Shown: positions 1 to 64,000 of the stretch, in pieces | Layout: every line of letters starts with the position of its first letter | Position numbering within the stretch: position 1 is the stretch's first letter | NCBI RefSeq assembly: GCF_019923745.1 | Contig: NZ_JAANOG010000003.1 | Span: 62,001 to 126,000, forward strand | DNA length: 64,000 nt | Direction: 5' to 3' | Source of the DNA: Aquirufa aurantiipilula | Lineage (GTDB): Bacteria; Bacteroidota; Bacteroidia; Cytophagales; Spirosomataceae | Notes under the pieces: generated by a model | Databases searched by the model: none | The model's input: only the letters and a program-made list of their open reading frames with translations | What the model was told of the DNA's origin: nothing | Made by a program: the position numbers and the translations under genes

Positions 1-1708
1 CTGAAGTAGCTGAAACTGGAGTTGAGGCATTGTCTTGAGTATTTACTTTTCCATTCGGGAAACCTTTGGTTCCAAAAGAGAAAGAACGGTAATTGTCATT
101 GGTATATTCCACACCGACTAAAGCACGGATGTTGTGCTTATCGGCAATGGTGTTATTGTAATTAATGGTATTTGAAAACACATAATTGAAAGATTGGTAT
201 CCATTATCTGTTTTAGAACCACGAGCTGCTGGGTCACCCACATATTGATCTAAGATGGAGTTTGGCTTGATGTAAGACTCACGGTAATAATCTACCCAAG
301 TAACACCTGCCTGAGATCTAAACTCAAAGTTTTTCACTGGAGTTAAAGAAACATAAGCACTAGAAATACCCGTATTGGTTGTTAGCATCTCAGGGTTATT
401 TTCCAAAGCCTCAGAAATTGGGAATCCTTGGTGAGTCAAGTTAAATGTACCATCAGCTAAACGCTCTGGCTCGTAAGGGTTGTAGGCATAGATAGCAAAA
501 GCTGGATTCTGTGCATTGTAACGATCACGAACCTCATTGGTTTTAATGTTGGAGAAATTCACGTTCGTTCCAATTTTAGCCCAATTGTTTGGTTTAAACT
601 CCACATTAACACGACCTTGTTTTCTCCATAAATCCGATGCTAATTTGAAGATACCTTCGTTTATCTGATTTTCTAAAGATAAGTTGTACGTAAAAGTATC
701 ACTTGCACCACTGACCCCTAAACGAGTAACTTGGTTCATACCGCGACGTAATAAAGTATTGAACCAATCTGTTTTTTTAGAATCCAAGGTAGCCCATACT
801 TTATCCAATTCGGATTGTGTTGCACTAGCTGGACTCGTAATTCCAGCAGCATCTACGTATTCATTGGCATAATCCAAATCTCTTTCATATTCCAATTTTT
901 GACGCATATTCATCATTTGGAAATTATCAGGAGTTTTTTCATTAAGACCATATGAAGTTGACAAAGTCACCTTAGCATTACCTTTTTTACCTTTTTTAGT
1001 AGTTACTAAAATAACACCATTCGCTCCACGAGAACCGTAAATAGCCGCAGAAGACGCATCCTTTAAAATGGATATATCTTCGATGTCATTAGGATTCAAT
1101 GAACTTAATACGTTCACACTTCCGATGGCACCTTCACTGTTGGCAGTGGGTACACCATCGATAACTACCAATGGTTGAGCACCCGCAGTTAGAGTTCCCT
1201 CTCCACGGATACGGATAAATGCAGGAGCACCCGGACGACCATTTTGAGCAGTTACTTGAACACCGGCGGCCTTACCTTGTAATAAGTTTTCAAAACTAGT
1301 TACCGGTTTGTTTTCCAATGCTTTGGAAGACACATTGACCTGAGCACCTGTTAAATTTTGCTTTTTTGCGGTACCATAACCGATAACAACTACTTCGTCT
1401 AAGCTAGATGATTCTGGCACTAAAGACACATTGATAACTGATTTATTTCCTACAGCTACTTCTTGCTTGGCAAAACCAACAAAACTAAAGGACAAAACAG
1501 CATTCTTTCCTGGAACGGAAAGACGGTAACTACCATCGCTGCCGGTAGTGATACCTCGTGAGCTTCCTTTAATGGCAACACTCACACCTGGAAGGCCTGA
1601 CCCATCTTCAGATGAGCTAACTTTTCCAGAAATTACTTGGTCTTGGGCCAGTACTGGAACTATCCAGAACAGCATCAGTCCAAGGCTGAACAATAATTTT
1701 CTTTTCAT
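1..1708 (-). CDS. SusC/RagA-type TonB-linked outer membrane protein, partial
   Basis: This is the N-terminal 569 codons of a TonB-dependent outer membrane transporter; the 3' end lies beyond the left edge of the window. The start (complement of 1706-1708) gives a signal peptide ending near VLAQDQ, then a carboxypeptidase-regulatory-like domain (GKVSS...GLPGVSVAIKG), the LDEVVVIGYGTAKK segment typical of SusC proteins, and a plug domain with SSAAIYGSRGANGVILVTTKK followed by the start of the beta barrel. SusC proteins import oligosaccharides or other large nutrients together with a SusD lipoprotein, which would lie to the left and is not visible. It is a different subfamily member from the second susC at 47099-50098. 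The substrate cannot be told from the sequence. Confidence 0.93.
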   Translation of the reverse strand, partial: MKRKLLFSLGLMLFWIVPVLAQDQVISGKVSSSEDGSGLPGVSVAIKGSSRGITTGSDGSYRLSVPGKNAVLSFSFVGFAKQEVAVGNKSVINVSLVPESSSLDEVVVIGYGTAKKQNLTGAQVNVSSKALENKPVTSFENLLQGKAAGVQVTAQNGRPGAPAFIRIRGEGTLTAGAQPLVVIDGVPTANSEGAIGSVNVLSSLNPNDIEDISILKDASSAAIYGSRGANGVILVTTKKGKKGNAKVTLSTSYGLNEKTPDNFQMMNMRQKLEYERDLDYANEYVDAAGITSPASATQSELDKVWATLDSKKTDWFNTLLRRGMNQVTRLGVSGASDTFTYNLSLENQINEGIFKLASDLWRKQGRVNVEFKPNNWAKIGTNVNFSNIKTNEVRDRYNAQNPAFAIYAYNPYEPERLADGTFNLTHQGFPISEALENNPEMLTTNTGISSAYVSLTPVKNFEFRSQAGVTWVDYYRESYIKPNSILDQYVGDPAARGSKTDNGYQSFNYVFSNTINYNNTIADKHNIRALVGVEYTNDNYRSFSFGTKGFPNGKVNTQDNASTPVSATS

Positions 1709-1846
1709 AAGGAACGTTTTTGATGAAATAATAATTTGTTAAAAGGGAACAGGTAAGTTAAACCATTTACTCATGTAAAGGTTTTGAAAATTAGGAAAAA
1801 ACTTAATGACACCAAAGAAAATTTAGATTAATCTAAAAATATCCAT

Positions 1847-2497
1847 TTATAATTTGGTTTGAATCAAGCCTAGTAATCCCTCGAAATTGGGGGCTTGTAT
1901 CTGCGTATGGGCTAATTCGGAAGCGGTATGGGAAGTAGTTATACCTACTACCTGCATACCTGCTGATAAGCCTGCTTGAATTCCTTGTAAGGAATCTTCT
2001 ACCACCCAGCAATGGGCGTAATTTGCCCCTAATAAATCAGCGGCTTTCATATATATTTCAGGATCTGGTTTTCCCTTCTTTACTTCAGCACCACCTACAA
2101 TGGCCTGAAAAAAGTGACGGATGCCCAGTCCATCCACGATGAAATCAATGTTTCCTTGACCCGCAGAAGTGGCCAAAGCACAAGCTATTCCTTGTTCTTG
2201 TAACTCCGTTAAAAATACAATTAAACCTGGTGCTGCTACCCGATGATCTGCATAAAAATTCCGGTAAATGGCTTCCTTCTTTTCTTCTAAGTGCTCGATT
2301 TCCTCTCGAGACATTTCGCGCCCATAGAACCATTCAAAGGTATCTTTGGAATTCATGCCATTCAGCTCTCGATAAAAGACTTCTCGAGTTAATGGAATAC
2401 CGTGTTGTTCACAAAACAATAACCAAGCATCAACATGGTAGGGTAAATTATCCACCACTACTCCATCCATATCCAATAAAACCGCTTCAATAGGCAT
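1847..2497 (-). CDS. HAD-superfamily hydrolase, beta-phosphoglucomutase-like
   Basis: A 216-residue HAD phosphatase or phosphomutase with all four motifs: DMDGVVVD at residues 9-16 (nucleophile D9, acid/base D11), ATSAG near 109-113, K143 within GKPDPEIY, and the acidic pair E167-D168 in VVEDSLQG. The helical cap between motifs I and II fits subfamily IA (beta-phosphoglucomutase/phosphatase, PgmB/YcjU/GPP type). It starts 2 nt after the MBL hydrolase stop, so it is the last gene of a three-gene unit with that hydrolase and the response regulator. The real substrate (sugar phosphate, glycolate phosphate or other) is not decided by the sequence. Confidence 0.9.
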   Translation of the reverse strand: MPIEAVLLDMDGVVVDNLPYHVDAWLLFCEQHGIPLTREVFYRELNGMNSKDTFEWFYGREMSREEIEHLEEKKEAIYRNFYADHRVAAPGLIVFLTELQEQGIACALATSAGQGNIDFIVDGLGIRHFFQAIVGGAEVKKGKPDPEIYMKAADLLGANYAHCWVVEDSLQGIQAGLSAGMQVVGITTSHTASELAHTQIQAPNFEGLLGLIQTKL

Positions 2498-2499
2498 CT

Positions 2500-3270
2500 T
2501 TATACAGTTAATTGTAGGCCATCATAAGCCAAAAAAACATGAGGAGGTAGTTCTTGTTGAACTTCAGCATGTAAACCCATTTGATGACTGATGTGGGTAA
2601 TGTAGGCCCGCTCAGGCTGTACTTTTTCAATCACCTCCAAAGCTTCATCCAAAGTAAAATGTGAAATATGGGAAGTCTTTTTTAGGGCATTAATGACCAA
2701 AACCTTGGATCCTTTCACTTTCTCCAATTCCTCCTCCGAAATAAAATTGGCATCCGTAATGTAAGTAAAATCACCAAATCGAAAACCAAGTACGTCCAAC
2801 ATATAATGGCGCACCAAAATAGGTTGAATTTTTACTCCTTGGATTTCAAAAGCTTGATGGGTAATGGGAAAGGTTTCAATTTCTGGAACTCCAGGATACT
2901 TATTTTCTCCAAAAGCATAGGCAAATTCACGCTTTAGTTGCTCAATTACATTTACCTGTGCGTATAATGGAATACTGGATTTTTGAACATAATTAAACCC
3001 ACGTAAGTCATCCATACCTGCGGTGTGATCCTTGTGTTCATGGGTATAAATTACTGCATCTACATGCTTTATTTGAGCACGCAGCATTTGTTGACGAAAG
3101 TCGGGACCCGTATCTATAATAAAACTCTTTCCTTGGGTTTGAATGTGCATGGAAACCCGTAAACGCTGGTCATGCTGATCTGAGGAAGTACAAACTTCAC
3201 AAGAACATGCAATCATGGGTATCCCTTGAGAGGTACCCGTACCTAGAAATTCTACCGAGATCGGCGACAT
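2500..3270 (-). CDS. MBL-fold metallohydrolase, PhnP-like
   Basis: A 256-residue metallo-beta-lactamase-fold protein. The zinc-binding motif THEHKDH is at residues 76-82 and further His ligands are seen in VRHYMLD and THISHQMG. The N-terminal GTGTSQGIPMIAC followed by Cys22, Cys24 and Cys27 matches the structural zinc site of the PhnP/lipoate-associated subgroup, whose characterised member hydrolyses phosphoribosyl 1,2-cyclic phosphate. No other C-P lyase gene is near, so a phosphonate role is unlikely and the substrate is open. The gene sits between the response regulator (4 nt gap) and the HAD phosphatase (2 nt gap), which implies one transcript. Confidence 0.88.
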   Translation of the reverse strand: MSPISVEFLGTGTSQGIPMIACSCEVCTSSDQHDQRLRVSMHIQTQGKSFIIDTGPDFRQQMLRAQIKHVDAVIYTHEHKDHTAGMDDLRGFNYVQKSSIPLYAQVNVIEQLKREFAYAFGENKYPGVPEIETFPITHQAFEIQGVKIQPILVRHYMLDVLGFRFGDFTYITDANFISEEELEKVKGSKVLVINALKKTSHISHFTLDEALEVIEKVQPERAYITHISHQMGLHAEVQQELPPHVFLAYDGLQLTV

Positions 3271-3274
3271 GCCG

Positions 3275-3643
3275 TTATTCTGTTAATGCTTTAACTTGAG
3301 ATACAAGTGCATCAAAATTTAAAGGTTTAGCTAAAAAGTCGTTAAATCCAGCTTCTTTGAAATCTTCCATGCTGTAATTTCTAGCATTACCCGTGATAGC
3401 AATCATCGGGATGTTGGATTTAGCGGTATCTGCCAAAGAACGAACGGCTCTTGCACATTCCATTCCATCCATTACGGGCATGTTAATATCCAAAAGAATG
3501 ATATCAAAATCAGCTTTGGCTAATTCGTCTAATACTTGTTGTCCATTCTTAACAGCATGAATTTCAAAGTTTTGAAACTCTAATATTTTTCTAGCTAAAT
3601 TTTGAATGACCGAACTATCCTCTGCAATCAATACTTTTTTCAT
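3275..3643 (-). CDS. Single-domain response regulator (CheY-like receiver)
   Basis: A 122-residue stand-alone receiver domain. It has the acidic pocket E8-D9, phospho-acceptor D52 in ILLDINMPVMDG, switch Thr84 in IAITGNA and Lys106 in FLAKPL. No output domain is present, so it must act by protein-protein contact, as in a phosphorelay or with a hybrid kinase encoded elsewhere. It is the first gene of a three-gene unit with an MBL hydrolase and an HAD phosphatase. No histidine kinase is in the window. Confidence 0.92.
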   Translation of the reverse strand: MKKVLIAEDSSVIQNLARKILEFQNFEIHAVKNGQQVLDELAKADFDIILLDINMPVMDGMECARAVRSLADTAKSNIPMIAITGNARNYSMEDFKEAGFNDFLAKPLNFDALVSQVKALTE

Positions 3644-3735
3644 AACACAATCTTGTTAAAATGGCTTAGGGGCATATGCCCATAATGGGGTAAAAATAAC
3701 CAAAGCATTGAGGAATTCAAATGAATTTTTGACAT

Positions 3736-3762
3736 AAAAAAAGCGAACCTGTTGGGTTCGCT
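3736..3762 (-). terminator. Intrinsic terminator of the DUF2911 gene
   Basis: A perfect 8-bp stem (AGCGAACC at 3742-3749 and GGTTCGCT at 3755-3762) with a 5-nt loop. On the minus strand it is followed by a run of six T (A tract at 3736-3741). It lies 21 nt past the stop of the DUF2911 gene and separates that unit from the response-regulator unit. Confidence 0.85.
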
Positions 3763-3782
3763 CTAATTTTAAATCATTTTCT

Positions 3783-4289
3783 CTATTTCACATAGAAAGA
3801 AACGGATGTTTTATCCCACTCCAAGCTTACTTGACCTGTTTCAGAAACAGCAATATTGAACTGCTCTGTCTTAGCATGCTCACTTGGTTTAGCTGTTACG
3901 CGTAAAGCATCTTGATCAGCTTTGTAGGTATAAGCGCCCCACATTTTGGACTCTTTATTGAAGATAATCGTCCACTCGGTAGGACCAGGAATGGATAATA
4001 AAGAATAAACTCCCTTGGCCAATGGTTTACCTTGTACTAGTACATCTTTAGAAAATTCGATGGTTGTAGCTTCATTAGCACCTGTTCTCCAAACCTCTCC
4101 ATAAGGAACTAAGGCTTTTTGTTCTTTGGTACCAAATACCAAACGCCCTTTTACAGATGGCTTAGCGTATTTAATCAAAACTTGGGTATTCCCCACTTTC
4201 TGAGAAGCTACGGCTGGTGGAGATGCAGGGCTTTGAGCCAAAGCACCAAAACTTAAAATACAAGAAAGAATAACAAGAAGTTTTTTCAT
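3783..4289 (-). CDS. DUF2911 domain-containing secreted protein
   Basis: A 168-residue protein with a signal peptide (MKKLLVILSCILSFGALAQ). The rest matches the DUF2911 family, including the core VPYGEVWRTGANEATTIEF and the segment KGVYSLLSIPGPTEWTIIFN. The family is widespread in Bacteroidota, is exported, and has no established function. It lies 24 nt downstream of the DUF5916 gene and ends before an intrinsic terminator, so the two are probably co-transcribed. Confidence 0.88.
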   Translation of the reverse strand: MKKLLVILSCILSFGALAQSPASPPAVASQKVGNTQVLIKYAKPSVKGRLVFGTKEQKALVPYGEVWRTGANEATTIEFSKDVLVQGKPLAKGVYSLLSIPGPTEWTIIFNKESKMWGAYTYKADQDALRVTAKPSEHAKTEQFNIAVSETGQVSLEWDKTSVSFYVK

Positions 4290-4313
4290 GGTTGTGTTTG
4301 TTAATTTTTAGAC

Positions 4314-6557
4314 CTACAAATTAAGCCAATAATTCAATTTTAACACTATGGAACGATTTCGAATATGAAAATTCTCTGGCAAATAATTGTCCGTATATAC
4401 TAAAAACAAGTCGGAAGCTGGTTTATAACGCCATTGTAAACGCGCGTTTAAGTTCATATTCTTCGTTTGTTGGTTCAGTTGAAAGAAGGTTGTAAAAAAC
4501 AATTTATTGGTAAATGTGATATCTACTTTAGGTCTTACAATCCAAAACTCAGAAGCAGAGATGATTTTTTTAGTTGTCCCATCTGCTTGAATCACAGGCA
4601 CTTCTACTCCCCAAATATCATTGTAATCCAAAGCTACCGAAATACCCACATGAGGCTGGAAACGATAACCCAATTCTCCAGTAATACCCGTTCTATTTCC
4701 ATTACCATAATAGCCACCAACTCGCGAAGTCACCGAATAAGTAAACAATTTGATGGGTGATGAGATGTATCCAAAACCAACAGATCTCCAAGTATGCTCG
4801 GAACCCTTTCGTACCGGAATATTACCCATTCGGGTAGGATCAAAATCATATAATAAACGTACATAATCATAACCATGGAAAGCAGAGAAGCTCGACTGAT
4901 CTTTCATTTTTCCTTCTAAAGCCACATAAGTGGTATTATCCGTCAAGCCTCCTGAATTATTCCAAAAGCTTAGGCTATTCAATCGTACTTGGGCATAAAA
5001 CAATTGGCTAGTTTTGCTCTTTGGATAAAAGATTTTACCTACCTCCGGGTTGATGTTGGTATAATTTACGCGAGGCACATAACCAACTTCTGGATTGTAA
5101 CTTTCTCCTACCCATTGGTGCTTCCAACTCACAATCCAATGATTGTCTTTGTATGCTAAAGAGGCAGCGTGGGCAAAATTATTCGCTTTTGCATCTGGAC
5201 TGATGGACTGGTAATAGAAGACTTTTCCTGTCCAGAAATTGTTGGAAGAAGCCAAATTATACTCCACACCTATGTTTCTATTGAATTCGGCAAATCCATT
5301 TTGACGCTGCAAATCGGTATCAATGAAGGATTGTTTATTGATCATAAAAATTCCTACGTTCGAGCGGGCAAATAATTTCCTTTGCAAAGCCACCATGGAA
5401 TAATTTTGGGTTGGCACGCCTTTATCATCGATTCGTTGTGATTGAACATTCAATAAGCCTATTCTCCAATCGTTGGTCAATTTACCACTTACCCTTGCCC
5501 CATATGTAATGGGAGTTTGCTCATAAATACCGGTTCGGGTATTTAAAGCTAAACCGATGCGGCGAGAGAAAAATGGACGGATGGTTTCCGTACCAAAACC
5601 ATCAAACAAATCGGAGTTTTCAATAAAAAACTGACGTTTTTCCGGATAAAATAATTCAAATCGATCTAAATTAGTTTGCTGGCGGTCTACATCAACTTGT
5701 GAAAAATCAGGATTAATGGTTAAGTCCATATTCATACTCGAACTTAATGCCACTTTGATATCGCCTCCTATTTGCTTTCTAAAGCTAGTAGGATCTTTCG
5801 TCTCATAATTACTGGTCACCCCGGATAAGACATAAGGAATCACAGAAATATTTTGTTTAGGTGCTGGTGGAGGAGTTTCCCACAACAAAACACCTGAATA
5901 AGCTAAAGAGGCCGTAGGAAACTGTCGAGGTACAGGAGCCCAAGCTGATTTTTCTTTGGCTTGAAGATCCAGTCGACTGAAATTGATTCCCCAACGAGTA
6001 CTATTGTTCTTGTATCGAATGGATTTAAAAGGAATAGCGGCTTCCCAAATCCATGACTCTTTATTATAAGAAGTAGAAGACTCCCATTTATTATCCCAGT
6101 TTAAGTTTACTTTGGCTCCTTCGGACATTTGTCCGTCCCATTGCGCACCGGCGGCATTGGCTCCAAAAGAAAAACCCGTGGTTTTATCATCAAAGGTATC
6201 GATGAAAACTAAAAAATTATCATTGATACCAAAGCTAAAATCCCGTTTCAGTGATTCAACTACATAACGAGATTGGTCTTTCAAGAAACATTCCGCTGAT
6301 ATATATAGGTATTTATCATCATAAGTCATTCGAACATCAGTGCGAACATTGGAACATAAGGTATCGGTAGGATTACACATCACAAAATCACTCACTTTGG
6401 CCGCTTCAAACCAGGCGGCTTCATCTAACTTGCCATCCATTTTCAGCGGACCTTTGGCCGGCTTGATGAGCATTTGGAATATTTCGTTTCGTTTGGCTGT
6501 TTGAGCTAGAGAAGAAAAAGTTGTAAGTGTAAATAGTAAGAGGAAAAGTCGCTTCAT
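4314..6557 (-). CDS. DUF5916 outer-membrane-type protein with N-terminal CBM9-like domain
   Basis: A 747-residue protein with a signal peptide (MKRLFLLLFTLTTFSSLAQ). Residues about 30-230 resemble the carbohydrate-binding family 9-like fold, seen in KMDGKLDEAAWFEAAKVSDF and DDKYLYISAECF. The remainder is the DUF5916 region, rich in alternating aromatic strands (for example FSRRIGLALNTRTG) and ending in LKLNYWLNL, as expected for an outer-membrane barrel. The family is common in Bacteroidota and its role is not established. The gene is followed by a DUF2911 gene in the same direction. Confidence 0.88.
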   Translation of the reverse strand: MKRLFLLLFTLTTFSSLAQTAKRNEIFQMLIKPAKGPLKMDGKLDEAAWFEAAKVSDFVMCNPTDTLCSNVRTDVRMTYDDKYLYISAECFLKDQSRYVVESLKRDFSFGINDNFLVFIDTFDDKTTGFSFGANAAGAQWDGQMSEGAKVNLNWDNKWESSTSYNKESWIWEAAIPFKSIRYKNNSTRWGINFSRLDLQAKEKSAWAPVPRQFPTASLAYSGVLLWETPPPAPKQNISVIPYVLSGVTSNYETKDPTSFRKQIGGDIKVALSSSMNMDLTINPDFSQVDVDRQQTNLDRFELFYPEKRQFFIENSDLFDGFGTETIRPFFSRRIGLALNTRTGIYEQTPITYGARVSGKLTNDWRIGLLNVQSQRIDDKGVPTQNYSMVALQRKLFARSNVGIFMINKQSFIDTDLQRQNGFAEFNRNIGVEYNLASSNNFWTGKVFYYQSISPDAKANNFAHAASLAYKDNHWIVSWKHQWVGESYNPEVGYVPRVNYTNINPEVGKIFYPKSKTSQLFYAQVRLNSLSFWNNSGGLTDNTTYVALEGKMKDQSSFSAFHGYDYVRLLYDFDPTRMGNIPVRKGSEHTWRSVGFGYISSPIKLFTYSVTSRVGGYYGNGNRTGITGELGYRFQPHVGISVALDYNDIWGVEVPVIQADGTTKKIISASEFWIVRPKVDITFTNKLFFTTFFQLNQQTKNMNLNARLQWRYKPASDLFLVYTDNYLPENFHIRNRSIVLKLNYWLNL

Positions 6558-6701
6558 ATATGGTTGTTGTAAATCAATCTACTGCAATTTAGCCAAATTA
6601 AACGGAAGCCTAGGTAGGTCTTGTGGGGCAAAGGCCACAAGAGTGTGGAAATAATTCTTGAGTTTTTTTAATCCAATCGACAAAAATCCTTTTGCTTGTT
6701 T

Positions 6702-6709
6702 TATTTTTG
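6702..6709 (+). promoter_or_regulatory. Candidate -7 box of the yebC promoter
   Basis: The octamer TATTTTTG matches the Bacteroidota -7 consensus TAnnTTTG and lies 28 nt before the yebC ATG. A TTTG -33 box at the usual 19-21 nt spacing is not present, so the call rests on the -7 box alone. Confidence 0.45.
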
Positions 6710-6737
6710 TAGCTAGTACTAATTATCGCAACGAATT

Positions 6738-7454
6738 ATGGGAAGAGCTTTTGAATTTAGAAAGGCAAGAAAGTTTAAACGCTGGGGTCAAATGGCCAAA
6801 ACGTTTACAAAAATTGGTAAGGACATTGTTATTGCAGTGAAGGCTGGCGGAGCAGACCCTACAGGAAACTCACGACTTAGAGCCATCATTCAGAATGCCA
6901 AGGCAGTAAATATGCCAAAGGACAATGTGGAGCGTGCCATTAAAAGAGCTGTTTCAAAAGATCAGGAAGATTACAAAGAAATTGTTTACGAAGGATATGC
7001 CCAGCACGGTATTGCTATTTTAGTAGAAACTACTACTGATAACATCAACCGCACCGTGGCCAACATTCGCTCTTCATTCACTAAATGTGGAGGAAGTTTA
7101 GGCACTCAAGGCATGTTGGATTTTATTTTTACCCGCAAATCGGCTTTCAAAATTGCTCCCAAGCCGGAGATTGATTTGGAAGAATTGGAGTTTGAATTAA
7201 TTGATTTAGGAGGAGATGAGGTGTTTTTAGATACCGAAACCAACCAAATCAACATTTACGGAGAATTTACTGCTTTTGGGGCCATTCAAAAATACCTGGA
7301 AGAAAAAGGATATGAATTGTTAGGGGCTGATTTTGAACGTATCCCTAATGAGACCAAAGAATTAACAGATGAACAAGTGGCGGACGTTGAAAAATTAATT
7401 GAACGATTGGAAGAAGATGATGATGTTCAAAATGTTTACCACAATATGGGCTAA
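6738..7454 (+). CDS. yebC: YebC/PmpR-family (TACO1-type) protein
   Basis: A 238-residue protein matching the YebC/PmpR family along its full length. The N-terminal MGRAFEFRKARKFKRWGQMAK with NSRLRAIIQNAKAVNMPKDNVERAIKRA is the diagnostic region, followed by EGYAQHGIAILVETTTDNINRT and a C-terminal domain ending in EEDDDVQNVYHNMG. Members have been described as DNA-binding regulators and, more recently, as translation factors that relieve ribosome stalling. The start follows a TAnnTTTG box by 28 nt. A strong intrinsic terminator begins 11 nt after the stop and lies inside the 5' part of the next gene. Confidence 0.96.
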   Translation: MGRAFEFRKARKFKRWGQMAKTFTKIGKDIVIAVKAGGADPTGNSRLRAIIQNAKAVNMPKDNVERAIKRAVSKDQEDYKEIVYEGYAQHGIAILVETTTDNINRTVANIRSSFTKCGGSLGTQGMLDFIFTRKSAFKIAPKPEIDLEELEFELIDLGGDEVFLDTETNQINIYGEFTAFGAIQKYLEEKGYELLGADFERIPNETKELTDEQVADVEKLIERLEEDDDVQNVYHNMG

Positions 7455-8373
7455 ACCAATAAGTAAAAAGCACCTAGCAATAGGTGCTTTTTGTTTTTTA
7501 TTCCAATCCTATGTTTGGGGGCAAATCCCAACCTATCAGTTTCAGACATTGAGTGGAGTTAATCCAGCAACTCATACTTACTTTCAAAAATACCTTTTCA
7601 AGCGTAAAAATCCTGCGGATTTTATGCTGCAAGTTCGACTGAAAGCATTCGACTTTGAGTCAAAAGATGCATTCAAATTTCAGGCAGAAGTGTATGTGGT
7701 CCGCGATTCCATTTTGGGCCCTCAATTACTTTATACCTACAAAAGTCAATTTAATACCCAGGGATTTAAAACAAAATCGGACCATTGGGAAGACATGGCT
7801 AAATTAAGCTCTCAAAGCCTTCAAACACAATTTGATCAATGGTGGAAGAATAATTGGGATAAAGACCCTAAATTAATCCAAGAGATTCGGGTAACATTTT
7901 TACCCGATTATGTTCCTCATTCAATGGATCGTGACACCTTGTATTTTGGACAAAAAAACTTGGACTGGAATGACTTTACTGCAAAACCCTATCCTGGATC
8001 CCGTTTTGCTGCACAAATATTTAGCAATTTTGAATACCATGCCACTCCAAGAATTGAAGGGGCTATTCTTTATTTACCAATTCAAGTAAAAGTATACATG
8101 CTCCGCTCCCATTCATGGAAAAAAGAAAATCTTCCTGATCGAGCTTTAGATCATGAGTCTACCCATTTTAAGATTACGCAACAAGCAGCCCAACAATTTA
8201 AGGCACAAATCCAACAAAAGAAATTAAGACCGCTTTGGTATGAAAGCGAGTTACAATGGTGGTTTTTAGATGCTTACCGCTGGATGAATAGCACACAAAA
8301 GATGTACGATGAGGCCACACAGCATGGTATATATGAGGCAGAACAAATCAAATGGAATGATAAATTTAGATAA
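7432..8373 (+). CDS. Secreted DUF922-like putative zinc protease
   Basis: A protein of 313 residues from this ATG, or 324 from the in-frame ATG at 7399. I prefer 7432 because it leaves a normal signal peptide (KKHLAIGAFCFLFQSYVWG, then Q). The 5' end overlaps yebC in either case. The C-terminal half carries DHESTHFKIT with an HExxH motif (H241, E242, H245), preceded by LDWNDFTAKP and followed by a YDEATQHG...QIKW tail. This combination fits the DUF922-type putative Zn-dependent protease family. An unusual point is that codons for the signal peptide form the perfect hairpin of the yebC terminator (7465-7492). Substrate unknown. Confidence 0.75.
   Translation: MFTTIWAKPISKKHLAIGAFCFLFQSYVWGQIPTYQFQTLSGVNPATHTYFQKYLFKRKNPADFMLQVRLKAFDFESKDAFKFQAEVYVVRDSILGPQLLYTYKSQFNTQGFKTKSDHWEDMAKLSSQSLQTQFDQWWKNNWDKDPKLIQEIRVTFLPDYVPHSMDRDTLYFGQKNLDWNDFTAKPYPGSRFAAQIFSNFEYHATPRIEGAILYLPIQVKVYMLRSHSWKKENLPDRALDHESTHFKITQQAAQQFKAQIQQKKLRPLWYESELQWWFLDAYRWMNSTQKMYDEATQHGIYEAEQIKWNDKFR
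7465..7500 (+). terminator. Intrinsic terminator of yebC inside the next reading frame
   Basis: A perfect 12-bp stem (AAAAAGCACCTA at 7465-7476 and TAGGTGCTTTTT at 7481-7492) with a GCAA tetraloop and a T-rich tail to 7499. It begins 11 nt after the yebC stop. The same bases are read as signal-peptide codons by the downstream gene. Confidence 0.85.
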
Positions 8374-8390
8374 TTAGATAATCTTCTAAA

Positions 8391-9137
8391 TTAATATTCG
8401 ACTTGCGATAAATAGACCTTGGCTTTCTTCACATCAAAGCGATACAAATACGGTGCCTTGTGTGCCCCTCCCAAGTAACGCTTCTCCAAACGAACCAAAA
8501 TATCCATGCTTAAAATCTTCCTTTGGAAATTGGTTCTTACCAATTTTTTACCCAAAATGGTTTCATAGACTTGTTGCAATTCCGACATGGTAAAGGTCTC
8601 TGCCAAAAGATTAAAGGCTAAGAGTTTTTGATCTAAGGACCAGCGAAGTCGTTCTAAAGCTTTATCAATTATAGCTCTATGATCCAAAAACATGGTAGGA
8701 ATATCGTAAATATCATTCCAAGAAAACACATCGGACATTTGGTCTAAATTGACTTTGACTTTAGAAAAGTCGACCAAGGCATAATAGCCAATGGAAATGT
8801 ATCGATCAGAAAGAAACGAAGTATCTACACCGGATTCGCCTATTTTCTCCTGAATTTGGGCATGTTGTTGGATGGCTCCTTGATTTCTTTTGACATCACC
8901 GAAAGTATAAAACTGCTCCAGATAAATATCTTTTAGGCCAGTTCTTTCAAACAAGACACGGCTTGCTGCCTGATCCATATCTTCATCGGATTTAACAAAT
9001 CCACCTGAGACTGACCAAACATCTGTGTTCTTAAATTTCAAAAGAAGCACTTTCAGTTGATTTTCATGAAAACCAAAAATCACACAATCCACTGAAATAT
9101 GCGGCAACCAATTCACTACTGAATATTCTTTGGCCAT
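8391..9137 (-). CDS. NUDIX-domain transcriptional regulator (NrtR/AraR-like)
   Basis: A 248-residue protein with an N-terminal NUDIX domain and a C-terminal winged-helix region (about residues 165-248, with SLDQKLLAFNLLAETFTMSELQQVYE and RTNFQRKIL). The NUDIX box runs from G46 to L68 but its catalytic core reads RVLFER instead of RExxEE, so two acidic positions are lost and hydrolysis is doubtful. This layout is that of NrtR-type regulators, a family that in Bacteroidota includes the arabinose regulator AraR. Its effector is probably a sugar or nucleotide derivative (inference). It is the last gene of the serine-pathway unit, 11 nt after the SGNH hydrolase. Confidence 0.85.
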   Translation of the reverse strand: MAKEYSVVNWLPHISVDCVIFGFHENQLKVLLLKFKNTDVWSVSGGFVKSDEDMDQAASRVLFERTGLKDIYLEQFYTFGDVKRNQGAIQQHAQIQEKIGESGVDTSFLSDRYISIGYYALVDFSKVKVNLDQMSDVFSWNDIYDIPTMFLDHRAIIDKALERLRWSLDQKLLAFNLLAETFTMSELQQVYETILGKKLVRTNFQRKILSMDILVRLEKRYLGGAHKAPYLYRFDVKKAKVYLSQVEY

Positions 9138-9148
9138 AAACGTAAAAT

Positions 9149-9805
9149 TTAGGGATGTTTTTGAATAAACTCATGAATTTGCTTCACGAAAAGTTGGTAT
9201 CCTTTTTCATTTAAATGCAAACGATCCTCCACAAACACATCATCCATTAAACTACCATCTGCCCGAAAAAAGGGGCTTTGCATATCGATATAAAAACGTC
9301 CTTTTTCTTTGGAAACAATTTGCTGAATTCGGGCATTTAAATCTTTTTGCTTATCCAACATGGCAATACGAGCTAAACTAGGTCTAGCTGCAATAAATAC
9401 CAGTTTTGTGTTGGGTAATTTTTCTCTCAACCTTCTAGAAAAATCGACGAATTCTTGAGCAATAAACTCGGGACTCTGTCCTTTAGCCAAATCATTATCT
9501 CCCTCGTACATAAAAACCCAGGCCGGTTGGTATTTCAATACCATGCGATCAAAGTAATACAAAGCTTCTTCTAAGGTAGATCCACCAAAACCACGGTTAA
9601 TGGAAGGATAGGCTGCCATATCACGGTCAAATGTTTTCCAAAGTCTAAAACTAGAGCTCCCGAAAAATAAGCGAAGATTTTTAGCAGGCATAGACAATGA
9701 ATCTTGGGATTCATAAGCCTTAATCTCTTTTTCAAATTTGTTGATTTGTGCAAAAATGCTGGTGCTGATAAGTAGCAAGCAAGCCAGCAATATGTGTTTT
9801 TTCAT
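9149..9805 (-). CDS. Secreted SGNH/GDSL-family hydrolase
   Basis: A 218-residue protein with signal peptide MKKHILLACLLLISTSIFAQ. SGNH blocks are visible: block I FFGSSSFRLW (nucleophile S51 or its neighbour, with GSSS replacing GDS), block II GFGGST at 72-77, block III YEGDNDL around 100-106, and block V DRLHLNEKGY with D194 and H197. This is an esterase or acetylhydrolase fold, likely acting on acylated glycans in the periplasm (inference). It is separated by 2 nt from the Gfo/Idh/MocA dehydrogenase. Confidence 0.88.
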   Translation of the reverse strand: MKKHILLACLLLISTSIFAQINKFEKEIKAYESQDSLSMPAKNLRLFFGSSSFRLWKTFDRDMAAYPSINRGFGGSTLEEALYYFDRMVLKYQPAWVFMYEGDNDLAKGQSPEFIAQEFVDFSRRLREKLPNTKLVFIAARPSLARIAMLDKQKDLNARIQQIVSKEKGRFYIDMQSPFFRADGSLMDDVFVEDRLHLNEKGYQLFVKQIHEFIQKHP

Positions 9806-9807
9806 GC

Positions 9808-10800
9808 CTATTCGTTAGGATAGACTAAGCCTATCTGTTTTCTAATTTCATCTAATAATGCCATTAACTCTTGACTAAACTGATGCGTCATCCATTTGTT
9901 TTCTTGTCGACCCGCACGTAAATCAGCCTGAACTGCTTCTGCTTCATACGAATACCCCCAGCCCTTGCGTTCACATTCAAATTCTTCTACTTCACCCGAC
10001 TCTAATGTCAAAGTAATACCAAATGTCTCATGGAAACGAGAATGCATCAATATTTTACCTTGACTACCATAAATAGTACAAGTGGTATCCGTCTGAGCCG
10101 CTAAAGTAGAAAACAAGGTAGCCGTGGCTCCGCTTTCATAGCTTGTGGCTATGGAACAATTCATGTCCACTCCTGTAGGAGCCATGGTTCCCGTCGCTAG
10201 CAAGGTTTTGGGCTGGCCTAAAAGCAATTTAGATATAAATAATGGATAAATTCCGATGTCCATCAAAGACCCCCCTGTTAAAACGGGGTTGAATAAACGA
10301 CTCTCCACATCGTATTCTGCTTTGAAGCCAAAGTCAGCGGCCACATGTCGGATTTGGCCAATTTTTCCGGATTCAATAATTTCCAAAACTTTTGCTACTG
10401 ATGGATGAAATCTAGTCCATAATGCCTCCATTAAAAACAAGTTCTTTTCCTTTGCTTTTTGAATCATTTCAGCCACTTGGCGGCCATTCACAGCAAATGC
10501 TTTTTCACACAAAACGGGGATTCCAGCTTCTAGACACAATAATGTATGGGTATGATGTAAACCATGAGGTGAGGCCACATACACCACATCGATCAATCCA
10601 CTCGAAAGCATTTCTTCATAGGAACCAAATGCCTTTGAACCAGGATAATGGGATGCGAATTCTTCTGCGCGGTGGATATCTCTTGAGGCCACAGCACTTA
10701 GTTGGGCATCTGGCACAAATGCTAAATCATCGGCAAATTTACGCGCGATTTTTCCGCAGGCGAGTATTCCCCAACGGATGGAATTTCCAGGATTAATCAT
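9808..10800 (-). CDS. Gfo/Idh/MocA-family NAD(P)-dependent oxidoreductase
   Basis: A 330-residue dehydrogenase. The N-terminal Rossmann fold begins IRWGILACGKIARKFADDL, VYVASPHGLHHTHTLLCLEAG is the second nucleotide-binding segment, and the family Lys is K100 in LCEKAFAVNG (EKA rather than the common EKP). The C-terminal domain contains GGSLMDIGIYPLFISKLLLG, as in dihydrodiol/xylose dehydrogenase-like members. The substrate is probably a sugar or cyclitol. It is the fifth gene of the seven-gene unit. Confidence 0.9.
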   Translation of the reverse strand: MINPGNSIRWGILACGKIARKFADDLAFVPDAQLSAVASRDIHRAEEFASHYPGSKAFGSYEEMLSSGLIDVVYVASPHGLHHTHTLLCLEAGIPVLCEKAFAVNGRQVAEMIQKAKEKNLFLMEALWTRFHPSVAKVLEIIESGKIGQIRHVAADFGFKAEYDVESRLFNPVLTGGSLMDIGIYPLFISKLLLGQPKTLLATGTMAPTGVDMNCSIATSYESGATATLFSTLAAQTDTTCTIYGSQGKILMHSRFHETFGITLTLESGEVEEFECERKGWGYSYEAEAVQADLRAGRQENKWMTHQFSQELMALLDEIRKQIGLVYPNE

Positions 10801-10809
10801 TTTCTTCTA

Positions 10810-11895
10810 TTAAATAGAGTTCAAGGTTTGTATCAATGCCTCCACCTGTTCACTTGAAACGGCAGGGAAATTAGCAATTCTTATTTGTGTTTCCTTCATT
10901 TTGCCATATCCAGCACCCACAATCATACCCGAGGCATCTTTTACTTTTTGAATGACAGTACCTGCTGCTTCTTGACAATTCAATACGACAACAGTCTGAG
11001 AACGATGTGATTCATTCTCTACAAAAGCTTCAAAGCGATCGGATTTTTTCGCAAAATCATACAATGCCTTGGCCTTGCGGTCGGTTTCTTTGCGGATTTG
11101 ATCAACACCTATTCGGTTAAAATCCTCAGCTACTTTACCTAAAACATAGATTCCCATCACATTGGGGGTCTCTGGTGTTTCAAACTTCTTGTAATTCTCC
11201 CAAAGACTAGGTAATGAATGGTAAGTTCCAATCACGCCCTCGTGCTTTTTCATTCTTTCTGCTTTCTCCAACATCGCCTCATTAGCAATCCAAACTCCTA
11301 AACCCGCTGGCATACCAAAAGCTTTTTGAACGGAGAAAAAGGCAGTATCAACGATATTAAAGTCTAAGTTGGTATAGGGCGCAGAAGAAACCATATCTAC
11401 TGCTAAAAACTTATCCTTATTCGCTTTCTTTAATTTGTGTATTTCCTGAGCACGCATTTGGACACCTGAACTTGTCTCATTAGCAGTAGCACAAATCAAC
11501 TCGGCATACTCGGGCACTTGTACATCAGAAGCATCAAAACCCTCACCAAATGGCTTATGGGCAGCATGTGCATATTTGTGAAGTTCTTGAGCAAAATCAA
11601 AAAACTTCCTAGAGAAAGAACCATTCACCAAATGAAAACACTCATGCTCCACCGTATTCATGATGATACGTTCCCAAATTTCAGTAGCAGATCCCGTGAA
11701 AAGTATGGCATTATTTTGTTTGGGTAAATTAAACAAATGCCTCAATTGCTCATCGGCATGTTGGTATATTTTCCTAAACTGAGCTGAACGATGCGAAATG
11801 GAACCGATGGACAAGCGAAATGCCTCTTCATAATGTCCTTGAACAGTAGGATAAAGTGCCGCTGGGCCAGGGGTAAAAAATACGGGCTGCATCAT
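10810..11895 (-). CDS. serC: Phosphoserine aminotransferase-like class V aminotransferase
   Basis: A 361-residue PLP enzyme of class V. It has the N-terminal FTPGPAALYP, a phosphate-binding FTGSATEIWERI, D167 in LAVDMVSSAP and the Schiff-base Lys K191 in FFSVQKAFGMPAGLG. It is most likely the 3-phosphohydroxypyruvate to phosphoserine step, because it starts 5 nt after a gene that encodes the other two enzymes of the phosphorylated serine pathway. Alanine-glyoxylate aminotransferases are the main alternative on sequence alone. Confidence 0.88.
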   Translation of the reverse strand: MMQPVFFTPGPAALYPTVQGHYEEAFRLSIGSISHRSAQFRKIYQHADEQLRHLFNLPKQNNAILFTGSATEIWERIIMNTVEHECFHLVNGSFSRKFFDFAQELHKYAHAAHKPFGEGFDASDVQVPEYAELICATANETSSGVQMRAQEIHKLKKANKDKFLAVDMVSSAPYTNLDFNIVDTAFFSVQKAFGMPAGLGVWIANEAMLEKAERMKKHEGVIGTYHSLPSLWENYKKFETPETPNVMGIYVLGKVAEDFNRIGVDQIRKETDRKAKALYDFAKKSDRFEAFVENESHRSQTVVVLNCQEAAGTVIQKVKDASGMIVGAGYGKMKETQIRIANFPAVSSEQVEALIQTLNSI

Positions 11896-11900
11896 AAATT

Positions 11901-13811
11901 TTAATAAAGCATTCTAAACTTAATGGTATTCTCAATCAATTTCAATTCATTGACTATTTCTTCTGAATATTCTTTGGCCACATCGGTAATCACGTAACCC
12001 GTTTTCTCGGTTGTTTTCAAATATTGACCAATGATGTTTACCTGATACTTAGCAAACACATTGTTTATTTGTGCCAAAATTCCCGGCATATTATGGTGAA
12101 TATGCAAAAGTCGGTGTGCATTTTCCAATGGAGGTAATTGTAATTCAGGGAAGTTAACCGACCCATAAGTGCTACCATTGTTCATAAACTGCAACAATTT
12201 TGCTGGAACAAACTCACCAATATTAGCTTGAGCCTCTTCTGTCGATCCTCCAATGTGCGGAGTCAAAATAACATTCGGCAAACCTCTTAACTCATTGATG
12301 AATTCTTCATCGTTGGTCTTGGGCTCATAAGGAAATACATCGATTGCTGCACCCCAGACTTTACCCGATTTAATGGCTTCTACTAAAGCAGGAATTTCTA
12401 CGACATGGCCTCTGGATAAATTCAAGAAAATCACATTGTCTTTCATCCAAGAAAATTCTTGCTCCCCTATGATGTTGGTATTCACTTTCCGACCATCCAC
12501 ATGCAAACTCACAAAATCAGCTAAGTTCAAAAGCTCTTTCAAACTTGAACATTTTTTGGCATTACCCAAAGCCAATTTATCTACTGTATCATAGAAATAC
12601 ACTTCCATTCCTAGAGCTTCCGCAATCACGGAAATTTGGGTTCCAATATTTCCATATCCCACTAAACCCAATTTTTTTCCACGGATCTCATAGGAATTCG
12701 TTGCCGACTTATCCCAAACACCAGCATGCATGCGGCTTGATTTCTCGAAGATATTTCGCGTGAGCATAACCATTAAACCGATGGATAATTCCACGACGGA
12801 ACGGGTGTTGGAATAGGGTGCATTGAAAACGGCAATACCCCGATTTTCGCATTCTGCTAAATCAATTTGGTTGGTTCCAATGCAGAAAGCACCTACGCAC
12901 ATTAAACGGGCTGCATTGGGATGTTCCAATACTTTTTTCGTCAAATTGGTTTTGGAACGTAAACCTAGAATGGACACATCTTTGATTTTTTCAATCAATT
13001 CAGCCTCATCTAAAGCTCCTTTTAACAATTCTACTTGAAATCCTTCTTTCTTAAATGCTTGAACAGCATGAGGATGCACGTTTTCCAAAAGAAGAACTTT
13101 GATCCTTGATTTAGGATAAGACTGAGCACGGCTCAATCCATTGATATATAAAAACTCGTCGAGGGATGGGACCACATGGTCTGCTTTCTCCACCACCACT
13201 TTACGAGACACGTTTTCTGTAAAAGCAAAAAACTTATTGGCTAAACCAGCCTCACGCAATTCGTAATCTGTGTAACCATCGCCGATAACATATACCTCAC
13301 CTTCCAATTGCAAGGATTGAAGTAAGCTTACTTTACCGCGGTCTTTCGACAATAAATTATCGTGATCATAACCCGTGATATTACCTTCGGCATCATAATT
13401 AAAGGTATTGGCAAACACATTCTCTGCTGGGATGCCTAATTCTTGAACTACGGGTACTATGAAATCCTTGAAACCACTAGACACAATGAGAATTTGCTCT
13501 GCATTTTCTAGGATAAACTCTTTGTTACGATTGAATGAATCCGAAATTTTACCTTTTAAGAAAGCGATCAATTGATCTACATGGCTGCGGTTGGCCGACA
13601 AAAGGGCTACACGATCACGCAATGAATCGGCAAAAGAATAGGAACCGGTCATCCCTTTTTCAGTAATCTCCCGAATCTTGGAGACAATCTCCTTTTGTTT
13701 CGGGTTTCCTTGTAAGGCGATATTCGCCAACTCATCTAGCCCTTCTACTTTAGTAAAAGTACTATCAAAATCAATCACAATGTGCAATGGCTCCAACTGT
13801 TTATTCGACAT
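11901..13811 (-). CDS. serA: Phosphoserine phosphatase / phosphoglycerate dehydrogenase fusion with ACT domain
   Basis: A 636-residue fusion. Residues 1-225 are an HAD phosphatase of the SerB type: VIDFDSTFT (D14, D16), IVSSGFK near 109-115, and GDGYTDYEL (D178, D182). Residues 236-560 are a D-3-phosphoglycerate dehydrogenase with the NAD motif GYGNIG at 385-390 and catalytic R467, E496 and H519. Residues about 565-636 form an ACT domain, the usual serine-sensing module. One polypeptide thus covers the first and third steps of serine synthesis, and the aminotransferase for the second step follows 5 nt later. The start overlaps the preceding alpha/beta hydrolase stop by 11 nt, which suggests translational coupling. 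Confidence 0.93.
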   Translation of the reverse strand: MSNKQLEPLHIVIDFDSTFTKVEGLDELANIALQGNPKQKEIVSKIREITEKGMTGSYSFADSLRDRVALLSANRSHVDQLIAFLKGKISDSFNRNKEFILENAEQILIVSSGFKDFIVPVVQELGIPAENVFANTFNYDAEGNITGYDHDNLLSKDRGKVSLLQSLQLEGEVYVIGDGYTDYELREAGLANKFFAFTENVSRKVVVEKADHVVPSLDEFLYINGLSRAQSYPKSRIKVLLLENVHPHAVQAFKKEGFQVELLKGALDEAELIEKIKDVSILGLRSKTNLTKKVLEHPNAARLMCVGAFCIGTNQIDLAECENRGIAVFNAPYSNTRSVVELSIGLMVMLTRNIFEKSSRMHAGVWDKSATNSYEIRGKKLGLVGYGNIGTQISVIAEALGMEVYFYDTVDKLALGNAKKCSSLKELLNLADFVSLHVDGRKVNTNIIGEQEFSWMKDNVIFLNLSRGHVVEIPALVEAIKSGKVWGAAIDVFPYEPKTNDEEFINELRGLPNVILTPHIGGSTEEAQANIGEFVPAKLLQFMNNGSTYGSVNFPELQLPPLENAHRLLHIHHNMPGILAQINNVFAKYQVNIIGQYLKTTEKTGYVITDVAKEYSEEIVNELKLIENTIKFRMLY

Positions 13812-14796
13812 AATTAATCGTTTCTTTATTCAAAAACCAATTCATTGCCCGTTGTTCCGACCACAAGGTTCCTCGGTAATCTGAGGGATAAAATCCACAA
13901 TGCCCTCCTTGAGTGGGCAATTCCAAAAAGACATTTTCCCATTGGGAAGCCAGAGATGCGGGGAGGCATTCGGGCGATAAAAATGGATCATTTTGGGCAT
14001 TCACTACCAAGGTAGGAACCTGAATCTTATCTAAAAAATACAGCGCACTATTTTGTTCATAATAGTCTTCCGCATCTTTAAAACCGTGCAATGGACCCGT
14101 AATCACATCATCAAACTCCCTCAATGTTTTGATTCTTTGCAGAATAGCTACATCGACAGCCGTGGGAAATAGCACGGCTTTTTCTTTTGCTTTAGATAGA
14201 AGAGTTTGTAAAAATCGATGAGTGTAGAGTCCATTTTCTCGTCGTGCCAACTTTCGGCTACTACTTGAAAGGTGCAAAGGTACGGAAAATGCCACAGCTT
14301 TTCGAATCAAATTTGGATGATTTTGCCCTTGTTCTCCCAACCATTTCAAGGTTAGATTACCTCCCAAACTAAAACCTGCTAAATAAATGTGTTTTGCCCC
14401 ACGGTCTACACATGCTTGAATCACATCATCCAGATCATCTGTGGCACCACTATGGTAAAATCGAAGCTTATTATTCATCTCTCCAGAGCAAGACCGAAAG
14501 TTCCAAGCCAAGGCGTTGAAACCCTGAGCGATCATGGTTTTCACCAATCCTCTGACATATTGCGCCTGACTACTTCCCTCCAAACCGTGCGAAACTATGA
14601 GTAAAGGTTTGTCAGACAAAGGTCCTTCAACATACCAATCCAAATCCACAAAGTCCTGATCGCGCAATGTCAATCTTTCTCTTTGAGGAATCAGCTTGGT
14701 AATTTTACGAAACAAGGCCGTATAGATACTTTGGGTATGTCCCTCAGGTAACCAAAAAGGGGGCTGATAGCTGGGTTCTGAATGAATTAAAGGCAA
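13801..14796 (-). CDS. YheT-family alpha/beta hydrolase
   Basis: A 331-residue hydrolase matching the YheT/ABHD1-3 group. It has PPFWLPEGHTQSIY near the N terminus, the oxyanion segment SHGLEGSSQAQY, WNFRSCSGEMN, nucleophile S143 in AGFSLGGNLTL, Asp in VVNAQNDPFLS and His in TQGGHCGFY. The start codon lies 4 nt after the stop of the SDR gene and the 3' end overlaps the serine fusion gene by 11 nt. Family members are esterases of uncertain physiological substrate. Confidence 0.92.
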   Translation of the reverse strand: MPLIHSEPSYQPPFWLPEGHTQSIYTALFRKITKLIPQRERLTLRDQDFVDLDWYVEGPLSDKPLLIVSHGLEGSSQAQYVRGLVKTMIAQGFNALAWNFRSCSGEMNNKLRFYHSGATDDLDDVIQACVDRGAKHIYLAGFSLGGNLTLKWLGEQGQNHPNLIRKAVAFSVPLHLSSSSRKLARRENGLYTHRFLQTLLSKAKEKAVLFPTAVDVAILQRIKTLREFDDVITGPLHGFKDAEDYYEQNSALYFLDKIQVPTLVVNAQNDPFLSPECLPASLASQWENVFLELPTQGGHCGFYPSDYRGTLWSEQRAMNWFLNKETINYVE

Positions 14797-14800
14797 GGCA

Positions 14801-15625
14801 TTAAATAAAAAAGTCCGGAATTAATTCATGATCACCCAAACTTGGATTGACCTTATAAATTTCAAAATCGGTGTAATTGGCCGCACGCAATACTTCTTCA
14901 TCAATGAAAAACTGTCCAGTGGTGCTGACATGATCTTGTTTGAAAATCTCATAGGCAGCATCCGCCATGATGCTCGGCTTTCTTGCCCGATCTAACATAT
15001 CTGAGTTCCCAACTGCAAATTCTATGGCCGCCGTTGCGATGATGGTTTTAGGCCAAAGGGAATTAAATGCCACTTTATTTTTGAACTCCGCTGCCATACC
15101 TAAAGTACAAAGCGACATGCCAAATTTGGCCATGGAATAAGCCACGTGGTTTTCAAACCAGCGGGCTTCAATATTTAAAGGAGGTGATAAGGTTAACACA
15201 TGTGGGTTTTTCGACTTCAACAAATGGGGCAAGCAGGCTTTGGAAGTCAAAAAGGTACCTCGAGCATTTACTTGATGCATTAAGTCGTATTTCTTCATAT
15301 CCGTCCATAGCGTCCCCGTCAAAGAAATGGCAGATGCATTATTCACTAAGATATCAATGCCTCCAAAGGTCTCCACCGCTTTTTCTACGGCTTCAAAAAC
15401 ATGATTTTCATCACGAATATCCAAGACTAAAGGTAAGGCTCGGCCACCTAAGGCCTCTATTTCCTCGGCTGCGGAAAAAACAGTGCCCGGTAATTTAGGA
15501 TGAGGCGTAGCTGTTTTGGCTGCAATAACTACGTTTGCGCCCACAGAAGCCATTTTTTTAGCAATCTCAAATCCGATACCTCGAGAAGCACCGGTAATAA
15601 AAACTGTCTTGTTGCTGAAGTCCAT
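14801..15625 (-). CDS. SDR-family oxidoreductase, HSDL2-like
   Basis: A 274-residue short-chain dehydrogenase. The cofactor motif TGASRGIG is at 11-18, VLVNNASAIS is the NNAG block, and the catalytic Tyr/Lys are in HVAYSMAKFG. The insert KTATPHPKLPGTVFSAAEEIEALGG and the ending follow HSDL2-type (hydroxysteroid dehydrogenase-like 2) SDRs. It is the first gene of the unit that carries the serine pathway and is divergent from hemA across a 104-nt gap. Its substrate is not known. Confidence 0.9.
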   Translation of the reverse strand: MDFSNKTVFITGASRGIGFEIAKKMASVGANVVIAAKTATPHPKLPGTVFSAAEEIEALGGRALPLVLDIRDENHVFEAVEKAVETFGGIDILVNNASAISLTGTLWTDMKKYDLMHQVNARGTFLTSKACLPHLLKSKNPHVLTLSPPLNIEARWFENHVAYSMAKFGMSLCTLGMAAEFKNKVAFNSLWPKTIIATAAIEFAVGNSDMLDRARKPSIMADAAYEIFKQDHVSTTGQFFIDEEVLRAANYTDFEIYKVNPSLGDHELIPDFFI

Positions 15626-15697
15626 CTTGTGTTATTTAAACTTTGTCTAATTTACTATTTTCTTGTCAAGACAGTACATAAAATAAATTTTGGTTTG

Positions 15698-15705
15698 TAC
15701 TTTTG
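15698..15705 (+). promoter_or_regulatory. Candidate -7 box of the hemA promoter
   Basis: TACTTTTG matches the TAnnTTTG consensus and ends 24 nt before the hemA ATG at 15730. It overlaps an upstream in-frame TTG, which argues that translation starts at 15730. No well-spaced TTTG -33 box is seen. Confidence 0.5.
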
Positions 15706-15729
15706 TTAATTATTTTTCAAAACCACCGA

Positions 15730-17016
15730 ATGTCAATTCCGTTTAAGTCTATAAGTATATCTCATCGCTCTGCTCCTCTCACGATTCGTGAGCAAGTGGC
15801 GTTAAATGAGGAAGAAAGTAGAGCCTTTGCTATTAAATGTAAAGACCTTTTTGGATTACAAGAAATGTTGATTGTATCTACCTGCAATCGTACAGAGGTG
15901 TATTATAATACCCCGGAAGATATATCCCACGATTTAGTTAAGAGTTTATTGATTGAAAAAGGATTGCATCAAACACAAGAATACACGCCCTATTTTCATC
16001 ATGAATCTGACGCTGAGGCCTCTTTAAGGCACTTATTTGAAGTGGCTACAGGTTTGCAATCCAAAGTGGTAGGGGATTTACAGATTCCGAATCAAATCAA
16101 AAAAGCATACCAACAATCGGCTGATTTAAATTTAGCTGGTCCATATTTGCATCGATTGATGCATACCATCTTTTATGCCAATAAGCGTGTAGCTCAAGAA
16201 ACTTCGTTCCGTGATGGAGCGGCATCCGTTTCTTATGCCACGGTAGCTTTGGCTGAAGAATTATCCCAAGCCATCGCTCAACCTAAAGTTTTGATTCTAG
16301 GATTAGGGGAAATTGGTTTGGATGTATGTAAAAACATGGAGGATAAAGATTTCGCTGAAATCACCATCATGAACCGTACCTTAGAAAAGGCGGAAAAAAT
16401 TGCCCACGATAAACCATTCCGTGTGGCTCCAATTGAAGATTTGTGGAAGGAAATTGCGCAGGCAGATATCATTATCTCTTCGGTACGAAATCAAGACCCA
16501 ATCATCACCCAAGCCGAATTAAAAAAATTATCGATATTGACTTTTAAATATTTCATTGACCTTTCGGTTCCAAGAAGTATTGAAGAAGGCATTGAAAAAA
16601 TATCAGGCGTTTTACTATATAACATTGATTCATTGAAAGAACGGGCCGACGAAGCCTTGCGCATTCGTATGGCTTCCGTACCAGATGTGCGTAGAATCAT
16701 TGATGAATCCGTGATTAGTTTCAATGATTGGTCCAAAGAAATGGAAGTTTCACCGACCATCCACAAATTGAAAAATGCGCTAGAGCAAATCCGTAAAGAA
16801 GAAATCAACCGCCATTTGAAAGGTCTTAACCCTCAAGAGGCAGAGAAATTGGAAAAAATCACGGCTAGCCTGGTACAAAAAATCATCAAACAACCTATTA
16901 TTCATTTAAAAGCCGCCTGCAAACGTGGTGAGTCAGATAGTATGGTGGATGCTTTGAACGATTTGTTCAATCTAGAAGCTTATGAGGAGGTGGATTCTAG
17001 CACTCCAAATCCATAA
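15730..17016 (+). CDS. hemA: Glutamyl-tRNA reductase
   Basis: A 428-residue enzyme reducing glutamyl-tRNA to glutamate-1-semialdehyde, the first committed step of C5 tetrapyrrole synthesis. The N terminus SISISHRSAPLTIREQ and the catalytic Cys52 in STCNRTEVYY are diagnostic. GLQSKVVGDLQIPNQIK and the Rossmann motif ILGLGEIGLDVCKNM follow, and the C-terminal helical dimerisation domain includes RRIIDESVISFNDW. I use the ATG at 15730 and not the in-frame TTG at 15703, because a TAnnTTTG box covers the latter. recX follows 6 nt after the stop. Confidence 0.96.
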   Translation: MSIPFKSISISHRSAPLTIREQVALNEEESRAFAIKCKDLFGLQEMLIVSTCNRTEVYYNTPEDISHDLVKSLLIEKGLHQTQEYTPYFHHESDAEASLRHLFEVATGLQSKVVGDLQIPNQIKKAYQQSADLNLAGPYLHRLMHTIFYANKRVAQETSFRDGAASVSYATVALAEELSQAIAQPKVLILGLGEIGLDVCKNMEDKDFAEITIMNRTLEKAEKIAHDKPFRVAPIEDLWKEIAQADIIISSVRNQDPIITQAELKKLSILTFKYFIDLSVPRSIEEGIEKISGVLLYNIDSLKERADEALRIRMASVPDVRRIIDESVISFNDWSKEMEVSPTIHKLKNALEQIRKEEINRHLKGLNPQEAEKLEKITASLVQKIIKQPIIHLKAACKRGESDSMVDALNDLFNLEAYEEVDSSTPNP

Positions 17017-17022
17017 TTTCCC

Positions 17023-17472
17023 ATGAAATCCGAGGTTTTACAGAAACTGGCTCGCTACTGTGCCTATCAGGAGCGTTGTGTTTGGGAAATACAAGTCAAA
17101 ATGGAATCCTTGGCCGTTTTACCTGAAGATCAAAAGCCCTACCTGGAATGGCTAGAGGAAAATAACTACCTTAATCAAGAACGATTTGCTAAGCTTTTTG
17201 TTCGATCCAAATTCAACCAAAAATCTTGGGGTAGAAATAAAATCAAATTTGAGCTTAAGCGATTACAAGTTAAAGACTCCCTTATTCAAAAGGCCTTAGA
17301 AGAACTCCTAGACTTACCTTATGAGGCTACTTTGGAATCCATGTTGAAGGATAAATTCCAACAAGTAAAAGATCCTAATGAGTGGAGTAAAAAACAAAAA
17401 TGTTACCAATATGCCATGAGAAAAGGCTTTGAAGCCGATTTAATTTCCATGTACATGCAACAGCTTAAATAA
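17023..17472 (+). CDS. recX: RecX-family regulatory protein
   Basis: A 149-residue protein with the three-helix repeats of RecX, an inhibitor and modulator of RecA filaments. Visible landmarks are ARYCAYQERCVWEIQVKM, WLEENNYLNQERFAKLFVRSK and the central WGRNKIKFELKRLQVKDSLI. recA itself is not in the window. The gene is almost directly after hemA and converges on the giant T9SS gene with a 16-nt gap. Confidence 0.92.
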   Translation: MKSEVLQKLARYCAYQERCVWEIQVKMESLAVLPEDQKPYLEWLEENNYLNQERFAKLFVRSKFNQKSWGRNKIKFELKRLQVKDSLIQKALEELLDLPYEATLESMLKDKFQQVKDPNEWSKKQKCYQYAMRKGFEADLISMYMQQLK

Positions 17473-17488
17473 AAACTCCAGAATCCCT

Positions 17489-20400
17489 CTATTTTGCTAA
17501 CCGATTGATGTACACAAATGTGCTGATGTTGGGATACTTTCCGAAAAAATCCACATAATAGTAATACGTACCATCGGGCAATTTTCCATCACTTGTCATC
17601 AAACCAATAGTTTTATCGCTTAAGCCACCCCAATTATTTTGATAATTATTGGTTTCATAAACCACTTCACCCCATCGGTTCACAATAACAAATCGATTCG
17701 GTTGCCTACGAAAGATACCGGGTATCACGAGTACATCATTGATTCCATCTTGGTTGGGAGAAATAGCTTGTGGGGCAAAAATTTCACAAATATCCGCATC
17801 TATACGATTGTCTATTCCATCCTTGTCACAATCAGTCATTCCTCCAAAATTGATATCATTTTCAAGGGTATCAAGCATGCCATCATTATCATCATCGCTA
17901 TCCCGGTAATCTAGGGTCATATCCAAATCTGTATCCAAGGGTCGTAGCGGATTAGGCCCTGCTTCCTCTGTATCGCTTAATCCATTGTTATCAGAATCCA
18001 CATCTCGGTAATCAGCTAGTTCGTCTTCATCTGAATCTATCGGTACTTGAACATTCGGACCAACTTCTATTGTATCGGGTATACCATCATTATCCGAATC
18101 TACATCTCGGAAATCCACTTTCCCATCTAAGTCAGTATCCAAAGGGTGAATTACATCTGGACCTACTTCTATCTCGTCAGGAATTGTATCATTATCCGAA
18201 TCACGATCCAAATAATCCGGTTGGGTATCATCATCCGTATCAATGGGTTTCAAAGGAATTGACCCCACTTCCACTGAATCGGGAATCGTATCATTATCTG
18301 AATCTTCATCTCGATAATTTGGCCATCCATCTTGATCTGTATCAACGGGAATTAAAGGTTCATTTCCTGCCTCTACAGCATCGGAAATCGTGTCATTATC
18401 CGAATCCAAATCTCTAAAATCTCCCAAACCATCTTTATCCGAATCCAAAGGCTTCGATGGATTTGATCCAGCCTCCACAATATCGCTAATACCATCATTA
18501 TCAGAATCTTTATCTCGATAATCAGGCAATCCATCTGCATCACTATCCACGGGCTTTGTTAGGTCTAGCCCAGCTTCTAATCCATCCAACATGCCATCCA
18601 TGTCGGAATCTATATCTCGAAAATCAGCCTGGCCATCCTCATCCGTATCCCATGGATTATTGACATCTGGTCCCGCCTCCATCTCATCCCCTATTCCGTC
18701 ATTGTCAGCATCTACATCACGATAGTCGGGTCTCCCATCTAAATCTGTGTCAAATACATGTTGAAAATTCCCCGCCTCTATTGCATCTGGAATATGGTCA
18801 TTATCTGAATCTATATCTCGAAAATCGGCCTGACCGTCTGAATCAGAATCTAGGGGTTTAATCGGATTTAAACCCGCTTCTAAAGCATCCAAAATGCCAT
18901 CATTATCGGAATCCAAATCCACATAATCCGGCTTTCCATCTAAATCAGAATCTATTGGCTCTGCCGAAGGTATTCCCGATTCTACAAAATCAGGTATTGA
19001 ATCATTGTCAGAATCTACATCTTGATAATCTGCTTTACCATCTCCATCCGAATCAATTGGTTTGTCAGGATTTGAACCTGCCTCCACAGAATCAGGTATT
19101 CCATCATCATCTGCATCCAAATCCAAGTAATCTGGTTTCCCATCTAAATCTGTATCAAGAGGGTTATTCGGATTCGAGCCAATTTCTATTGCATCTGGAA
19201 TTAGATCATTATCCGAATCATAGTCCTCAAAATCGTGCAAACCATCTCCATCACTATCTCTTGGTTGTTGGCAATCTCCAGCCTCTTGACTATCCAGCAT
19301 CCCATCGTTATCAGAATCCAAATCCCTAAAATTCGCAATTCCATCCCCATCTCCATCAGCTCCCCATTCCTTGCTATCTGGAATGCAATCATTGTCTGAA
19401 TCCAAATCCAAAAAATCAGAGCTACCATCTGAATCGGTATCAATAACTTTTACATATTGACCTCGATCATCCCAACCATCATCCAAATCATCCTTCCTTT
19501 GTGAACAAGAAGCACATTTATTTTTTCCCTCCCAAGCATCTGGGATACCATCTTGATCTGAATCCAAATCCAAGTAATTAGGTACTCCATCCAAATCATT
19601 GTCCACATTCCTTTCATCTTGATCTCCAAGCCAATCCCCATCAGAATCCAAGTCGCGGTAATTGGGAAATCCTTCTCCATCTTCATCCTTTGTTCCTTCT
19701 ATCGCATCTGATATTTCATCATTGTCAGCATCTAAATCTACATAATCTGGCTTCCCATCATGATCTGTATCTGGAATAGGAGCTGGACTACCGCCCAAAC
19801 CTATTTCTAGAAAATCAGCCAACCCATTGCCATTCGTATCTAGCAAAAAGCCTTTCTTATCCACTCGACCATCATAATTATCGTCCAGATTTCCTCTTGC
19901 AATATTACTGGCTTCCCAAACATCCATAATACCATCATTGTCTGAATCCAAATCTAGGTAATTGGGTATACCATCCCCATCTGTGTCAACTTCCCCTTCG
20001 GTTGAATCCAATATGCCATCATTATCTGAATCTAGGTCGAGATAATTAGCGTGTCGGTCACCATCTGTATCTCGATTTTTCTCTCGTTCATCTGGTATTC
20101 CATCCCCATCAGAATCCATATCCATGGAATTCACTAATCCATCACTATCAAAATCTTGGCAGTTACCTTGAAGAGTAAAGGTTTGATAACATTCCATAGA
20201 ATTGGGAATACCATCACTATCAAAATCTGCCATTAGAATTTCCATCAAATTACTAGTAATTTTTATTCCTGAGCTATGCGAAAAAGTAAAGAAACCTCTT
20301 CCTTCCTGACCTAAATACATCATCCCCAATTGGCTCAAATCTGCCATTCCATGAACAAAATCACTGGATTTGTTTAATTGATTCCCGCCAGAAAGACCAG

Positions 20401-23400
20401 CAATATAGCCTGGCAAGGTACTGGATACCTGTATGGGATTTAAACTTGCATCAAAATCAAGGAGGATATTGCCATATGCGTCCAAAGTACTCAATGTATT
20501 CAGGCCTGCAAAAGGAGTTTCAGTGGTTTGAGGACTAGTCATTTGTAAATGAAACTTGGCCAAAGGGCCAGCTTTTACTGAGACCGGCAAATAATTGGAA
20601 GTGAGTGTATCTTCCAATAATTGAACTTGAATTTGAGCCAAAGTAGCATGAAACAACTTCATCGACACTTGGGCAATTCCACCTACAAAATCGATACTCG
20701 TGGTAGATCCAAAATTTCTAATTTGCGATTCCCGATCTATCGCCTGAGGAAAAACTACCGGATTAGTCGAATTCTTGGCCCCACTAAATAAGACTGTCTT
20801 AGTCCCGGAATAGGTATCTACCAAGTCTCCGACTTCATTCATGACCTTTATCGTAATTATATTTTCAATTCCTGCTATTTGGGTTGAATCCCCCGAAATT
20901 TGAAGCTGAGTTGGTTTAATTAAATCCGATTGAATGTGGATTTCACTCTGGATACTCAATCCGGTGCTAGGGCTAAATGTCAACATATCCTGACCAACTA
21001 GCCCAGAATAAATCATTCCAAGCTGTGTCAAATTGGCGACACCTTGACTAAAGTCGCTTGAACTAACCAGTCGAAAACCACCAGATAATCCGGAGATTGT
21101 TCCACCCTGACTAGTACTGATTGCAATTGGGTTTAATGCTGCATTAAATGTGCTTACGGGATTTCCATACTCATCTTGAGCTATCAACAAATTAGTTCCA
21201 TAAAATGGCTTTTGATTGACTTGTGGATTTTGCAATCGAACACTTAATTTTTGAAATGATTTCTCTGAAACACGAATGGCTAATTTGTCCAAACCTGTCG
21301 TATTGATAAAACCTTCCGTGGCACTGAGGGAATCGATACCTGATTTATATACAATGATTTGAACTTGTGCCTCTCCATTAGTAAAATTGACGGGGGTATT
21401 AATTCCAAAATCAATGCCATTGGCTTGGGATTTGAAGTTAGTGGCCAAAGAAGAATTTGTGCCTGAAAACTGAAGTATTTTAGTGCCCGTATATGTGCTA
21501 ATAAGTATTCCTCTACGATTCGCAGCAACTATTCTGATGGTTTGACTTGATCCTGCTATCTGATTGGAACTTCCGCTAATGATGAATTTAGAAGCTTGAT
21601 TTATATCTATTATTTTTATTTGGGCTCTAGCACAAACACCTGTCAGGGAATTACAAACTTCATATACTATGGACACGGAATCTTCTTCCCATGCAGTAGC
21701 AGTATAAGTCATTAATCCCGTCATGGAATTAAAATTGACCATGCCTTTTTCTGTTCCTGAAACCCGACGTAAACTGGTACTAGGTCCAGGTAAAAAATCA
21801 TCGTTTTTCAATACTTGAAGGCTAATTGGTCCCTGACTAAAAGCCTGCTGAATTACATCATTTTGTGCAACAGGAACCTTGGGATTGGGATCTGATGCAT
21901 TTACATTTCCGTCATCATCATAATCATCATCACAAGCATCTCCCATACCATCCTTATCTGTATCTAGTTGATTTGGATTATAGCTTGAAGGGCAATTATC
22001 TTCAAAGTCAACCACCCCATCTCCATCTGTATCAGTTTCATCTCGGAAAATCAAATTGGAAAAATAGGATTTTTGTTGATTTCCCACTGATTCAAGACCG
22101 ATGGTCACCACACTTAAATTTGCTTCTGGTTTTAATAGTTTTTTAGCATAGATGAACTGGTTTAAAGTAAAATAATTTGAGGTATTATTTTGACCTATAT
22201 CATACCCTAATCGCAAAGACCCTGATCCATAAAATGTACCTCCTGTCGCAATATCTGCGTAATTATTCACCACATTTGCCTGAAAATTAGGACCTATTCT
22301 CCTTACAACACTGCTCAAACGCATGGTCCTATCTTTTGCAATTCGGAAAGATTTACGCAAGAGACCGTGGTCAAACAATGTTGGACTTACATTTTCAATA
22401 ACCACGTTCCCCGATTCCTGATAAATTTTAGTAGATCTATTAGCCAAATAGTAAGCGTACCAATCATCGGAATAATCAAACAAATTAATGTTATGTCGTT
22501 TTTTCAATTGAATGGTATACGAGTCAAGCACCTGATGATTGGCATCTTGCATTTCAATGGTCAAGTCAACCTCTTGTTGATTTCCGAGAATACTGTAAGG
22601 GATTTCATTATTACCGTGCTGACTGGAGGAAATCACTTTATTCCCCTTTTTTATTACATACCAATTTTGATTGCTCAAATAATTTATACTGCGAATATTG
22701 ATGCGTACTGTATGAAATGGGGAGATAAACCAAAGTAAATTTTCATAGCGAATCAATTTATCTGGATGTGGAGAAAATGAACTAATGGCCGCTTCAGTAG
22801 CTGGATTTAAGTTAAACTTTGCGACATACTTAAAAAATGGAACCAGGTTCGTCTGGGTACAATTAGCTGTCGCTTGGGCGATATTACTTAATGCATCTTC
22901 TATGGTATTGACTTTTGGCATCTTCCGTAATTCTTGAAAAAATTTAGGAAAAATGGTGGATTTCCCAAAGGTGCTAATCAATCCTTCCAAGAGCCCTACT
23001 GGCTTCCATGCTGGTTCATCGTCGGTATTCGTCCCCGTACCTCGGTTATAATCATTATAGCCTATTCGGTCCCATTTGGCCCAAACATTATAAGGATTCG
23101 CGTCCAAATCATTGATATACCCAATAAAATTTTCTTTAAACCAAGAGATATTCAATAAGCTCTCATTAAACTTCCTTTGCTGGGGATCTGTCAATAAATC
23201 ATTGAAGGCATAAGCGGTAAATAAACTCGCAAATGCCTCGGCCATTCCGCCATTTTTTTCTTGACTATTGGGGTTATAGGGAAAAAGAACTTTGGAGCTA
23301 AAATCAAAGAAATTTCGACCAAACTCATAGGCTAAAATAACATCTCTATTGACATTGGTATTGTTTTTAAGGTTAAAATAGATATTGTCAAATCCACTCA

Positions 23401-26400
23401 CTTCGATACCTTTGGCTCCTACCAAACCACAACCCGATCCACAAGATGGAATACCAAAAAACACACTTGTTTTATAGCCAAAATCCGGGTTTCCTCCAGG
23501 AGGTTCATAGCCCAATGAATTTTTATAAAAATCATATAAGGCATCTGTTCTTTCCACCAATTTTGCCAGCGTAGCTGCATCGGTTAATTGATCATTACTA
23601 ATGATTGATTTGTCTATCCTTAATACGGTATTTCTTCCTTGAATGGACCAAACAGGAATTTGTCGACGATCAAATGAAAAATACAAATCATCCGTCAAGC
23701 CATATTGAAGACCAGAAGGACTTGTCACGTTGCCCAAAACAACTTTTACGACAAGATTGTCCCCAGCTAAGTGGCTATTCAAAACACCGTCACTTACTTG
23801 AATGACATCTTCATTGCTGACCGTTTTAAGAATTAATTCCAAGGTGGCTGAACCCTCAAAAAATTCCACAGCAGTAGATTGGCCGAATGGAATACCCAAA
23901 GCTGTAGCTGTATTTTGAAAGTTACTAGGATTGGCGGATTCTGAAAATACCAAATTTTTAATTCCTGAATAGGTGCGAACCAAAACACCGTTCGCATCTT
24001 TTGCCTCCAATTTGATATATTGACTTTTCCCTGAAAACTGAATGGATGAGCCCGTTATGACTAAGCGTTCCTCTTTATCTGATATCACAATTCCACTCGA
24101 CTGAGTACTGATCAAACTTGATTCATTCGAAAGGGAAAAGACGAAATTGGAAGAAAATACCTCCAATGAATTTACTTCAGAAGAGAAAGTGGTTTTTTTG
24201 GATAATAAAGTTTTACGGTTTAAGGTGGCAACAGCTGGTTGAAATATGAAACCTAATGCTGTAAGATTAGCCACTCCATTTTTAAAATCTGATACTTGAT
24301 TTAATACATTATTTTGGGCACTGCCAAGACCCAGCACTTGACCCATGCCTGAACTTACCTGAATACTAATAGGTTGTAAACTGGCATTAAAATCAAGACA
24401 AATATTACCAAAGGCATCTTTTACCGTTAGCGTATTATTCCCAACAAAGGGCTTTCCTCGCGTTTGAGGGCTACTGATATTGGCCACTAATTGCTTGGGG
24501 CTATTGGCCTTGACTTGAATCAAAAAATCATTTCCTGACATGGCCCCCGAAACACTTGTCTCTCGTACTGAAATCGAAGCGGTTTCTGCTAAATATAAAT
24601 AAACCGGGACCTGAGCTTTTCCATTAATGAAGGATATAGAAATAGCTTTCCCAAATGGTGATTCTATAGCTGTGCTATTATTTTGAACTTTAGCTTGATA
24701 GCTTGTATTGGGAATATTTCTTGCTCCTGTGAAAACTAGCACTTTATTTCCATGGTAGGTAAAATCCGTTTCACCTAACGAAGTCAAAGCACTTATAGTC
24801 AAAGTTTGTGACTCCCCTGCCAATTGAGTCGAGTTAGCTGAGATATACAACTTAGTCGACTGATTGGAATTGACAAATTGAATGGAATGACTCGTAGTTT
24901 CAATTCCATTTTGTGCCACAAATCTAAATGAAGTACCAGTAGCTCCTTGATAAAAAAAGCCCTTTTCTGTCAAATCAAGTTCCCCTCGAACAAAATCTGA
25001 AGTTCGATTTAAGGTATAAGTATTCCCAAGACTTTTAAATCCCCATGCTCCCGTATTTTGAGCTTGTACATGAATTGGGTTTTGCTGAGCATCAAAATCG
25101 ATGCACACATTTCCATATTCATCCATTGCTTTTAGCGAATTAATCCCTTGAAAAACTTGTCCATTTACCTGTGGACTTGTTAAACTAATATCAAAATGAT
25201 GAAAACTTGAGGCCTTCACATTCACGGATAAATGATTTTCAACCCGACTTACAGCTCCTAAAAACTCAGAGACTCCCAAAGACACATTTTCTGCCTGATA
25301 CAATATCACCTGAGTGCTTGCAATCCCATTCTTAAATTGAATGGAGGTAAGAGTACCAAAATTGGTAGGTACGGATAAACTATTTAATGCTGTAGGTGCT
25401 TTGTCAACAGAGGCTGCCACTGAAGCTCCATGAAAAAGTAATTCCTTTACTCCATTAAAATTAGTGAGTGTATTATTTGAAGAGTCTAACAACTTGAGCG
25501 TTATGGTTTGAGGCACTCCGGCTATTTGATTGCTTGCCCCTTCTACTTGTATTCGATTATAATATGAGGCTCCAGGATAAAAAACTATGTTTTCGGCTTT
25601 TTCCGTGTAGCCCGATTTTAAAGAAAAAATCAAATCGGCTTCCCCAATTTTTCCCGTGTAAATCATTTTCAAAACACTCAAGTCGGCCTTACCATTGATT
25701 AAGTCCGAACTCTGATTGATGATATTATTCTTTTCTGAACCCAAACCATGAATGATTCCACCCAAACTATTACTGACAGTAATGGGATTTTGGGAAGCAT
25801 CAAAATGACTAACCTCATTGCCATAGCTATCCGTTATTTGAATAGTACCAGAAATAGGCTCCCCTACTTTCTGGGTTTCCGCTATTTTAAGTTTTAGTTC
25901 ATTACCCGACAATGGCAGGACTTCTATTTCCAATTTCTCCTCTTCATTGGATGAAAATTGATCATCTTTCATTGAAATCAATGCCTTTTCAGCTTTGAAT
26001 AAAGAAATACCTACATTAGCCACTCCTTGATTGAAGTTAATACTTACTTTACTTCCAAAAGGCACGCCATTGATATTTGGTTGAATCCCTTGTTTCAAGG
26101 AGGAATTAGCACCAAAGAACAATACATTTTTTATCCCCGTAAAGGACTTATCTAAATTACCATAGCGGTCTTGGATAAAGATGCTTAAGGGCATTTGAGA
26201 GCCAACCACTTGTTTAGGATTGATCGATTTTAATAAAAAAGAATGCTCTTGACCTACATCAAATCCTACAGTATCACTTGTATTGTATTTACTATTGCTA
26301 AATTGAAAGATGACTTTACCCGCTTTCCCTGTATATTTCATCCCCAAAGTAGCCAAATCAACAATGCCGGCCTGTGCATCACTCGCTTGATTGATGAGGT

Positions 26401-27100
26401 TATTTTTTGCAGAGCCCAATCCGCTTATTACCCCTCCAGTAGAAGTCGTTACTTTTATCGGATCTTGGGATGGATCAAAATCCGACAAGTTATTTCCATA
26501 GTTATCAGTCATGGCCAATATCCCCTGAATGGTTGACAATCGCGATTGCTGACTAAGTAAATCGGCCCAAAGGCGAATGTTTTTATTGGGTTTTACTTGA
26601 ACCAGTAATTTTTCATTTTCAAGACTTGACAATTCCTCCCCCTTAACTGATATGGCCGCCAATTCTTGTTTAAAAAGCTGGAGGCCAAAGGCGAATAATC
26701 CCTTAGTAAAATTCACTTGTAGTTTATCCCCAAATTTCACTCCATTTACTTTAGGAATTTGACCTAATCTAGCCACGTTTGCCCCTGAAAAAACCAGTGA
26801 TTTGGGCCCTTCATAAGAGGTTATAGTATTCCCTTGCGAGTCAACAGCCCTTACCACCATAGTTTTAACTTCTCCAGCCAAAAATTCGGTGGAGCTTGAA
26901 ATGGTAATTTTATATTTAACCGCCGGACCCGCCATTGGATTTGACAAGCTTACATCCGAATGGGCAAAAACAATGGGACTACCCCATAAAAGAATGGAGA
27001 AAATAATACCTTTAAGAAGGTATGAAACCAAGGATTTAATGAATAAATCAATGGTGGAATTACACTTTCTTTGAATCATGATGTACATGGGAAAAATCAT
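17489..27100 (-). CDS. Giant modular surface protein with T9SS type B sorting domain
   Basis: A 3203-residue exported protein; the actual start may be an ATG a few codons later (MIQRK...), before the hydrophobic segment ending FSILLWGSPIVFAHS. Approximate layout: modules at 61-283, 284-510, 511-744, 745-1008 and a half module from 1009, each opening with a sheet motif like GSSxQIAGxxQTI and SGTKxLxFSGA and continuing with a DxYGNxxxxFDAxxNPI half. Then come a peptidase-like region (about 1141-1440) with YEFGR at 1258-1262, a laminin-G-like stretch, a short TSP3 cluster (about 1685-1737), a cadherin-like segment, and two more modules (1835-2288). About 24 thrombospondin type 3 units (2289-3085) follow. 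The C terminus (about 3102-3203, FAPQAISPNQDGINDVL ... IVNRWGEVVYETNNY) is the gliding-motility-associated/T9SS type B domain. It is probably an adhesin or surface-layer protein; function unknown. Confidence 0.92.
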   Translation of the reverse strand: MIFPMYIMIQRKCNSTIDLFIKSLVSYLLKGIIFSILLWGSPIVFAHSDVSLSNPMAGPAVKYKITISSSTEFLAGEVKTMVVRAVDSQGNTITSYEGPKSLVFSGANVARLGQIPKVNGVKFGDKLQVNFTKGLFAFGLQLFKQELAAISVKGEELSSLENEKLLVQVKPNKNIRLWADLLSQQSRLSTIQGILAMTDNYGNNLSDFDPSQDPIKVTTSTGGVISGLGSAKNNLINQASDAQAGIVDLATLGMKYTGKAGKVIFQFSNSKYNTSDTVGFDVGQEHSFLLKSINPKQVVGSQMPLSIFIQDRYGNLDKSFTGIKNVLFFGANSSLKQGIQPNINGVPFGSKVSINFNQGVANVGISLFKAEKALISMKDDQFSSNEEEKLEIEVLPLSGNELKLKIAETQKVGEPISGTIQITDSYGNEVSHFDASQNPITVSNSLGGIIHGLGSEKNNIINQSSDLINGKADLSVLKMIYTGKIGEADLIFSLKSGYTEKAENIVFYPGASYYNRIQVEGASNQIAGVPQTITLKLLDSSNNTLTNFNGVKELLFHGASVAASVDKAPTALNSLSVPTNFGTLTSIQFKNGIASTQVILYQAENVSLGVSEFLGAVSRVENHLSVNVKASSFHHFDISLTSPQVNGQVFQGINSLKAMDEYGNVCIDFDAQQNPIHVQAQNTGAWGFKSLGNTYTLNRTSDFVRGELDLTEKGFFYQGATGTSFRFVAQNGIETTSHSIQFVNSNQSTKLYISANSTQLAGESQTLTISALTSLGETDFTYHGNKVLVFTGARNIPNTSYQAKVQNNSTAIESPFGKAISISFINGKAQVPVYLYLAETASISVRETSVSGAMSGNDFLIQVKANSPKQLVANISSPQTRGKPFVGNNTLTVKDAFGNICLDFNASLQPISIQVSSGMGQVLGLGSAQNNVLNQVSDFKNGVANLTALGFIFQPAVATLNRKTLLSKKTTFSSEVNSLEVFSSNFVFSLSNESSLISTQSSGIVISDKEERLVITGSSIQFSGKSQYIKLEAKDANGVLVRTYSGIKNLVFSESANPSNFQNTATALGIPFGQSTAVEFFEGSATLELILKTVSNEDVIQVSDGVLNSHLAGDNLVVKVVLGNVTSPSGLQYGLTDDLYFSFDRRQIPVWSIQGRNTVLRIDKSIISNDQLTDAATLAKLVERTDALYDFYKNSLGYEPPGGNPDFGYKTSVFFGIPSCGSGCGLVGAKGIEVSGFDNIYFNLKNNTNVNRDVILAYEFGRNFFDFSSKVLFPYNPNSQEKNGGMAEAFASLFTAYAFNDLLTDPQQRKFNESLLNISWFKENFIGYINDLDANPYNVWAKWDRIGYNDYNRGTGTNTDDEPAWKPVGLLEGLISTFGKSTIFPKFFQELRKMPKVNTIEDALSNIAQATANCTQTNLVPFFKYVAKFNLNPATEAAISSFSPHPDKLIRYENLLWFISPFHTVRINIRSINYLSNQNWYVIKKGNKVISSSQHGNNEIPYSILGNQQEVDLTIEMQDANHQVLDSYTIQLKKRHNINLFDYSDDWYAYYLANRSTKIYQESGNVVIENVSPTLFDHGLLRKSFRIAKDRTMRLSSVVRRIGPNFQANVVNNYADIATGGTFYGSGSLRLGYDIGQNNTSNYFTLNQFIYAKKLLKPEANLSVVTIGLESVGNQQKSYFSNLIFRDETDTDGDGVVDFEDNCPSSYNPNQLDTDKDGMGDACDDDYDDDGNVNASDPNPKVPVAQNDVIQQAFSQGPISLQVLKNDDFLPGPSTSLRRVSGTEKGMVNFNSMTGLMTYTATAWEEDSVSIVYEVCNSLTGVCARAQIKIIDINQASKFIISGSSNQIAGSSQTIRIVAANRRGILISTYTGTKILQFSGTNSSLATNFKSQANGIDFGINTPVNFTNGEAQVQIIVYKSGIDSLSATEGFINTTGLDKLAIRVSEKSFQKLSVRLQNPQVNQKPFYGTNLLIAQDEYGNPVSTFNAALNPIAISTSQGGTISGLSGGFRLVSSSDFSQGVANLTQLGMIYSGLVGQDMLTFSPSTGLSIQSEIHIQSDLIKPTQLQISGDSTQIAGIENIITIKVMNEVGDLVDTYSGTKTVLFSGAKNSTNPVVFPQAIDRESQIRNFGSTTSIDFVGGIAQVSMKLFHATLAQIQVQLLEDTLTSNYLPVSVKAGPLAKFHLQMTSPQTTETPFAGLNTLSTLDAYGNILLDFDASLNPIQVSSTLPGYIAGLSGGNQLNKSSDFVHGMADLSQLGMMYLGQEGRGFFTFSHSSGIKITSNLMEILMADFDSDGIPNSMECYQTFTLQGNCQDFDSDGLVNSMDMDSDGDGIPDEREKNRDTDGDRHANYLDLDSDNDGILDSTEGEVDTDGDGIPNYLDLDSDNDGIMDVWEASNIARGNLDDNYDGRVDKKGFLLDTNGNGLADFLEIGLGGSPAPIPDTDHDGKPDYVDLDADNDEISDAIEGTKDEDGEGFPNYRDLDSDGDWLGDQDERNVDNDLDGVPNYLDLDSDQDGIPDAWEGKNKCASCSQRKDDLDDGWDDRGQYVKVIDTDSDGSSDFLDLDSDNDCIPDSKEWGADGDGDGIANFRDLDSDNDGMLDSQEAGDCQQPRDSDGDGLHDFEDYDSDNDLIPDAIEIGSNPNNPLDTDLDGKPDYLDLDADDDGIPDSVEAGSNPDKPIDSDGDGKADYQDVDSDNDSIPDFVESGIPSAEPIDSDLDGKPDYVDLDSDNDGILDALEAGLNPIKPLDSDSDGQADFRDIDSDNDHIPDAIEAGNFQHVFDTDLDGRPDYRDVDADNDGIGDEMEAGPDVNNPWDTDEDGQADFRDIDSDMDGMLDGLEAGLDLTKPVDSDADGLPDYRDKDSDNDGISDIVEAGSNPSKPLDSDKDGLGDFRDLDSDNDTISDAVEAGNEPLIPVDTDQDGWPNYRDEDSDNDTIPDSVEVGSIPLKPIDTDDDTQPDYLDRDSDNDTIPDEIEVGPDVIHPLDTDLDGKVDFRDVDSDNDGIPDTIEVGPNVQVPIDSDEDELADYRDVDSDNNGLSDTEEAGPNPLRPLDTDLDMTLDYRDSDDDNDGMLDTLENDINFGGMTDCDKDGIDNRIDADICEIFAPQAISPNQDGINDVLVIPGIFRRQPNRFVIVNRWGEVVYETNNYQNNWGGLSDKTIGLMTSDGKLPDGTYYYYVDFFGKYPNISTFVYINRLAK
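17840..20236 (-). repeat. Thrombospondin type 3 (calcium-binding) repeat array within the giant gene
   Basis: About 24 in-frame units each holding one or two DxDxDG loops. The 14 units nearest the C terminus (about 17840-19260) form a very regular 33-34 residue period of the form DSDxDGxxDYxDxDSDNDGIPDxxEAG plus a short Pro-containing linker. The repeats are protein-level; the DNA copies have diverged at many synonymous sites. Such arrays bind calcium and form stiff stalks. Confidence 0.9.
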
Positions 27101-27549
27101 TGGGATGCTAGTAGAGGCTTCCTGTCAAATTGAAATTCCTTCGATTTTGACCTATGTAACGAAATGATAGACGTTAGAAAAATGAAGATTTTTCTAGTAG
27201 GTCAATGAATCACAAGGGAGCTTGTCTATTTCAGACAATTGCCCTAGTCAGCACAGCAAATTCAGAGAATGAATAGTCCACGTGAAGTATCAAGCCATTT
27301 GCTTGAAACTCACTCAAACAAAAAGAATGGTGAAGAAAGCTTGGAAAAGCTTTGGTTGAAAACTTCAAAAAAAATACAGGAGGAGGCGCCAATTCTTGGC
27401 TAATAATAGAACGCATGGTATAAATTTTAGTGGTTAGATTGCCATTAGGCGATGCTAAACTATACAATCAGTCCTAGTATTCCAATTTTATTTCCAGAAG
27501 ATTTGTTCTCAATTTCGAAGGGTGCTTTTTTCCATCTTGGATACATTGG
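27101..27549. other. Intergenic region upstream of the tyr leader
   Basis: About 450 bases between the divergent giant gene and the tyr leader promoter. I see no convincing gene: the two 78-codon open frames here have no recognisable features, and one of them runs through the leader. The 5' untranslated region and promoter of the giant gene must lie here, but I found no clear TAnnTTTG box on the minus strand. Confidence 0.4.
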
Positions 27550-27580
27550 TTTGCATAAAAACATTTTTTTTATACCTTTG
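27550..27580 (+). promoter_or_regulatory. Promoter of the tyr leader-aminotransferase-tyrA unit
   Basis: A full Bacteroidota promoter: the -33 box TTTG at 27550-27553, 19 nt of spacing, and a perfect -7 box TACCTTTG at 27573-27580. The expected transcription start is a few bases downstream, at or just before the leader ATGs at 27585 and 27591. Confidence 0.8.
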
Positions 27581-27590
27581 GCACATGATT

Positions 27591-27650
27591 ATGCATTCAA
27601 CTACTTATTATCGCGCTTATTATTACGCAGGATTCACATCCTGCCAATAG
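27591..27650 (+). CDS. Tyrosine-rich leader peptide (attenuation)
   Basis: A 19-codon ORF, MHSTTYYRAYYYAGFTSCQ, ending with TAG at 27648-27650. An in-frame ATG at 27585 would add two residues, but lies very close to the expected transcription start. Five Tyr codons occur as YY (27606-27611) and YYY (27618-27626), plus one Phe, far above chance for a random frame. It lies between a perfect promoter and an intrinsic terminator directly in front of an aromatic-type aminotransferase and tyrA. This is the arrangement of ribosome-stalling leader peptides of amino-acid operons, here sensing Tyr-tRNA. Confidence 0.8.
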   Translation: MHSTTYYRAYYYAGFTSCQ

Positions 27651-27711
27651 GCTATTGTAGGTATAGATTTAATTTAAACTTATTATGAGCCGGCCCCAAG
27701 TCGGTTTTTTT
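27627..27711 (+). promoter_or_regulatory. Tyrosine attenuator: alternative hairpins and terminator
   Basis: A perfect 7-bp hairpin (GCAGGAT 27627-27633, loop TCAC, ATCCTGC 27638-27644) starts right after the YYY codons. A competing hairpin pairs CCTGC and AAT (27640-27648, one bulged C) with ATT and GTAGG (27654-27661). The terminator stem is AGCCGGC (27688-27694), loop CCCAA, GTCGGTT (27700-27706, two G-U pairs), with a T run to 27711. GGCTAT at 27650-27655 can pair with AT-AGCC at 27685-27691 (bulged G) as a weak antiterminator. A ribosome at the leader stop would cover this element and permit termination; one stalled on the Tyr codons would leave it free. The pairings are seen; the mechanism is inferred. 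Confidence 0.7.
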
Positions 27712-27716
27712 GTTTT

Positions 27717-28892
27717 ATGAGCTTCACCATTTCGCCAGCTTCTCGGTTACAAGTCGTACAAGAATACTACTTTTCTACCAAGCTAAAACAGATTGCAGCC
27801 TTGAAAGCCTCGGGTATTCCGGTGCTAAATCTTGGTATAGGTAGTCCGGACCTAGCACCTTCTGATGCCACCATTCAGGCATTGATAACTAGTGCCCAGA
27901 AAAAAGAAAACCATGCCTATCAAGGTTACCAAGGCATTCCGGCATTGCGTGAAGCTTTTGCTCAATTTTACCAAAAACAATACCAAGTAGACCTTAACCC
28001 GAATTCGGAAATATTGCCTTTGATGGGTTCCAAAGAAGGCATCATGCATATTGCAATGGCCTATTTGGAAAAAGGAGATATCACCTTAATCCCCAATCCA
28101 GGTTACCCAACTTACCAGGCTGCTTGTGCCTTAACAGGTGCTGAAGTACAAAGTTATGAGTTATCGGAAGCCAATGGCTGGTTGCCTGATTTGGATGCAT
28201 TAGCCAAGCGTGATTTATCCCAAGTGAAAATCATGTGGGTAAATTATCCGCATATGCCAACTGGTGCGAAGGCCGATAAAGCTTTTTTTGAAAAACTACG
28301 TGATTTTGCCTTGACCCATTCTATTTTACTGGTCAATGACAATCCCTACAGTTTCATCTTAAATGATGAGCCTATTAGTATGTTAAGTATTCCCGGGATG
28401 AAAGAAGTGGCTTTGGAATTGAATTCTCTTTCTAAATCCCATAATATGGCTGGATGGAGAATTGGTGCTGTAATGGGAAAACAAGAATTCTTAGCTCCCA
28501 TCCTAACTTTTAAATCCAACATGGATTCGGGTATGTTTTTACCTCTGCAAGAAGCCGCAACAGAAGCATTAAAAGCAGATGCTTCGTGGTTTAAACAACA
28601 AAATGAGATTTATTCTGCTCGTCAGAAGGTCGTATTTCAGTTAATGGATTTGTTGAATTGTAGCTATGACCCACAACAGAGTGGCATGTTTGTTTGGGCT
28701 AAAATACCTTCTGAATATGCCAATGGGTATGAGCTTTCCGATAAAATTCTTACTGAAAACGCCGTTTTTATTACCCCCGGAGGCATATTTGGTAGTCAAG
28801 GCAATCACTACATACGCATATCCTTATGTGCTCCCATTTCACTTTTTGAAACCGCCATTAACCGCATAAAAACTCAGTCAAATGGAATTTAA
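27717..28892 (+). CDS. PLP-dependent class I/II aminotransferase, likely for aromatic amino acid synthesis
   Basis: A 391-residue fold-type I aminotransferase. It has VLNLGIGSPDLAPSD near the N terminus, the substrate and PLP-binding NYPHMPTG (NYPNNPTG in most relatives), the Schiff-base Lys K240 in NSLSKSHNMAGWRIG with R248, and a C-terminal YIRISLC with the substrate-binding Arg. The ATG lies 5 nt after the T run of the attenuator, and the 3' end overlaps tyrA by 11 nt. The context points to transamination in tyrosine/phenylalanine synthesis; a broader role such as LL-diaminopimelate or aspartate aminotransferase cannot be excluded. Confidence 0.9.
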   Translation: MSFTISPASRLQVVQEYYFSTKLKQIAALKASGIPVLNLGIGSPDLAPSDATIQALITSAQKKENHAYQGYQGIPALREAFAQFYQKQYQVDLNPNSEILPLMGSKEGIMHIAMAYLEKGDITLIPNPGYPTYQAACALTGAEVQSYELSEANGWLPDLDALAKRDLSQVKIMWVNYPHMPTGAKADKAFFEKLRDFALTHSILLVNDNPYSFILNDEPISMLSIPGMKEVALELNSLSKSHNMAGWRIGAVMGKQEFLAPILTFKSNMDSGMFLPLQEAATEALKADASWFKQQNEIYSARQKVVFQLMDLLNCSYDPQQSGMFVWAKIPSEYANGYELSDKILTENAVFITPGGIFGSQGNHYIRISLCAPISLFETAINRIKTQSNGI

Positions 28893-29745
28893 TAAAGTTG
28901 TAGGTATTTTGGGTATAGGGTTAATTGGAGGTTCCATGGCGCTAGGTTTACGTAAAAGCGGATGGGCCAAAGAATGTATCGGTATTGATACCCATCGTCC
29001 AAACCAAAAAAGAGCTTTGGAATTGGGATTGATCGATCGACTACTACCTTTGGAAGAAGCATTGCAGGTGATTGATGTGCTGATTATTGCTACTCCAGTA
29101 GATAATTTGGTGGAACAACTACCCAAAATTTTGGATCAATTCAATGAAAAGCAAATCGTGATTGAAGTGGGATCAACCAAAAGTCCCATTTACGAAGCGC
29201 TAAAAAACCATCCCAGAAGAAAGCAATTTGTCTCTACCCATCCCATGGCTGGTACTGAATTTTCTGGCCCAGAAGCTGCGATAGACGGACTCTTCGAAGG
29301 AAAACGTTGCGTCATTTGTGATCAGGAATTAAGTGATCCCGATGCGGAAAAAACGATAGAAAGTTTATATCAAGATGGTTTGCACATGAATCTAATTTAT
29401 ATGGATTCCATCAGCCATGATGTCCACACCGCCTACATTTCCCACATTTCTCATATCTGTTCTTTTGCTTTAGCCAATACTGTTTTGGAAAAAGAAAAAG
29501 ATGAAAAACGCATTTTCGAATTAGCTTCAACGGGATTTGAATCCACGGTACGTTTAGCGAAATCATCGCCAGAAACTTGGATTCAAATTTTTCATCAAAA
29601 TCAAGAAAACTTGATGGATGTATTGGATGAATATATCAATACGCTGCTGAAATACAAAGGACTGATGTTGTCTGGAAGTTATGAAAAGCTGAAGGAAGAA
29701 TTAGCCAAAGCCAATGATATCGGAAGGATTCTAAACCGAAAATAA
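28882..29745 (+). CDS. tyrA: Prephenate dehydrogenase
   Basis: A 287-residue NAD-dependent dehydrogenase converting prephenate to 4-hydroxyphenylpyruvate. It has the N-terminal VGILGIGLIGGSMALGL (GxGxxG), IIATPVDNL, VEVGSTKSPI, the substrate motif STHPMAGTEFSGP, and HDVHTAYISHISHICSFALA. It has neither a chorismate mutase nor an ACT domain, so feedback control by an ACT module is absent and leader-peptide attenuation may be the main control. It overlaps the aminotransferase gene by 11 nt. Confidence 0.95.
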   Translation: MEFNKVVGILGIGLIGGSMALGLRKSGWAKECIGIDTHRPNQKRALELGLIDRLLPLEEALQVIDVLIIATPVDNLVEQLPKILDQFNEKQIVIEVGSTKSPIYEALKNHPRRKQFVSTHPMAGTEFSGPEAAIDGLFEGKRCVICDQELSDPDAEKTIESLYQDGLHMNLIYMDSISHDVHTAYISHISHICSFALANTVLEKEKDEKRIFELASTGFESTVRLAKSSPETWIQIFHQNQENLMDVLDEYINTLLKYKGLMLSGSYEKLKEELAKANDIGRILNRK

Positions 29746-29752
29746 AATATAA

Positions 29753-29780
29753 GCTCCAGACTTCTTGCGATGTCTGGAGC
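29753..29780 (+). terminator. Hairpin after tyrA, weak terminator candidate
   Basis: A perfect 9-bp stem (GCTCCAGAC at 29753-29761 and GTCTGGAGC at 29772-29780) with a 10-nt loop, 8 nt after the tyrA stop. There is no T run on either side, so it may be an mRNA-stabilising or Rho-assisted end rather than a standard intrinsic terminator. Confidence 0.45.
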
Positions 29781-29854
29781 ATGTTAGTTGTGCTGATGAA
29801 AGCATAAATCAATGGTATGAAAAGAACACAGTATTTGAAAATGTCAAAATCCTG

Positions 29855-31813
29855 TTAATTGGCCTTGGGTGCTCGGTATGAATAAGGTTTCCAAGTATTA
29901 TTTTGAGGATTCAAATCAGGAAATACATGATCTGGATCTATAGTAACTGATTTAATGGGTAAGGTGGTATTGGTCTTAAAATCCCAACTGCCTCCACGCT
30001 GCCAGATCTCCACAGGGAACGTGTAACGCTCTTTTTTTCCATCAGATAATTCTACCTCAACAATCCCCGGCATAATCATTTTATCTAAATTCTTGATTGT
30101 TACAATAGCGCCGTTCGCTGGGTTTTGATCCACATACACCACATCACTAACAGTTTGATCTAACTTCCACAATTCAAAAAACCATTGTCTCCAGAACCAA
30201 GTTAAATCTTCTCCAGCACCATCTTCCATAGCATGGAAAAAGTCATAAGGTGTAGGGTGTTTGAAGGCCCAGTTTTTAATGTAATTCTTGAATGCAAAAT
30301 CAAAACGGTCAGCTCCTAAGATTTGCTCACGCAAAATCTTTAAACCAAAACCCGGTTTGTTATAGGCTTCCCATCCTAAATTTCTTGGTTGAACCACATC
30401 GGGTATCGACATGATAGGATCCGCATTTTCTCTAAACATGGGTTTAGCGATTTGATGCATATCAAATTTTCGGTTCTTGTATTCCCCGTCGTTGAACGCA
30501 TCCGTGGAATAAAAATTAATGAAAGTATTGAAACCTTCATCCATCCAAGGAAATTTACGTTCATTGGTACCTACAATCATAGGGAACCAGTTGTGACCAA
30601 ATTCATGGTCTGTTACACCCCATAAAGCTGCAGTTTGATCACGGAATCCACAGAAAATAATTCCCGGATATTCCATTCCAGACACAATACCCGCTACGTT
30701 AGTCGCGGTAGGGTACGTGTACTCGTACAACCATTTAGAATAATATTCTATGGAAGCTTTCACATATTCTGTAGATCTACCCCAAGCATTTTTCCCATTG
30801 GATTCTTCTGGATAAACCGAAATCGCCATGGATTTTTTTCCACTGGGCAAATTGATTCTAGCTGCATCCATGATGAACGATTTCGATGTCGCAAAAGCCA
30901 CATCACGAGCGTTCAAGCATTTAAATTTCCATGTTAAACGGTCTTTGGCAGGACGAGATGCTGGATTTTTCACTTCATCTTCACTACGAATAATAACCGT
31001 AGTTTCAGAATTGGCTGCAGTATTCCAACGTTTTAATTGCTCTGCAGTAAATACTTCCGATGGATTGAGCAGTTCACCCGAACCCACTACTAAATGAGAA
31101 GCAGGTACATTGATAGCATATTCAAAGTTGCCATATTCCAAATAAAATTCTCCAGCTCCTAAATAAGGAAGTACATTCCAACCTTCGATATCATCGTATA
31201 CACACATACGAGGAAACCATTGAGCCACTTGAAAAATCATCCCATTTTTAGTCTCTTGCAAACCCATGCGGTCCGACGCATTTTGTGGAGAAGTAAAAGA
31301 ATAAACAATTTTGATTTTAGCTTGTCCTAGTTTTTCTGCCAAAGGTTGTGCCAGTCGAATTTGCATACGAGTATCTTCTACGATAAATGGCGTTGCCTTT
31401 CCATCGACTAATACACTTTCAATTTTATAACCTCCGTCAAAGCCAACATTACCAAATCGACCACCTGAGATGGGAGTCGTTTTTCCTCCCCTAGATTGTG
31501 TATTAAAAGAATTTTGATCCAGTTGTAACCACAAGAAATTCAATTTATCAGGAGAATTGTTTTTATAAGTAATCTCCACATCACCTGAGATTTTTCTAGC
31601 CTCCTCATCCAAACTCACTTGAATTTTATAATCAGCGGAGTTCTGCCAATATTGAGGCCCTGGAATCCCAGATCCTGAGCGATAAGGCGAATTGGATTGA
31701 TAGTTCCACAAGGGATGAAATAACTCGTATGCGCTATATGCCGACTTCGTCTGTGCATTAGCAGACAAGATACAAGTCAATAAAAGGCAAGTGAAAGCTA
31801 CTATTCTTTTCAT
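29855..31813 (-). CDS. M1-family metallopeptidase (aminopeptidase), secreted
   Basis: A 652-residue protein; I prefer the start at 31813 ([21 protein letters not shown], a clean signal peptide) to the ATG three codons upstream. The gluzincin site is HEFGHNW (H403, E404, H407) with the third zinc ligand E426 in [13 protein letters not shown]. The exopeptidase motif is GMEYPG rather than GAMEN, as in the Bacteroidota M1 subgroup. The N-terminal half is the beta-rich M1 domain. Role: periplasmic or extracellular peptide degradation. It follows the acyl-CoA dehydrogenase gene closely in the same direction. Confidence 0.93.
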
Positions 31814-31827
31814 ATAATTCATACTTT

Positions 31828-33609
31828 TTATGATTCAAATACGGTTAAGTTTTCCGTATCCATTAATCGTTTATTTAATCCCAAGGCCTTCGGCACTTCA
31901 TAGTGGTAGAAGAATTTCATGGTATGTATTTTATCCTGATAAAATTCTTTATCCAGTGCAGAAGGACTTCCTGCCAAAGCTTTACTAGCAACGGTTCCTT
32001 GTTTTAACCATTGCCAAGCCACCACAATCAGACCAAACAATTCCATGTATAAAGTAGAATCAGCTAAGAATAATTCAGGTTTCCCTTCCGCCGCAATTTT
32101 CAATTTATGCATCGTTACTTGACCTAATTTGGCTACTTCTTTCTCCAATTCTTCGGCATAAGCTTGAATGGCTGTTTGATTTTTAGCTTCTTCAATATCC
32201 TTTTGAATCAAGTTGACCAATAACTTTAAAGCCTTACCTTGATTCGCTGGAATTTCTCTACCTAACAAGGTTAAACCGTGAATACCTGTGGTTCCTTCAT
32301 AAATGGACATAATCCGTACATCACGGGCCATTTGCTCCAAGGGAAAGTCTTCAGTATAACCATAACCTCCTAAAACTTGAACTCCTTGATTGACCGCTTG
32401 CAATCCCATTTCGGCAGGATAGGTCTTAGCCACCGGAGTCATCAAATTCAATAAAGTATGGTAGTTATCTGCTTCTTCTCCAGTTAAACATTTGGAATAA
32501 TCTTCCCACATAAAACTTTGGAATAGCAATCCCATAGTACCCTCTACAATGGCCTTCTGGAAATACAACATACGCTGCACATCCGGGTGGTTTTTAATCA
32601 AGGTTGGAGGTGTTTCTGGATCTTTATTGCTCAATTTACGTCCCTGAGAACGCTCGTTAGCATATTGCTTCGAAAAATGATAAGCCGCAGATGCGATGTA
32701 AGCACCGCCCATTCCTACTCCCAAACGTGCTTCATTCATCATTTGAAACATGTAGGAAAGTCCTTTATGGGGTTCACCAACCAAATAACCAATGGAATCA
32801 CCTTTATCCCCAAAAGATAAGTGTAATGCTGGCGTTCCTTTCTGACCCATTTTATGGTAAAGTCCTAAGGAGGTCACTTCATTGGAAACCCATTGCCCAT
32901 TTTCTTTTCTGCGCTTTGGAACTACAAATAACGAAATCCCTTTGGTTCCTTTGGGAGCTCCTTCCAAACGGGCTAACACCAAGTGAATGATATTTTCTGA
33001 GAATTGATTATCTCCTCCTGAAATAAAAATCTTTTGACCTTTAATGGAATAAGTACCGTTACCCAAATCCTTTGCTTGAGTTGACACATCATTTAAAGAA
33101 CTACCAGCTTGTGGTTCAGTTAAACACATGGTTCCTGTCCAGCGTCCATTCAACATATTTGGCACATATTCTGCCTTCAATGCTTCAGATCCAAAAGAAG
33201 CAATTAAGTGAGCGGCACCATTGGTTAATCCCGTAAACATGACAATGGAATTACTCGCTGCACCACGGATAAACTCGTGAGCCCCTCCGACCGTACTAGG
33301 CAATTGTTGCCCTCCTTTCTCATAGGAAAAAGTGGCCCCAATCATGCCTGACTCTCCCATTTCTTTGACATATGCCTCGGTGGATGGATGAACATGTACA
33401 GTTCCATCAATCAATTCAGCAGGATGTCTATCGGTATCTACAAAATGAGGACGTAGGTACTTCTCAGCAATGGATTCTGCAGAGTCTAGTACCATGTCGA
33501 ACATATCAGGCGTATAATCCGCAAAATATGGATGTGAACATAATGAACCGTAGTCCATTACCTCTTTTAAAATAAAGTCGAGATTCCGACGATCGTATTC
33601 TTTTGCCAT
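31828..33609 (-). CDS. Acyl-CoA dehydrogenase
   Basis: A 593-residue FAD enzyme of fatty acid beta-oxidation, of the long form (about 600 residues) with an extra C-terminal domain. Landmarks are [19 protein letters not shown] (flavin-binding), [42 protein letters not shown] and [16 protein letters not shown] carrying the catalytic Glu region. The start at 33609 (MAKEYDRRN) is preferred over the ATG three codons upstream. It lies directly before the M1 peptidase gene; a functional link between the two is not evident. Confidence 0.94.
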
Positions 33610-33749
33610 ATAAAACAAATTAGGAATCCAAAAATGCAGAAAAAAAATATATTATGCAAGCATACTAGTTTGCGTTTTATCGAGCAGAATCGGCTGACCA
33701 CTAAGGATTGCTGAAATCAGTGGAAAAATGACGATAAAAAGATTGATAA

Positions 33750-34808
33750 TTAGTAAATAGGCAAGCTTAATCCCACATTATAAGGAATCCAAGCAGCTAA
33801 ACGACAATCCCACAAAGGGGTATTTTGATATCTCAATTTATTAAATTCAATATAACTGACTAGCTTTTGATACGATTCAGCGGGAATCCCCTGATACCTA
33901 TCTACCAACTTGCGTTCTTTCGATTTTCCTGCGACCATAAAATACCCTAAAACTTGACGATCAGGCTTGTTCAAGCAAGTCAAATTTCCAATGATTTGGG
34001 CAGGTACCTTATCAAAAATCCCACCATCCAAGATACGCTGATCTTCTTGGCGTTTCCAAAACTGATATGTTGCTTTATCTACATGATAGACCTCCAATTG
34101 CACATACCATTCTGTAAAATCATCATAAGGTATAGATTCTAGAGCTAAATCAATTTCCCTTCCATCCAAATAGAAATCATCAGCTAAAATTGGCTGCGTA
34201 TTTTGGATTGCCTGCCAGCACTTATTGTAACAAATAGGTACTGGAGCCGGTGGAGGTGGAGGGGCAGGGCAAGTAGTCAAAAACTGCATAAAATCTTGTC
34301 GCTTCACAAAATAGTAATCCTCACTTCCACGGGAATCTTGTAAACTGGCCTGCAATTTAAAATGCATATTCTCCACCTTTTCTGCGTTCTTATAGCTAGA
34401 AGTAAAAGACTTTAATCCAATGGGCATAGATAGTTGCTGCCAATCCGATGCAATGTCTAGTCCGTCAGCCGTCCTAATTTCCAAACGGTATTTTTTCCCA
34501 ACCTGACCTTGAAATGAAGCAGGAGATTGATACATTCCTTTTTTAATTTCCATTAAAGCTGTAACAGCACCCGTTTCATCCACAATTCGAACCACAGCAC
34601 CAGGAATCGGCTGCCCCTGGAATTCGGTGGGGTCAAATGGCGAGTAGGCAGAAGTATAATTTAATCGAACGGTATAAGGTCCTGCCAAATTAGACATCTC
34701 TCCATACACCACAAGTGCATTGCTTAGGTTTTCTGTCTTGAAATCCATTATTTCCGTCTCACAAGAGAACAATCCCAATAACACAGCCAATATCAACAAT
34801 CTCTTCAT
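33750..34808 (-). CDS. DUF4249 lipoprotein
   Basis: A 352-residue exported lipoprotein: signal MKRLLILAVLLGLFSC with lipid-anchored C16. The body matches DUF4249 (LVVYGEMSNLAGPYTVRLNYT, IPGAVVRIVDETG, YRLEIRTADGLDIASDW), which is typically encoded right after a TonB-dependent receptor as here, where start and receptor stop share one base. It is likely an outer-membrane accessory protein of that receptor (inference from context). Confidence 0.88.
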   Translation of the reverse strand: MKRLLILAVLLGLFSCETEIMDFKTENLSNALVVYGEMSNLAGPYTVRLNYTSAYSPFDPTEFQGQPIPGAVVRIVDETGAVTALMEIKKGMYQSPASFQGQVGKKYRLEIRTADGLDIASDWQQLSMPIGLKSFTSSYKNAEKVENMHFKLQASLQDSRGSEDYYFVKRQDFMQFLTTCPAPPPPPAPVPICYNKCWQAIQNTQPILADDFYLDGREIDLALESIPYDDFTEWYVQLEVYHVDKATYQFWKRQEDQRILDGGIFDKVPAQIIGNLTCLNKPDRQVLGYFMVAGKSKERKLVDRYQGIPAESYQKLVSYIEFNKLRYQNTPLWDCRLAAWIPYNVGLSLPIY

Positions 34809-37297
34809 CAGAATTTAAAATTATAGGTCAAGGACGGAATGGCTGCTCCCAAAACGGATAATTGATACGTGCGCGCTTGATTAATCAAACCGGTTGATGA
34901 CCTAAAAAAGATGGAATAGGCGTTTTCTCGAGCAAAAAGATTGTAGATGGAAAAATTCCAACTACCCTGCCAGCGTTTACCTTCCTTTGCTTCGATGGTG
35001 AATCCAACATCCAAGCGCATGTAATAAGGTATACGTTCTTGATTACGCAAGGTGAAACTGGGACTTGAATATCCGTCCAATAATGGCTGTATCGTTGTAC
35101 CGGTCAAATAAGTATTGGAACCTCCCGCGGTTGTCAAGCCTGGCCGTGGAAAAATCCCGTTGGCATACCCATAATCAAATAAATCGTTGAAAGCATATAC
35201 CTTATATCGGGCATTCGGATAAGTAATCGGCCGACCAGAAGTATACGTAAAATTCGCATTAAATGAGATGCGTTTGGATAAGCGATTATTCAAAACAAAC
35301 TTAAAATTATGTGGCATGTCAAAGTTGGCCGGAAACTCTTTCCCGAAATTTGCGGCCACTTGATTTGCATTGGCTTCAATCAAACGGAATGAACGCGCAT
35401 AGGTATAAGAAACCCAACCTGTCAATCGTTTTCCCCTTGCCTTTTTCAAGAAAAACTCGGCACCATAGGCACGTCCTTCTCCTACTAATAATTCAGTCTC
35501 AACAGTTGGGTTCAAATAAATAGCTGCTCCATCCATGTAATCAATTACATGAGATAATCGTTTATAATAAAATTCTGCAGATGCCTCAAAAACAGCATTT
35601 TTTGCATTGCTAAAATTTCGAAAAAAACCGATGGAATATTGATCCACTACTTGTTGGGGTAAATAAGGATTTGAATTCTTCCAAATATCCACAGGTGATA
35701 CCGCCATAGTATTGGACAACAAATGCATAAACTGCTGCATACGGTTATAACCAATTTTAATGGACGTATTGGTATCCAATTTTACTGCCAAAGACAAACG
35801 TGGTTCAAAGCCCCCATAAGACTGAATCACATTGCCGGATTGAAATCGTAAAGTATCTGTGATAGTATTGATTGCGCGGGGTAAACCGGATTTATATCGA
35901 TAAAATACTTGGGGTCCTTGTAATTGATAATAGGCATAACGTAAACCTAAATCCAGACTCATCCGCTTATAAATTGGCAAGCTATGTCCTACATATACAG
36001 CCATTTCACGTGAATATTCCGCTTGCATGGGAAAGGTATTCACCACAGAATTGACTGTACTTGGCTGAAATGTCCCAGCATCATTCCGGTAAGTAGTGAA
36101 TTCTACTCCAAAATCACTTCGGCCCCATTGTTTTAGATCTAAACTTAGGTCTTCTCGAAGTGTTTTTTGGACTATTGATGGTCGCCAAGTAAACTCATAA
36201 CCAGATTTCAATCCATCTATACCATAAGAATAATCACTTGCAAAGGCATTAAAATGATGTGACCAATTACGCCATAAGGCAAAATGTTGAAAGCTAATAG
36301 TCTTGGTTTGCCAAGTATACATGGTATCTGCAGCAAATTTAAAACCGTCAAAACTGGTATAAGCCGATAATGAAATACGCTGATTTTTACCGATACGGTG
36401 TGTCAATTTGACGTTCATATCGTAAAAATTGGCCTTACTTTTTTGAAGTGCTGGATTGGGGAAGTAGCCCAAATAAAAATCCGATAAAGAACCTCTTACA
36501 CCCAAAATCAAAGATGTTTTCCCTTTATTCAAAGGCCCATCAACCAACAGTCGACTGGATATGGGACTAAGGCCACCTTGGATTTGCCACTTTTCAAAAT
36601 TCCCTTCTTTCATGCGTACATCCAACACCGATGAAGCGCGACCTCCATAATTACTTGGAATTCCTCCTTTGTACAAACTCAAATCTTGTACCATATCGGC
36701 ATTGAAACTCGTAAAGAATCCGAACAAATGGGATGTATTAAACAGGGGGACACCATCTAACAAGACCAAATTTTGGTCCACATTACCACCCCGTACATTA
36801 AAACCAGAAGCTCCCTCACCTACGGTTGAAACACCGGGAAGTAACATGATACTTCGAATCACATCTGCCTCACCCATCAAATTGGGCAATTTTTTAAGCG
36901 TGCTACCCGCCATTTTTTCTACCCCCATGATGGTTCGGCTCACGTTGGCATCAGACTTTTCCTCTGAGATAACCACTTCATCTAAAATTTGCTCCGACTT
37001 CTCTAAATAAATCGATATCCGTACATTTTCTTTTAAGTCAATTTTAGCTGTTTTAAATTTATACCCAAGGCTGCGAAAAACAGCTCCGTAAGAACGAGCA
37101 GGAAGTGAAAGTGAAAAATAACCAGAAGAATCCGTTCTTGCCCCAATGGATAGACCCGAAAAAAAGATCGAAGCCCCTTCGATAGGGGTCTTCGTTTCGA
37201 TATCCTGGATGGTACCTGAGAAAATATAATTTCCTTTTTTTTGACCTAAGCTTGCGAAGGACAATAAGAAACAGCATACGATTAAAACCTGTTTCAT
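34808..37297 (-). CDS. TonB-dependent receptor with carboxypeptidase-regulatory-like N-domain
   Basis: An 829-residue outer membrane receptor. The start at 37297 (MKQVLIVCCFLLSFASLGQ) gives a signal peptide and an ATGA overlap with the previous stop, so I prefer it to the longer frame. Residues about 25-110 are the CarboxypepD_reg-like domain. The plug follows (LPNLMGEADVIRSIMLLPG, GFNVRGGNVDQNLVLLDGVP, FNADMVQDLSLYKGGIPSNYGG), and the barrel ends in SLTYNFKF. It is not of the SusC type. It is paired with the DUF4249 lipoprotein and preceded by three FG-GAP lipoproteins in a coupled unit; substrate unknown. Confidence 0.93.
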   Translation of the reverse strand: MKQVLIVCCFLLSFASLGQKKGNYIFSGTIQDIETKTPIEGASIFFSGLSIGARTDSSGYFSLSLPARSYGAVFRSLGYKFKTAKIDLKENVRISIYLEKSEQILDEVVISEEKSDANVSRTIMGVEKMAGSTLKKLPNLMGEADVIRSIMLLPGVSTVGEGASGFNVRGGNVDQNLVLLDGVPLFNTSHLFGFFTSFNADMVQDLSLYKGGIPSNYGGRASSVLDVRMKEGNFEKWQIQGGLSPISSRLLVDGPLNKGKTSLILGVRGSLSDFYLGYFPNPALQKSKANFYDMNVKLTHRIGKNQRISLSAYTSFDGFKFAADTMYTWQTKTISFQHFALWRNWSHHFNAFASDYSYGIDGLKSGYEFTWRPSIVQKTLREDLSLDLKQWGRSDFGVEFTTYRNDAGTFQPSTVNSVVNTFPMQAEYSREMAVYVGHSLPIYKRMSLDLGLRYAYYQLQGPQVFYRYKSGLPRAINTITDTLRFQSGNVIQSYGGFEPRLSLAVKLDTNTSIKIGYNRMQQFMHLLSNTMAVSPVDIWKNSNPYLPQQVVDQYSIGFFRNFSNAKNAVFEASAEFYYKRLSHVIDYMDGAAIYLNPTVETELLVGEGRAYGAEFFLKKARGKRLTGWVSYTYARSFRLIEANANQVAANFGKEFPANFDMPHNFKFVLNNRLSKRISFNANFTYTSGRPITYPNARYKVYAFNDLFDYGYANGIFPRPGLTTAGGSNTYLTGTTIQPLLDGYSSPSFTLRNQERIPYYMRLDVGFTIEAKEGKRWQGSWNFSIYNLFARENAYSIFFRSSTGLINQARTYQLSVLGAAIPSLTYNFKF

Positions 37298-38847
37298 CGT
37301 TTCTGATTGCGTAAAATCAACATTCCATTCGCCTGCTTCCAAGCAGGATCAAAACTGCCTTCAGGAAATTTAGCTACGGCATGACTTCCCAATGCGATAT
37401 CCACATCACCATCACCATCGAGATCCCCTACATCCATAACGGACCAGCGGCCAAGATGTTGAATCGGTAAACTCTTGGTCTGAAAAGAAGTACCCGTATT
37501 TTCCAAATACAAAAATCCCTCAGAACCGCGTTTTTGGACATCTGGAAAAAGTGCAATGGAAACCAAGTCCTGATCCCCATCCAGATCAAAATCAGCTGCT
37601 AATACTTTGGTAGCACCGTTTTGCGGGAAAAATGCACGCTGTTTAAACGTGAAGTTCCCTTCATTGTTGAATACATATATACCATGATAGGGCTTCAAAA
37701 CGGTCGAAAAATCGGCATTGTCTCCTGCCGTACAGACAATATCCCAATCTCCATCTTGATCCAAATCGGCTATATCAAAGGAGCTTGTACCATAAATGGG
37801 AGGAAAACGCAATAGAATTTTAGAGCTAAACTGGAGTTTACCTTGGTTCAAATACAGGATAATCCGCTCATCACCTTGTGCAAACAAAGCCAACATATCC
37901 TGTTTTCCATCTTGGTTAAAATCCTTTACTATTACCCGAGTTGCCCCTGTTTGAGCCTCCACTACTTGCTGCGTCCAATTACCTGATTTCCCTTTTTTCC
38001 AAATGGATAATCCTCCTATTTTAAAGCCAAATTCACAAGAGACCAATTCCTCTCCAGCATCTTCATCCAAATTAGCTGAAATCACTTGCAATGGCCGATT
38101 TAGGTTTTTTAACTCCTGCTGATCGACCTGCATTTTTTGGTTGTTAAATGTCACCGATTGACTTAGTCCATTCACCTCGGGATTTGCTTGGGTGGTGGTA
38201 CCTATGAAAGTAAACCGGTATTTTCCATGACTACCTTCCACATGGGTTAATGCATTTTGATCTTTCCATTGCTGAATGGATTTCCCTTGTTTATCCAATA
38301 ACCAAATAACACGATTCGACTGATCTCCAGCAATGATCTGATGACTTGCTGCATCCATTTTTATAGCCGTGAAATTAGGGAATGTTGCTCCTTCCAATTT
38401 TACAGGCAAATCTTCTACACGAAACAAATTTTCTAATGGAGCAATCGGTTTGGCCTTTGTTTCAGGGAAATTAGCGGGAGATTCAGCTAGATAATAAGCT
38501 TTAATCTTGTCCCAATCTTCATCGGAAATAAGTGCTTGGGGAGATTTTAAAATGGCATAATCCGATAAGGGTTTCTGCAATTGATCTATTTCTTTCTGAA
38601 CCCCCATGAGCGTTCCCATGTAAGGCAAAGTACTGTATTTCCAAACGTTGTTGGGCAACATATCTGGGCTTGGTAAAGCATGACAGCTAGCACAATGCTG
38701 CTGTGCTAGAGCTTTTCCTTCGGCCACTTGGGTATCTTGGCAAGCCCAAGTAAATAGTGAAATATACAGAACAGATAGCCCAAGCAAGAATTTCAACCCA
38801 AAAGGCAAAATTCGTAATACGGGAAGCTTATCTTGTTGTAGCCCCAT
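37294..38847 (-). CDS. Cytochrome c / FG-GAP (VCBS) repeat lipoprotein
   Basis: A 517-residue lipoprotein with lipobox Cys36 (SLFTWAC). A single class I haem motif CASCH is at 52-56 with candidate axial Met in the region after it. An FG-GAP/VCBS propeller follows, with Ca-type loops such as DFNQDGKQD, DLDQDGDWD, DFDLDGDQD and DLDGDGDVD. A haem-containing propeller lipoprotein suggests a surface redox or binding role (inference). The start is 3 nt after the second UnbV gene and the stop overlaps the TonB receptor start. Confidence 0.88.
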   Translation of the reverse strand: MGLQQDKLPVLRILPFGLKFLLGLSVLYISLFTWACQDTQVAEGKALAQQHCASCHALPSPDMLPNNVWKYSTLPYMGTLMGVQKEIDQLQKPLSDYAILKSPQALISDEDWDKIKAYYLAESPANFPETKAKPIAPLENLFRVEDLPVKLEGATFPNFTAIKMDAASHQIIAGDQSNRVIWLLDKQGKSIQQWKDQNALTHVEGSHGKYRFTFIGTTTQANPEVNGLSQSVTFNNQKMQVDQQELKNLNRPLQVISANLDEDAGEELVSCEFGFKIGGLSIWKKGKSGNWTQQVVEAQTGATRVIVKDFNQDGKQDMLALFAQGDERIILYLNQGKLQFSSKILLRFPPIYGTSSFDIADLDQDGDWDIVCTAGDNADFSTVLKPYHGIYVFNNEGNFTFKQRAFFPQNGATKVLAADFDLDGDQDLVSIALFPDVQKRGSEGFLYLENTGTSFQTKSLPIQHLGRWSVMDVGDLDGDGDVDIALGSHAVAKFPEGSFDPAWKQANGMLILRNQKR

Positions 38848-38850
38848 CCC

Positions 38851-41800
38851 TTATTTCAACTTTTTAAATACCTGTAACTGGTCATTATTTCGACTAACTA
38901 AATACAATATCCCCTTAGCTGTTTTGATATACTTGATATCGCGTATGTCTCCTTCTAAGAGCAAACCTGTATCTGTTGGGACCAATGCTTTAAAATCGCC
39001 TCGCCCATTTCCTGCCAAAATTAGTCCAAAGAAAGCATCATATCGTGCTTGATACATAGAAGCCCCATTAAAATTACCTCCAACAATCACATCTAAATTC
39101 CCATCCTGATTTACGTCTTCGGTCTTGATGACCATGATTTTGGATACCTGGGCCAAGCTTGGTAAATCTTTTCTTTTAAATTTACCTCCACCCAGGTTTT
39201 CCACGTAAATGGATTCAAATGTATTGATTCGTTTTTCTATGGCTCCCTCCAATTCCTCCTTTTCAAATAATTCATCAATACTCAAACCAGCAAACTTCTT
39301 GTAATCCGTAAAGCGCTTATTGATGATGCTAGGTATTTGTTTTCCCATTTCATCCTTACTGTTGATAGGGTACCAAGTATCCTTACCTGCTCGATTATAG
39401 GCCACAATATGTTCTTTGGTATCGTTATGATCAATATCCTTAATCAACATTTTTAATTCTCCGCCTGGATCTCTTCTAAGCTTGGTATTGGTTCCTAAAT
39501 TGCCCACTACCAAATCCATATCTCCATCTTTGTCAAAATCTCCTGCACTTAAACCTCCCCAAAATCCTGTCAAATCAGACAATTCATTTTCTTGTAAAGT
39601 CAATTTACCTTGGTTATAGTAGAACATTTTGATTGGCATCCAATCTCCTATGACCACCAAATCTTGATCTTTATCCTTGTCTAAGTCCACCCAAATCGCA
39701 TCACTAATCATTCCCGCTTCTCTTAGTTCAGGGGCCAGCTGCTGTGTTTTGTCGGTAAATTTACCTTTACCATCATTGATCAATAAGTATGATTTAGGCG
39801 AAAGTCCGTATTGATAGGCTAAAACTCTTCCGCCTACAAACAAATCTATATCCCCATCGCGGTCAAAGTCGATAGGGCGAACTACCGATTTATTGTCAAA
39901 CATAGGAGGTAAAGCCACAGAATTACGCGTGAAGTTCCCTTTCCCGTCATTGAGGTACAGGCGGTCATATTGCTCGGGCATATTATCATAAAACTCATTT
40001 CCCCCGCTGACAACATATAAATCTTGGTCTTTGTCGCCATCCGCATCAAAAAACAATGCATCTACATCTTCCTGCAAGGAATCCGCTAAAAATGCCGTTT
40101 GTTTTGACAGGACAAAACCGGTGCTTTTTTGCAGGTACAATTGCCCTCCTTGGTATTTAGCCCCACCTACATAAAAGTCTTCTAATCCATCTCCATTGAC
40201 ATCCCCAATGGCTAATTTAGGGCCCTCTATGGACACTTTAAATGGAATTAATAACTCACGGTTAAAGTCGAAATACGTATTTTCTTGATGCTTGAAGGGA
40301 ATATTCGTCGCTTTACTTACTTCTTCAAATAATGGCTTGGGCTTGGCAACAAATGTAAAATCTTTGACCAGGATAGAGGCATTTTTTTGATCTACTGTCA
40401 AAGTGGTATTGATACTTGGCTTGGTCAAGATTTGCATCTTTTCATTCTCCCATATCACCAAGACCGAGTCTATCTGGCTTAGTTTTCCTATTCCAAACAA
40501 CAAACTAGGCTCCACTGAACTCATGAATCCACGAGTAGGCACTAATTGTTGCAATTGCTGCCCATCCTTGGTTTTAAGAATGACTTTAGCTCCAACGCCA
40601 AAAGTGTTTTTATCCGATCCTTTGAACTTGATTTTGAGGTAATTATTCTTCAATAATTGTCTTGCATTATTTTGATAGATTCCTGCCGCTTCATTTAAGT
40701 TATTGGTGATTAAGTCCAAATCCCCATCATTATCTAAATCCGCATAGGAACTACCATTGGAAATCCCCGCCGCTTCAAAGCCCCAAGCTTGAGATTTATC
40801 CTTAAAGCGTAAATCTTTGGACCCCTGGAAAAGGTAATTATGCCATTTTCCGCTCGGCATTAAATCAATGGCTTTTTGATCCAATTGATGCGAGGTAGGT
40901 AAACCATAATGCAAAGAATCCCCAATGACAAATTTCAGGTAATCCAAATCATTCGGTCTACGTAAAATACCATTTGAAACAAAAATGTCTTTGATACCAT
41001 CTCCATCATAATCGGCCATCAAAGTGCTCCAAGACCAGTCGGTAGCGGCTACCCCAGAAGAAACAGCTACATCACTAAACTTCTCCCCGCCCATGTTTAG
41101 CTGCAAGCAATTGCGGCTATACTGGTTAAAATAGCCAAACTGCAATTTGTATAAATAAATATCCAGAGGATCTTCGCCTACTGATGATTTTTCTACCTTT
41201 TCATCTTCTGGATACATATCCAAGGTCATGATATCTTGGTATCCATCGTTATTGATATCGGCCACATCTGATCCCATAGAAAAGCGACTCAAGTGCTTAA
41301 AGTGCTCTTTAATGCCCTCATGAAATGTGCCATTTTTCTGGTTGATGTAGTAATAATCATCCTCATGAAAATCATTACTTACGTAGATATCCATCCAGCC
41401 ATCATTGTTCAAGTCCGCCACGGATATTCCCAAACCATAGCCCATAGCTGCTTGGTAAATTCCTGCTTCTTTGGACACATCCACAAATCGTCTACCATCG
41501 TTTCGGTATAAATAATCTCCTGCTTCATTGTCTTTCAACATCCGAGTATTCACACGGTCATAGGATCGTGTATTATGTACGGCATGATTCAACAAATAAC
41601 AATCCAGATCACCGTCTTTATCATAGTCAAAAAAGGCAGCCTGAGTAGAAAAACCCGTAAAATCCAAACCAAACTGACTTGCCTTCTCCGTAAATGTTAG
41701 GTCTCCATTATTGATATACAATTCATTGGACCCTTCCATTCCTTTGAAGTTACCTACTGCACAAACATATATATCCAATAAGCCATCTCCATTGACATCA

Positions 41801-42162
41801 GCCATGGTAACACCTGTTTTCCAATCAGAAAATCCTTCGATACCCGCCTTTTGAGAGATATCCTCAAACTGCATATTGCCTTTGTTTAAATAGAGTTTAT
41901 TCTTTCCTTGATTGGAAACAAAAAACAAATCAACCAGACCATCATTGTTAATGTCACCTGATGACACTCCACCGCCATTGTAAAAATAGAGGTAATCCAA
42001 AATATTAAAATCTTTGGTTTCTGTAATTTGATTGATGAAATCGATATTGGTTTGTTTGGCATCCAATTTCTCAAATAACACCACGTCAGAATCATTCGTC
42101 TGACAAGCAAACAAGATAACAGATAAAAAAAGGGCTACTAGGGCTTTATTCACTACTTTCAT
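38851..42162 (-). CDS. FG-GAP/ASPIC-UnbV (CRTAC1-like) lipoprotein, second paralogue
   Basis: A 1103-residue lipoprotein from MKVVNKALVALFLSVILFAC. An ATG at 42180 would create an ATGA overlap with the previous stop and is the alternative. It has about 14 DxNxDGxxD loops of FG-GAP/VCBS blades, such as DINNDGLVD, DVNGDGLLD, DYDKDGDLD and DFDRDGDID. An ASPIC/UnbV domain near residues 515-575 is seen as FGVGAKVILKTKDGQQ ... RGFMSSVEPSLLFGIG. It has the same layout and nearly the same length as its upstream neighbour, so the two arose by tandem duplication. The family resembles human CRTAC1; its function in Bacteroidota is not established. Confidence 0.9.
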   Translation of the reverse strand: MKVVNKALVALFLSVILFACQTNDSDVVLFEKLDAKQTNIDFINQITETKDFNILDYLYFYNGGGVSSGDINNDGLVDLFFVSNQGKNKLYLNKGNMQFEDISQKAGIEGFSDWKTGVTMADVNGDGLLDIYVCAVGNFKGMEGSNELYINNGDLTFTEKASQFGLDFTGFSTQAAFFDYDKDGDLDCYLLNHAVHNTRSYDRVNTRMLKDNEAGDYLYRNDGRRFVDVSKEAGIYQAAMGYGLGISVADLNNDGWMDIYVSNDFHEDDYYYINQKNGTFHEGIKEHFKHLSRFSMGSDVADINNDGYQDIMTLDMYPEDEKVEKSSVGEDPLDIYLYKLQFGYFNQYSRNCLQLNMGGEKFSDVAVSSGVAATDWSWSTLMADYDGDGIKDIFVSNGILRRPNDLDYLKFVIGDSLHYGLPTSHQLDQKAIDLMPSGKWHNYLFQGSKDLRFKDKSQAWGFEAAGISNGSSYADLDNDGDLDLITNNLNEAAGIYQNNARQLLKNNYLKIKFKGSDKNTFGVGAKVILKTKDGQQLQQLVPTRGFMSSVEPSLLFGIGKLSQIDSVLVIWENEKMQILTKPSINTTLTVDQKNASILVKDFTFVAKPKPLFEEVSKATNIPFKHQENTYFDFNRELLIPFKVSIEGPKLAIGDVNGDGLEDFYVGGAKYQGGQLYLQKSTGFVLSKQTAFLADSLQEDVDALFFDADGDKDQDLYVVSGGNEFYDNMPEQYDRLYLNDGKGNFTRNSVALPPMFDNKSVVRPIDFDRDGDIDLFVGGRVLAYQYGLSPKSYLLINDGKGKFTDKTQQLAPELREAGMISDAIWVDLDKDKDQDLVVIGDWMPIKMFYYNQGKLTLQENELSDLTGFWGGLSAGDFDKDGDMDLVVGNLGTNTKLRRDPGGELKMLIKDIDHNDTKEHIVAYNRAGKDTWYPINSKDEMGKQIPSIINKRFTDYKKFAGLSIDELFEKEELEGAIEKRINTFESIYVENLGGGKFKRKDLPSLAQVSKIMVIKTEDVNQDGNLDVIVGGNFNGASMYQARYDAFFGLILAGNGRGDFKALVPTDTGLLLEGDIRDIKYIKTAKGILYLVSRNNDQLQVFKKLK

Positions 42163-42176
42163 GTAAAAAAAACAGT

Positions 42177-45100
42177 TCATTTATTCCATTGAAACAACTG
42201 AGCGGCTTCATTGTTTTTGGCTAAAACAAGTAAGATTCCTTGTTTTGCTGATTTAATTTTGGCTATATTTCGAACCTGACCTAATGTTATAAATCCAGAA
42301 TCTTTGGATTTCATCACATCGAACTTGCCTTGACCTTTCCCAACTAGGAGAAGTCCGTAATTGGCATCAAATCTTCCCCATTCGGGTAAGGTATCGAAGA
42401 AATTACCAGCCAAGAGAATGTCCATTTTCCCATCTTGATTAAAGTCGCCAGTTTCAATGGCTTTAATGGGAGAAAACTGAGCTTCCACAGGCATTTCAAC
42501 CAATGTAAAGTTGCCTTTACCATCATTAATCATAAAAGAGGAAAGCGTATTGGTAATTTGTTTGGTCACCATATCTTGTCGCTGATCTTCATCAAACAAT
42601 TCCTCAATGGTCTTATTGGCGTAATCCTTGTACTTGATAAACTTCTTTTTAATCATGGGTAAGGCTCGCTGAATTTCTCCTTTCAGCACCATAGGATAGG
42701 TGTTTCCATCTTCCGTGATACATGAAATAATTTGCTCATAGCTACCGTTTTTGTCAAAATCGTTCACATGTAAAAAAGCAGGCTTATCTACTGTGGCTCT
42801 AATTTTAGAGTTCAATCCTAAATTACCTAGAATTAAATCGGTATCTCCATCGCCATCTATATCGGCTGCTTTCATTGAACTCCATAAACCTTCAGATCCC
42901 TTCACCTCTTCCATCAAGGTAAGTTGTCTACCTCGTTCATTCTTAAATACTTTGATAGCTCCCCAATCCTGGGCTACTACTAAGTCCAAATATTTATCTC
43001 CATTCACATCCACCCATTCAGCATCAGTCACCATACCCAACTCCGATAATTGAGGCATAAAACGTTTGCTTTGATTTTTAAAACCACCTGTGCCGTCGTT
43101 GATATACAAATTACTCACTGGATTTATGCCATATTTAGCAGACAGCATACGGGAACCTACAAATAAATCGAGGTCACCATCTTGATCAAAATCTCCTGCT
43201 GTCACCGATGAACCATTTTCATAAATGGAAGGAAAGCGTGTATCGCGTTTAAATTGGCCTTTGCCATCATTCAAATACAATAAATCATGCAATTCAGGGG
43301 CATTGATTTCAAACTCATTACTACCTGTAACGACAAACAAGTCTAAGTCGCCATCCTTATCCGCATCAAAAAATAGTGCATCAGTATTTTCTGTTGTTCT
43401 ATCAAAAGCGAAATCAGCTTGAAGGGATTCTTTAAATGTGCCTGATGCTTGTTGGACAAACAGTTTTTTATCTTGACCGGCTGCTCCTCCTAAATAAATA
43501 TCATCTAATCCGTCGCCATTCACATCACCCACGGCCATGGCTGGTCCCATGGTAGAAAACTTTTGTTTCAATAAAACATCGCGGTCATAATCGTTGAATA
43601 CACTTTCTTGATGTACATAATTCAATTTTCCGTTTGTTACATCAGCAAAAAGCAGATGGCTATTGGCTTCCTTCTTGGACCATTTATCCTTGGCAACGGA
43701 TTGATCCAACACAATTAGTTGATCCACTTTCACTGACTTAATCATTTGATATGAATCATCAGGCCAAACTACTTTCAACGAATCAATTGTTGACTTATCT
43801 CCTAAACCAAAAACCATTTGATGGTCACAAGATGACTGAAAGCCCCGGTTTGGCATTTGCTGCAAAATTTTGGCTTGCCCTTGTTGATACACCGTCACGG
43901 TAGAGCCAATTCCATTTAAGTTTTTTGCTTTGCCTTTGAGAGCCACACGAAGAAAATGGTGCTTGAACTTTTCCGTTGATTTATTTTTATAAACAGACAA
44001 AGGGGCATTGACGTTATTCACCACCAAATCTAAATCTCCATCATTGTCTAAATCTCCATAGGCAGAACCATTTGAAAAACCAGGTCCTTCCAGTCCCCAA
44101 GATTTAACTTGATTGGTGAATTTCAAATCACCTTGATTTTGGTAGGCATAATTTGGAATGGGTACAGAAGAAATTTTATCTGTAAATTCTTTATAGTCAA
44201 ATTTCTTCCCATTCAGCATCTGCTGCATAGTATTCCGGTCTCCTAGGAAGTCCACAAAATCCTGATCCGTTAAATCCTTGGCAATTCCATTGGCTACAAA
44301 TATGTCTTTTTTACCATCATTGTCCATATCAAAAATCAAGGCTCCCCAGCTCCAATCGGTAGCATGAATTCCAGATAATTGTCCGATTTCACTGAAGGTT
44401 CCATCACCATTATTCAGGTGCAGGTTATTTCTCATGTATTGATGCCAGAAACCTTGTTTTAGTTTCAATTCCATGAGGTTATAGCCTTCAAAAATACTGG
44501 TGGTTTTTAAGCGTCGATCGTCGCCCGGCAACATATCGGTTACAAAAATATCTAGGTTACCATCGTCATTGATATCCGCGATATCAGCTCCCATAGAGCT
44601 TAGACTGATGTGTGGCATTGCCTTTTCCAATTCCTCTTTGAAAGTACCATCATGTTGATTGATGTACAGGTAATCCCTTTCATAAAAATCATTGGATATA
44701 TAAATATCTGGCCAATTGTCGTTATTGACATCGCCGATTGTGATTCCTAATCCAAAACCAATCAAACTTCCATAAATTCCGGCTTCTTCTGAAACATCGG
44801 TGAATTTGATCTGACCTTCACTATCATTTCTGAATAGTTTATCTCCTCCTAATTTATCGCGTTGTTCACGCAAATTCATATAGCCTAATTTCCCAATAGG
44901 GGTAAAACTATTGTTAAGCAAATACATATCTAAATCCCCATCACGGTCATAATCAAAAAATGCAGCATGGGTAGAAAAACCTCCATCTTCCAATCCAGCC
45001 TCTTTGGCTATTTCTTTGTACTGAGGAATCCCTGACTTAATTCCCTGGTTTAGATACAATTGGTTCCCTCGTTGATCTCTGGAACCAGAATTACATACAT

Positions 45101-45479
45101 AAATATCCATCAGACCGTCGCCATTGATATCGGCAAAGGTTACTCCCGTGGACCAAAACTTTTTACCGCTAATACCTGCTTTCTGGGAAATATCCTCAAA
45201 ATGCATATTGCCTTTATTGAGGTATAATTTATTATCCTCAAAATTGGAAGTCACGAATAAATCTGACAACCCATCATTATTAACATCGCCAATGGCAACG
45301 CCTCCACCATTATAAAAATTCCGATAATTGAAGATATTGAAGTCTTTTCGATCTAAACTTCGGTTCACAAAATCTATTCCCGTTTCGGAAGCAGGTAGTT
45401 CTTCAAAAAGCGTGTCTTCTTTGGTTGAACAAGAAAACAGAAACATGGATAAAGAAAAAAACAGGAAAAACTGCTTCAT
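42177..45479 (-). CDS. FG-GAP/ASPIC-UnbV (CRTAC1-like) lipoprotein, first paralogue
   Basis: An 1100-residue lipoprotein starting MKQFFLFFSLSMFLFSC (an ATG five codons upstream is less likely). It has about 14 calcium-type loops (DVNNDGLSD, DINGDGLMD, DYDRDGDLD, DIDGDGDTD) and an ASPIC/UnbV domain at about 515-580 (NGIGSTVTVYQQGQAK ... RGFQSSCDHQMVFGLGD). It is the first gene of a five-gene unit that runs through its paralogue, the cytochrome/FG-GAP lipoprotein, the TonB receptor and the DUF4249 lipoprotein. A terminator separates it from the upstream susD gene. Confidence 0.9.
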   Translation of the reverse strand: MKQFFLFFSLSMFLFSCSTKEDTLFEELPASETGIDFVNRSLDRKDFNIFNYRNFYNGGGVAIGDVNNDGLSDLFVTSNFEDNKLYLNKGNMHFEDISQKAGISGKKFWSTGVTFADINGDGLMDIYVCNSGSRDQRGNQLYLNQGIKSGIPQYKEIAKEAGLEDGGFSTHAAFFDYDRDGDLDMYLLNNSFTPIGKLGYMNLREQRDKLGGDKLFRNDSEGQIKFTDVSEEAGIYGSLIGFGLGITIGDVNNDNWPDIYISNDFYERDYLYINQHDGTFKEELEKAMPHISLSSMGADIADINDDGNLDIFVTDMLPGDDRRLKTTSIFEGYNLMELKLKQGFWHQYMRNNLHLNNGDGTFSEIGQLSGIHATDWSWGALIFDMDNDGKKDIFVANGIAKDLTDQDFVDFLGDRNTMQQMLNGKKFDYKEFTDKISSVPIPNYAYQNQGDLKFTNQVKSWGLEGPGFSNGSAYGDLDNDGDLDLVVNNVNAPLSVYKNKSTEKFKHHFLRVALKGKAKNLNGIGSTVTVYQQGQAKILQQMPNRGFQSSCDHQMVFGLGDKSTIDSLKVVWPDDSYQMIKSVKVDQLIVLDQSVAKDKWSKKEANSHLLFADVTNGKLNYVHQESVFNDYDRDVLLKQKFSTMGPAMAVGDVNGDGLDDIYLGGAAGQDKKLFVQQASGTFKESLQADFAFDRTTENTDALFFDADKDGDLDLFVVTGSNEFEINAPELHDLLYLNDGKGQFKRDTRFPSIYENGSSVTAGDFDQDGDLDLFVGSRMLSAKYGINPVSNLYINDGTGGFKNQSKRFMPQLSELGMVTDAEWVDVNGDKYLDLVVAQDWGAIKVFKNERGRQLTLMEEVKGSEGLWSSMKAADIDGDGDTDLILGNLGLNSKIRATVDKPAFLHVNDFDKNGSYEQIISCITEDGNTYPMVLKGEIQRALPMIKKKFIKYKDYANKTIEELFDEDQRQDMVTKQITNTLSSFMINDGKGNFTLVEMPVEAQFSPIKAIETGDFNQDGKMDILLAGNFFDTLPEWGRFDANYGLLLVGKGQGKFDVMKSKDSGFITLGQVRNIAKIKSAKQGILLVLAKNNEAAQLFQWNK

Positions 45480-45529
45480 GCTTAAGGTTTTCAAATTAGG
45501 GCTGCAAATTACAAAGGGAATAGACAGAA

Positions 45530-45564
45530 TAAAACAAAAAGGCAGAACCAGGGGCTCTGCCTTT
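45530..45564 (-). terminator. Intrinsic terminator of the susC-susD unit
   Basis: A 9-bp stem (AAAGGCAGA at 45538-45546 and TCTGCCTTT at 45556-45564) with a 9-nt loop. On the minus strand it is followed by a T-rich tail (A tract 45530-45540 on the plus strand). It lies 18 nt past the susD stop, so the susCD unit is transcriptionally separate from the FG-GAP genes. Confidence 0.8.
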
Positions 45565-45582
45565 CTATCATCAAATTAACAA

Positions 45583-47052
45583 TTAATACCCAGGGTTTTG
45601 TTTCAACAATGGGTTCGCGTCAATACGTGGTTGAGGTATTGGGAATAATTCACGCGATTTATCAGTCACTTTCATGAATTTACGAACTTGAGAGAAAGTT
45701 CCGAAACGAATCATATCGTTACGTCTCCATCCTTCCCAAGCAAACTCACGTCCACGCTCAGCTAAAATATCAGCTGCAGTGATAGTTTTCAATGGATCCA
45801 CACCAGAACGTGTTCTGATTGTATTCACATCCGCTAATGCTTGAGCTGTATTTCCTAAACGGAAAGCTGCTTCAGCACGCATCATGATGGCATCTGCCAA
45901 ACGGAAAACTACGTAGTCATTTGACTGGTCACCATTCGGGTTATTGCGTTGGATCTCATATTTCTGAGAACGGATACCTGCAATTTGGAATTCAGGATCC
46001 GCATCAGTCATTTGATCTTTTTGGAAATCAGCTACGAAAGACAATGGATTTCCTTTAGCATCTGTTAAAGGAGCACCAGAAGCAGCAAATTGCTGACCTT
46101 TGATCCACATTGCTTGACGTAAATCTTTCGATTCAAATGAGTTATAAAAATCAGCTAAAGTACAGAAACCATTCCATGGTGAGTTTCCTAAACCGTAAGT
46201 TTGCTGATTAGCATAGTGTAGGGTTCTCATTTGGAAGTTCATACCACCTGCTTTGAAGCTATCGAAAGGAATAGTCCAAATATTCTCTCCTGAACCTTGG
46301 TTCTGAACGATGAAGTTAGAAACCGTAGAAGAAGATAAGCTATAGTTGTTAGCAGATTTGATTACTGCATCAGCTGCATTGTAAGCACCTTGCCAGTCAG
46401 CAGTTCCAGAGTAAACAGCTGCATTCAATTTTAACTTAGCTAGCAACATGGTAGCCGCATCTTTCGTCATACGAGAATATGCCTTTCCTGTTACTAAGTT
46501 AGGAATCGCAGATTCTAACTCAGATTTGATGAAAGCATATACTTCAGCACGTGGCTTAGTATCACTTTTTGATGTAGGATCAGTGATAATAGGCACATTA
46601 CCAAATGCATCAATTGCCATGAAGTAATAGAATGCACGGATAGCACGAAGCTCATCAACGGCTTTCTGATTTGTCTTTACAACTGGAATCAATTGATTTA
46701 CTTGAGAAATGTTACCAAAAATGAATCCCCACATACCATTGATAGGACCGTGTTGTGGAGTCCAAGTATGACGAGAATAAGCTAACCAATCTCCACCATC
46801 GTACCAGTCACCACCACGGGTTGGTACAATTAACTCATCTGAAGACGCTTCACTAGGATTGAACCAATCCCAAGTAATACCTCTCAAACCTCCATAAGCA
46901 GGTCCAAGTGCCGCCGCAATCTGTGCATCCGTTTTCAAGAATTGATCTGCCGGAATAGCATCATACACTGGCTCAGTTAAATCTGTACAAGACGATAGGG
47001 CTAACGATGAAATTACACCTACTGAAAGTACTTTATATATGTATTTTTTCAT
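45583..47052 (-). CDS. RagB/SusD-family nutrient-binding lipoprotein
   Basis: A 489-residue lipoprotein with lipobox Cys22 (SLALSSC). It has SusD-family features: AALGPAYGGLRGITWDWF near the N terminus, AIRAFYYFMAIDAFGNVPIITD (the TPR-helix signature), and a C-terminal DAIMMRAEAAFRLGNTAQALADVNTIRTRSG with ILAERGREFAWEGWRRNDMIRFG. It forms the lid of the SusC transporter encoded 46 nt upstream. No glycoside hydrolase is nearby, so this is not a classic polysaccharide locus. Confidence 0.95.
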   Translation of the reverse strand: MKKYIYKVLSVGVISSLALSSCTDLTEPVYDAIPADQFLKTDAQIAAALGPAYGGLRGITWDWFNPSEASSDELIVPTRGGDWYDGGDWLAYSRHTWTPQHGPINGMWGFIFGNISQVNQLIPVVKTNQKAVDELRAIRAFYYFMAIDAFGNVPIITDPTSKSDTKPRAEVYAFIKSELESAIPNLVTGKAYSRMTKDAATMLLAKLKLNAAVYSGTADWQGAYNAADAVIKSANNYSLSSSTVSNFIVQNQGSGENIWTIPFDSFKAGGMNFQMRTLHYANQQTYGLGNSPWNGFCTLADFYNSFESKDLRQAMWIKGQQFAASGAPLTDAKGNPLSFVADFQKDQMTDADPEFQIAGIRSQKYEIQRNNPNGDQSNDYVVFRLADAIMMRAEAAFRLGNTAQALADVNTIRTRSGVDPLKTITAADILAERGREFAWEGWRRNDMIRFGTFSQVRKFMKVTDKSRELFPIPQPRIDANPLLKQNPGY

Positions 47053-47098
47053 ATTTCAATAATATTAATTAATGTCTATAACTAATCTATTTGTATGT

Positions 47099-50098
47099 CT
47101 AGAACGTAAGATTGATACCCGCAGTTAATGCACGAGTTTTGTAATACGTCTCACGAACATCAATTCCTGGAGCTGCAGAGCCAATGGCTAATGCTTGGCT
47201 AACCTCAGGATCTACACCAGTGTAACTAGTGAATACAGCTAAATTATTACCTGCTACATAAATACGTGCTCTCTTAAATACTCCTTTAACTGGTAAAGTA
47301 TAACCTAAAGAAGCATTGTTAATACGGAAGAAATCACCTGACTCTACGTAGTAGTCCATTGGAATAGTACGCTCATCGTTGATGATTGAAGTAAGAGCCG
47401 ATTTCAAAGCTCCTGATTCAGCGATACGTCCGTCTTGACGACCTAACAATAATGCGTTAGTATTAACAATTTTCGCACCTAATTGGCTAGTTACTTGGAA
47501 TTGGAAGTCAAATGCTTTGTAACGAACGTTTGTAGTAATACCACCCACGAAAGTTGGGTTTGGATTTCCTAAATAAGTTCTATCTTTAGCGTTTGGATCA
47601 ACCACTCCGTCACCATTAAGGTCTTGGAATACGTATTTACCATTTTCGATTTTAGCGATCTTAGCTCCGTAGAACTCTCCTACTGGGTGACCAGCTTGTA
47701 ATACGGAGAAGTTAACAGCTGATGTACCACGGATAAAGCTACCTAATGAAGTAGATAAGAATACTTGGTCTGGCGCAGCAAACTGATCATTTCTTAAGCT
47801 AACAATCTCATTTTGATTGAATGATCCAGCCAAAGTAGAGTAGATAGACCAATCTCCTTTGTCAATCCATTGGTAAGTTAAAGTTAACTCAACCCCACGG
47901 TTTTGCATGGTTCCAATGTTAGCTAACATAGATGGATAAACGTAACCTTGCTCTTGTGGTACGTTTACTGTATACAACATATCTTTCGTTTGACGAGTAT
48001 ACCAGTCTAATGAACCGGTTAACTTTCCTTTGTAGATAGAGAAGTCAATACCTGCACCGTAGTTTTCGTTCACTTCCCATTTCAAGTTTGGATTTGGGTT
48101 AGATTGAATTGCATATGCTGGTAAGAAGTCATCAGCTGCACCATCATAGTAAGAACCATTAGCTCCGTAGAATGATTTAGAAAGCAATGGACGGATACCC
48201 TCTGAGTTACCAGTTCTACCCCAGCTAGCACGAATTTTCATGTTATCCAAAGTAGACGACCCCTTCAAGAAATCTTCTTCGCTGATAGCCCAACCCACAG
48301 AAACAGATGGGAATAGACCCCATTTATTGTTATCTCCGAATTTAGTAGAACCGTCACGACGAACGTTCACAGTTGCAAAATACTTATTCATTAAGCTATA
48401 CTGAGCACGAGCTAAGAAAGAAACCAATTTGTACTCATTCTTGTAAGAACCTAATAAGTTCGGGTTAGAACGGATACCTAAACCAGCTCCTAAATTGTTT
48501 GCTTCAAAAGCATCTGTTAAGAAGTTATTGTTTGAAGCGCCAAAGCCATCATTTACTACATCTTGGTATGTATAACCCGCTAAAACTACTAAGTTAGATA
48601 CATCATTCAATTTTTTAGTGTAGTTCAAAGTAGCTTCTAATTGCTGATCTGTTACAGAATTCAAGAATCTTTGAGCTGAGTTACCACCTACTGTCAACAA
48701 CAAGTTACCTGGAGTTGAACGAGCAAAAGCTGAGTTATCAGCTGTTTGAGTACGTAAAGTACCTGAAACGTTGAATACTAAACCTGGAGTGATTGTATAA
48801 CCAGCTTGTGCATTGAATAAAAAGTCATGCAAACGTTGCTTGTTAGAACGGTTTTCCAAAGTAGCCAATGGGTTAAAGTTGGCAAATGTTCCAGGAATCT
48901 GAAAATAAGAACCATCTGCATTGTATACTGGATCTGTTGGACGCATGTTCATCGCGAAACCAATCGCACGGTTGTCAGTAAATTGACCATCCGTTTGAGA
49001 AGCTGACATATTGAACTTCATGTTCAATTTACCATCAATAGCTTTCGCATCTAAGTTCAAACGACCTGTTAAACGCTTTTTACCAGAACCAATTAAGGTA
49101 CCGATTTGATCTAAATAACCTACTGAAGCACGGTATGCTAAATTTTCTGATCCACCAGAAACACCTAAGTTGTGGTTTTGAGAAACAGCATTGCGCGTAA
49201 TTACTTCTAACCAATCTGTGTTAGCTCCACGATCATCAAAATTCTGATTGTATTTCTTAGCAGCAGCACGGAATTCAGCACCGTTCAACAATTGTGGACG
49301 TTGAGAAATTGACTCACTACCTACATATGTAGAGTAATCTACTGTTGGAATTCCTGTCTTACCACGTTTTGTGTTGATCAAGATAACACCGTTAGCACCA
49401 CGAGAACCGTAAATAGCGGCTGCAGATGCATCACGTAACACGTCCATAGAAGCGATATCTTCTGGAGCAATGTTTTCAATAGGTGCACCAATTACACCAT
49501 CAATTACATATAATGGCTCAGAACCTGCGTTCAATGAACCTGTTCCTCTCAAACGTACTGTTGGACGAGCATTTGGATCACCACTTGATTGTGTGATAAC
49601 TAAACCTGCCACTTTACCTTGAGCAGCTGCTAATGGGTTTGTTACTACCCCAGCATTAAAATCTCTAGCACCTAAACTTGTTACAGTTCCAGAAATTTCT
49701 TTTCTCTTTTGAGTACCGTAACCTACGACTACTACTTCCTCTAAAGATCTAGCTTCTTGAGAAAGCTTTACCTCTAATACTGATTTTCCTGCTACAGGAA
49801 CTTCTTTTGAAGAATAACCCACAAAAGAAAATACCAAAGTCGCATTGGACCCAGCATTAATTTTGAAGTTACCATTAACATCTGTTTGAGCACCTTTGGT
49901 GGTACCTTTAATTAAAACAGACACGCCAGGAATACCCGAGCCATCACTTGCGTCGGTCACTTTCCCTGAAACTGCATCCTGAGCGTAAGAACTCAAGGAC
50001 ATTAATAGTGCAAATGCAAAACCAAAAACCTGTAAAAGGCCAAGCTTGCATGCACCTGATCGCACTAGGCGACCCACTCTTTTGTAAGAATGCATCAT
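47099..50098 (-). CDS. SusC/RagA-family TonB-linked outer membrane protein
   Basis: A 999-residue porin-like transporter. It has a signal peptide (about 1-40, ending SLSSYAQ), a carboxypeptidase-regulatory-like domain (about 42-110), the SusC marker SLEEVVVVGYGTQKR, a plug with LYVIDGVIGAP and AAAIYGSRGANGVILINTKRG, and a barrel ending in the terminal Phe (AGINLTF). It pairs with the SusD gene 46 nt downstream. The N terminus before the hydrophobic stretch (MMHSYKRVGRLVRSGACKLG) is longer than usual; no better ATG is seen. Confidence 0.95.
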   Translation of the reverse strand: MMHSYKRVGRLVRSGACKLGLLQVFGFAFALLMSLSSYAQDAVSGKVTDASDGSGIPGVSVLIKGTTKGAQTDVNGNFKINAGSNATLVFSFVGYSSKEVPVAGKSVLEVKLSQEARSLEEVVVVGYGTQKRKEISGTVTSLGARDFNAGVVTNPLAAAQGKVAGLVITQSSGDPNARPTVRLRGTGSLNAGSEPLYVIDGVIGAPIENIAPEDIASMDVLRDASAAAIYGSRGANGVILINTKRGKTGIPTVDYSTYVGSESISQRPQLLNGAEFRAAAKKYNQNFDDRGANTDWLEVITRNAVSQNHNLGVSGGSENLAYRASVGYLDQIGTLIGSGKKRLTGRLNLDAKAIDGKLNMKFNMSASQTDGQFTDNRAIGFAMNMRPTDPVYNADGSYFQIPGTFANFNPLATLENRSNKQRLHDFLFNAQAGYTITPGLVFNVSGTLRTQTADNSAFARSTPGNLLLTVGGNSAQRFLNSVTDQQLEATLNYTKKLNDVSNLVVLAGYTYQDVVNDGFGASNNNFLTDAFEANNLGAGLGIRSNPNLLGSYKNEYKLVSFLARAQYSLMNKYFATVNVRRDGSTKFGDNNKWGLFPSVSVGWAISEEDFLKGSSTLDNMKIRASWGRTGNSEGIRPLLSKSFYGANGSYYDGAADDFLPAYAIQSNPNPNLKWEVNENYGAGIDFSIYKGKLTGSLDWYTRQTKDMLYTVNVPQEQGYVYPSMLANIGTMQNRGVELTLTYQWIDKGDWSIYSTLAGSFNQNEIVSLRNDQFAAPDQVFLSTSLGSFIRGTSAVNFSVLQAGHPVGEFYGAKIAKIENGKYVFQDLNGDGVVDPNAKDRTYLGNPNPTFVGGITTNVRYKAFDFQFQVTSQLGAKIVNTNALLLGRQDGRIAESGALKSALTSIINDERTIPMDYYVESGDFFRINNASLGYTLPVKGVFKRARIYVAGNNLAVFTSYTGVDPEVSQALAIGSAAPGIDVRETYYKTRALTAGINLTF

Positions 50099-50543
50099 AG
50101 GTGAAAAATTAAGGGTTTAAAATGATAAATGATTCTGTAACATAGAACAACCAAAAAATTATTGGGATTGTTTCGGAATGATTGAACACCAGAGTATGCT
50201 TGCAATAATGGTTCGCGTTGTTTCTAAATTAATGCAAAAAAACTAAGAATAAATGAGAAATAAAATGATTAAACGGTAAAAGGTAGAATAATTCAACAAA
50301 AAAATAGGACAATAAAAGTAGTTTCCTTTTGATTGCTAAAATGAATTATTCTTTCATTCACATACAAAAACAGCCTATATAATGGCTATTGCTACTTTTT
50401 AAGATTAATTGAAAAAGTAAAATCCCTTAAAAGTCAAAAGTGATTTTTTTATACTCATTTTTGAAAAAATGACTAAAAAGTAGATCTGAATAGACCTATT
50501 TCAGGTTAAAATAATGGCAACAATACTATCCCTCAACTTGATT
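50099..50543. other. AT-rich intergenic region upstream of susC
   Basis: 445 bases without a supportable gene. The region is strongly AT-rich and holds short AT stems (for example TCATTTTT/AAAAATGA around 50456-50473 and TACTTTTT/AAAAAGTA around 50393-50419). It must contain the susC promoter and 5' leader and the end of the yidD transcript, but I could not identify a clear TAnnTTTG box on the minus strand. Confidence 0.4.
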
Positions 50544-50789
50544 TTAGTCTTCCGGAACTGGATCATAACCACTACCGCCCCAAGGATGACAACGGGCAAT
50601 GCGTTTAGCTGCTAATTTGCTCCCTTTCCAAATTCCATGCTTGACTAAAGCTTGTTTGGCATATTCAGAACAGGTAGGATTGTAACGACATGCATTGGGT
50701 AAAAAAGGGGAAATCATTCCTTGATACAAACGAAGTAGCAATAACATGAAATGCCGTATGAGGTTTGAAAAAATTCTCATTTTGATCAA
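50544..50789 (-). CDS. yidD: Membrane protein insertion efficiency factor YidD
   Basis: An 81-residue protein with the conserved YidD pattern: [33 protein letters not shown] then [24 protein letters not shown], with the three conserved Cys. YidD assists YidC-dependent insertion of inner membrane proteins. It is unusual only in standing alone, away from rpmH/rnpA/yidC. The start could also be the ATG three codons in. Confidence 0.95.
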
Positions 50790-50901
50790 AGATTTCCCAA
50801 AATAAGTCTTTTTCGGTCAATTTTATTGGTTTTTACAGCAATTGAGTTGAATTAACTACACATTTCTACTATATTGTGAAGCATAAAAAGACCCCCTGTT
50901 C

Positions 50902-52131
50902 ATGAAATTGAATCTCCCAAAATCCATCTTTTTATTCTCCCTAAGTGCATTTATCGGGATTCTGTCTTGCTCACACCAGCCAGGACACCTTTTTGAATTC
51001 AGTTCTGCCACGGAAAAAAGAAATGATAGCATTGCCTCCTTATATAACCCTTCCATAGCCAAACAGAAGGCGGTTAAATTGGATACTTTTTTCCAAAAAC
51101 TGCATTCCAAAACAGGATTTAATGGAGTAGTTCTGGTTTCACAATACGGTAAAATCATTTATAAAAAAGCATTTGGCTTTGCTAATTACTTCACCAAAAA
51201 CCCTTTAACCACACAAACGCATTTTCAATTAGCCTCGGTATCCAAACAGTTTACCGCTGTGGCCATCATGCAATTGAAAGAGAAAAATCAACTGAATTAC
51301 GACGACCCAATTTATAAGCATATCCCTGGTTTTCCTTATGATTCAAGCTTAACTGTTCGTAGTTTATTGACTCACCGTTCAGGTTTACCAAATTATGCCT
51401 ATTGCCTAGATAAATTTTACGATAAGAAAAGCCCGCTTACCAATAAAATGGTCGTGGACATGATGATTCGTTTAAAACCAAGAATCGACTATAGACCCAA
51501 TGCTAAGTTTAGTTACAACAACACCAATTACTTGCTATTAGCCTATATTGTAGAACGTTTAAGTGGAGAGGATTTCCGTTCTTATCTAAAGAAACATATT
51601 TTTGAACCGGCTGGAATGCACAACACATTTGTGTATGACCCCATGCATCCAGAAATGTTAAAAACAGCCGCAACTGGCTATTCTCCAAGAAGAGGCCAAC
51701 CTGCCGTGGTCGGTTTTGATCACTTGGATGGCGTGGTAGGAGATAAAGGAATTTATTCAACTGTGGATGATATGCATCACTGGGATATGGCTTTAAACGA
51801 CGAGTCCATCGTTAAACTGAATACCTTGGAAGAAGCTTTTTCTCCACAACACCGTACTCCCAATGTCTTACCCAAAAACTACGGTTTCGGATGGAGATTA
51901 ACTCAATTGGATAATGGAGAATGGCTAACTTACCACACAGGTTGGTGGCATGGCTTTAAAAATTACTATTTACACAATGCCAAAGACAATTCGGCCATCA
52001 TCATTTTAGGAAACATGGCTAACCATTCTTTGGGAAGAGTTAATATCGTTCAATCGATTCTATATCCTGAAAAAACAGCTTTATTTATGAAAGGAGAAGC
52101 ACTTCCTATGGAATTTACAGGAGGAATATAA
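50902..52131 (+). CDS. Serine hydrolase, class C beta-lactamase-like lipoprotein
   Basis: A 409-residue protein with lipobox Cys23 (IGILSC). The penicillin-binding fold has SVSK at 112-115 (SxxK; nucleophile S112, K115), YNN at 205-207 (YxN), and a C-terminal HTGWWHGFKN in place of KTG. Family S12 members act as D-Ala-D-Ala peptidases, esterases or D-aminopeptidases; beta-lactamase activity should not be assumed. A small secreted NTF2-like protein follows 17 nt downstream in the same direction. Confidence 0.9.
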   Translation: MKLNLPKSIFLFSLSAFIGILSCSHQPGHLFEFSSATEKRNDSIASLYNPSIAKQKAVKLDTFFQKLHSKTGFNGVVLVSQYGKIIYKKAFGFANYFTKNPLTTQTHFQLASVSKQFTAVAIMQLKEKNQLNYDDPIYKHIPGFPYDSSLTVRSLLTHRSGLPNYAYCLDKFYDKKSPLTNKMVVDMMIRLKPRIDYRPNAKFSYNNTNYLLLAYIVERLSGEDFRSYLKKHIFEPAGMHNTFVYDPMHPEMLKTAATGYSPRRGQPAVVGFDHLDGVVGDKGIYSTVDDMHHWDMALNDESIVKLNTLEEAFSPQHRTPNVLPKNYGFGWRLTQLDNGEWLTYHTGWWHGFKNYYLHNAKDNSAIIILGNMANHSLGRVNIVQSILYPEKTALFMKGEALPMEFTGGI

Positions 52132-52148
52132 TTTAATTCGACAAAATC

Positions 52149-52658
52149 ATGAAAATCAAAACTACTTTAATCACTTTACTAGCCTGCCTTTGTTTCAGTA
52201 CATTGGCTTTGGCTCAAGATGATGATGCCATCAAAAGCACCGTCAATGCCTATTTAGATGGCATTACTAAAGGAGATACCGCTTTACTAGGCAAAGCCTT
52301 CCATCCAACGGCAATCTTAAGAACCTTTAATGCAAGCACTGGTAAAATTCAAGATTTTCCTGTGAAAAACTTTATACGCAATACGCCAGCAGGTGGAGCC
52401 AAAGCTACGACCAAATTAGTAGGCTATTCCTATGCAGGTGTTTCAGCCACAGCAACGGTTGAGTTAGAGTTTCAAGATTTCAAATACATTGACTTATTAA
52501 GTCTATTAAAAGTCAACGACGAATGGAAAATCGTTTGTCGGGTATTTAGTCGGGTAGATAACGACGTTCAAATTAAGGGCTCTGCTGGAGTAGCTGCAAA
52601 AACACCTGCCAGTACGAGCAAGAAAGTGGTTAAACCCAAAAAAGATGATGGGTGGTAA
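52149..52658 (+). CDS. Secreted NTF2-like (putative lumazine-binding) protein
   Basis: A 169-residue protein with signal peptide MKIKTTLITLLACLCFSTLALAQ. The domain DDAIKSTVNAYLDGITKGDTALLGKAFHPTAILR ... LLSLLKVNDEWKIVCRVFSR has the SnoaL/NTF2-like cone fold found in the 'putative lumazine-binding' family. The C-terminal tail (about 145-169) is low-complexity and Lys-rich. Likely co-transcribed with the preceding serine hydrolase. Function unknown. Confidence 0.85.
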   Translation: MKIKTTLITLLACLCFSTLALAQDDDAIKSTVNAYLDGITKGDTALLGKAFHPTAILRTFNASTGKIQDFPVKNFIRNTPAGGAKATTKLVGYSYAGVSATATVELEFQDFKYIDLLSLLKVNDEWKIVCRVFSRVDNDVQIKGSAGVAAKTPASTSKKVVKPKKDDGW

Positions 52659-52675
52659 AATTTGTTTTACTCTAT

Positions 52676-52709
52676 AAAAAAAGGTCTGAAAAAATTCAGA
52701 CCTTTTTTT
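52676..52709. terminator. Bidirectional intrinsic terminator
   Basis: A perfect 15-bp stem (AAAAAAAGGTCTGAA at 52676-52690 and TTCAGACCTTTTTTT at 52695-52709) with an AAAA loop. The flanking A and T runs serve as T tracts on both strands. It sits between the convergent NTF2-like and inositol oxygenase genes. Confidence 0.92.
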
Positions 52710-52728
52710 ATGTATATCAAGGAAGAAA

Positions 52729-53559
52729 CTACCAATAGATAGGTCCTTTTCCTAAATACTTCTCCACAATTGGCTCATAATAAGGCTTCAACTCATTATA
52801 ATCAGGCACTTTAGGAGATTTGGTATACAAATCATATTTATTGAAATCCTTAATCCAGTCTAAATATTGCGCATCTTCCGCAGTCATAAACTGCTTGTAA
52901 GCACCACCTGTATGCCATGGATAGAATGAGTGATAACGAATCATCACCATACCTGCATGAGGGATTTTATTGTCTTTATGGTTCTTTAATACTTGGTATA
53001 GATATTCATCATGTCCCCAAGCTAATTCCAAATTATCCAATCCACAGCCCGGCGCGTAAACACCTAAATCTGTATTGTATAAATCCACTAAAGAATCGGG
53101 ATTTAAGGCATTGAATTCTGGGTAAACGCAAGAATCTGGGAATTTACAACCCACAGCAAAAACATCACCTACTAATCCCCACTGCTCTGCCTGAGAAGTA
53201 CCATCTTCATCACTTCCAAATAGATACATCGCTTTACCAAGATCGTGAATCAATCCTACTAATTGCATCCAATCTGGACGACCTTCTGCACGAAGACCTT
53301 CGGCAGTTTGCAATAAATGGATTACGTTGGGAAGATTTAAATCTGGATCGCTGACATCCACTAGAGCATTTAAACGCTCCATCATATCCCATAAGTCCAT
53401 AGGGCGTTCAAAAGTCAAATACTTTTTCTTCATCCTTTGAACATAATCATAGGTTTGACGTGAACGCATCTTTTTATAATGCTCTTTTACAGCAGCAGTA
53501 ATATCACCCTGCTCGTAATTTCTAAATTCACTTTTTTCCTTGGCAATAGTAGTTTCCAT
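52729..53559 (-). CDS. myo-Inositol oxygenase
   Basis: A 276-residue di-iron HD-domain oxygenase that cleaves myo-inositol to D-glucuronate. Ligand residues matching human MIOX can be seen: H81 in NVIHLLQTAEG, H105-D106 in GLIHDLGKAMYLFG, H183 in AWGHDEYLY or its neighbour, H210 in IRYHSFYPWHTGG, and D243 in DFNKYDLYTKS. Length and motifs are close to the eukaryotic enzyme (285 residues). It is transcribed alone, converging on the NTF2-like gene. No other inositol or uronate catabolism gene is adjacent. Confidence 0.94.
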   Translation of the reverse strand: METTIAKEKSEFRNYEQGDITAAVKEHYKKMRSRQTYDYVQRMKKKYLTFERPMDLWDMMERLNALVDVSDPDLNLPNVIHLLQTAEGLRAEGRPDWMQLVGLIHDLGKAMYLFGSDEDGTSQAEQWGLVGDVFAVGCKFPDSCVYPEFNALNPDSLVDLYNTDLGVYAPGCGLDNLELAWGHDEYLYQVLKNHKDNKIPHAGMVMIRYHSFYPWHTGGAYKQFMTAEDAQYLDWIKDFNKYDLYTKSPKVPDYNELKPYYEPIVEKYLGKGPIYW

Positions 53560-53614
53560 GGTGCTTTACATAATTTGGTTCACAAATTACTCACTTAGAT
53601 TTTAAAAATAAAAA

Positions 53615-54085
53615 TTAGGGATGTATAACTGATAAAATAATCGCACTGATTAGCATCAGTAAACCAAGGATAAAAAACACATTTGGGCTCAAAACAGGCA
53701 CAGATTGCTCATTTAAAGAGGCTTCATAGGGTTTATCTGATAAATAACGAACTGGAATTTCCTGACCAATCTCATAATTTTTCATCAAACCTCTCTCTGC
53801 TTCTCGACGAAATTCGAGGCCATTCACTTGGTATGATACGATAGGAAAATAAATAGGAAAACGACCTGCATGGTCTCCACGTGCATAACGGCGAGAAATC
53901 TCCACCACCTTACCGTAAGTTAATTTACTATGTTCAATCCAAGCTTTACGTTTTTGATATAATCTTCCTCCTACTCCTAAAAGCACCAAGGCAATGATTG
54001 CAAACAAGGCCATGAACAAGGCAGTTGAACCTTGAAAATTGCCCGTTGGCCTAGCTGAAATCAAAAAAATGAAATTTAATTCCAT
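53615..54085 (-). CDS. DUF3592 membrane protein
   Basis: A 156-residue protein with two membrane segments (about 22-42 and 134-154). A soluble segment between them, including YGKVVEISRRYARGDHAGRFPIYFPIVSYQVNGLEFRREAERG and IPVRYLSDKPYEASL, is the DUF3592 pattern. Function is unknown. Confidence 0.85.
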   Translation of the reverse strand: MELNFIFLISARPTGNFQGSTALFMALFAIIALVLLGVGGRLYQKRKAWIEHSKLTYGKVVEISRRYARGDHAGRFPIYFPIVSYQVNGLEFRREAERGLMKNYEIGQEIPVRYLSDKPYEASLNEQSVPVLSPNVFFILGLLMLISAIILSVIHP

Positions 54086-54362
54086 GTGAAAATGAATCCA
54101 ATAGGGATTGGTGACCCTTAATTTTGGTCAAACTAACAACAAATATCACTGAAAATCAAATACTTAAGATAATGCCAACAAAAGGTGTAGAATCATTATT
54201 TGGTACATTTTTGAACAAATTTTGTCGCAATTCAATTTTTCAGGTTTAAAATTTTGGCGATGAAATCAAAAAAAAGTAAAAACGGTAATAATATCGTTCA
54301 AATTTATCTCCGAATGAGTCTAAAAAATATTTTCTAAAAGAAGTAAAATTCATTCAAATTTG
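54086..54362. other. AT-rich divergent intergenic region
   Basis: About 280 bases between divergent DUF3592 and MFS genes. No gene or stable hairpin is seen. It should hold two promoters; only the -7 box of the MFS gene is recognisable. Confidence 0.4.
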
Positions 54363-54370
54363 TATTTTTG
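54363..54370 (+). promoter_or_regulatory. Candidate -7 box of the MFS permease promoter
   Basis: TATTTTTG matches TAnnTTTG and ends 21 nt before the ATG at 54392. It overlaps an in-frame TTG at 54368, which supports the ATG as the start. No TTTG -33 box at the right spacing. Confidence 0.45.
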
Positions 54371-54391
54371 GTTCACTCAAAATACGCTAAA

Positions 54392-55585
54392 ATGAAAAAC
54401 AGCACTCGAATTCAATTGATGACCATGATGTTCCTAATGTTCTTTTCTTGGGGATCATGGTATGGTCAAATGAGTAAATACCTATTAACCACCTTACATG
54501 CCACTGGCGATCAGGTTGGTAATGCTTATACCACTTTTTCGATAGCCTGTATTGCGGCTCCATTTTTTGTGGGATTAATCGCTGATCGTTTTTTTTCAGC
54601 TCAAAAAGTAATGGGGGTTTTGAATATTTTGGGAGGTATCATTTTATTTTTCTTAAGTCAAAACAAAGACCCAGAAACATTCTTTTGGTATATCCTGGCT
54701 TATACGCTTTGCTTCGCACCCAACTTGGCCTTGTCGAATTCCATCGCCATGAACCAAATGAATAATCCGGAAAAAGAATTTCCGAGTATTCGAGTTACAG
54801 GAACAGTGGCTTGGATTGTAGTAACCAATATCATTGGATTTTTAGCTTTGGGAGACCAAGTGGCCATTTTCCAAATTTCCATGATTAGTTCATTTATTTT
54901 AGGCATTTACGCCTTTTTCCTTCCAGATACGCCACCAAAGGCAGATAAAAACTCATCCATTGCTCAAATCATTGGATTAGATGCCTTGAAATTATTTAAA
55001 GATCGCTCTTTCTTAATCTTCTTTGTCTCATCCATATTGATCTGTATTCCTTTATCCTTCTATTATGCCATGGCGAATCCTTCCTTGACTGATTCTCACA
55101 TGCAAAATGTAGAAAATAAAATGTCCTTTGGCCAGGCTTCTGAAGTCGTATTCATGTTATTGATTCCAATGGCATTTAGCCGCTTAGGAGTTAAAAAAAT
55201 GTTAATAGTGGGTTTGGTCGCTTGGGTAATTCGCTTCCTTTGCTTTGGTTACGGGGATGGAATCAGTTCAGAATGGATTTTATTCATAGGTATCATCTTA
55301 CATGGTGTTTGCTATGACTTTTTCTTTGTGACTGGACAAATTTATACGGATCAAAAAGCGGGAGAAAAAGTAAAAAATGCGGCTCAAGGATTAATTACTT
55401 TGGCTACTTATGGAGTAGGCATGGGTATTGGCTCCAAATTATCTGGAATCGTATTAGACCATTATACCAGCAACGGCATACATGATTGGAAAGCTGTTTG
55501 GATGGTTCCAGCAGCAATTGCAGGATTGGTATTGGTCTTGTTTATCCTTTTCTTTAGCGATAAAAAAGAAACAGTAAAAGCTTAA
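54392..55585 (+). CDS. MFS transporter, nucleoside:H+ symporter-like
   Basis: A 397-residue protein with 12 predicted hydrophobic segments. The opening (MFLMFFSWGSWYGQMSKYLL) and the loop LIADRFFSAQKVMGVLNILGG fit the NupG/XapB nucleoside:proton symporter (NHS) family, whose Bacteroidota members often carry other small polar solutes. I start at the ATG 54392 because the upstream TTG overlaps a TAnnTTTG box. The last 4 bases overlap the convergent SDR gene. Substrate not certain. Confidence 0.88.
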   Translation: MKNSTRIQLMTMMFLMFFSWGSWYGQMSKYLLTTLHATGDQVGNAYTTFSIACIAAPFFVGLIADRFFSAQKVMGVLNILGGIILFFLSQNKDPETFFWYILAYTLCFAPNLALSNSIAMNQMNNPEKEFPSIRVTGTVAWIVVTNIIGFLALGDQVAIFQISMISSFILGIYAFFLPDTPPKADKNSSIAQIIGLDALKLFKDRSFLIFFVSSILICIPLSFYYAMANPSLTDSHMQNVENKMSFGQASEVVFMLLIPMAFSRLGVKKMLIVGLVAWVIRFLCFGYGDGISSEWILFIGIILHGVCYDFFFVTGQIYTDQKAGEKVKNAAQGLITLATYGVGMGIGSKLSGIVLDHYTSNGIHDWKAVWMVPAAIAGLVLVLFILFFSDKKETVKA

Positions 55586-56379
55586 GTATTTTTGATCTTT
55601 CTGATCATCCAGAATAATAGAGATGGACTGAGGCGCTTGACTAGTAAACCTAGCGCCTCTAGTTTACCTCCAATAAAGTATTCTTTCTTTTGGGCAAAAA
55701 CTGCCTGAACAATACCTTGAGCGGTGATGTTGGGATCCAAGCCTTTTGCTTGATTGGGATCCATTTTGCCATAGGCTTGCCCATGTTCGTTCATGGCATG
55801 TATGGAAATATTCGTTTTGATATACCCTGGTAAAATGGTACAAACCTTAATTCCTTTGTCGTGAACTTCTGCCCGTACCGAATCAAAAAATCCGATTAGA
55901 GCATGTTTGGAAGCCCCGTAAGCTCCTCTTCGAGGGGTTGAGATTCTTCCTGCTACTGAAGCAATCGGGACAAAAGTCCCAGAGCCTTGTTTTTTAAAAA
56001 TAGGCAGTATTTTTTGAGTCAATGCTACGATAGAAAAGAAATTGATTTCAAACAATTTTCGATAAACCTCCAACTGTGTATCCTCCACCCAAGACCTTTG
56101 GCTTACTCCAGCATTTAACACCATGACATCGATGCGGCCATAGGTAGCTAAGACCTTTTCCAGCATCAAATCATGCTGATCCAATTGCGTCATATCAAAA
56201 GGCAAGACCAATACAGAATGACCAAAGACTTGACAAAGACTTGCTACCCGCTGTAATTCTTCTTCCCTTCGAGCTGATAAAACTAGATGAGCTCCTTCCT
56301 GAGCAAAAGCCTGCGCTAAAGCTTCACCAATACCCGAAGAGGCGCCGGTGATCCAAACAATTTGATCGGTAAATTTCAT
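55582..56379 (-). CDS. SDR-family oxidoreductase, DHRS7-like
   Basis: A 265-residue classical short-chain dehydrogenase. It has TGASSGIG at 12-19, VLNAGVSQRS, Ser in PIASVAGRIS, and the YGASKHALIG catalytic motif. The C terminus (LEALGLLVKRLSPSLLFWMIRKIKNT) is hydrophobic/basic and may contact the membrane, as in DHRS7-type enzymes. It starts 2 nt after the metX stop, so it is read through from the SAM-controlled transcript. Confidence 0.9.
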   Translation of the reverse strand: MKFTDQIVWITGASSGIGEALAQAFAQEGAHLVLSARREEELQRVASLCQVFGHSVLVLPFDMTQLDQHDLMLEKVLATYGRIDVMVLNAGVSQRSWVEDTQLEVYRKLFEINFFSIVALTQKILPIFKKQGSGTFVPIASVAGRISTPRRGAYGASKHALIGFFDSVRAEVHDKGIKVCTILPGYIKTNISIHAMNEHGQAYGKMDPNQAKGLDPNITAQGIVQAVFAQKKEYFIGGKLEALGLLVKRLSPSLLFWMIRKIKNT

Positions 56380-56381
56380 AA

Positions 56382-57476
56382 TTAAGAAGCGAAAGAAATA
56401 TGTCTAATTTCCAATTCTTTGAAAAAATCGGCCATGGGATTAACTTCCAAACGAAGTAGCTTTTGCCATAGGCGAATTGCTTTGGTCATCAAACCACTTT
56501 CAATTAAAAAACCATCGTGACCGTATAGGGAATCGATTACTTGAAAAGATGCCCCGGGAATATGTTTGGCTAAATATTCTTGTTCTACTATAGGAAACAA
56601 AGCATCCGATTTGATCCCTATCACAAGAGTTTTGGCTTTAACTGATTTCAAAGCTTTCATTACCCCACCACGATTTCTACCCACATCTTGTGAGTCCATC
56701 ATTTTCGACAAAATATAATAGGAATAAGCATTAAACCTTCCGGCCAATTTTTCTCCTTGGTAACGTTGATAGGATATCGCCCGCAAGGATTCTCCTGTGG
56801 TATTTTCTTGTCGAGCCTGCGTAATTTGATAAGTTTCGTAATTACGGTAGGAAATTAATGCGGTTGCACGCGCAGCCTTCATTCCTTCAATTCCTGCTCT
56901 AGGTTGAGACTCCTTCCAAGTAGGATCTACTTCAATGGACATCCTTTGAGATTCATTGAATGCGATACCCCATGGCGAGTGAACGGCATTAGTAGCTATT
57001 AAGATAAGATTTTCAATTAAATCAGGTTGGATGATGGCCCATTCCAAGGCCTGTTGACCACCCAATGAGCCACCTATACAAGTCTTGATGCGGTCTATAC
57101 CCAAATCTTTTCTGAGCAATTCAAAACTATTGACTACATCTCTGATAGTGACAGTTGGAAAGGTATGGTAATAAGGCTCTCCAGTCAATGGATTGGTAGA
57201 AAGTGGACCTGTAGAACCATAGTGGGAACCGAGGATATTACAACAGACAATAAAATGGGTTTCTGGATTAAACAATTTACCTGAACCTACGAGTCCTTGC
57301 CACCAATCTGATACTTCATGGCTGCCTGTGAAGGCATGACAGATCCAAACGACATTATCTTTTTGGGCATTTAGTTTACCCATGGTTTCATAAGCCAATT
57401 GAATGGAAGGAAGAACGCCACCCATTTCCAGGGCAAAAGAAGAGGAAGAATGAAAATGATTAAACTCAGCTTGCAT
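56382..57476 (-). CDS. metX: Homoserine O-acetyltransferase
   Basis: A 364-residue alpha/beta hydrolase-fold acyltransferase that acetylates (or succinylates) homoserine for methionine synthesis. It has CHAFTGSHEV, NILGSHYGSTGP, nucleophile S137 in CIGGSLGGQQALEW, Asp in GIKSDALFPIVEQ and His in YGHDGFL. A SAM-I riboswitch ends 11 nt before the ATG, which fits the pathway. An SDR gene follows 2 nt after the stop. Confidence 0.95.
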   Translation of the reverse strand: MQAEFNHFHSSSSFALEMGGVLPSIQLAYETMGKLNAQKDNVVWICHAFTGSHEVSDWWQGLVGSGKLFNPETHFIVCCNILGSHYGSTGPLSTNPLTGEPYYHTFPTVTIRDVVNSFELLRKDLGIDRIKTCIGGSLGGQQALEWAIIQPDLIENLILIATNAVHSPWGIAFNESQRMSIEVDPTWKESQPRAGIEGMKAARATALISYRNYETYQITQARQENTTGESLRAISYQRYQGEKLAGRFNAYSYYILSKMMDSQDVGRNRGGVMKALKSVKAKTLVIGIKSDALFPIVEQEYLAKHIPGASFQVIDSLYGHDGFLIESGLMTKAIRLWQKLLRLEVNPMADFFKELEIRHISFAS

Positions 57477-57487
57477 GTAACAATTCG

Positions 57488-57596
57488 TTTATATTTCCCT
57501 AAACAGGCATTTGCCTGGGGTAGGAATTAGCACCTTAGTTTTTCAACTGGTTGCCAGAAGTTCATTGAGCCTAGTCTCTCCCTTCTTCTTTATAAA
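57488..57596 (-). ncRNA. SAM-I (S-box) riboswitch upstream of metX
   Basis: Read on the minus strand, the element has P1 arms TTTATA (57596-57591) and TATAAA (57493-57488), the k-turn-side GGGAGAGACTAGGC, the core GGCAACC, P3 AGTT/GAAA/AACT, the conserved AAGGTGCTAATTCC, P4 CAGGC/AAAT/GCCTG, and the closing GGGAAATATAAA. These are the invariant blocks of the SAM-I class. P1 ends 11 nt before the metX ATG and there is no terminator between, so control is probably at translation initiation. Confidence 0.9.
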
Positions 57597-57713
57597 TCAA
57601 TGCTGCTTGTGCGATTGACTTGGGACTGCAAAGTAAAGGATGAAATGGAAGAATTCCAAAAATTTCAACGGATTGGATAGGTTGGGAAAGGTACGTGCAG
57701 GTTGGGTTAGGTT

Positions 57714-57746
57714 AGATTTGTCAACTTTTGAAAAGTTGACAAATCT
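57714..57746. repeat. Perfect 16-bp inverted repeat with 1-nt centre
   Basis: AGATTTGTCAACTTTT (57714-57729), a central g, then AAAAGTTGACAAATCT (57731-57746). There is no T run beyond it, so it is not a standard terminator. As RNA it would form a 14-bp stem with a short loop on either strand. It lies between the metX riboswitch and the AtpI-like gene. Possible roles are a dispersed intergenic palindrome, an operator, or an mRNA-end stabiliser. Confidence 0.8.
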
Positions 57747-57894
57747 ATAAATTTACAAAACTACAGGGACAAAGCTAACATCAAAATAGCGTCCACATAA
57801 TCAAACACTTGATAAACATGATCTAGAAATTGATAATTAATTATTTCAATCTAAATGGAATTACATTATTAGACTTAATTCTGATATTTGCACC

Positions 57895-58254
57895 ATGCTT
57901 AAATTAGTTAGCTTTTACGGGGGATTGGGATTAGTACTTTGGGGACTTCATCAAAGTAGCTTGGCCAGCTGGTTACATCAAGATGTTAAATTCATTTGGG
58001 CCTTCTTTTTCTTTTTAGCCTATTTAAGTCATGCCTTACATCAAATAGGCTGGAAAAATGATCGCGAAAAATTCATTCCATTTCACATGGCATCTTTAGC
58101 CATCCGCTTCATTGCTAGTCTCATTTTTATCGGTGTTTTCGGCTATATCGAGACTCCAGAAATGATCTTATTTGTAGGGAATTTTTTTGTACTCTATTTA
58201 TGTAGTACAAATTTTGAAATAATTGGTTTGCTTCGTAACTTGCGACGTTTTTAG
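57895..58254 (+). CDS. AtpI-like small membrane protein at the head of the ATP synthase operon
   Basis: A 119-residue protein with four hydrophobic segments (about 5-20, 32-50, 65-85 and 90-108). It has no motif I can assign, but its size, topology and position before atpB match the AtpI-type accessory proteins of F1Fo operons. A near-consensus -7 box (GATATTTG, 57883-57890) precedes the ATG by 4 nt, implying a very short leader or another start point. The name is based on context. Confidence 0.6.
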   Translation: MLKLVSFYGGLGLVLWGLHQSSLASWLHQDVKFIWAFFFFLAYLSHALHQIGWKNDREKFIPFHMASLAIRFIASLIFIGVFGYIETPEMILFVGNFFVLYLCSTNFEIIGLLRNLRRF

Positions 58255-58356
58255 AAAAGGCTAAGGCCAAAAGTCGTAAAAATCCTTTTCTACATCCAGC
58301 TAATCAACGAATTAGCCACATTAATCAAAGAAATTAAAGTAAAAGCGAGCATTAAG

Positions 58357-59418
58357 ATGTCGGGTAAGTCCATTTTCAAAAAAGTGTATTTTTCAAATAT
58401 AATCCTCGGATTATTCATTTCCCTTTTCAGTTTCTCCGCATGGGCCAATGAGCCTGCTGCCGCTGAAGCCGCCGAACATGCTCCTCAGCAAGAAGAGAAA
58501 TTCGATGCGGGAAAAATGATTTTACACCACATTGCCGATGAGCATGAGTGGCATTTCTTTACTATTGGGCACTTCCATGCCACTGTACCTCTGCCTTGCA
58601 TCGTATACACAGAATCAGCAGGCTTGCAGATATTTTCTTCTTCCAACTTCAAAAACGAACATCACGAAGAAGTCCCTTATCAAGGATTGAAATTAGAACA
58701 TGGAAAAATCCATGCTGAAAATGGAGAAACGGTATATGATATTTCCATCACCAAAAACGTAGCTTCCTTATTACTTTCAGCTGTTTTATTGCTAAGTATT
58801 TTCATTGGTATAGGTAAAACATACAAGGAAAACCCTCACCGTGCACCGAAAGGAATTCAATCTTTGTTTGAGCCTATCATCATTTTCGTACGTGACGAAA
58901 TAGCTAAAAACAACATTGGCGAAAAACACTACCGTCGTTTTATGCCGTATTTGTTGACTGTATTTTTCTTCATTTGGTTCAACAATATGTTAGGTTTGAT
59001 TCCTGGTGGAGCCAACGTAACAGGAAATATCGCGGTGACAGCTGTTATGGCCATCATTGCCTTTTTTGTAACGAACTTAAACGGTAAAGCAACTTATTGG
59101 ACACACGTATTTGCTATGCCAGGCGTGCCAAAATGGATGTTATTCATAATGACTCCTGTAGAAATTGTGGGTGTATTTATGAAGCCATTCTCATTAATGG
59201 TTCGTTTGTTTGCCAACATGACAGCTGGTCACATCATTTTATTGAGTTTAGTTTCCCTAATTTTCATATTTGAAAATGCCGCTTTAGGTATTGCGGTAGT
59301 ACCGTTCTCTTTATTCATGAACGTGATTGAATTGATTGTGGCCTTCATTCAAGCCTTTATTTTCACCATGTTGGTTTCTACTTACATCGGTGCGGCTATC
59401 GAAGAACACCATCACTAG
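58357..59418 (+). CDS. atpB: F-type ATP synthase subunit a
   Basis: A 353-residue integral membrane subunit forming the proton half-channels. The C-terminal part has the conserved helix with the essential Arg in MKPFSLMVRLFANMTAGHII and the ending NVIELIVAFIQAFIFTMLVSTYIGAA. The N terminus is long, with a signal-like segment (about 15-35) and an Ala/Glu/His-rich extramembrane domain before the first channel helix, a usual feature in Bacteroidota. Confidence 0.96.
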   Translation: MSGKSIFKKVYFSNIILGLFISLFSFSAWANEPAAAEAAEHAPQQEEKFDAGKMILHHIADEHEWHFFTIGHFHATVPLPCIVYTESAGLQIFSSSNFKNEHHEEVPYQGLKLEHGKIHAENGETVYDISITKNVASLLLSAVLLLSIFIGIGKTYKENPHRAPKGIQSLFEPIIIFVRDEIAKNNIGEKHYRRFMPYLLTVFFFIWFNNMLGLIPGGANVTGNIAVTAVMAIIAFFVTNLNGKATYWTHVFAMPGVPKWMLFIMTPVEIVGVFMKPFSLMVRLFANMTAGHIILLSLVSLIFIFENAALGIAVVPFSLFMNVIELIVAFIQAFIFTMLVSTYIGAAIEEHHH

Positions 59419-59457
59419 AATTTTGTATTTTAATTTTTATTCATAAACCCAATTAGT

Positions 59458-59703
59458 ATGTCTCTTTTATCAATTTTATTGGAAGTTTCTGTAGGAACTG
59501 GTCTTGCAGGTGTTGGAGCTGGTTTAGCTGCAGTTGGTGCTGGTTTAGGTATCGGTAACATCGGTGGTTCTGCTATGGAATCTATCGCTCGTCAGCCAGA
59601 AGCTTCTGGAAAAATCCAAGGTGCGATGTTGATCGTAGCTGCTTTCGTTGAGGCGGTTGCTCTTTTCGCTGCTGTAATTTGTTTGTTGGTTACTTTAAAG
59701 TAA
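59458..59703 (+). CDS. atpE: F-type ATP synthase subunit c
   Basis: An 81-residue hairpin of two transmembrane helices. The Gly/Ala-rich first helix (GAGLAAVGAGLGIGNIGG) is followed by the polar loop SIARQPEASGK and a second helix with the ion-carrying E65 (FVEAVALFAAV). The residue after Glu is Ala and no Gln is at the sodium position in helix 1, so a proton ring is expected. A strong hairpin with a T run follows 52 nt after the stop. Confidence 0.97.
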   Translation: MSLLSILLEVSVGTGLAGVGAGLAAVGAGLGIGNIGGSAMESIARQPEASGKIQGAMLIVAAFVEAVALFAAVICLLVTLK

Positions 59704-59755
59704 TTCAACACACGGTCATGCCTCGGGTTAGCCTTGGCAAATGAACAAAAATTTC

Positions 59756-59795
59756 AAACGCAATTTGGTCGCAATAGGCACCAAATTGCGTTTTT
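59756..59795 (+). terminator. Terminator-like hairpin between atpE and atpF
   Basis: A perfect 14-bp stem (AAACGCAATTTGGT at 59756-59769 and ACCAAATTGCGTTT at 59780-59793) with a 10-nt loop and TTTTT at 59791-59795. It lies inside the atp operon, 33 nt before the atpF ATG. It could lower expression of the downstream stalk subunits relative to subunit c or protect the 3' end of the atpBE message. Confidence 0.8.
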
Positions 59796-59828
59796 AAGAA
59801 GATTCTAACATCTTAATTATACACAAGT

Positions 59829-60323
59829 ATGGAGTTAATTACCCCAGATTTTGGACTTATCTTTTGGCAAATTCTCGTTTTCGGAATTTTGTTTTTTCTT
59901 CTAGCAAAATTTGCTTGGAAGCCTATCATTCAATCATTACATGAGCGCGAAGAATCTATCGACCAAGCGATCAAACTTTCTGAGGAAACAAAGAAAGAAA
60001 TGGCAGAACTTAAAGCTGGAAACGAGCAATTGTTGGTTTCTGCACGTGCAGAACGTGATGCTTTAATCAAACAAGCGAAAGAAGCAGCTGATGCCATGAT
60101 TTCTCAAGCAAAATTAGATGCTCAAACTGCCGCTAATCAAGAAATTGAAAAAGCACGCATAGCATTTGAACAAGAAAAAGTAGCCGCTGTAGCTTCCATT
60201 CGTAAAGAAGCAGCTAGCCTTTCTCTTGATTTAGCTGAGAAAGTATTAAAAAGCCAATTGAAAGACAAAGCAGCTCAAGAAAAATTAGTTTCTGAGTGGA
60301 TTGCTGATGTCACATTAAAATAA
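59829..60323 (+). CDS. atpF: F-type ATP synthase subunit b
   Basis: A 164-residue peripheral stalk subunit. It has one N-terminal membrane helix (FGLIFWQILVFGILFFLLAKFAWKPI, about 8-33) and then a long charged coiled coil rich in Ala, Glu and Lys. It starts 33 nt after the terminator-like hairpin and is followed by atpH after 25 nt. Confidence 0.95.
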   Translation: MELITPDFGLIFWQILVFGILFFLLAKFAWKPIIQSLHEREESIDQAIKLSEETKKEMAELKAGNEQLLVSARAERDALIKQAKEAADAMISQAKLDAQTAANQEIEKARIAFEQEKVAAVASIRKEAASLSLDLAEKVLKSQLKDKAAQEKLVSEWIADVTLK

Positions 60324-60348
60324 GAAGCAACACCTTAAATTTGATCAA

Positions 60349-60885
60349 ATGTCTGAGTTAATTGTTGCCCACCGTTATGCTAAATCTTTGCTTGATTTAG
60401 CCATTGAAAAAAAGGTGGTGGAAGATGTTTACCAAGATATGGTGAGCTTCCAAGAAACTTGTCAAAGCAGCAAAGAATTGGTTCTAGCGTTTAAAAGCCC
60501 TATTATCAAACATGGCACCAAAATGACCATCTTGAGTAAATTATTCAAAGATAAATTTCATGCAGTGTCTTATTCTATCTTTGAAATTATTACACGTAAA
60601 AACAGAGAAGAATTCTTACCTGCTATTGCCAAACAATTCATTGAATTATATACCTCTTACAAAGGAATTCAAAAAGCCGATGTCGTTACTTCTTCTCCAT
60701 TAACAGAAGAGCAACGCAAAAAAGTCATTGCCATTGTCAAAGAATATTCTGGTAAAGATGTTCAATTACTTGAATCCATTGACGAATCATTAATCGGTGG
60801 ATTTATCCTACGTGTAGGAGACAAACAAGTCGATGATTCCATCCGACGGAAACTTAACGATTTAAAAGTTTCTTTCGCCTCATAA
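60349..60885 (+). CDS. atpH: F-type ATP synthase subunit delta
   Basis: A 178-residue subunit linking F1 to the stalk. It has the N-terminal helical domain (VAHRYAKSLLDLAIEKKVVEDVYQDM) and the C-terminal motif LIGGFILRVGDKQVDDSIRRKLNDLKVSF. In most bacteria atpA and atpG follow directly. Here an intrinsic terminator begins 4 nt after the stop, so this transcript ends at atpH. Confidence 0.95.
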   Translation: MSELIVAHRYAKSLLDLAIEKKVVEDVYQDMVSFQETCQSSKELVLAFKSPIIKHGTKMTILSKLFKDKFHAVSYSIFEIITRKNREEFLPAIAKQFIELYTSYKGIQKADVVTSSPLTEEQRKKVIAIVKEYSGKDVQLLESIDESLIGGFILRVGDKQVDDSIRRKLNDLKVSFAS

Positions 60886-60888
60886 TCT

Positions 60889-60916
60889 AAAAGCCTTGTT
60901 CATCAAGGCTTTTTTT
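60889..60916 (+). terminator. Intrinsic terminator after atpH
   Basis: A 10-bp stem (AAAAGCCTTG at 60889-60898 and CAAGGCTTTT at 60904-60913) with a TTCAT loop and a T run to 60916. It closes the atpB-E-F-H transcript. Confidence 0.9.
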
Positions 60917-60927
60917 ATCCCTTTCTC

Positions 60928-61302
60928 ATGAAACGATTTTGCTTATTGTCTGGATCCATCTTAGCTAGCCTTTCCGTGGCTATTGGCGCTTTTGGGGCTC
61001 ATGCTTGGAAAGCTTATTTGGTGTCAACCCAACGACTAGACACTTTTGAAACGGCTTCTAAATATCAAATGTATGGAGCCTTAGCTTTATTGCTTTTAGG
61101 TATTTGGCAAATCAATTCTGGAAATCGCTTTTTGAAATTAGCTTCTTATCTTATGTTGGCCGGAAGTATCATTTTCCCAGGAGCCCTGTATTTAATTTGC
61201 ATCACCCAACAAAATATTTGGGGTGCTGTTGCTCCTATCGGTGGTCTATCATTAATTTTAGGATTTTCATGTATGGCCATGGCAGCCTACCAAAAAGCTT
61301 AG
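60928..61302 (+). CDS. DUF423 membrane protein
   Basis: A 124-residue protein with four hydrophobic segments and the DUF423 signature: GAFGAHAWKAYL near 21-32, FETASKYQMYGALALLLLG, and a Gly/Pro-rich last part (GAVAPIGGLSLILGFSCMA). Family function is unknown. It starts 12 nt past the atp terminator and overlaps the convergent kinase-like gene by 4 nt. Confidence 0.9.
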   Translation: MKRFCLLSGSILASLSVAIGAFGAHAWKAYLVSTQRLDTFETASKYQMYGALALLLLGIWQINSGNRFLKLASYLMLAGSIIFPGALYLICITQQNIWGAVAPIGGLSLILGFSCMAMAAYQKA

Positions 61303-62321
61303 TGCCGCATCACCAGCTCTAAACTACTCCAAACAATTTCGCCCATCGTTTTACAGTTCAAAAAGCGATCATCATTGTAATGGCGAGCTAGTTCTAAGCG
61401 CAATTGCTCCATGTTCTCCACCGGTGCTATATCATCCTTAGCCATCACCGTCATCAAATCATAAACCCGCTGGCTCTCCGATTTCAATCGACTTGCGATC
61501 ATCGACCTTTCTTCTATTTGGTACTGCCAAACAGATTCAGGTGTCATGAACTTCATACCCAATTCAACTAAAGGATTATTTTGTTTGAAATACTGAGGTA
61601 AATAAACGGACCGCTTTCCCTCATAGCATTGTTGATCAAAGTCAATAGGCCTAATTCGATAATAAATATCATCAAAGTCTGGTGTGGTTATAACGACATA
61701 GTTGGTACTATGCATATCACCCAATAGCTGAACCAAACAACGCTCATTGAATTTCACAAACTCTTTCGCTAAGCGAATAGGCGATTCCAAATCATTCTCT
61801 AAATCTTGCTTCAAAAAAACATCCCCAGGAACTCCGGCAATATGTTCTTCCACCAAGGTATTGTCGTAAGTCACATAATTGATGCGGTTAGGAGAAAGTA
61901 TATGCTCTAATTCCAAACCATACACACGGGAAGCATCCGCTACCTTGATGTAGAAATAATCAAAAATATCATTGACCTTATTGACAATCCGAATACGAAA
62001 TGGATGCGTATTTCCATAGGTGCAATAATCTACCCGATCAATGACCAAGTGCTTGATAACGCCTTCATTACCATCCGTCTTTAAATCCGCATAAATGTTT
62101 TTCAAAGATTCATGCACTTCTTCCTGATCGGCTGGAGAATAAAAAACCGTTTCCCACAACGTATCATGACCATTTTTATCATACAAAGTGATGGCATTAT
62201 CATAGCGAAGTAAATCCTGGTAACTAATATTCATGGCATGCTCACGACCATACTTATGTAGGTAACGTCTCAGCTGATTATTAATCCGATACAGGTTTTT
62301 CTTCCTAGATATTAATGCCAT
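61299..62321 (-). CDS. Conserved hypothetical protein with a kinase-like fold
   Basis: A 340-residue protein that I cannot assign to a named family. Several blocks resemble a protein-kinase/aminoglycoside-phosphotransferase fold: a strand FYIKVAD with K126, an acidic helix near E138-H140, a hinge-like VEEHIAGVPGDVF (157-169), a catalytic-loop-like LGDMHSTNYVV (D202, N207) and a metal-loop-like RPIDFDQQ (D227, D229). No Gly-rich loop is obvious. The start shares one base with the stop of the MFS transporter gene (TAATG), which implies coupled translation. A small-molecule kinase is possible; evidence is by motif only. Confidence 0.6.
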   Translation of the reverse strand: MALISRKKNLYRINNQLRRYLHKYGREHAMNISYQDLLRYDNAITLYDKNGHDTLWETVFYSPADQEEVHESLKNIYADLKTDGNEGVIKHLVIDRVDYCTYGNTHPFRIRIVNKVNDIFDYFYIKVADASRVYGLELEHILSPNRINYVTYDNTLVEEHIAGVPGDVFLKQDLENDLESPIRLAKEFVKFNERCLVQLLGDMHSTNYVVITTPDFDDIYYRIRPIDFDQQCYEGKRSVYLPQYFKQNNPLVELGMKFMTPESVWQYQIEERSMIASRLKSESQRVYDLMTVMAKDDIAPVENMEQLRLELARHYNDDRFLNCKTMGEIVWSSLELVMRH

Positions 62322-63556
62322 TATTTTTCTATAAAATCCAATGATTTCCCAAAGGTCTCTTTCAATTGACTAACAGACCAAATCGATAAGCCAAAACATA
62401 ATGCCCCTACGATAGCTGCCGAATTGACCATCCCCATACTGGGTATTAAAAACTTGAACAATAAGCTAATTGGAATCAAAGCACCACGCACAAAATTAGG
62501 CACAGTGGTCGTCACTGTCATACGCAAATTCGTTCCAAACTGTTCTGATGAACTAGTCAGAAATACCGCCCAATATCCTCCAAAGAATCCTAAAAGCGTA
62601 ATCATGATGTTTCCATAGATTACAGAAATGTCGGACATGGCATATAAGAAATAAATAGTTAAGGCCCAGGCAATGATTAAATAGCTCATAACGGCTTTAT
62701 TTCTACTTTTTAGAAACTGACTTAAATAGCCACTAGCAAAATCCCCTACGGACAATCCCAAGTAGCAATACATAATGGCATCTCCTCCCGTAATCACACC
62801 TTTCAAGCCCATACCTTGTAATAATTCCGGCGAAGAAAAGACCAAGATACCTATGATGTACCAAATTGGTAGGCCCATTAAGATACAATAGAGGTATTTC
62901 TTGAAAATATTCCCATGAGAAAACAATTGGAAAAAATTACCTCGTTTGACATCCTTTTCCAATTCCAAAAACATGCCTGATTCAAATGTTCCCAAACGTA
63001 ATAACAACAAAGCTAATCCCATGCCTCCACCAATGTAATAACATGTTCTCCACCATTCAGGGTCTGAGCTAAAGTTGGAAACAATAGGAGCAAAAATAGC
63101 CCCAGAAGCCCCGACACCTGCAATAATCAATGTACCAATCCCTCGTTTAGATGGAGGTAAAGTTTCATTGACTAAGGTAATTCCAGCACCTAATTCTCCT
63201 GCCAATCCTATTCCCGCCAAAAATCTTAACCAAGCATAGGTATCTAAATCATGAACCATGCCATTTAGTGCATTGGCCACGGAATACAATAAAATTGAAC
63301 CAAATAAAACCGACTTCCTCCCTTTTTTATCACCGTAAATTCCCCACAAAATTCCTCCCAACAACATCCCTCCCATCTGAACATTCATCAGGTTAAGACC
63401 TTGGTTCAAAAGTTCAGGCCCCACAAGACCTAAACTTTTAAGGCTAGGATTCCGAACAACCGAAAATAAAATTAAATCATAGACATCCACAAAATAGCCC
63501 AAGGCGGCTACGGCAATTAAGAGCTTGGCTTTAGAACTTAGTTTTTCTTCTATCAT
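62321..63556 (-). CDS. MFS transporter, sugar/metabolite:H+ symporter type
   Basis: A 411-residue protein with 12 predicted membrane helices. It shows the N-terminal ALGYFVDVYDLILFSVV, the loop 2-3 motif GIYGDKKGRKSVLFGS, and LRFLAGIGLAGELGAGITLVNETLPPSKRG typical of the metabolite:H+ symporter group (sialate/aromatic acid/proline-betaine relatives). It is translationally coupled to the kinase-like protein, suggesting uptake followed by phosphorylation (inference). It lies 12 nt after the rodA stop. Confidence 0.88.
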   Translation of the reverse strand: MIEEKLSSKAKLLIAVAALGYFVDVYDLILFSVVRNPSLKSLGLVGPELLNQGLNLMNVQMGGMLLGGILWGIYGDKKGRKSVLFGSILLYSVANALNGMVHDLDTYAWLRFLAGIGLAGELGAGITLVNETLPPSKRGIGTLIIAGVGASGAIFAPIVSNFSSDPEWWRTCYYIGGGMGLALLLLRLGTFESGMFLELEKDVKRGNFFQLFSHGNIFKKYLYCILMGLPIWYIIGILVFSSPELLQGMGLKGVITGGDAIMYCYLGLSVGDFASGYLSQFLKSRNKAVMSYLIIAWALTIYFLYAMSDISVIYGNIMITLLGFFGGYWAVFLTSSSEQFGTNLRMTVTTTVPNFVRGALIPISLLFKFLIPSMGMVNSAAIVGALCFGLSIWSVSQLKETFGKSLDFIEK

Positions 63557-63568
63557 AGGTTTAGGTAA

Positions 63569-64000
63569 TTATCGAGAAAGCATATCCGAACGATGCGAAT
63601 CTAATTTCAGAAATATAAACAATAGTATGGTAAATGACCAAAGAGATGAACCTCCATAACTAAAAAATGGTAGAGGAATCCCCATGATTGGCATTAAGCC
63701 TATCGTCATTCCAATATTCACCAAAAAGTGAAAAAATAAAATCCCCACCACTCCATATCCATAAGCTCGAGCAAACCGAGATCGCTGCTGGTCTGCCAAA
63801 TACATGAGCCGCCATAAAAATGCCACAAATAAAAGTATCACTACCATCACCCCAAAAAAGCCATGCTCTTCCCCAATGGTACAAAAAATAAAGTCGGTAC
63901 TTTGCTCCGGTACAAAATCAAATTTCGTTTGAGTCCCCTGTAGGTAGCCTTTACCCCAAAAACCTCCCGATCCAATGGCAATTTTGGATTGCGTCACTTG
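63569..64000 (-). CDS. rodA: Rod shape-determining protein RodA, C-terminal part
   Basis: The last 143 codons of a SEDS-family peptidoglycan glycosyltransferase; the 5' part is beyond the right edge. It has QSKIAIGSGGFWGKGYLQGTQ, FVPEQSTDFIFCTIGEEHGFFG and the C-terminal GLMPIMGIPLPFFSYGGSS. These are diagnostic for RodA/FtsW, and the TQTKFDFVPEQSTDFIF form favours RodA. The MFS gene follows 12 nt downstream. Confidence 0.93.
   Translation of the reverse strand, partial: QVTQSKIAIGSGGFWGKGYLQGTQTKFDFVPEQSTDFIFCTIGEEHGFFGVMVVILLFVAFLWRLMYLADQQRSRFARAYGYGVVGILFFHFLVNIGMTIGLMPIMGIPLPFFSYGGSSLWSFTILLFIFLKLDSHRSDMLSR

Follow-up and report, generated by a model that had tools for sequence, protein, structure and literature searches.

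A predicted tyrosine-specific leader-peptide attenuator upstream of an aminotransferase-tyrA operon in Aquirufa aurantiipilula and its relatives

How is an operon for tyrosine synthesis controlled when a short tyrosine-rich ORF and a terminator lie between its promoter and its first gene? Repressors and T-boxes are the best-known regulators of tyrosine operons. In the window, the 64,000-nt stretch of Aquirufa aurantiipilula DNA analyzed here, the genes in question are aat, a class I/II aminotransferase gene (27717–28892, + strand; PF00155), and tyrA, encoding prephenate dehydrogenase (28882–29745, + strand; PRK08507.1 above its cut-off, PF02153 and PF20463), whose start overlaps the end of aat by 11 nt. 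The downstream genes therefore make tyrosine, the presumed substrate of the aminotransferase being taken from context, with no NCBIfam cut-off reached. TyrA matched PDH_N and PDH_C and gave no ACT match, in keeping with an earlier note on this DNA that had described it as lacking an ACT domain. That note had also read the upstream element as a Tyr leader-peptide attenuator. From comparison of sequences, we consider it highly probable that the element is a ribosome-mediated transcription attenuator specific for tyrosine; conservation of the Tyr codons and covariation of antiterminator and terminator support this reading.

The promoter read from the sequence (27550–27580, + strand) consists of a −33 TTTG at 27550–27553, 19 nt and a −7 box, TACCTTTG, at 27573–27580, letter for letter as previously described. 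In Flavobacterium psychrophilum the sigma-A consensus TAnnTTTG is placed at −12 to −5 (PMC9723704). The −7 box, counted apart from the −33 part, is kept in all 35 genus upstream regions and also in a further genome (G059/L185). The leader ORF (27585–27650, + strand) has 21 codons followed by TAG and encodes MIMHSTTYYRAYYYAGFTSCQ, its start codon being the predicted mRNA 5′ end. An ORF of 19 codons had been proposed, starting at the second ATG; this ATG is not conserved and is absent even from a near relative (L009), while the first ATG, at 27585, is conserved. The regulatory Tyr codons (27606–27626, + strand) form YY at 27606–27611 and YYY at 27618–27626, as had been noted, so that a run of cognate codons within a short ORF, the mark of an attenuator, is present. 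A window-wide scan for short ORFs that combine an amino-acid run with a terminator gave one match besides the Tyr leader; this candidate (minus strand, 63762–63718) was rejected since it sits within a longer rodA/ftsW-like frame, named by eye.

The leader ATG lies 4 nt past the −7 box in all 36 genus genomes; of the 25 other genomes from the family, 17 have a gap of 4–5 nt. The gap is 18–20 nt in six Siphonobacter-type genomes and 24 nt in L207, and L208 has no box nearby. With the box at −12 to −5, a 4-nt gap places +1 on the A of the AUG, and the leader mRNA thus probably starts at the AUG. Leaderless transcripts are reported to make up 5.5% of 890 mRNAs in F. psychrophilum (PMC9723704), and trpL of Sinorhizobium meliloti is described as a leaderless attenuator RNA (PMC7298713), which provides a precedent.

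A Tyr leader was found upstream of all 61 close aat orthologues, 36 from Aquirufa and 25 from other Spirosomataceae. Of the 37 genus genomes in the first search, 35, among them the window's own, gave an aat match; the two without a match (G023 and G027) are both incomplete. All 35 have a leader of 20–21 codons with 5–7 Tyr, and a further genus genome (G059) has a Tyr leader too. The family search gave an aat match in 168 of 200 genomes: 34 from the genus, 25 others at ≥63% identity and 109 at lower identity. All upstream regions of the 25 were fetched and every one contains a Tyr leader, for example MQNANNTYPNYYYYYGQ, MATILYTASYYYYYANA and MNQTINTYRAYYYYYALPV; loci L035–L041 and L042–L050 repeat genus and family contigs and were not recounted. 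No Tyr leader was seen beside distant aat genes (∼50% identity) in the 14 fetched out of 109, the 4-Tyr frames in L212 and L213 being judged chance as they have no Tyr run. A short ORF with at least four Tyr codons occurs in 61/61 close upstream regions versus 84 of 5900 dinucleotide shuffles.

The 25 distinct leaders from the genus all have Tyr at positions 8, 13 and 14, and 23 have it at position 12; the other two lack one codon (gap placed by hand), and this loss of one whole codon is the sole length change. The codons at positions 8, 13 and 14 are identical in all 25, and consequently constraint on the peptide and on the RNA are not separable there within the genus. TAT/TAC switches are found at positions 9, 10, 17 and 18, where the amino acid varies as well, and across the family the Tyr run alternates between TAT and TAC. 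The earlier note had stated that its reading would fall if Tyr codons or stems were not conserved in close relatives; both the Tyr codons and the stems described below are conserved.

Three hairpins can be drawn in the window's leader. The 1:2 hairpin (27615–27652, + strand) pairs 27615–27621 with 27646–27652 (GCTTATT with AATAGGC) and 27627–27633 with 27638–27644 (GCAGGAT/ATCCTGC). The inner helix, beginning at 27627, is the 7-bp hairpin reported earlier right after the last Tyr codon; the hairpin as a whole is longer, with the outer helix added. It takes in Tyr codons and the stop codon, overlaps the first bases of the antiterminator, and differs in form from subclade to subclade. The antiterminator hairpin (27650–27691, + strand) has two parts, GGCT at 27650–27653 with AGCC at 27688–27691 and GTAGGT at 27657–27662 with ACTTAT at 27678–27683, and an energy of about −11.6 kcal/mol. 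It therefore exceeds the approximately 6 bp first credited to it, while the portion competing with the terminator is only 4 bp in the window. The intrinsic terminator (27687–27711, + strand) is an 8-bp stem with G–U pairs and a 5-nt loop, GAGCCGGC-CCCAA-GTCGGTTT at 27687–27707, with a T run to 27711; direct reading bears out the placement of the T run 5 nt ahead of the aminotransferase ATG at 27717.

We examined these alternative pairings in 38 distinct Spirosomataceae sequences. In all 38, the terminator's left arm pairs with the 20 nt from the stop codon onward, the energy of this pairing being −8.1 to −18.4 kcal/mol; terminator energies range from −8.3 to −16.4 kcal/mol. Presence of a T run was a condition of the terminator search and cannot count as independent evidence. 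Of 22 hand-chosen representatives, 16 had an antiterminator arm that paired better than 95% of its shuffles; the remaining six were unconvincing. When partners were swapped between sequences, in some cases between near relatives, native pairs were the stronger in 339 of 462 comparisons and swaps won 123. Pairs were counted sequence by sequence because the alignment displaces the terminator of one subclade; the counts were anchored on GG:CC, with L205 anchored in another register. Two-sided changes are seen, across genera, at five of the nine positions tabulated for the outer helix of the antiterminator: C–G/U–A at −2 in several lineages and also at +2, G–C/A–U at −3 (L201 only), C–G/A–U at −1 (L207 only) and U–A/A–U at +3 (L184 only). 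Three of the five double changes thus rest on one lineage each, and non-pairing cells, of 33–37 per position, number 13 at +2, 7 at +3, 6 at −3 and 3 at −1. With these exceptions, antiterminator and terminator are mutually exclusive and conserved with compensatory change.

The position of the arms relative to the leader ORF is also conserved. The distance between the stop codon's first base and the GG core of the antiterminator arm is 2–11 nt in 37 of 38 sequences, the exception being L188. A ribosome on a stop codon is reported to cover up to 12 nt past it (PMC4833913), and consequently a ribosome finishing the leader would mask the antiterminator arm. In L188 (G157) a change in the terminator left arm, GCCCACTC, mismatches terminator and antiterminator alike; it may be a sequencing error in a draft genome.

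Folding with a ribosome placed at the stop codon gave the terminator in all 38 sequences. Without a ribosome the terminator formed in 35, and L020, L023 and L198 formed the antiterminator instead. With a ribosome on the Tyr run, the terminator left the minimum-energy fold in 20 sequences (in 16 at both stall positions tried) and was retained in 18, the window's own sequence among them. Equilibrium folding was therefore set aside as proof of the switch, having worked for about half of the sequences only, and in the 18 antitermination would have to be kinetic or partial. The earlier note had called the antiterminator the weak point, a fair description for the window's subclade, where the terminator stays in the stalled-ribosome fold. 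In E. coli trp the terminator is likewise more stable than the antiterminator, so a retained terminator does not refute the mechanism.

We propose that RNA polymerase would start at or beside the leader AUG and that a ribosome would load on the near-leaderless 5′ end. When Tyr-tRNA is plentiful, the ribosome would get to the stop codon and cover the 5′ arm of the antiterminator just behind it; the terminator would then form and transcription would end ahead of aat. When Tyr-tRNA is scarce, the ribosome would stall on YY/YYY and cover the left arm of the 1:2 hairpin, freeing the antiterminator 5′ arm to capture the left arm of the terminator, and aat-tyrA would be transcribed. If no ribosome loads, the antiterminator arm would be held in the 1:2 hairpin and the terminator would form. 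The mechanism assumes coupling of transcription and translation in Bacteroidota.

The same parts could act on translation, the hairpin near the aat start blocking ribosome loading until stalling in the leader opens it. The hairpin does end merely 9–12 nt ahead of the ATG in the genus and in L184; however, it lies 22–106 nt upstream in 20 of 21 other distinct family sequences (no distance was obtained for L208), with the antiterminator pairing kept, and we regard translational control as improbable. Still less credible is direct sensing of tyrosine by a T-box (tRNA-binding) or metabolite-binding RNA with the ORF incidental. Its output logic would be identical, yet no Rfam family reached its gathering score in the leader stretch, the T-box covariance model gave no match at the aat leader in either the gathering or the relaxed search, and the relaxed search yielded only a chance-level tsr26 (17.6 bits against a gathering score of 141). 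Such an RNA would also not account for a Tyr-rich short frame in 61/61 upstream regions, a genus length change of a whole codon and TAT/TAC switches across the family. A constitutive partial terminator, or an element yielding a small RNA or peptide that works at other sites, would need no tyrosine response. The attenuated leaderless trpL RNA of S. meliloti and its peptide are described as acting in trans (PMC7298713), but this explanation is very unlikely as it leaves the conserved Tyr codons, the covarying antiterminator and the match between codons and genes unexplained.

Ribosome-mediated attenuation therefore remains our preferred reading, and its anatomy can be compared with known systems. 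Leader-peptide attenuators of the trp/his/phe type, with E. coli trp as the model, combine a run of cognate codons with a set of 1:2, antiterminator and terminator hairpins. The aat leader shares the codon run, the hairpin set and a stop codon placed where the finishing ribosome would mask the antiterminator arm; it differs in its predicted tyrosine signal, its probable leaderless start and its Bacteroidota promoter. The S. meliloti trpLE(G) attenuator is described as having a leader RNA that begins at the ATG of the leader ORF, and differs in using Trp and in belonging to Alphaproteobacteria (PMC7298713). Leader-peptide attenuation proposed for F. psychrophilum (PMC9723704) concerns the same phylum and mechanism, in a main text without any word beginning 'tyrosine'. 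Bacteroid-trp (RF01692, Bacteroidete tryptophan peptide leader RNA) is an element of this kind from Bacteroidota, with Trp rather than Tyr as its amino acid, and Rfam searches gave no match to it at the aat leader.

The genus itself provides an internal control for attenuator anatomy. In Aquirufa, a Trp leader containing WW or GW (as in MTKATYNKNWWQG) stands ahead of trpE, and GAACAG, CTGTTC and a terminator come after it. Such a leader, together with a dedicated antiterminator and terminator, was found by script in 27 of 30 fetched trpE loci and by eye in L170 and L180; the script match at L167 was a coding frame, and seven of 37 trpE matches lay outside the fetched set. Trp leaders of the MTKATYNKNWWQG type are seen among loci L154–L183, with the L162 element at 1297–1412. 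Against RF01692 the L162 leader scored 25.7 bits, a weak match below the gathering score of 49.

At other Bacteroidota loci, aat is often directly preceded by an ORF of a length that fits prephenate dehydratase, with Pfam PDT matched in 3 of 3 checked. Among 59 loci chosen by similarity to the window aminotransferase, an aromatic leader with a terminator precedes this pheA-size ORF in 47, versus 1 of 59 on the opposite strand. The scan covered L051–L114 except L052 (the L208 contig, counted with the family), L053, L103 and L109 (little upstream DNA), and L114 (no pheA upstream; read by hand, its leader missed by the script). Counts from the script are lower bounds, since it takes the first ATG and an upstream ATG dilutes the aromatic share. 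At least two leader candidates, Phe/Tyr and some with Trp, were seen in 16 of the 59. Chitinophaga L064 and Hymenobacter L066 have tandem leaders, each with its own terminator, ∼1000–1300 nt upstream of aat.

A second sample consisted of genomes at least 90% complete from a phylum-wide PDT search, which gave a match in 128 of 148; 39 of the 128 were scanned. Irrespective of aat, a mixed Phe/Tyr leader and terminator precede pheA in 25 of 32 genomes from Cytophagales and other Bacteroidia (two with two leaders), compared with 1 of 32 on the opposite strand, and in none of the seven from other classes. With both sets pooled, 75 of 90 leaders have an antiterminator arm that outperforms 95% of shuffles, and in 63 it outperforms 99%. 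A −7 box lies within 6 nt of only 2 of 111 aromatic ORF candidates at pheA loci (terminator not required) and within 60 nt of 45, which suggests that the leaderless start is a trait of the Tyr leader.

The codons differ as well. Leaders of the 59-locus set contain 338 Phe, 228 Tyr and 20 Trp codons, versus 20 Phe (7 past residue 6), 230 Tyr and no Trp in the 38 distinct Spirosomataceae leader peptides. In Spirosomataceae pheA is located away from aat-tyrA, and none of 37 pheA loci scanned (17 Aquirufa and 20 family) has an aromatic leader; in the Aquirufa scan eight of L127–L151 were skipped as too short and the partial L152 and L153 were left out. A Lentimicrobium MAG (L114), too, has a Tyr-only leader; it precedes aat, tyrA and an ORF judged by eye to resemble DAHP synthase, and no pheA lies upstream. 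In a Saprospiraceae MAG (L109) whose genes are ordered as in L114, the frame ahead of aat (36–92) starts with GTG and mixes Phe and Tyr codons. Leader codons thus largely follow gene content, with L109 the one exception seen, and gene content does not fully predict them.

We incline, by a modest margin, to the view that this is the first Tyr-specific leader-peptide attenuator, leaderless, and re-tuned from a class-wide Phe/Tyr attenuator of pheA-aat-tyrA when pheA left the operon. Among the open PMC papers listed, no title or abstract opening described a tyrosine-specific attenuator. The earlier note had held a Tyr version in Bacteroidota to be worth describing; the Tyr specificity is new as far as searched, and leader-peptide attenuation in the phylum had already been indicated by RF01692 and by PMC9723704, which reports 'strong clues' of it ahead of amino-acid operons. 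What appears new in the Tyr leader is the amino acid that it would sense, and its probable leaderless start is unusual; the principle is not new. The Phe/Tyr leader set may already be partly noted in the literature. Leader-like sORFs are reported in B. thetaiotaomicron (PMC7366714), Bacteroid-trp is among the table entries of PMC2864571, and the comparative survey of Lopatovskaya and others (2010) could cover such leaders. The main text of PMC2965389 contains none of Bacteroid, tyrosine, tyrA, Cytophag or Flavobacter.

If true, re-tuning would amount to a natural experiment on a regulatory peptide whose codons track the pathway under its control. A tyrosine-only attenuator in Bacteroidota, where Shine-Dalgarno signals are not relied on, would show that ribosome-mediated attenuation can operate with leaderless initiation in this phylum, and it would imply that transcription and translation are tightly coupled. 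The single and tandem Phe/Tyr leaders of Bacteroidia offer natural variants for asking how codon choice sets sensitivity.

Elsewhere in the window, a SAM riboswitch (RF00162, 73 bits; 57486–57598, − strand) lies just upstream of a metX-like ORF (56382–57476, − strand; gene name by eye). Divergent from the leader operon is an ORF of 3203 aa (17489–27100, − strand) with many Asp-rich DxDxDG-like repeats.
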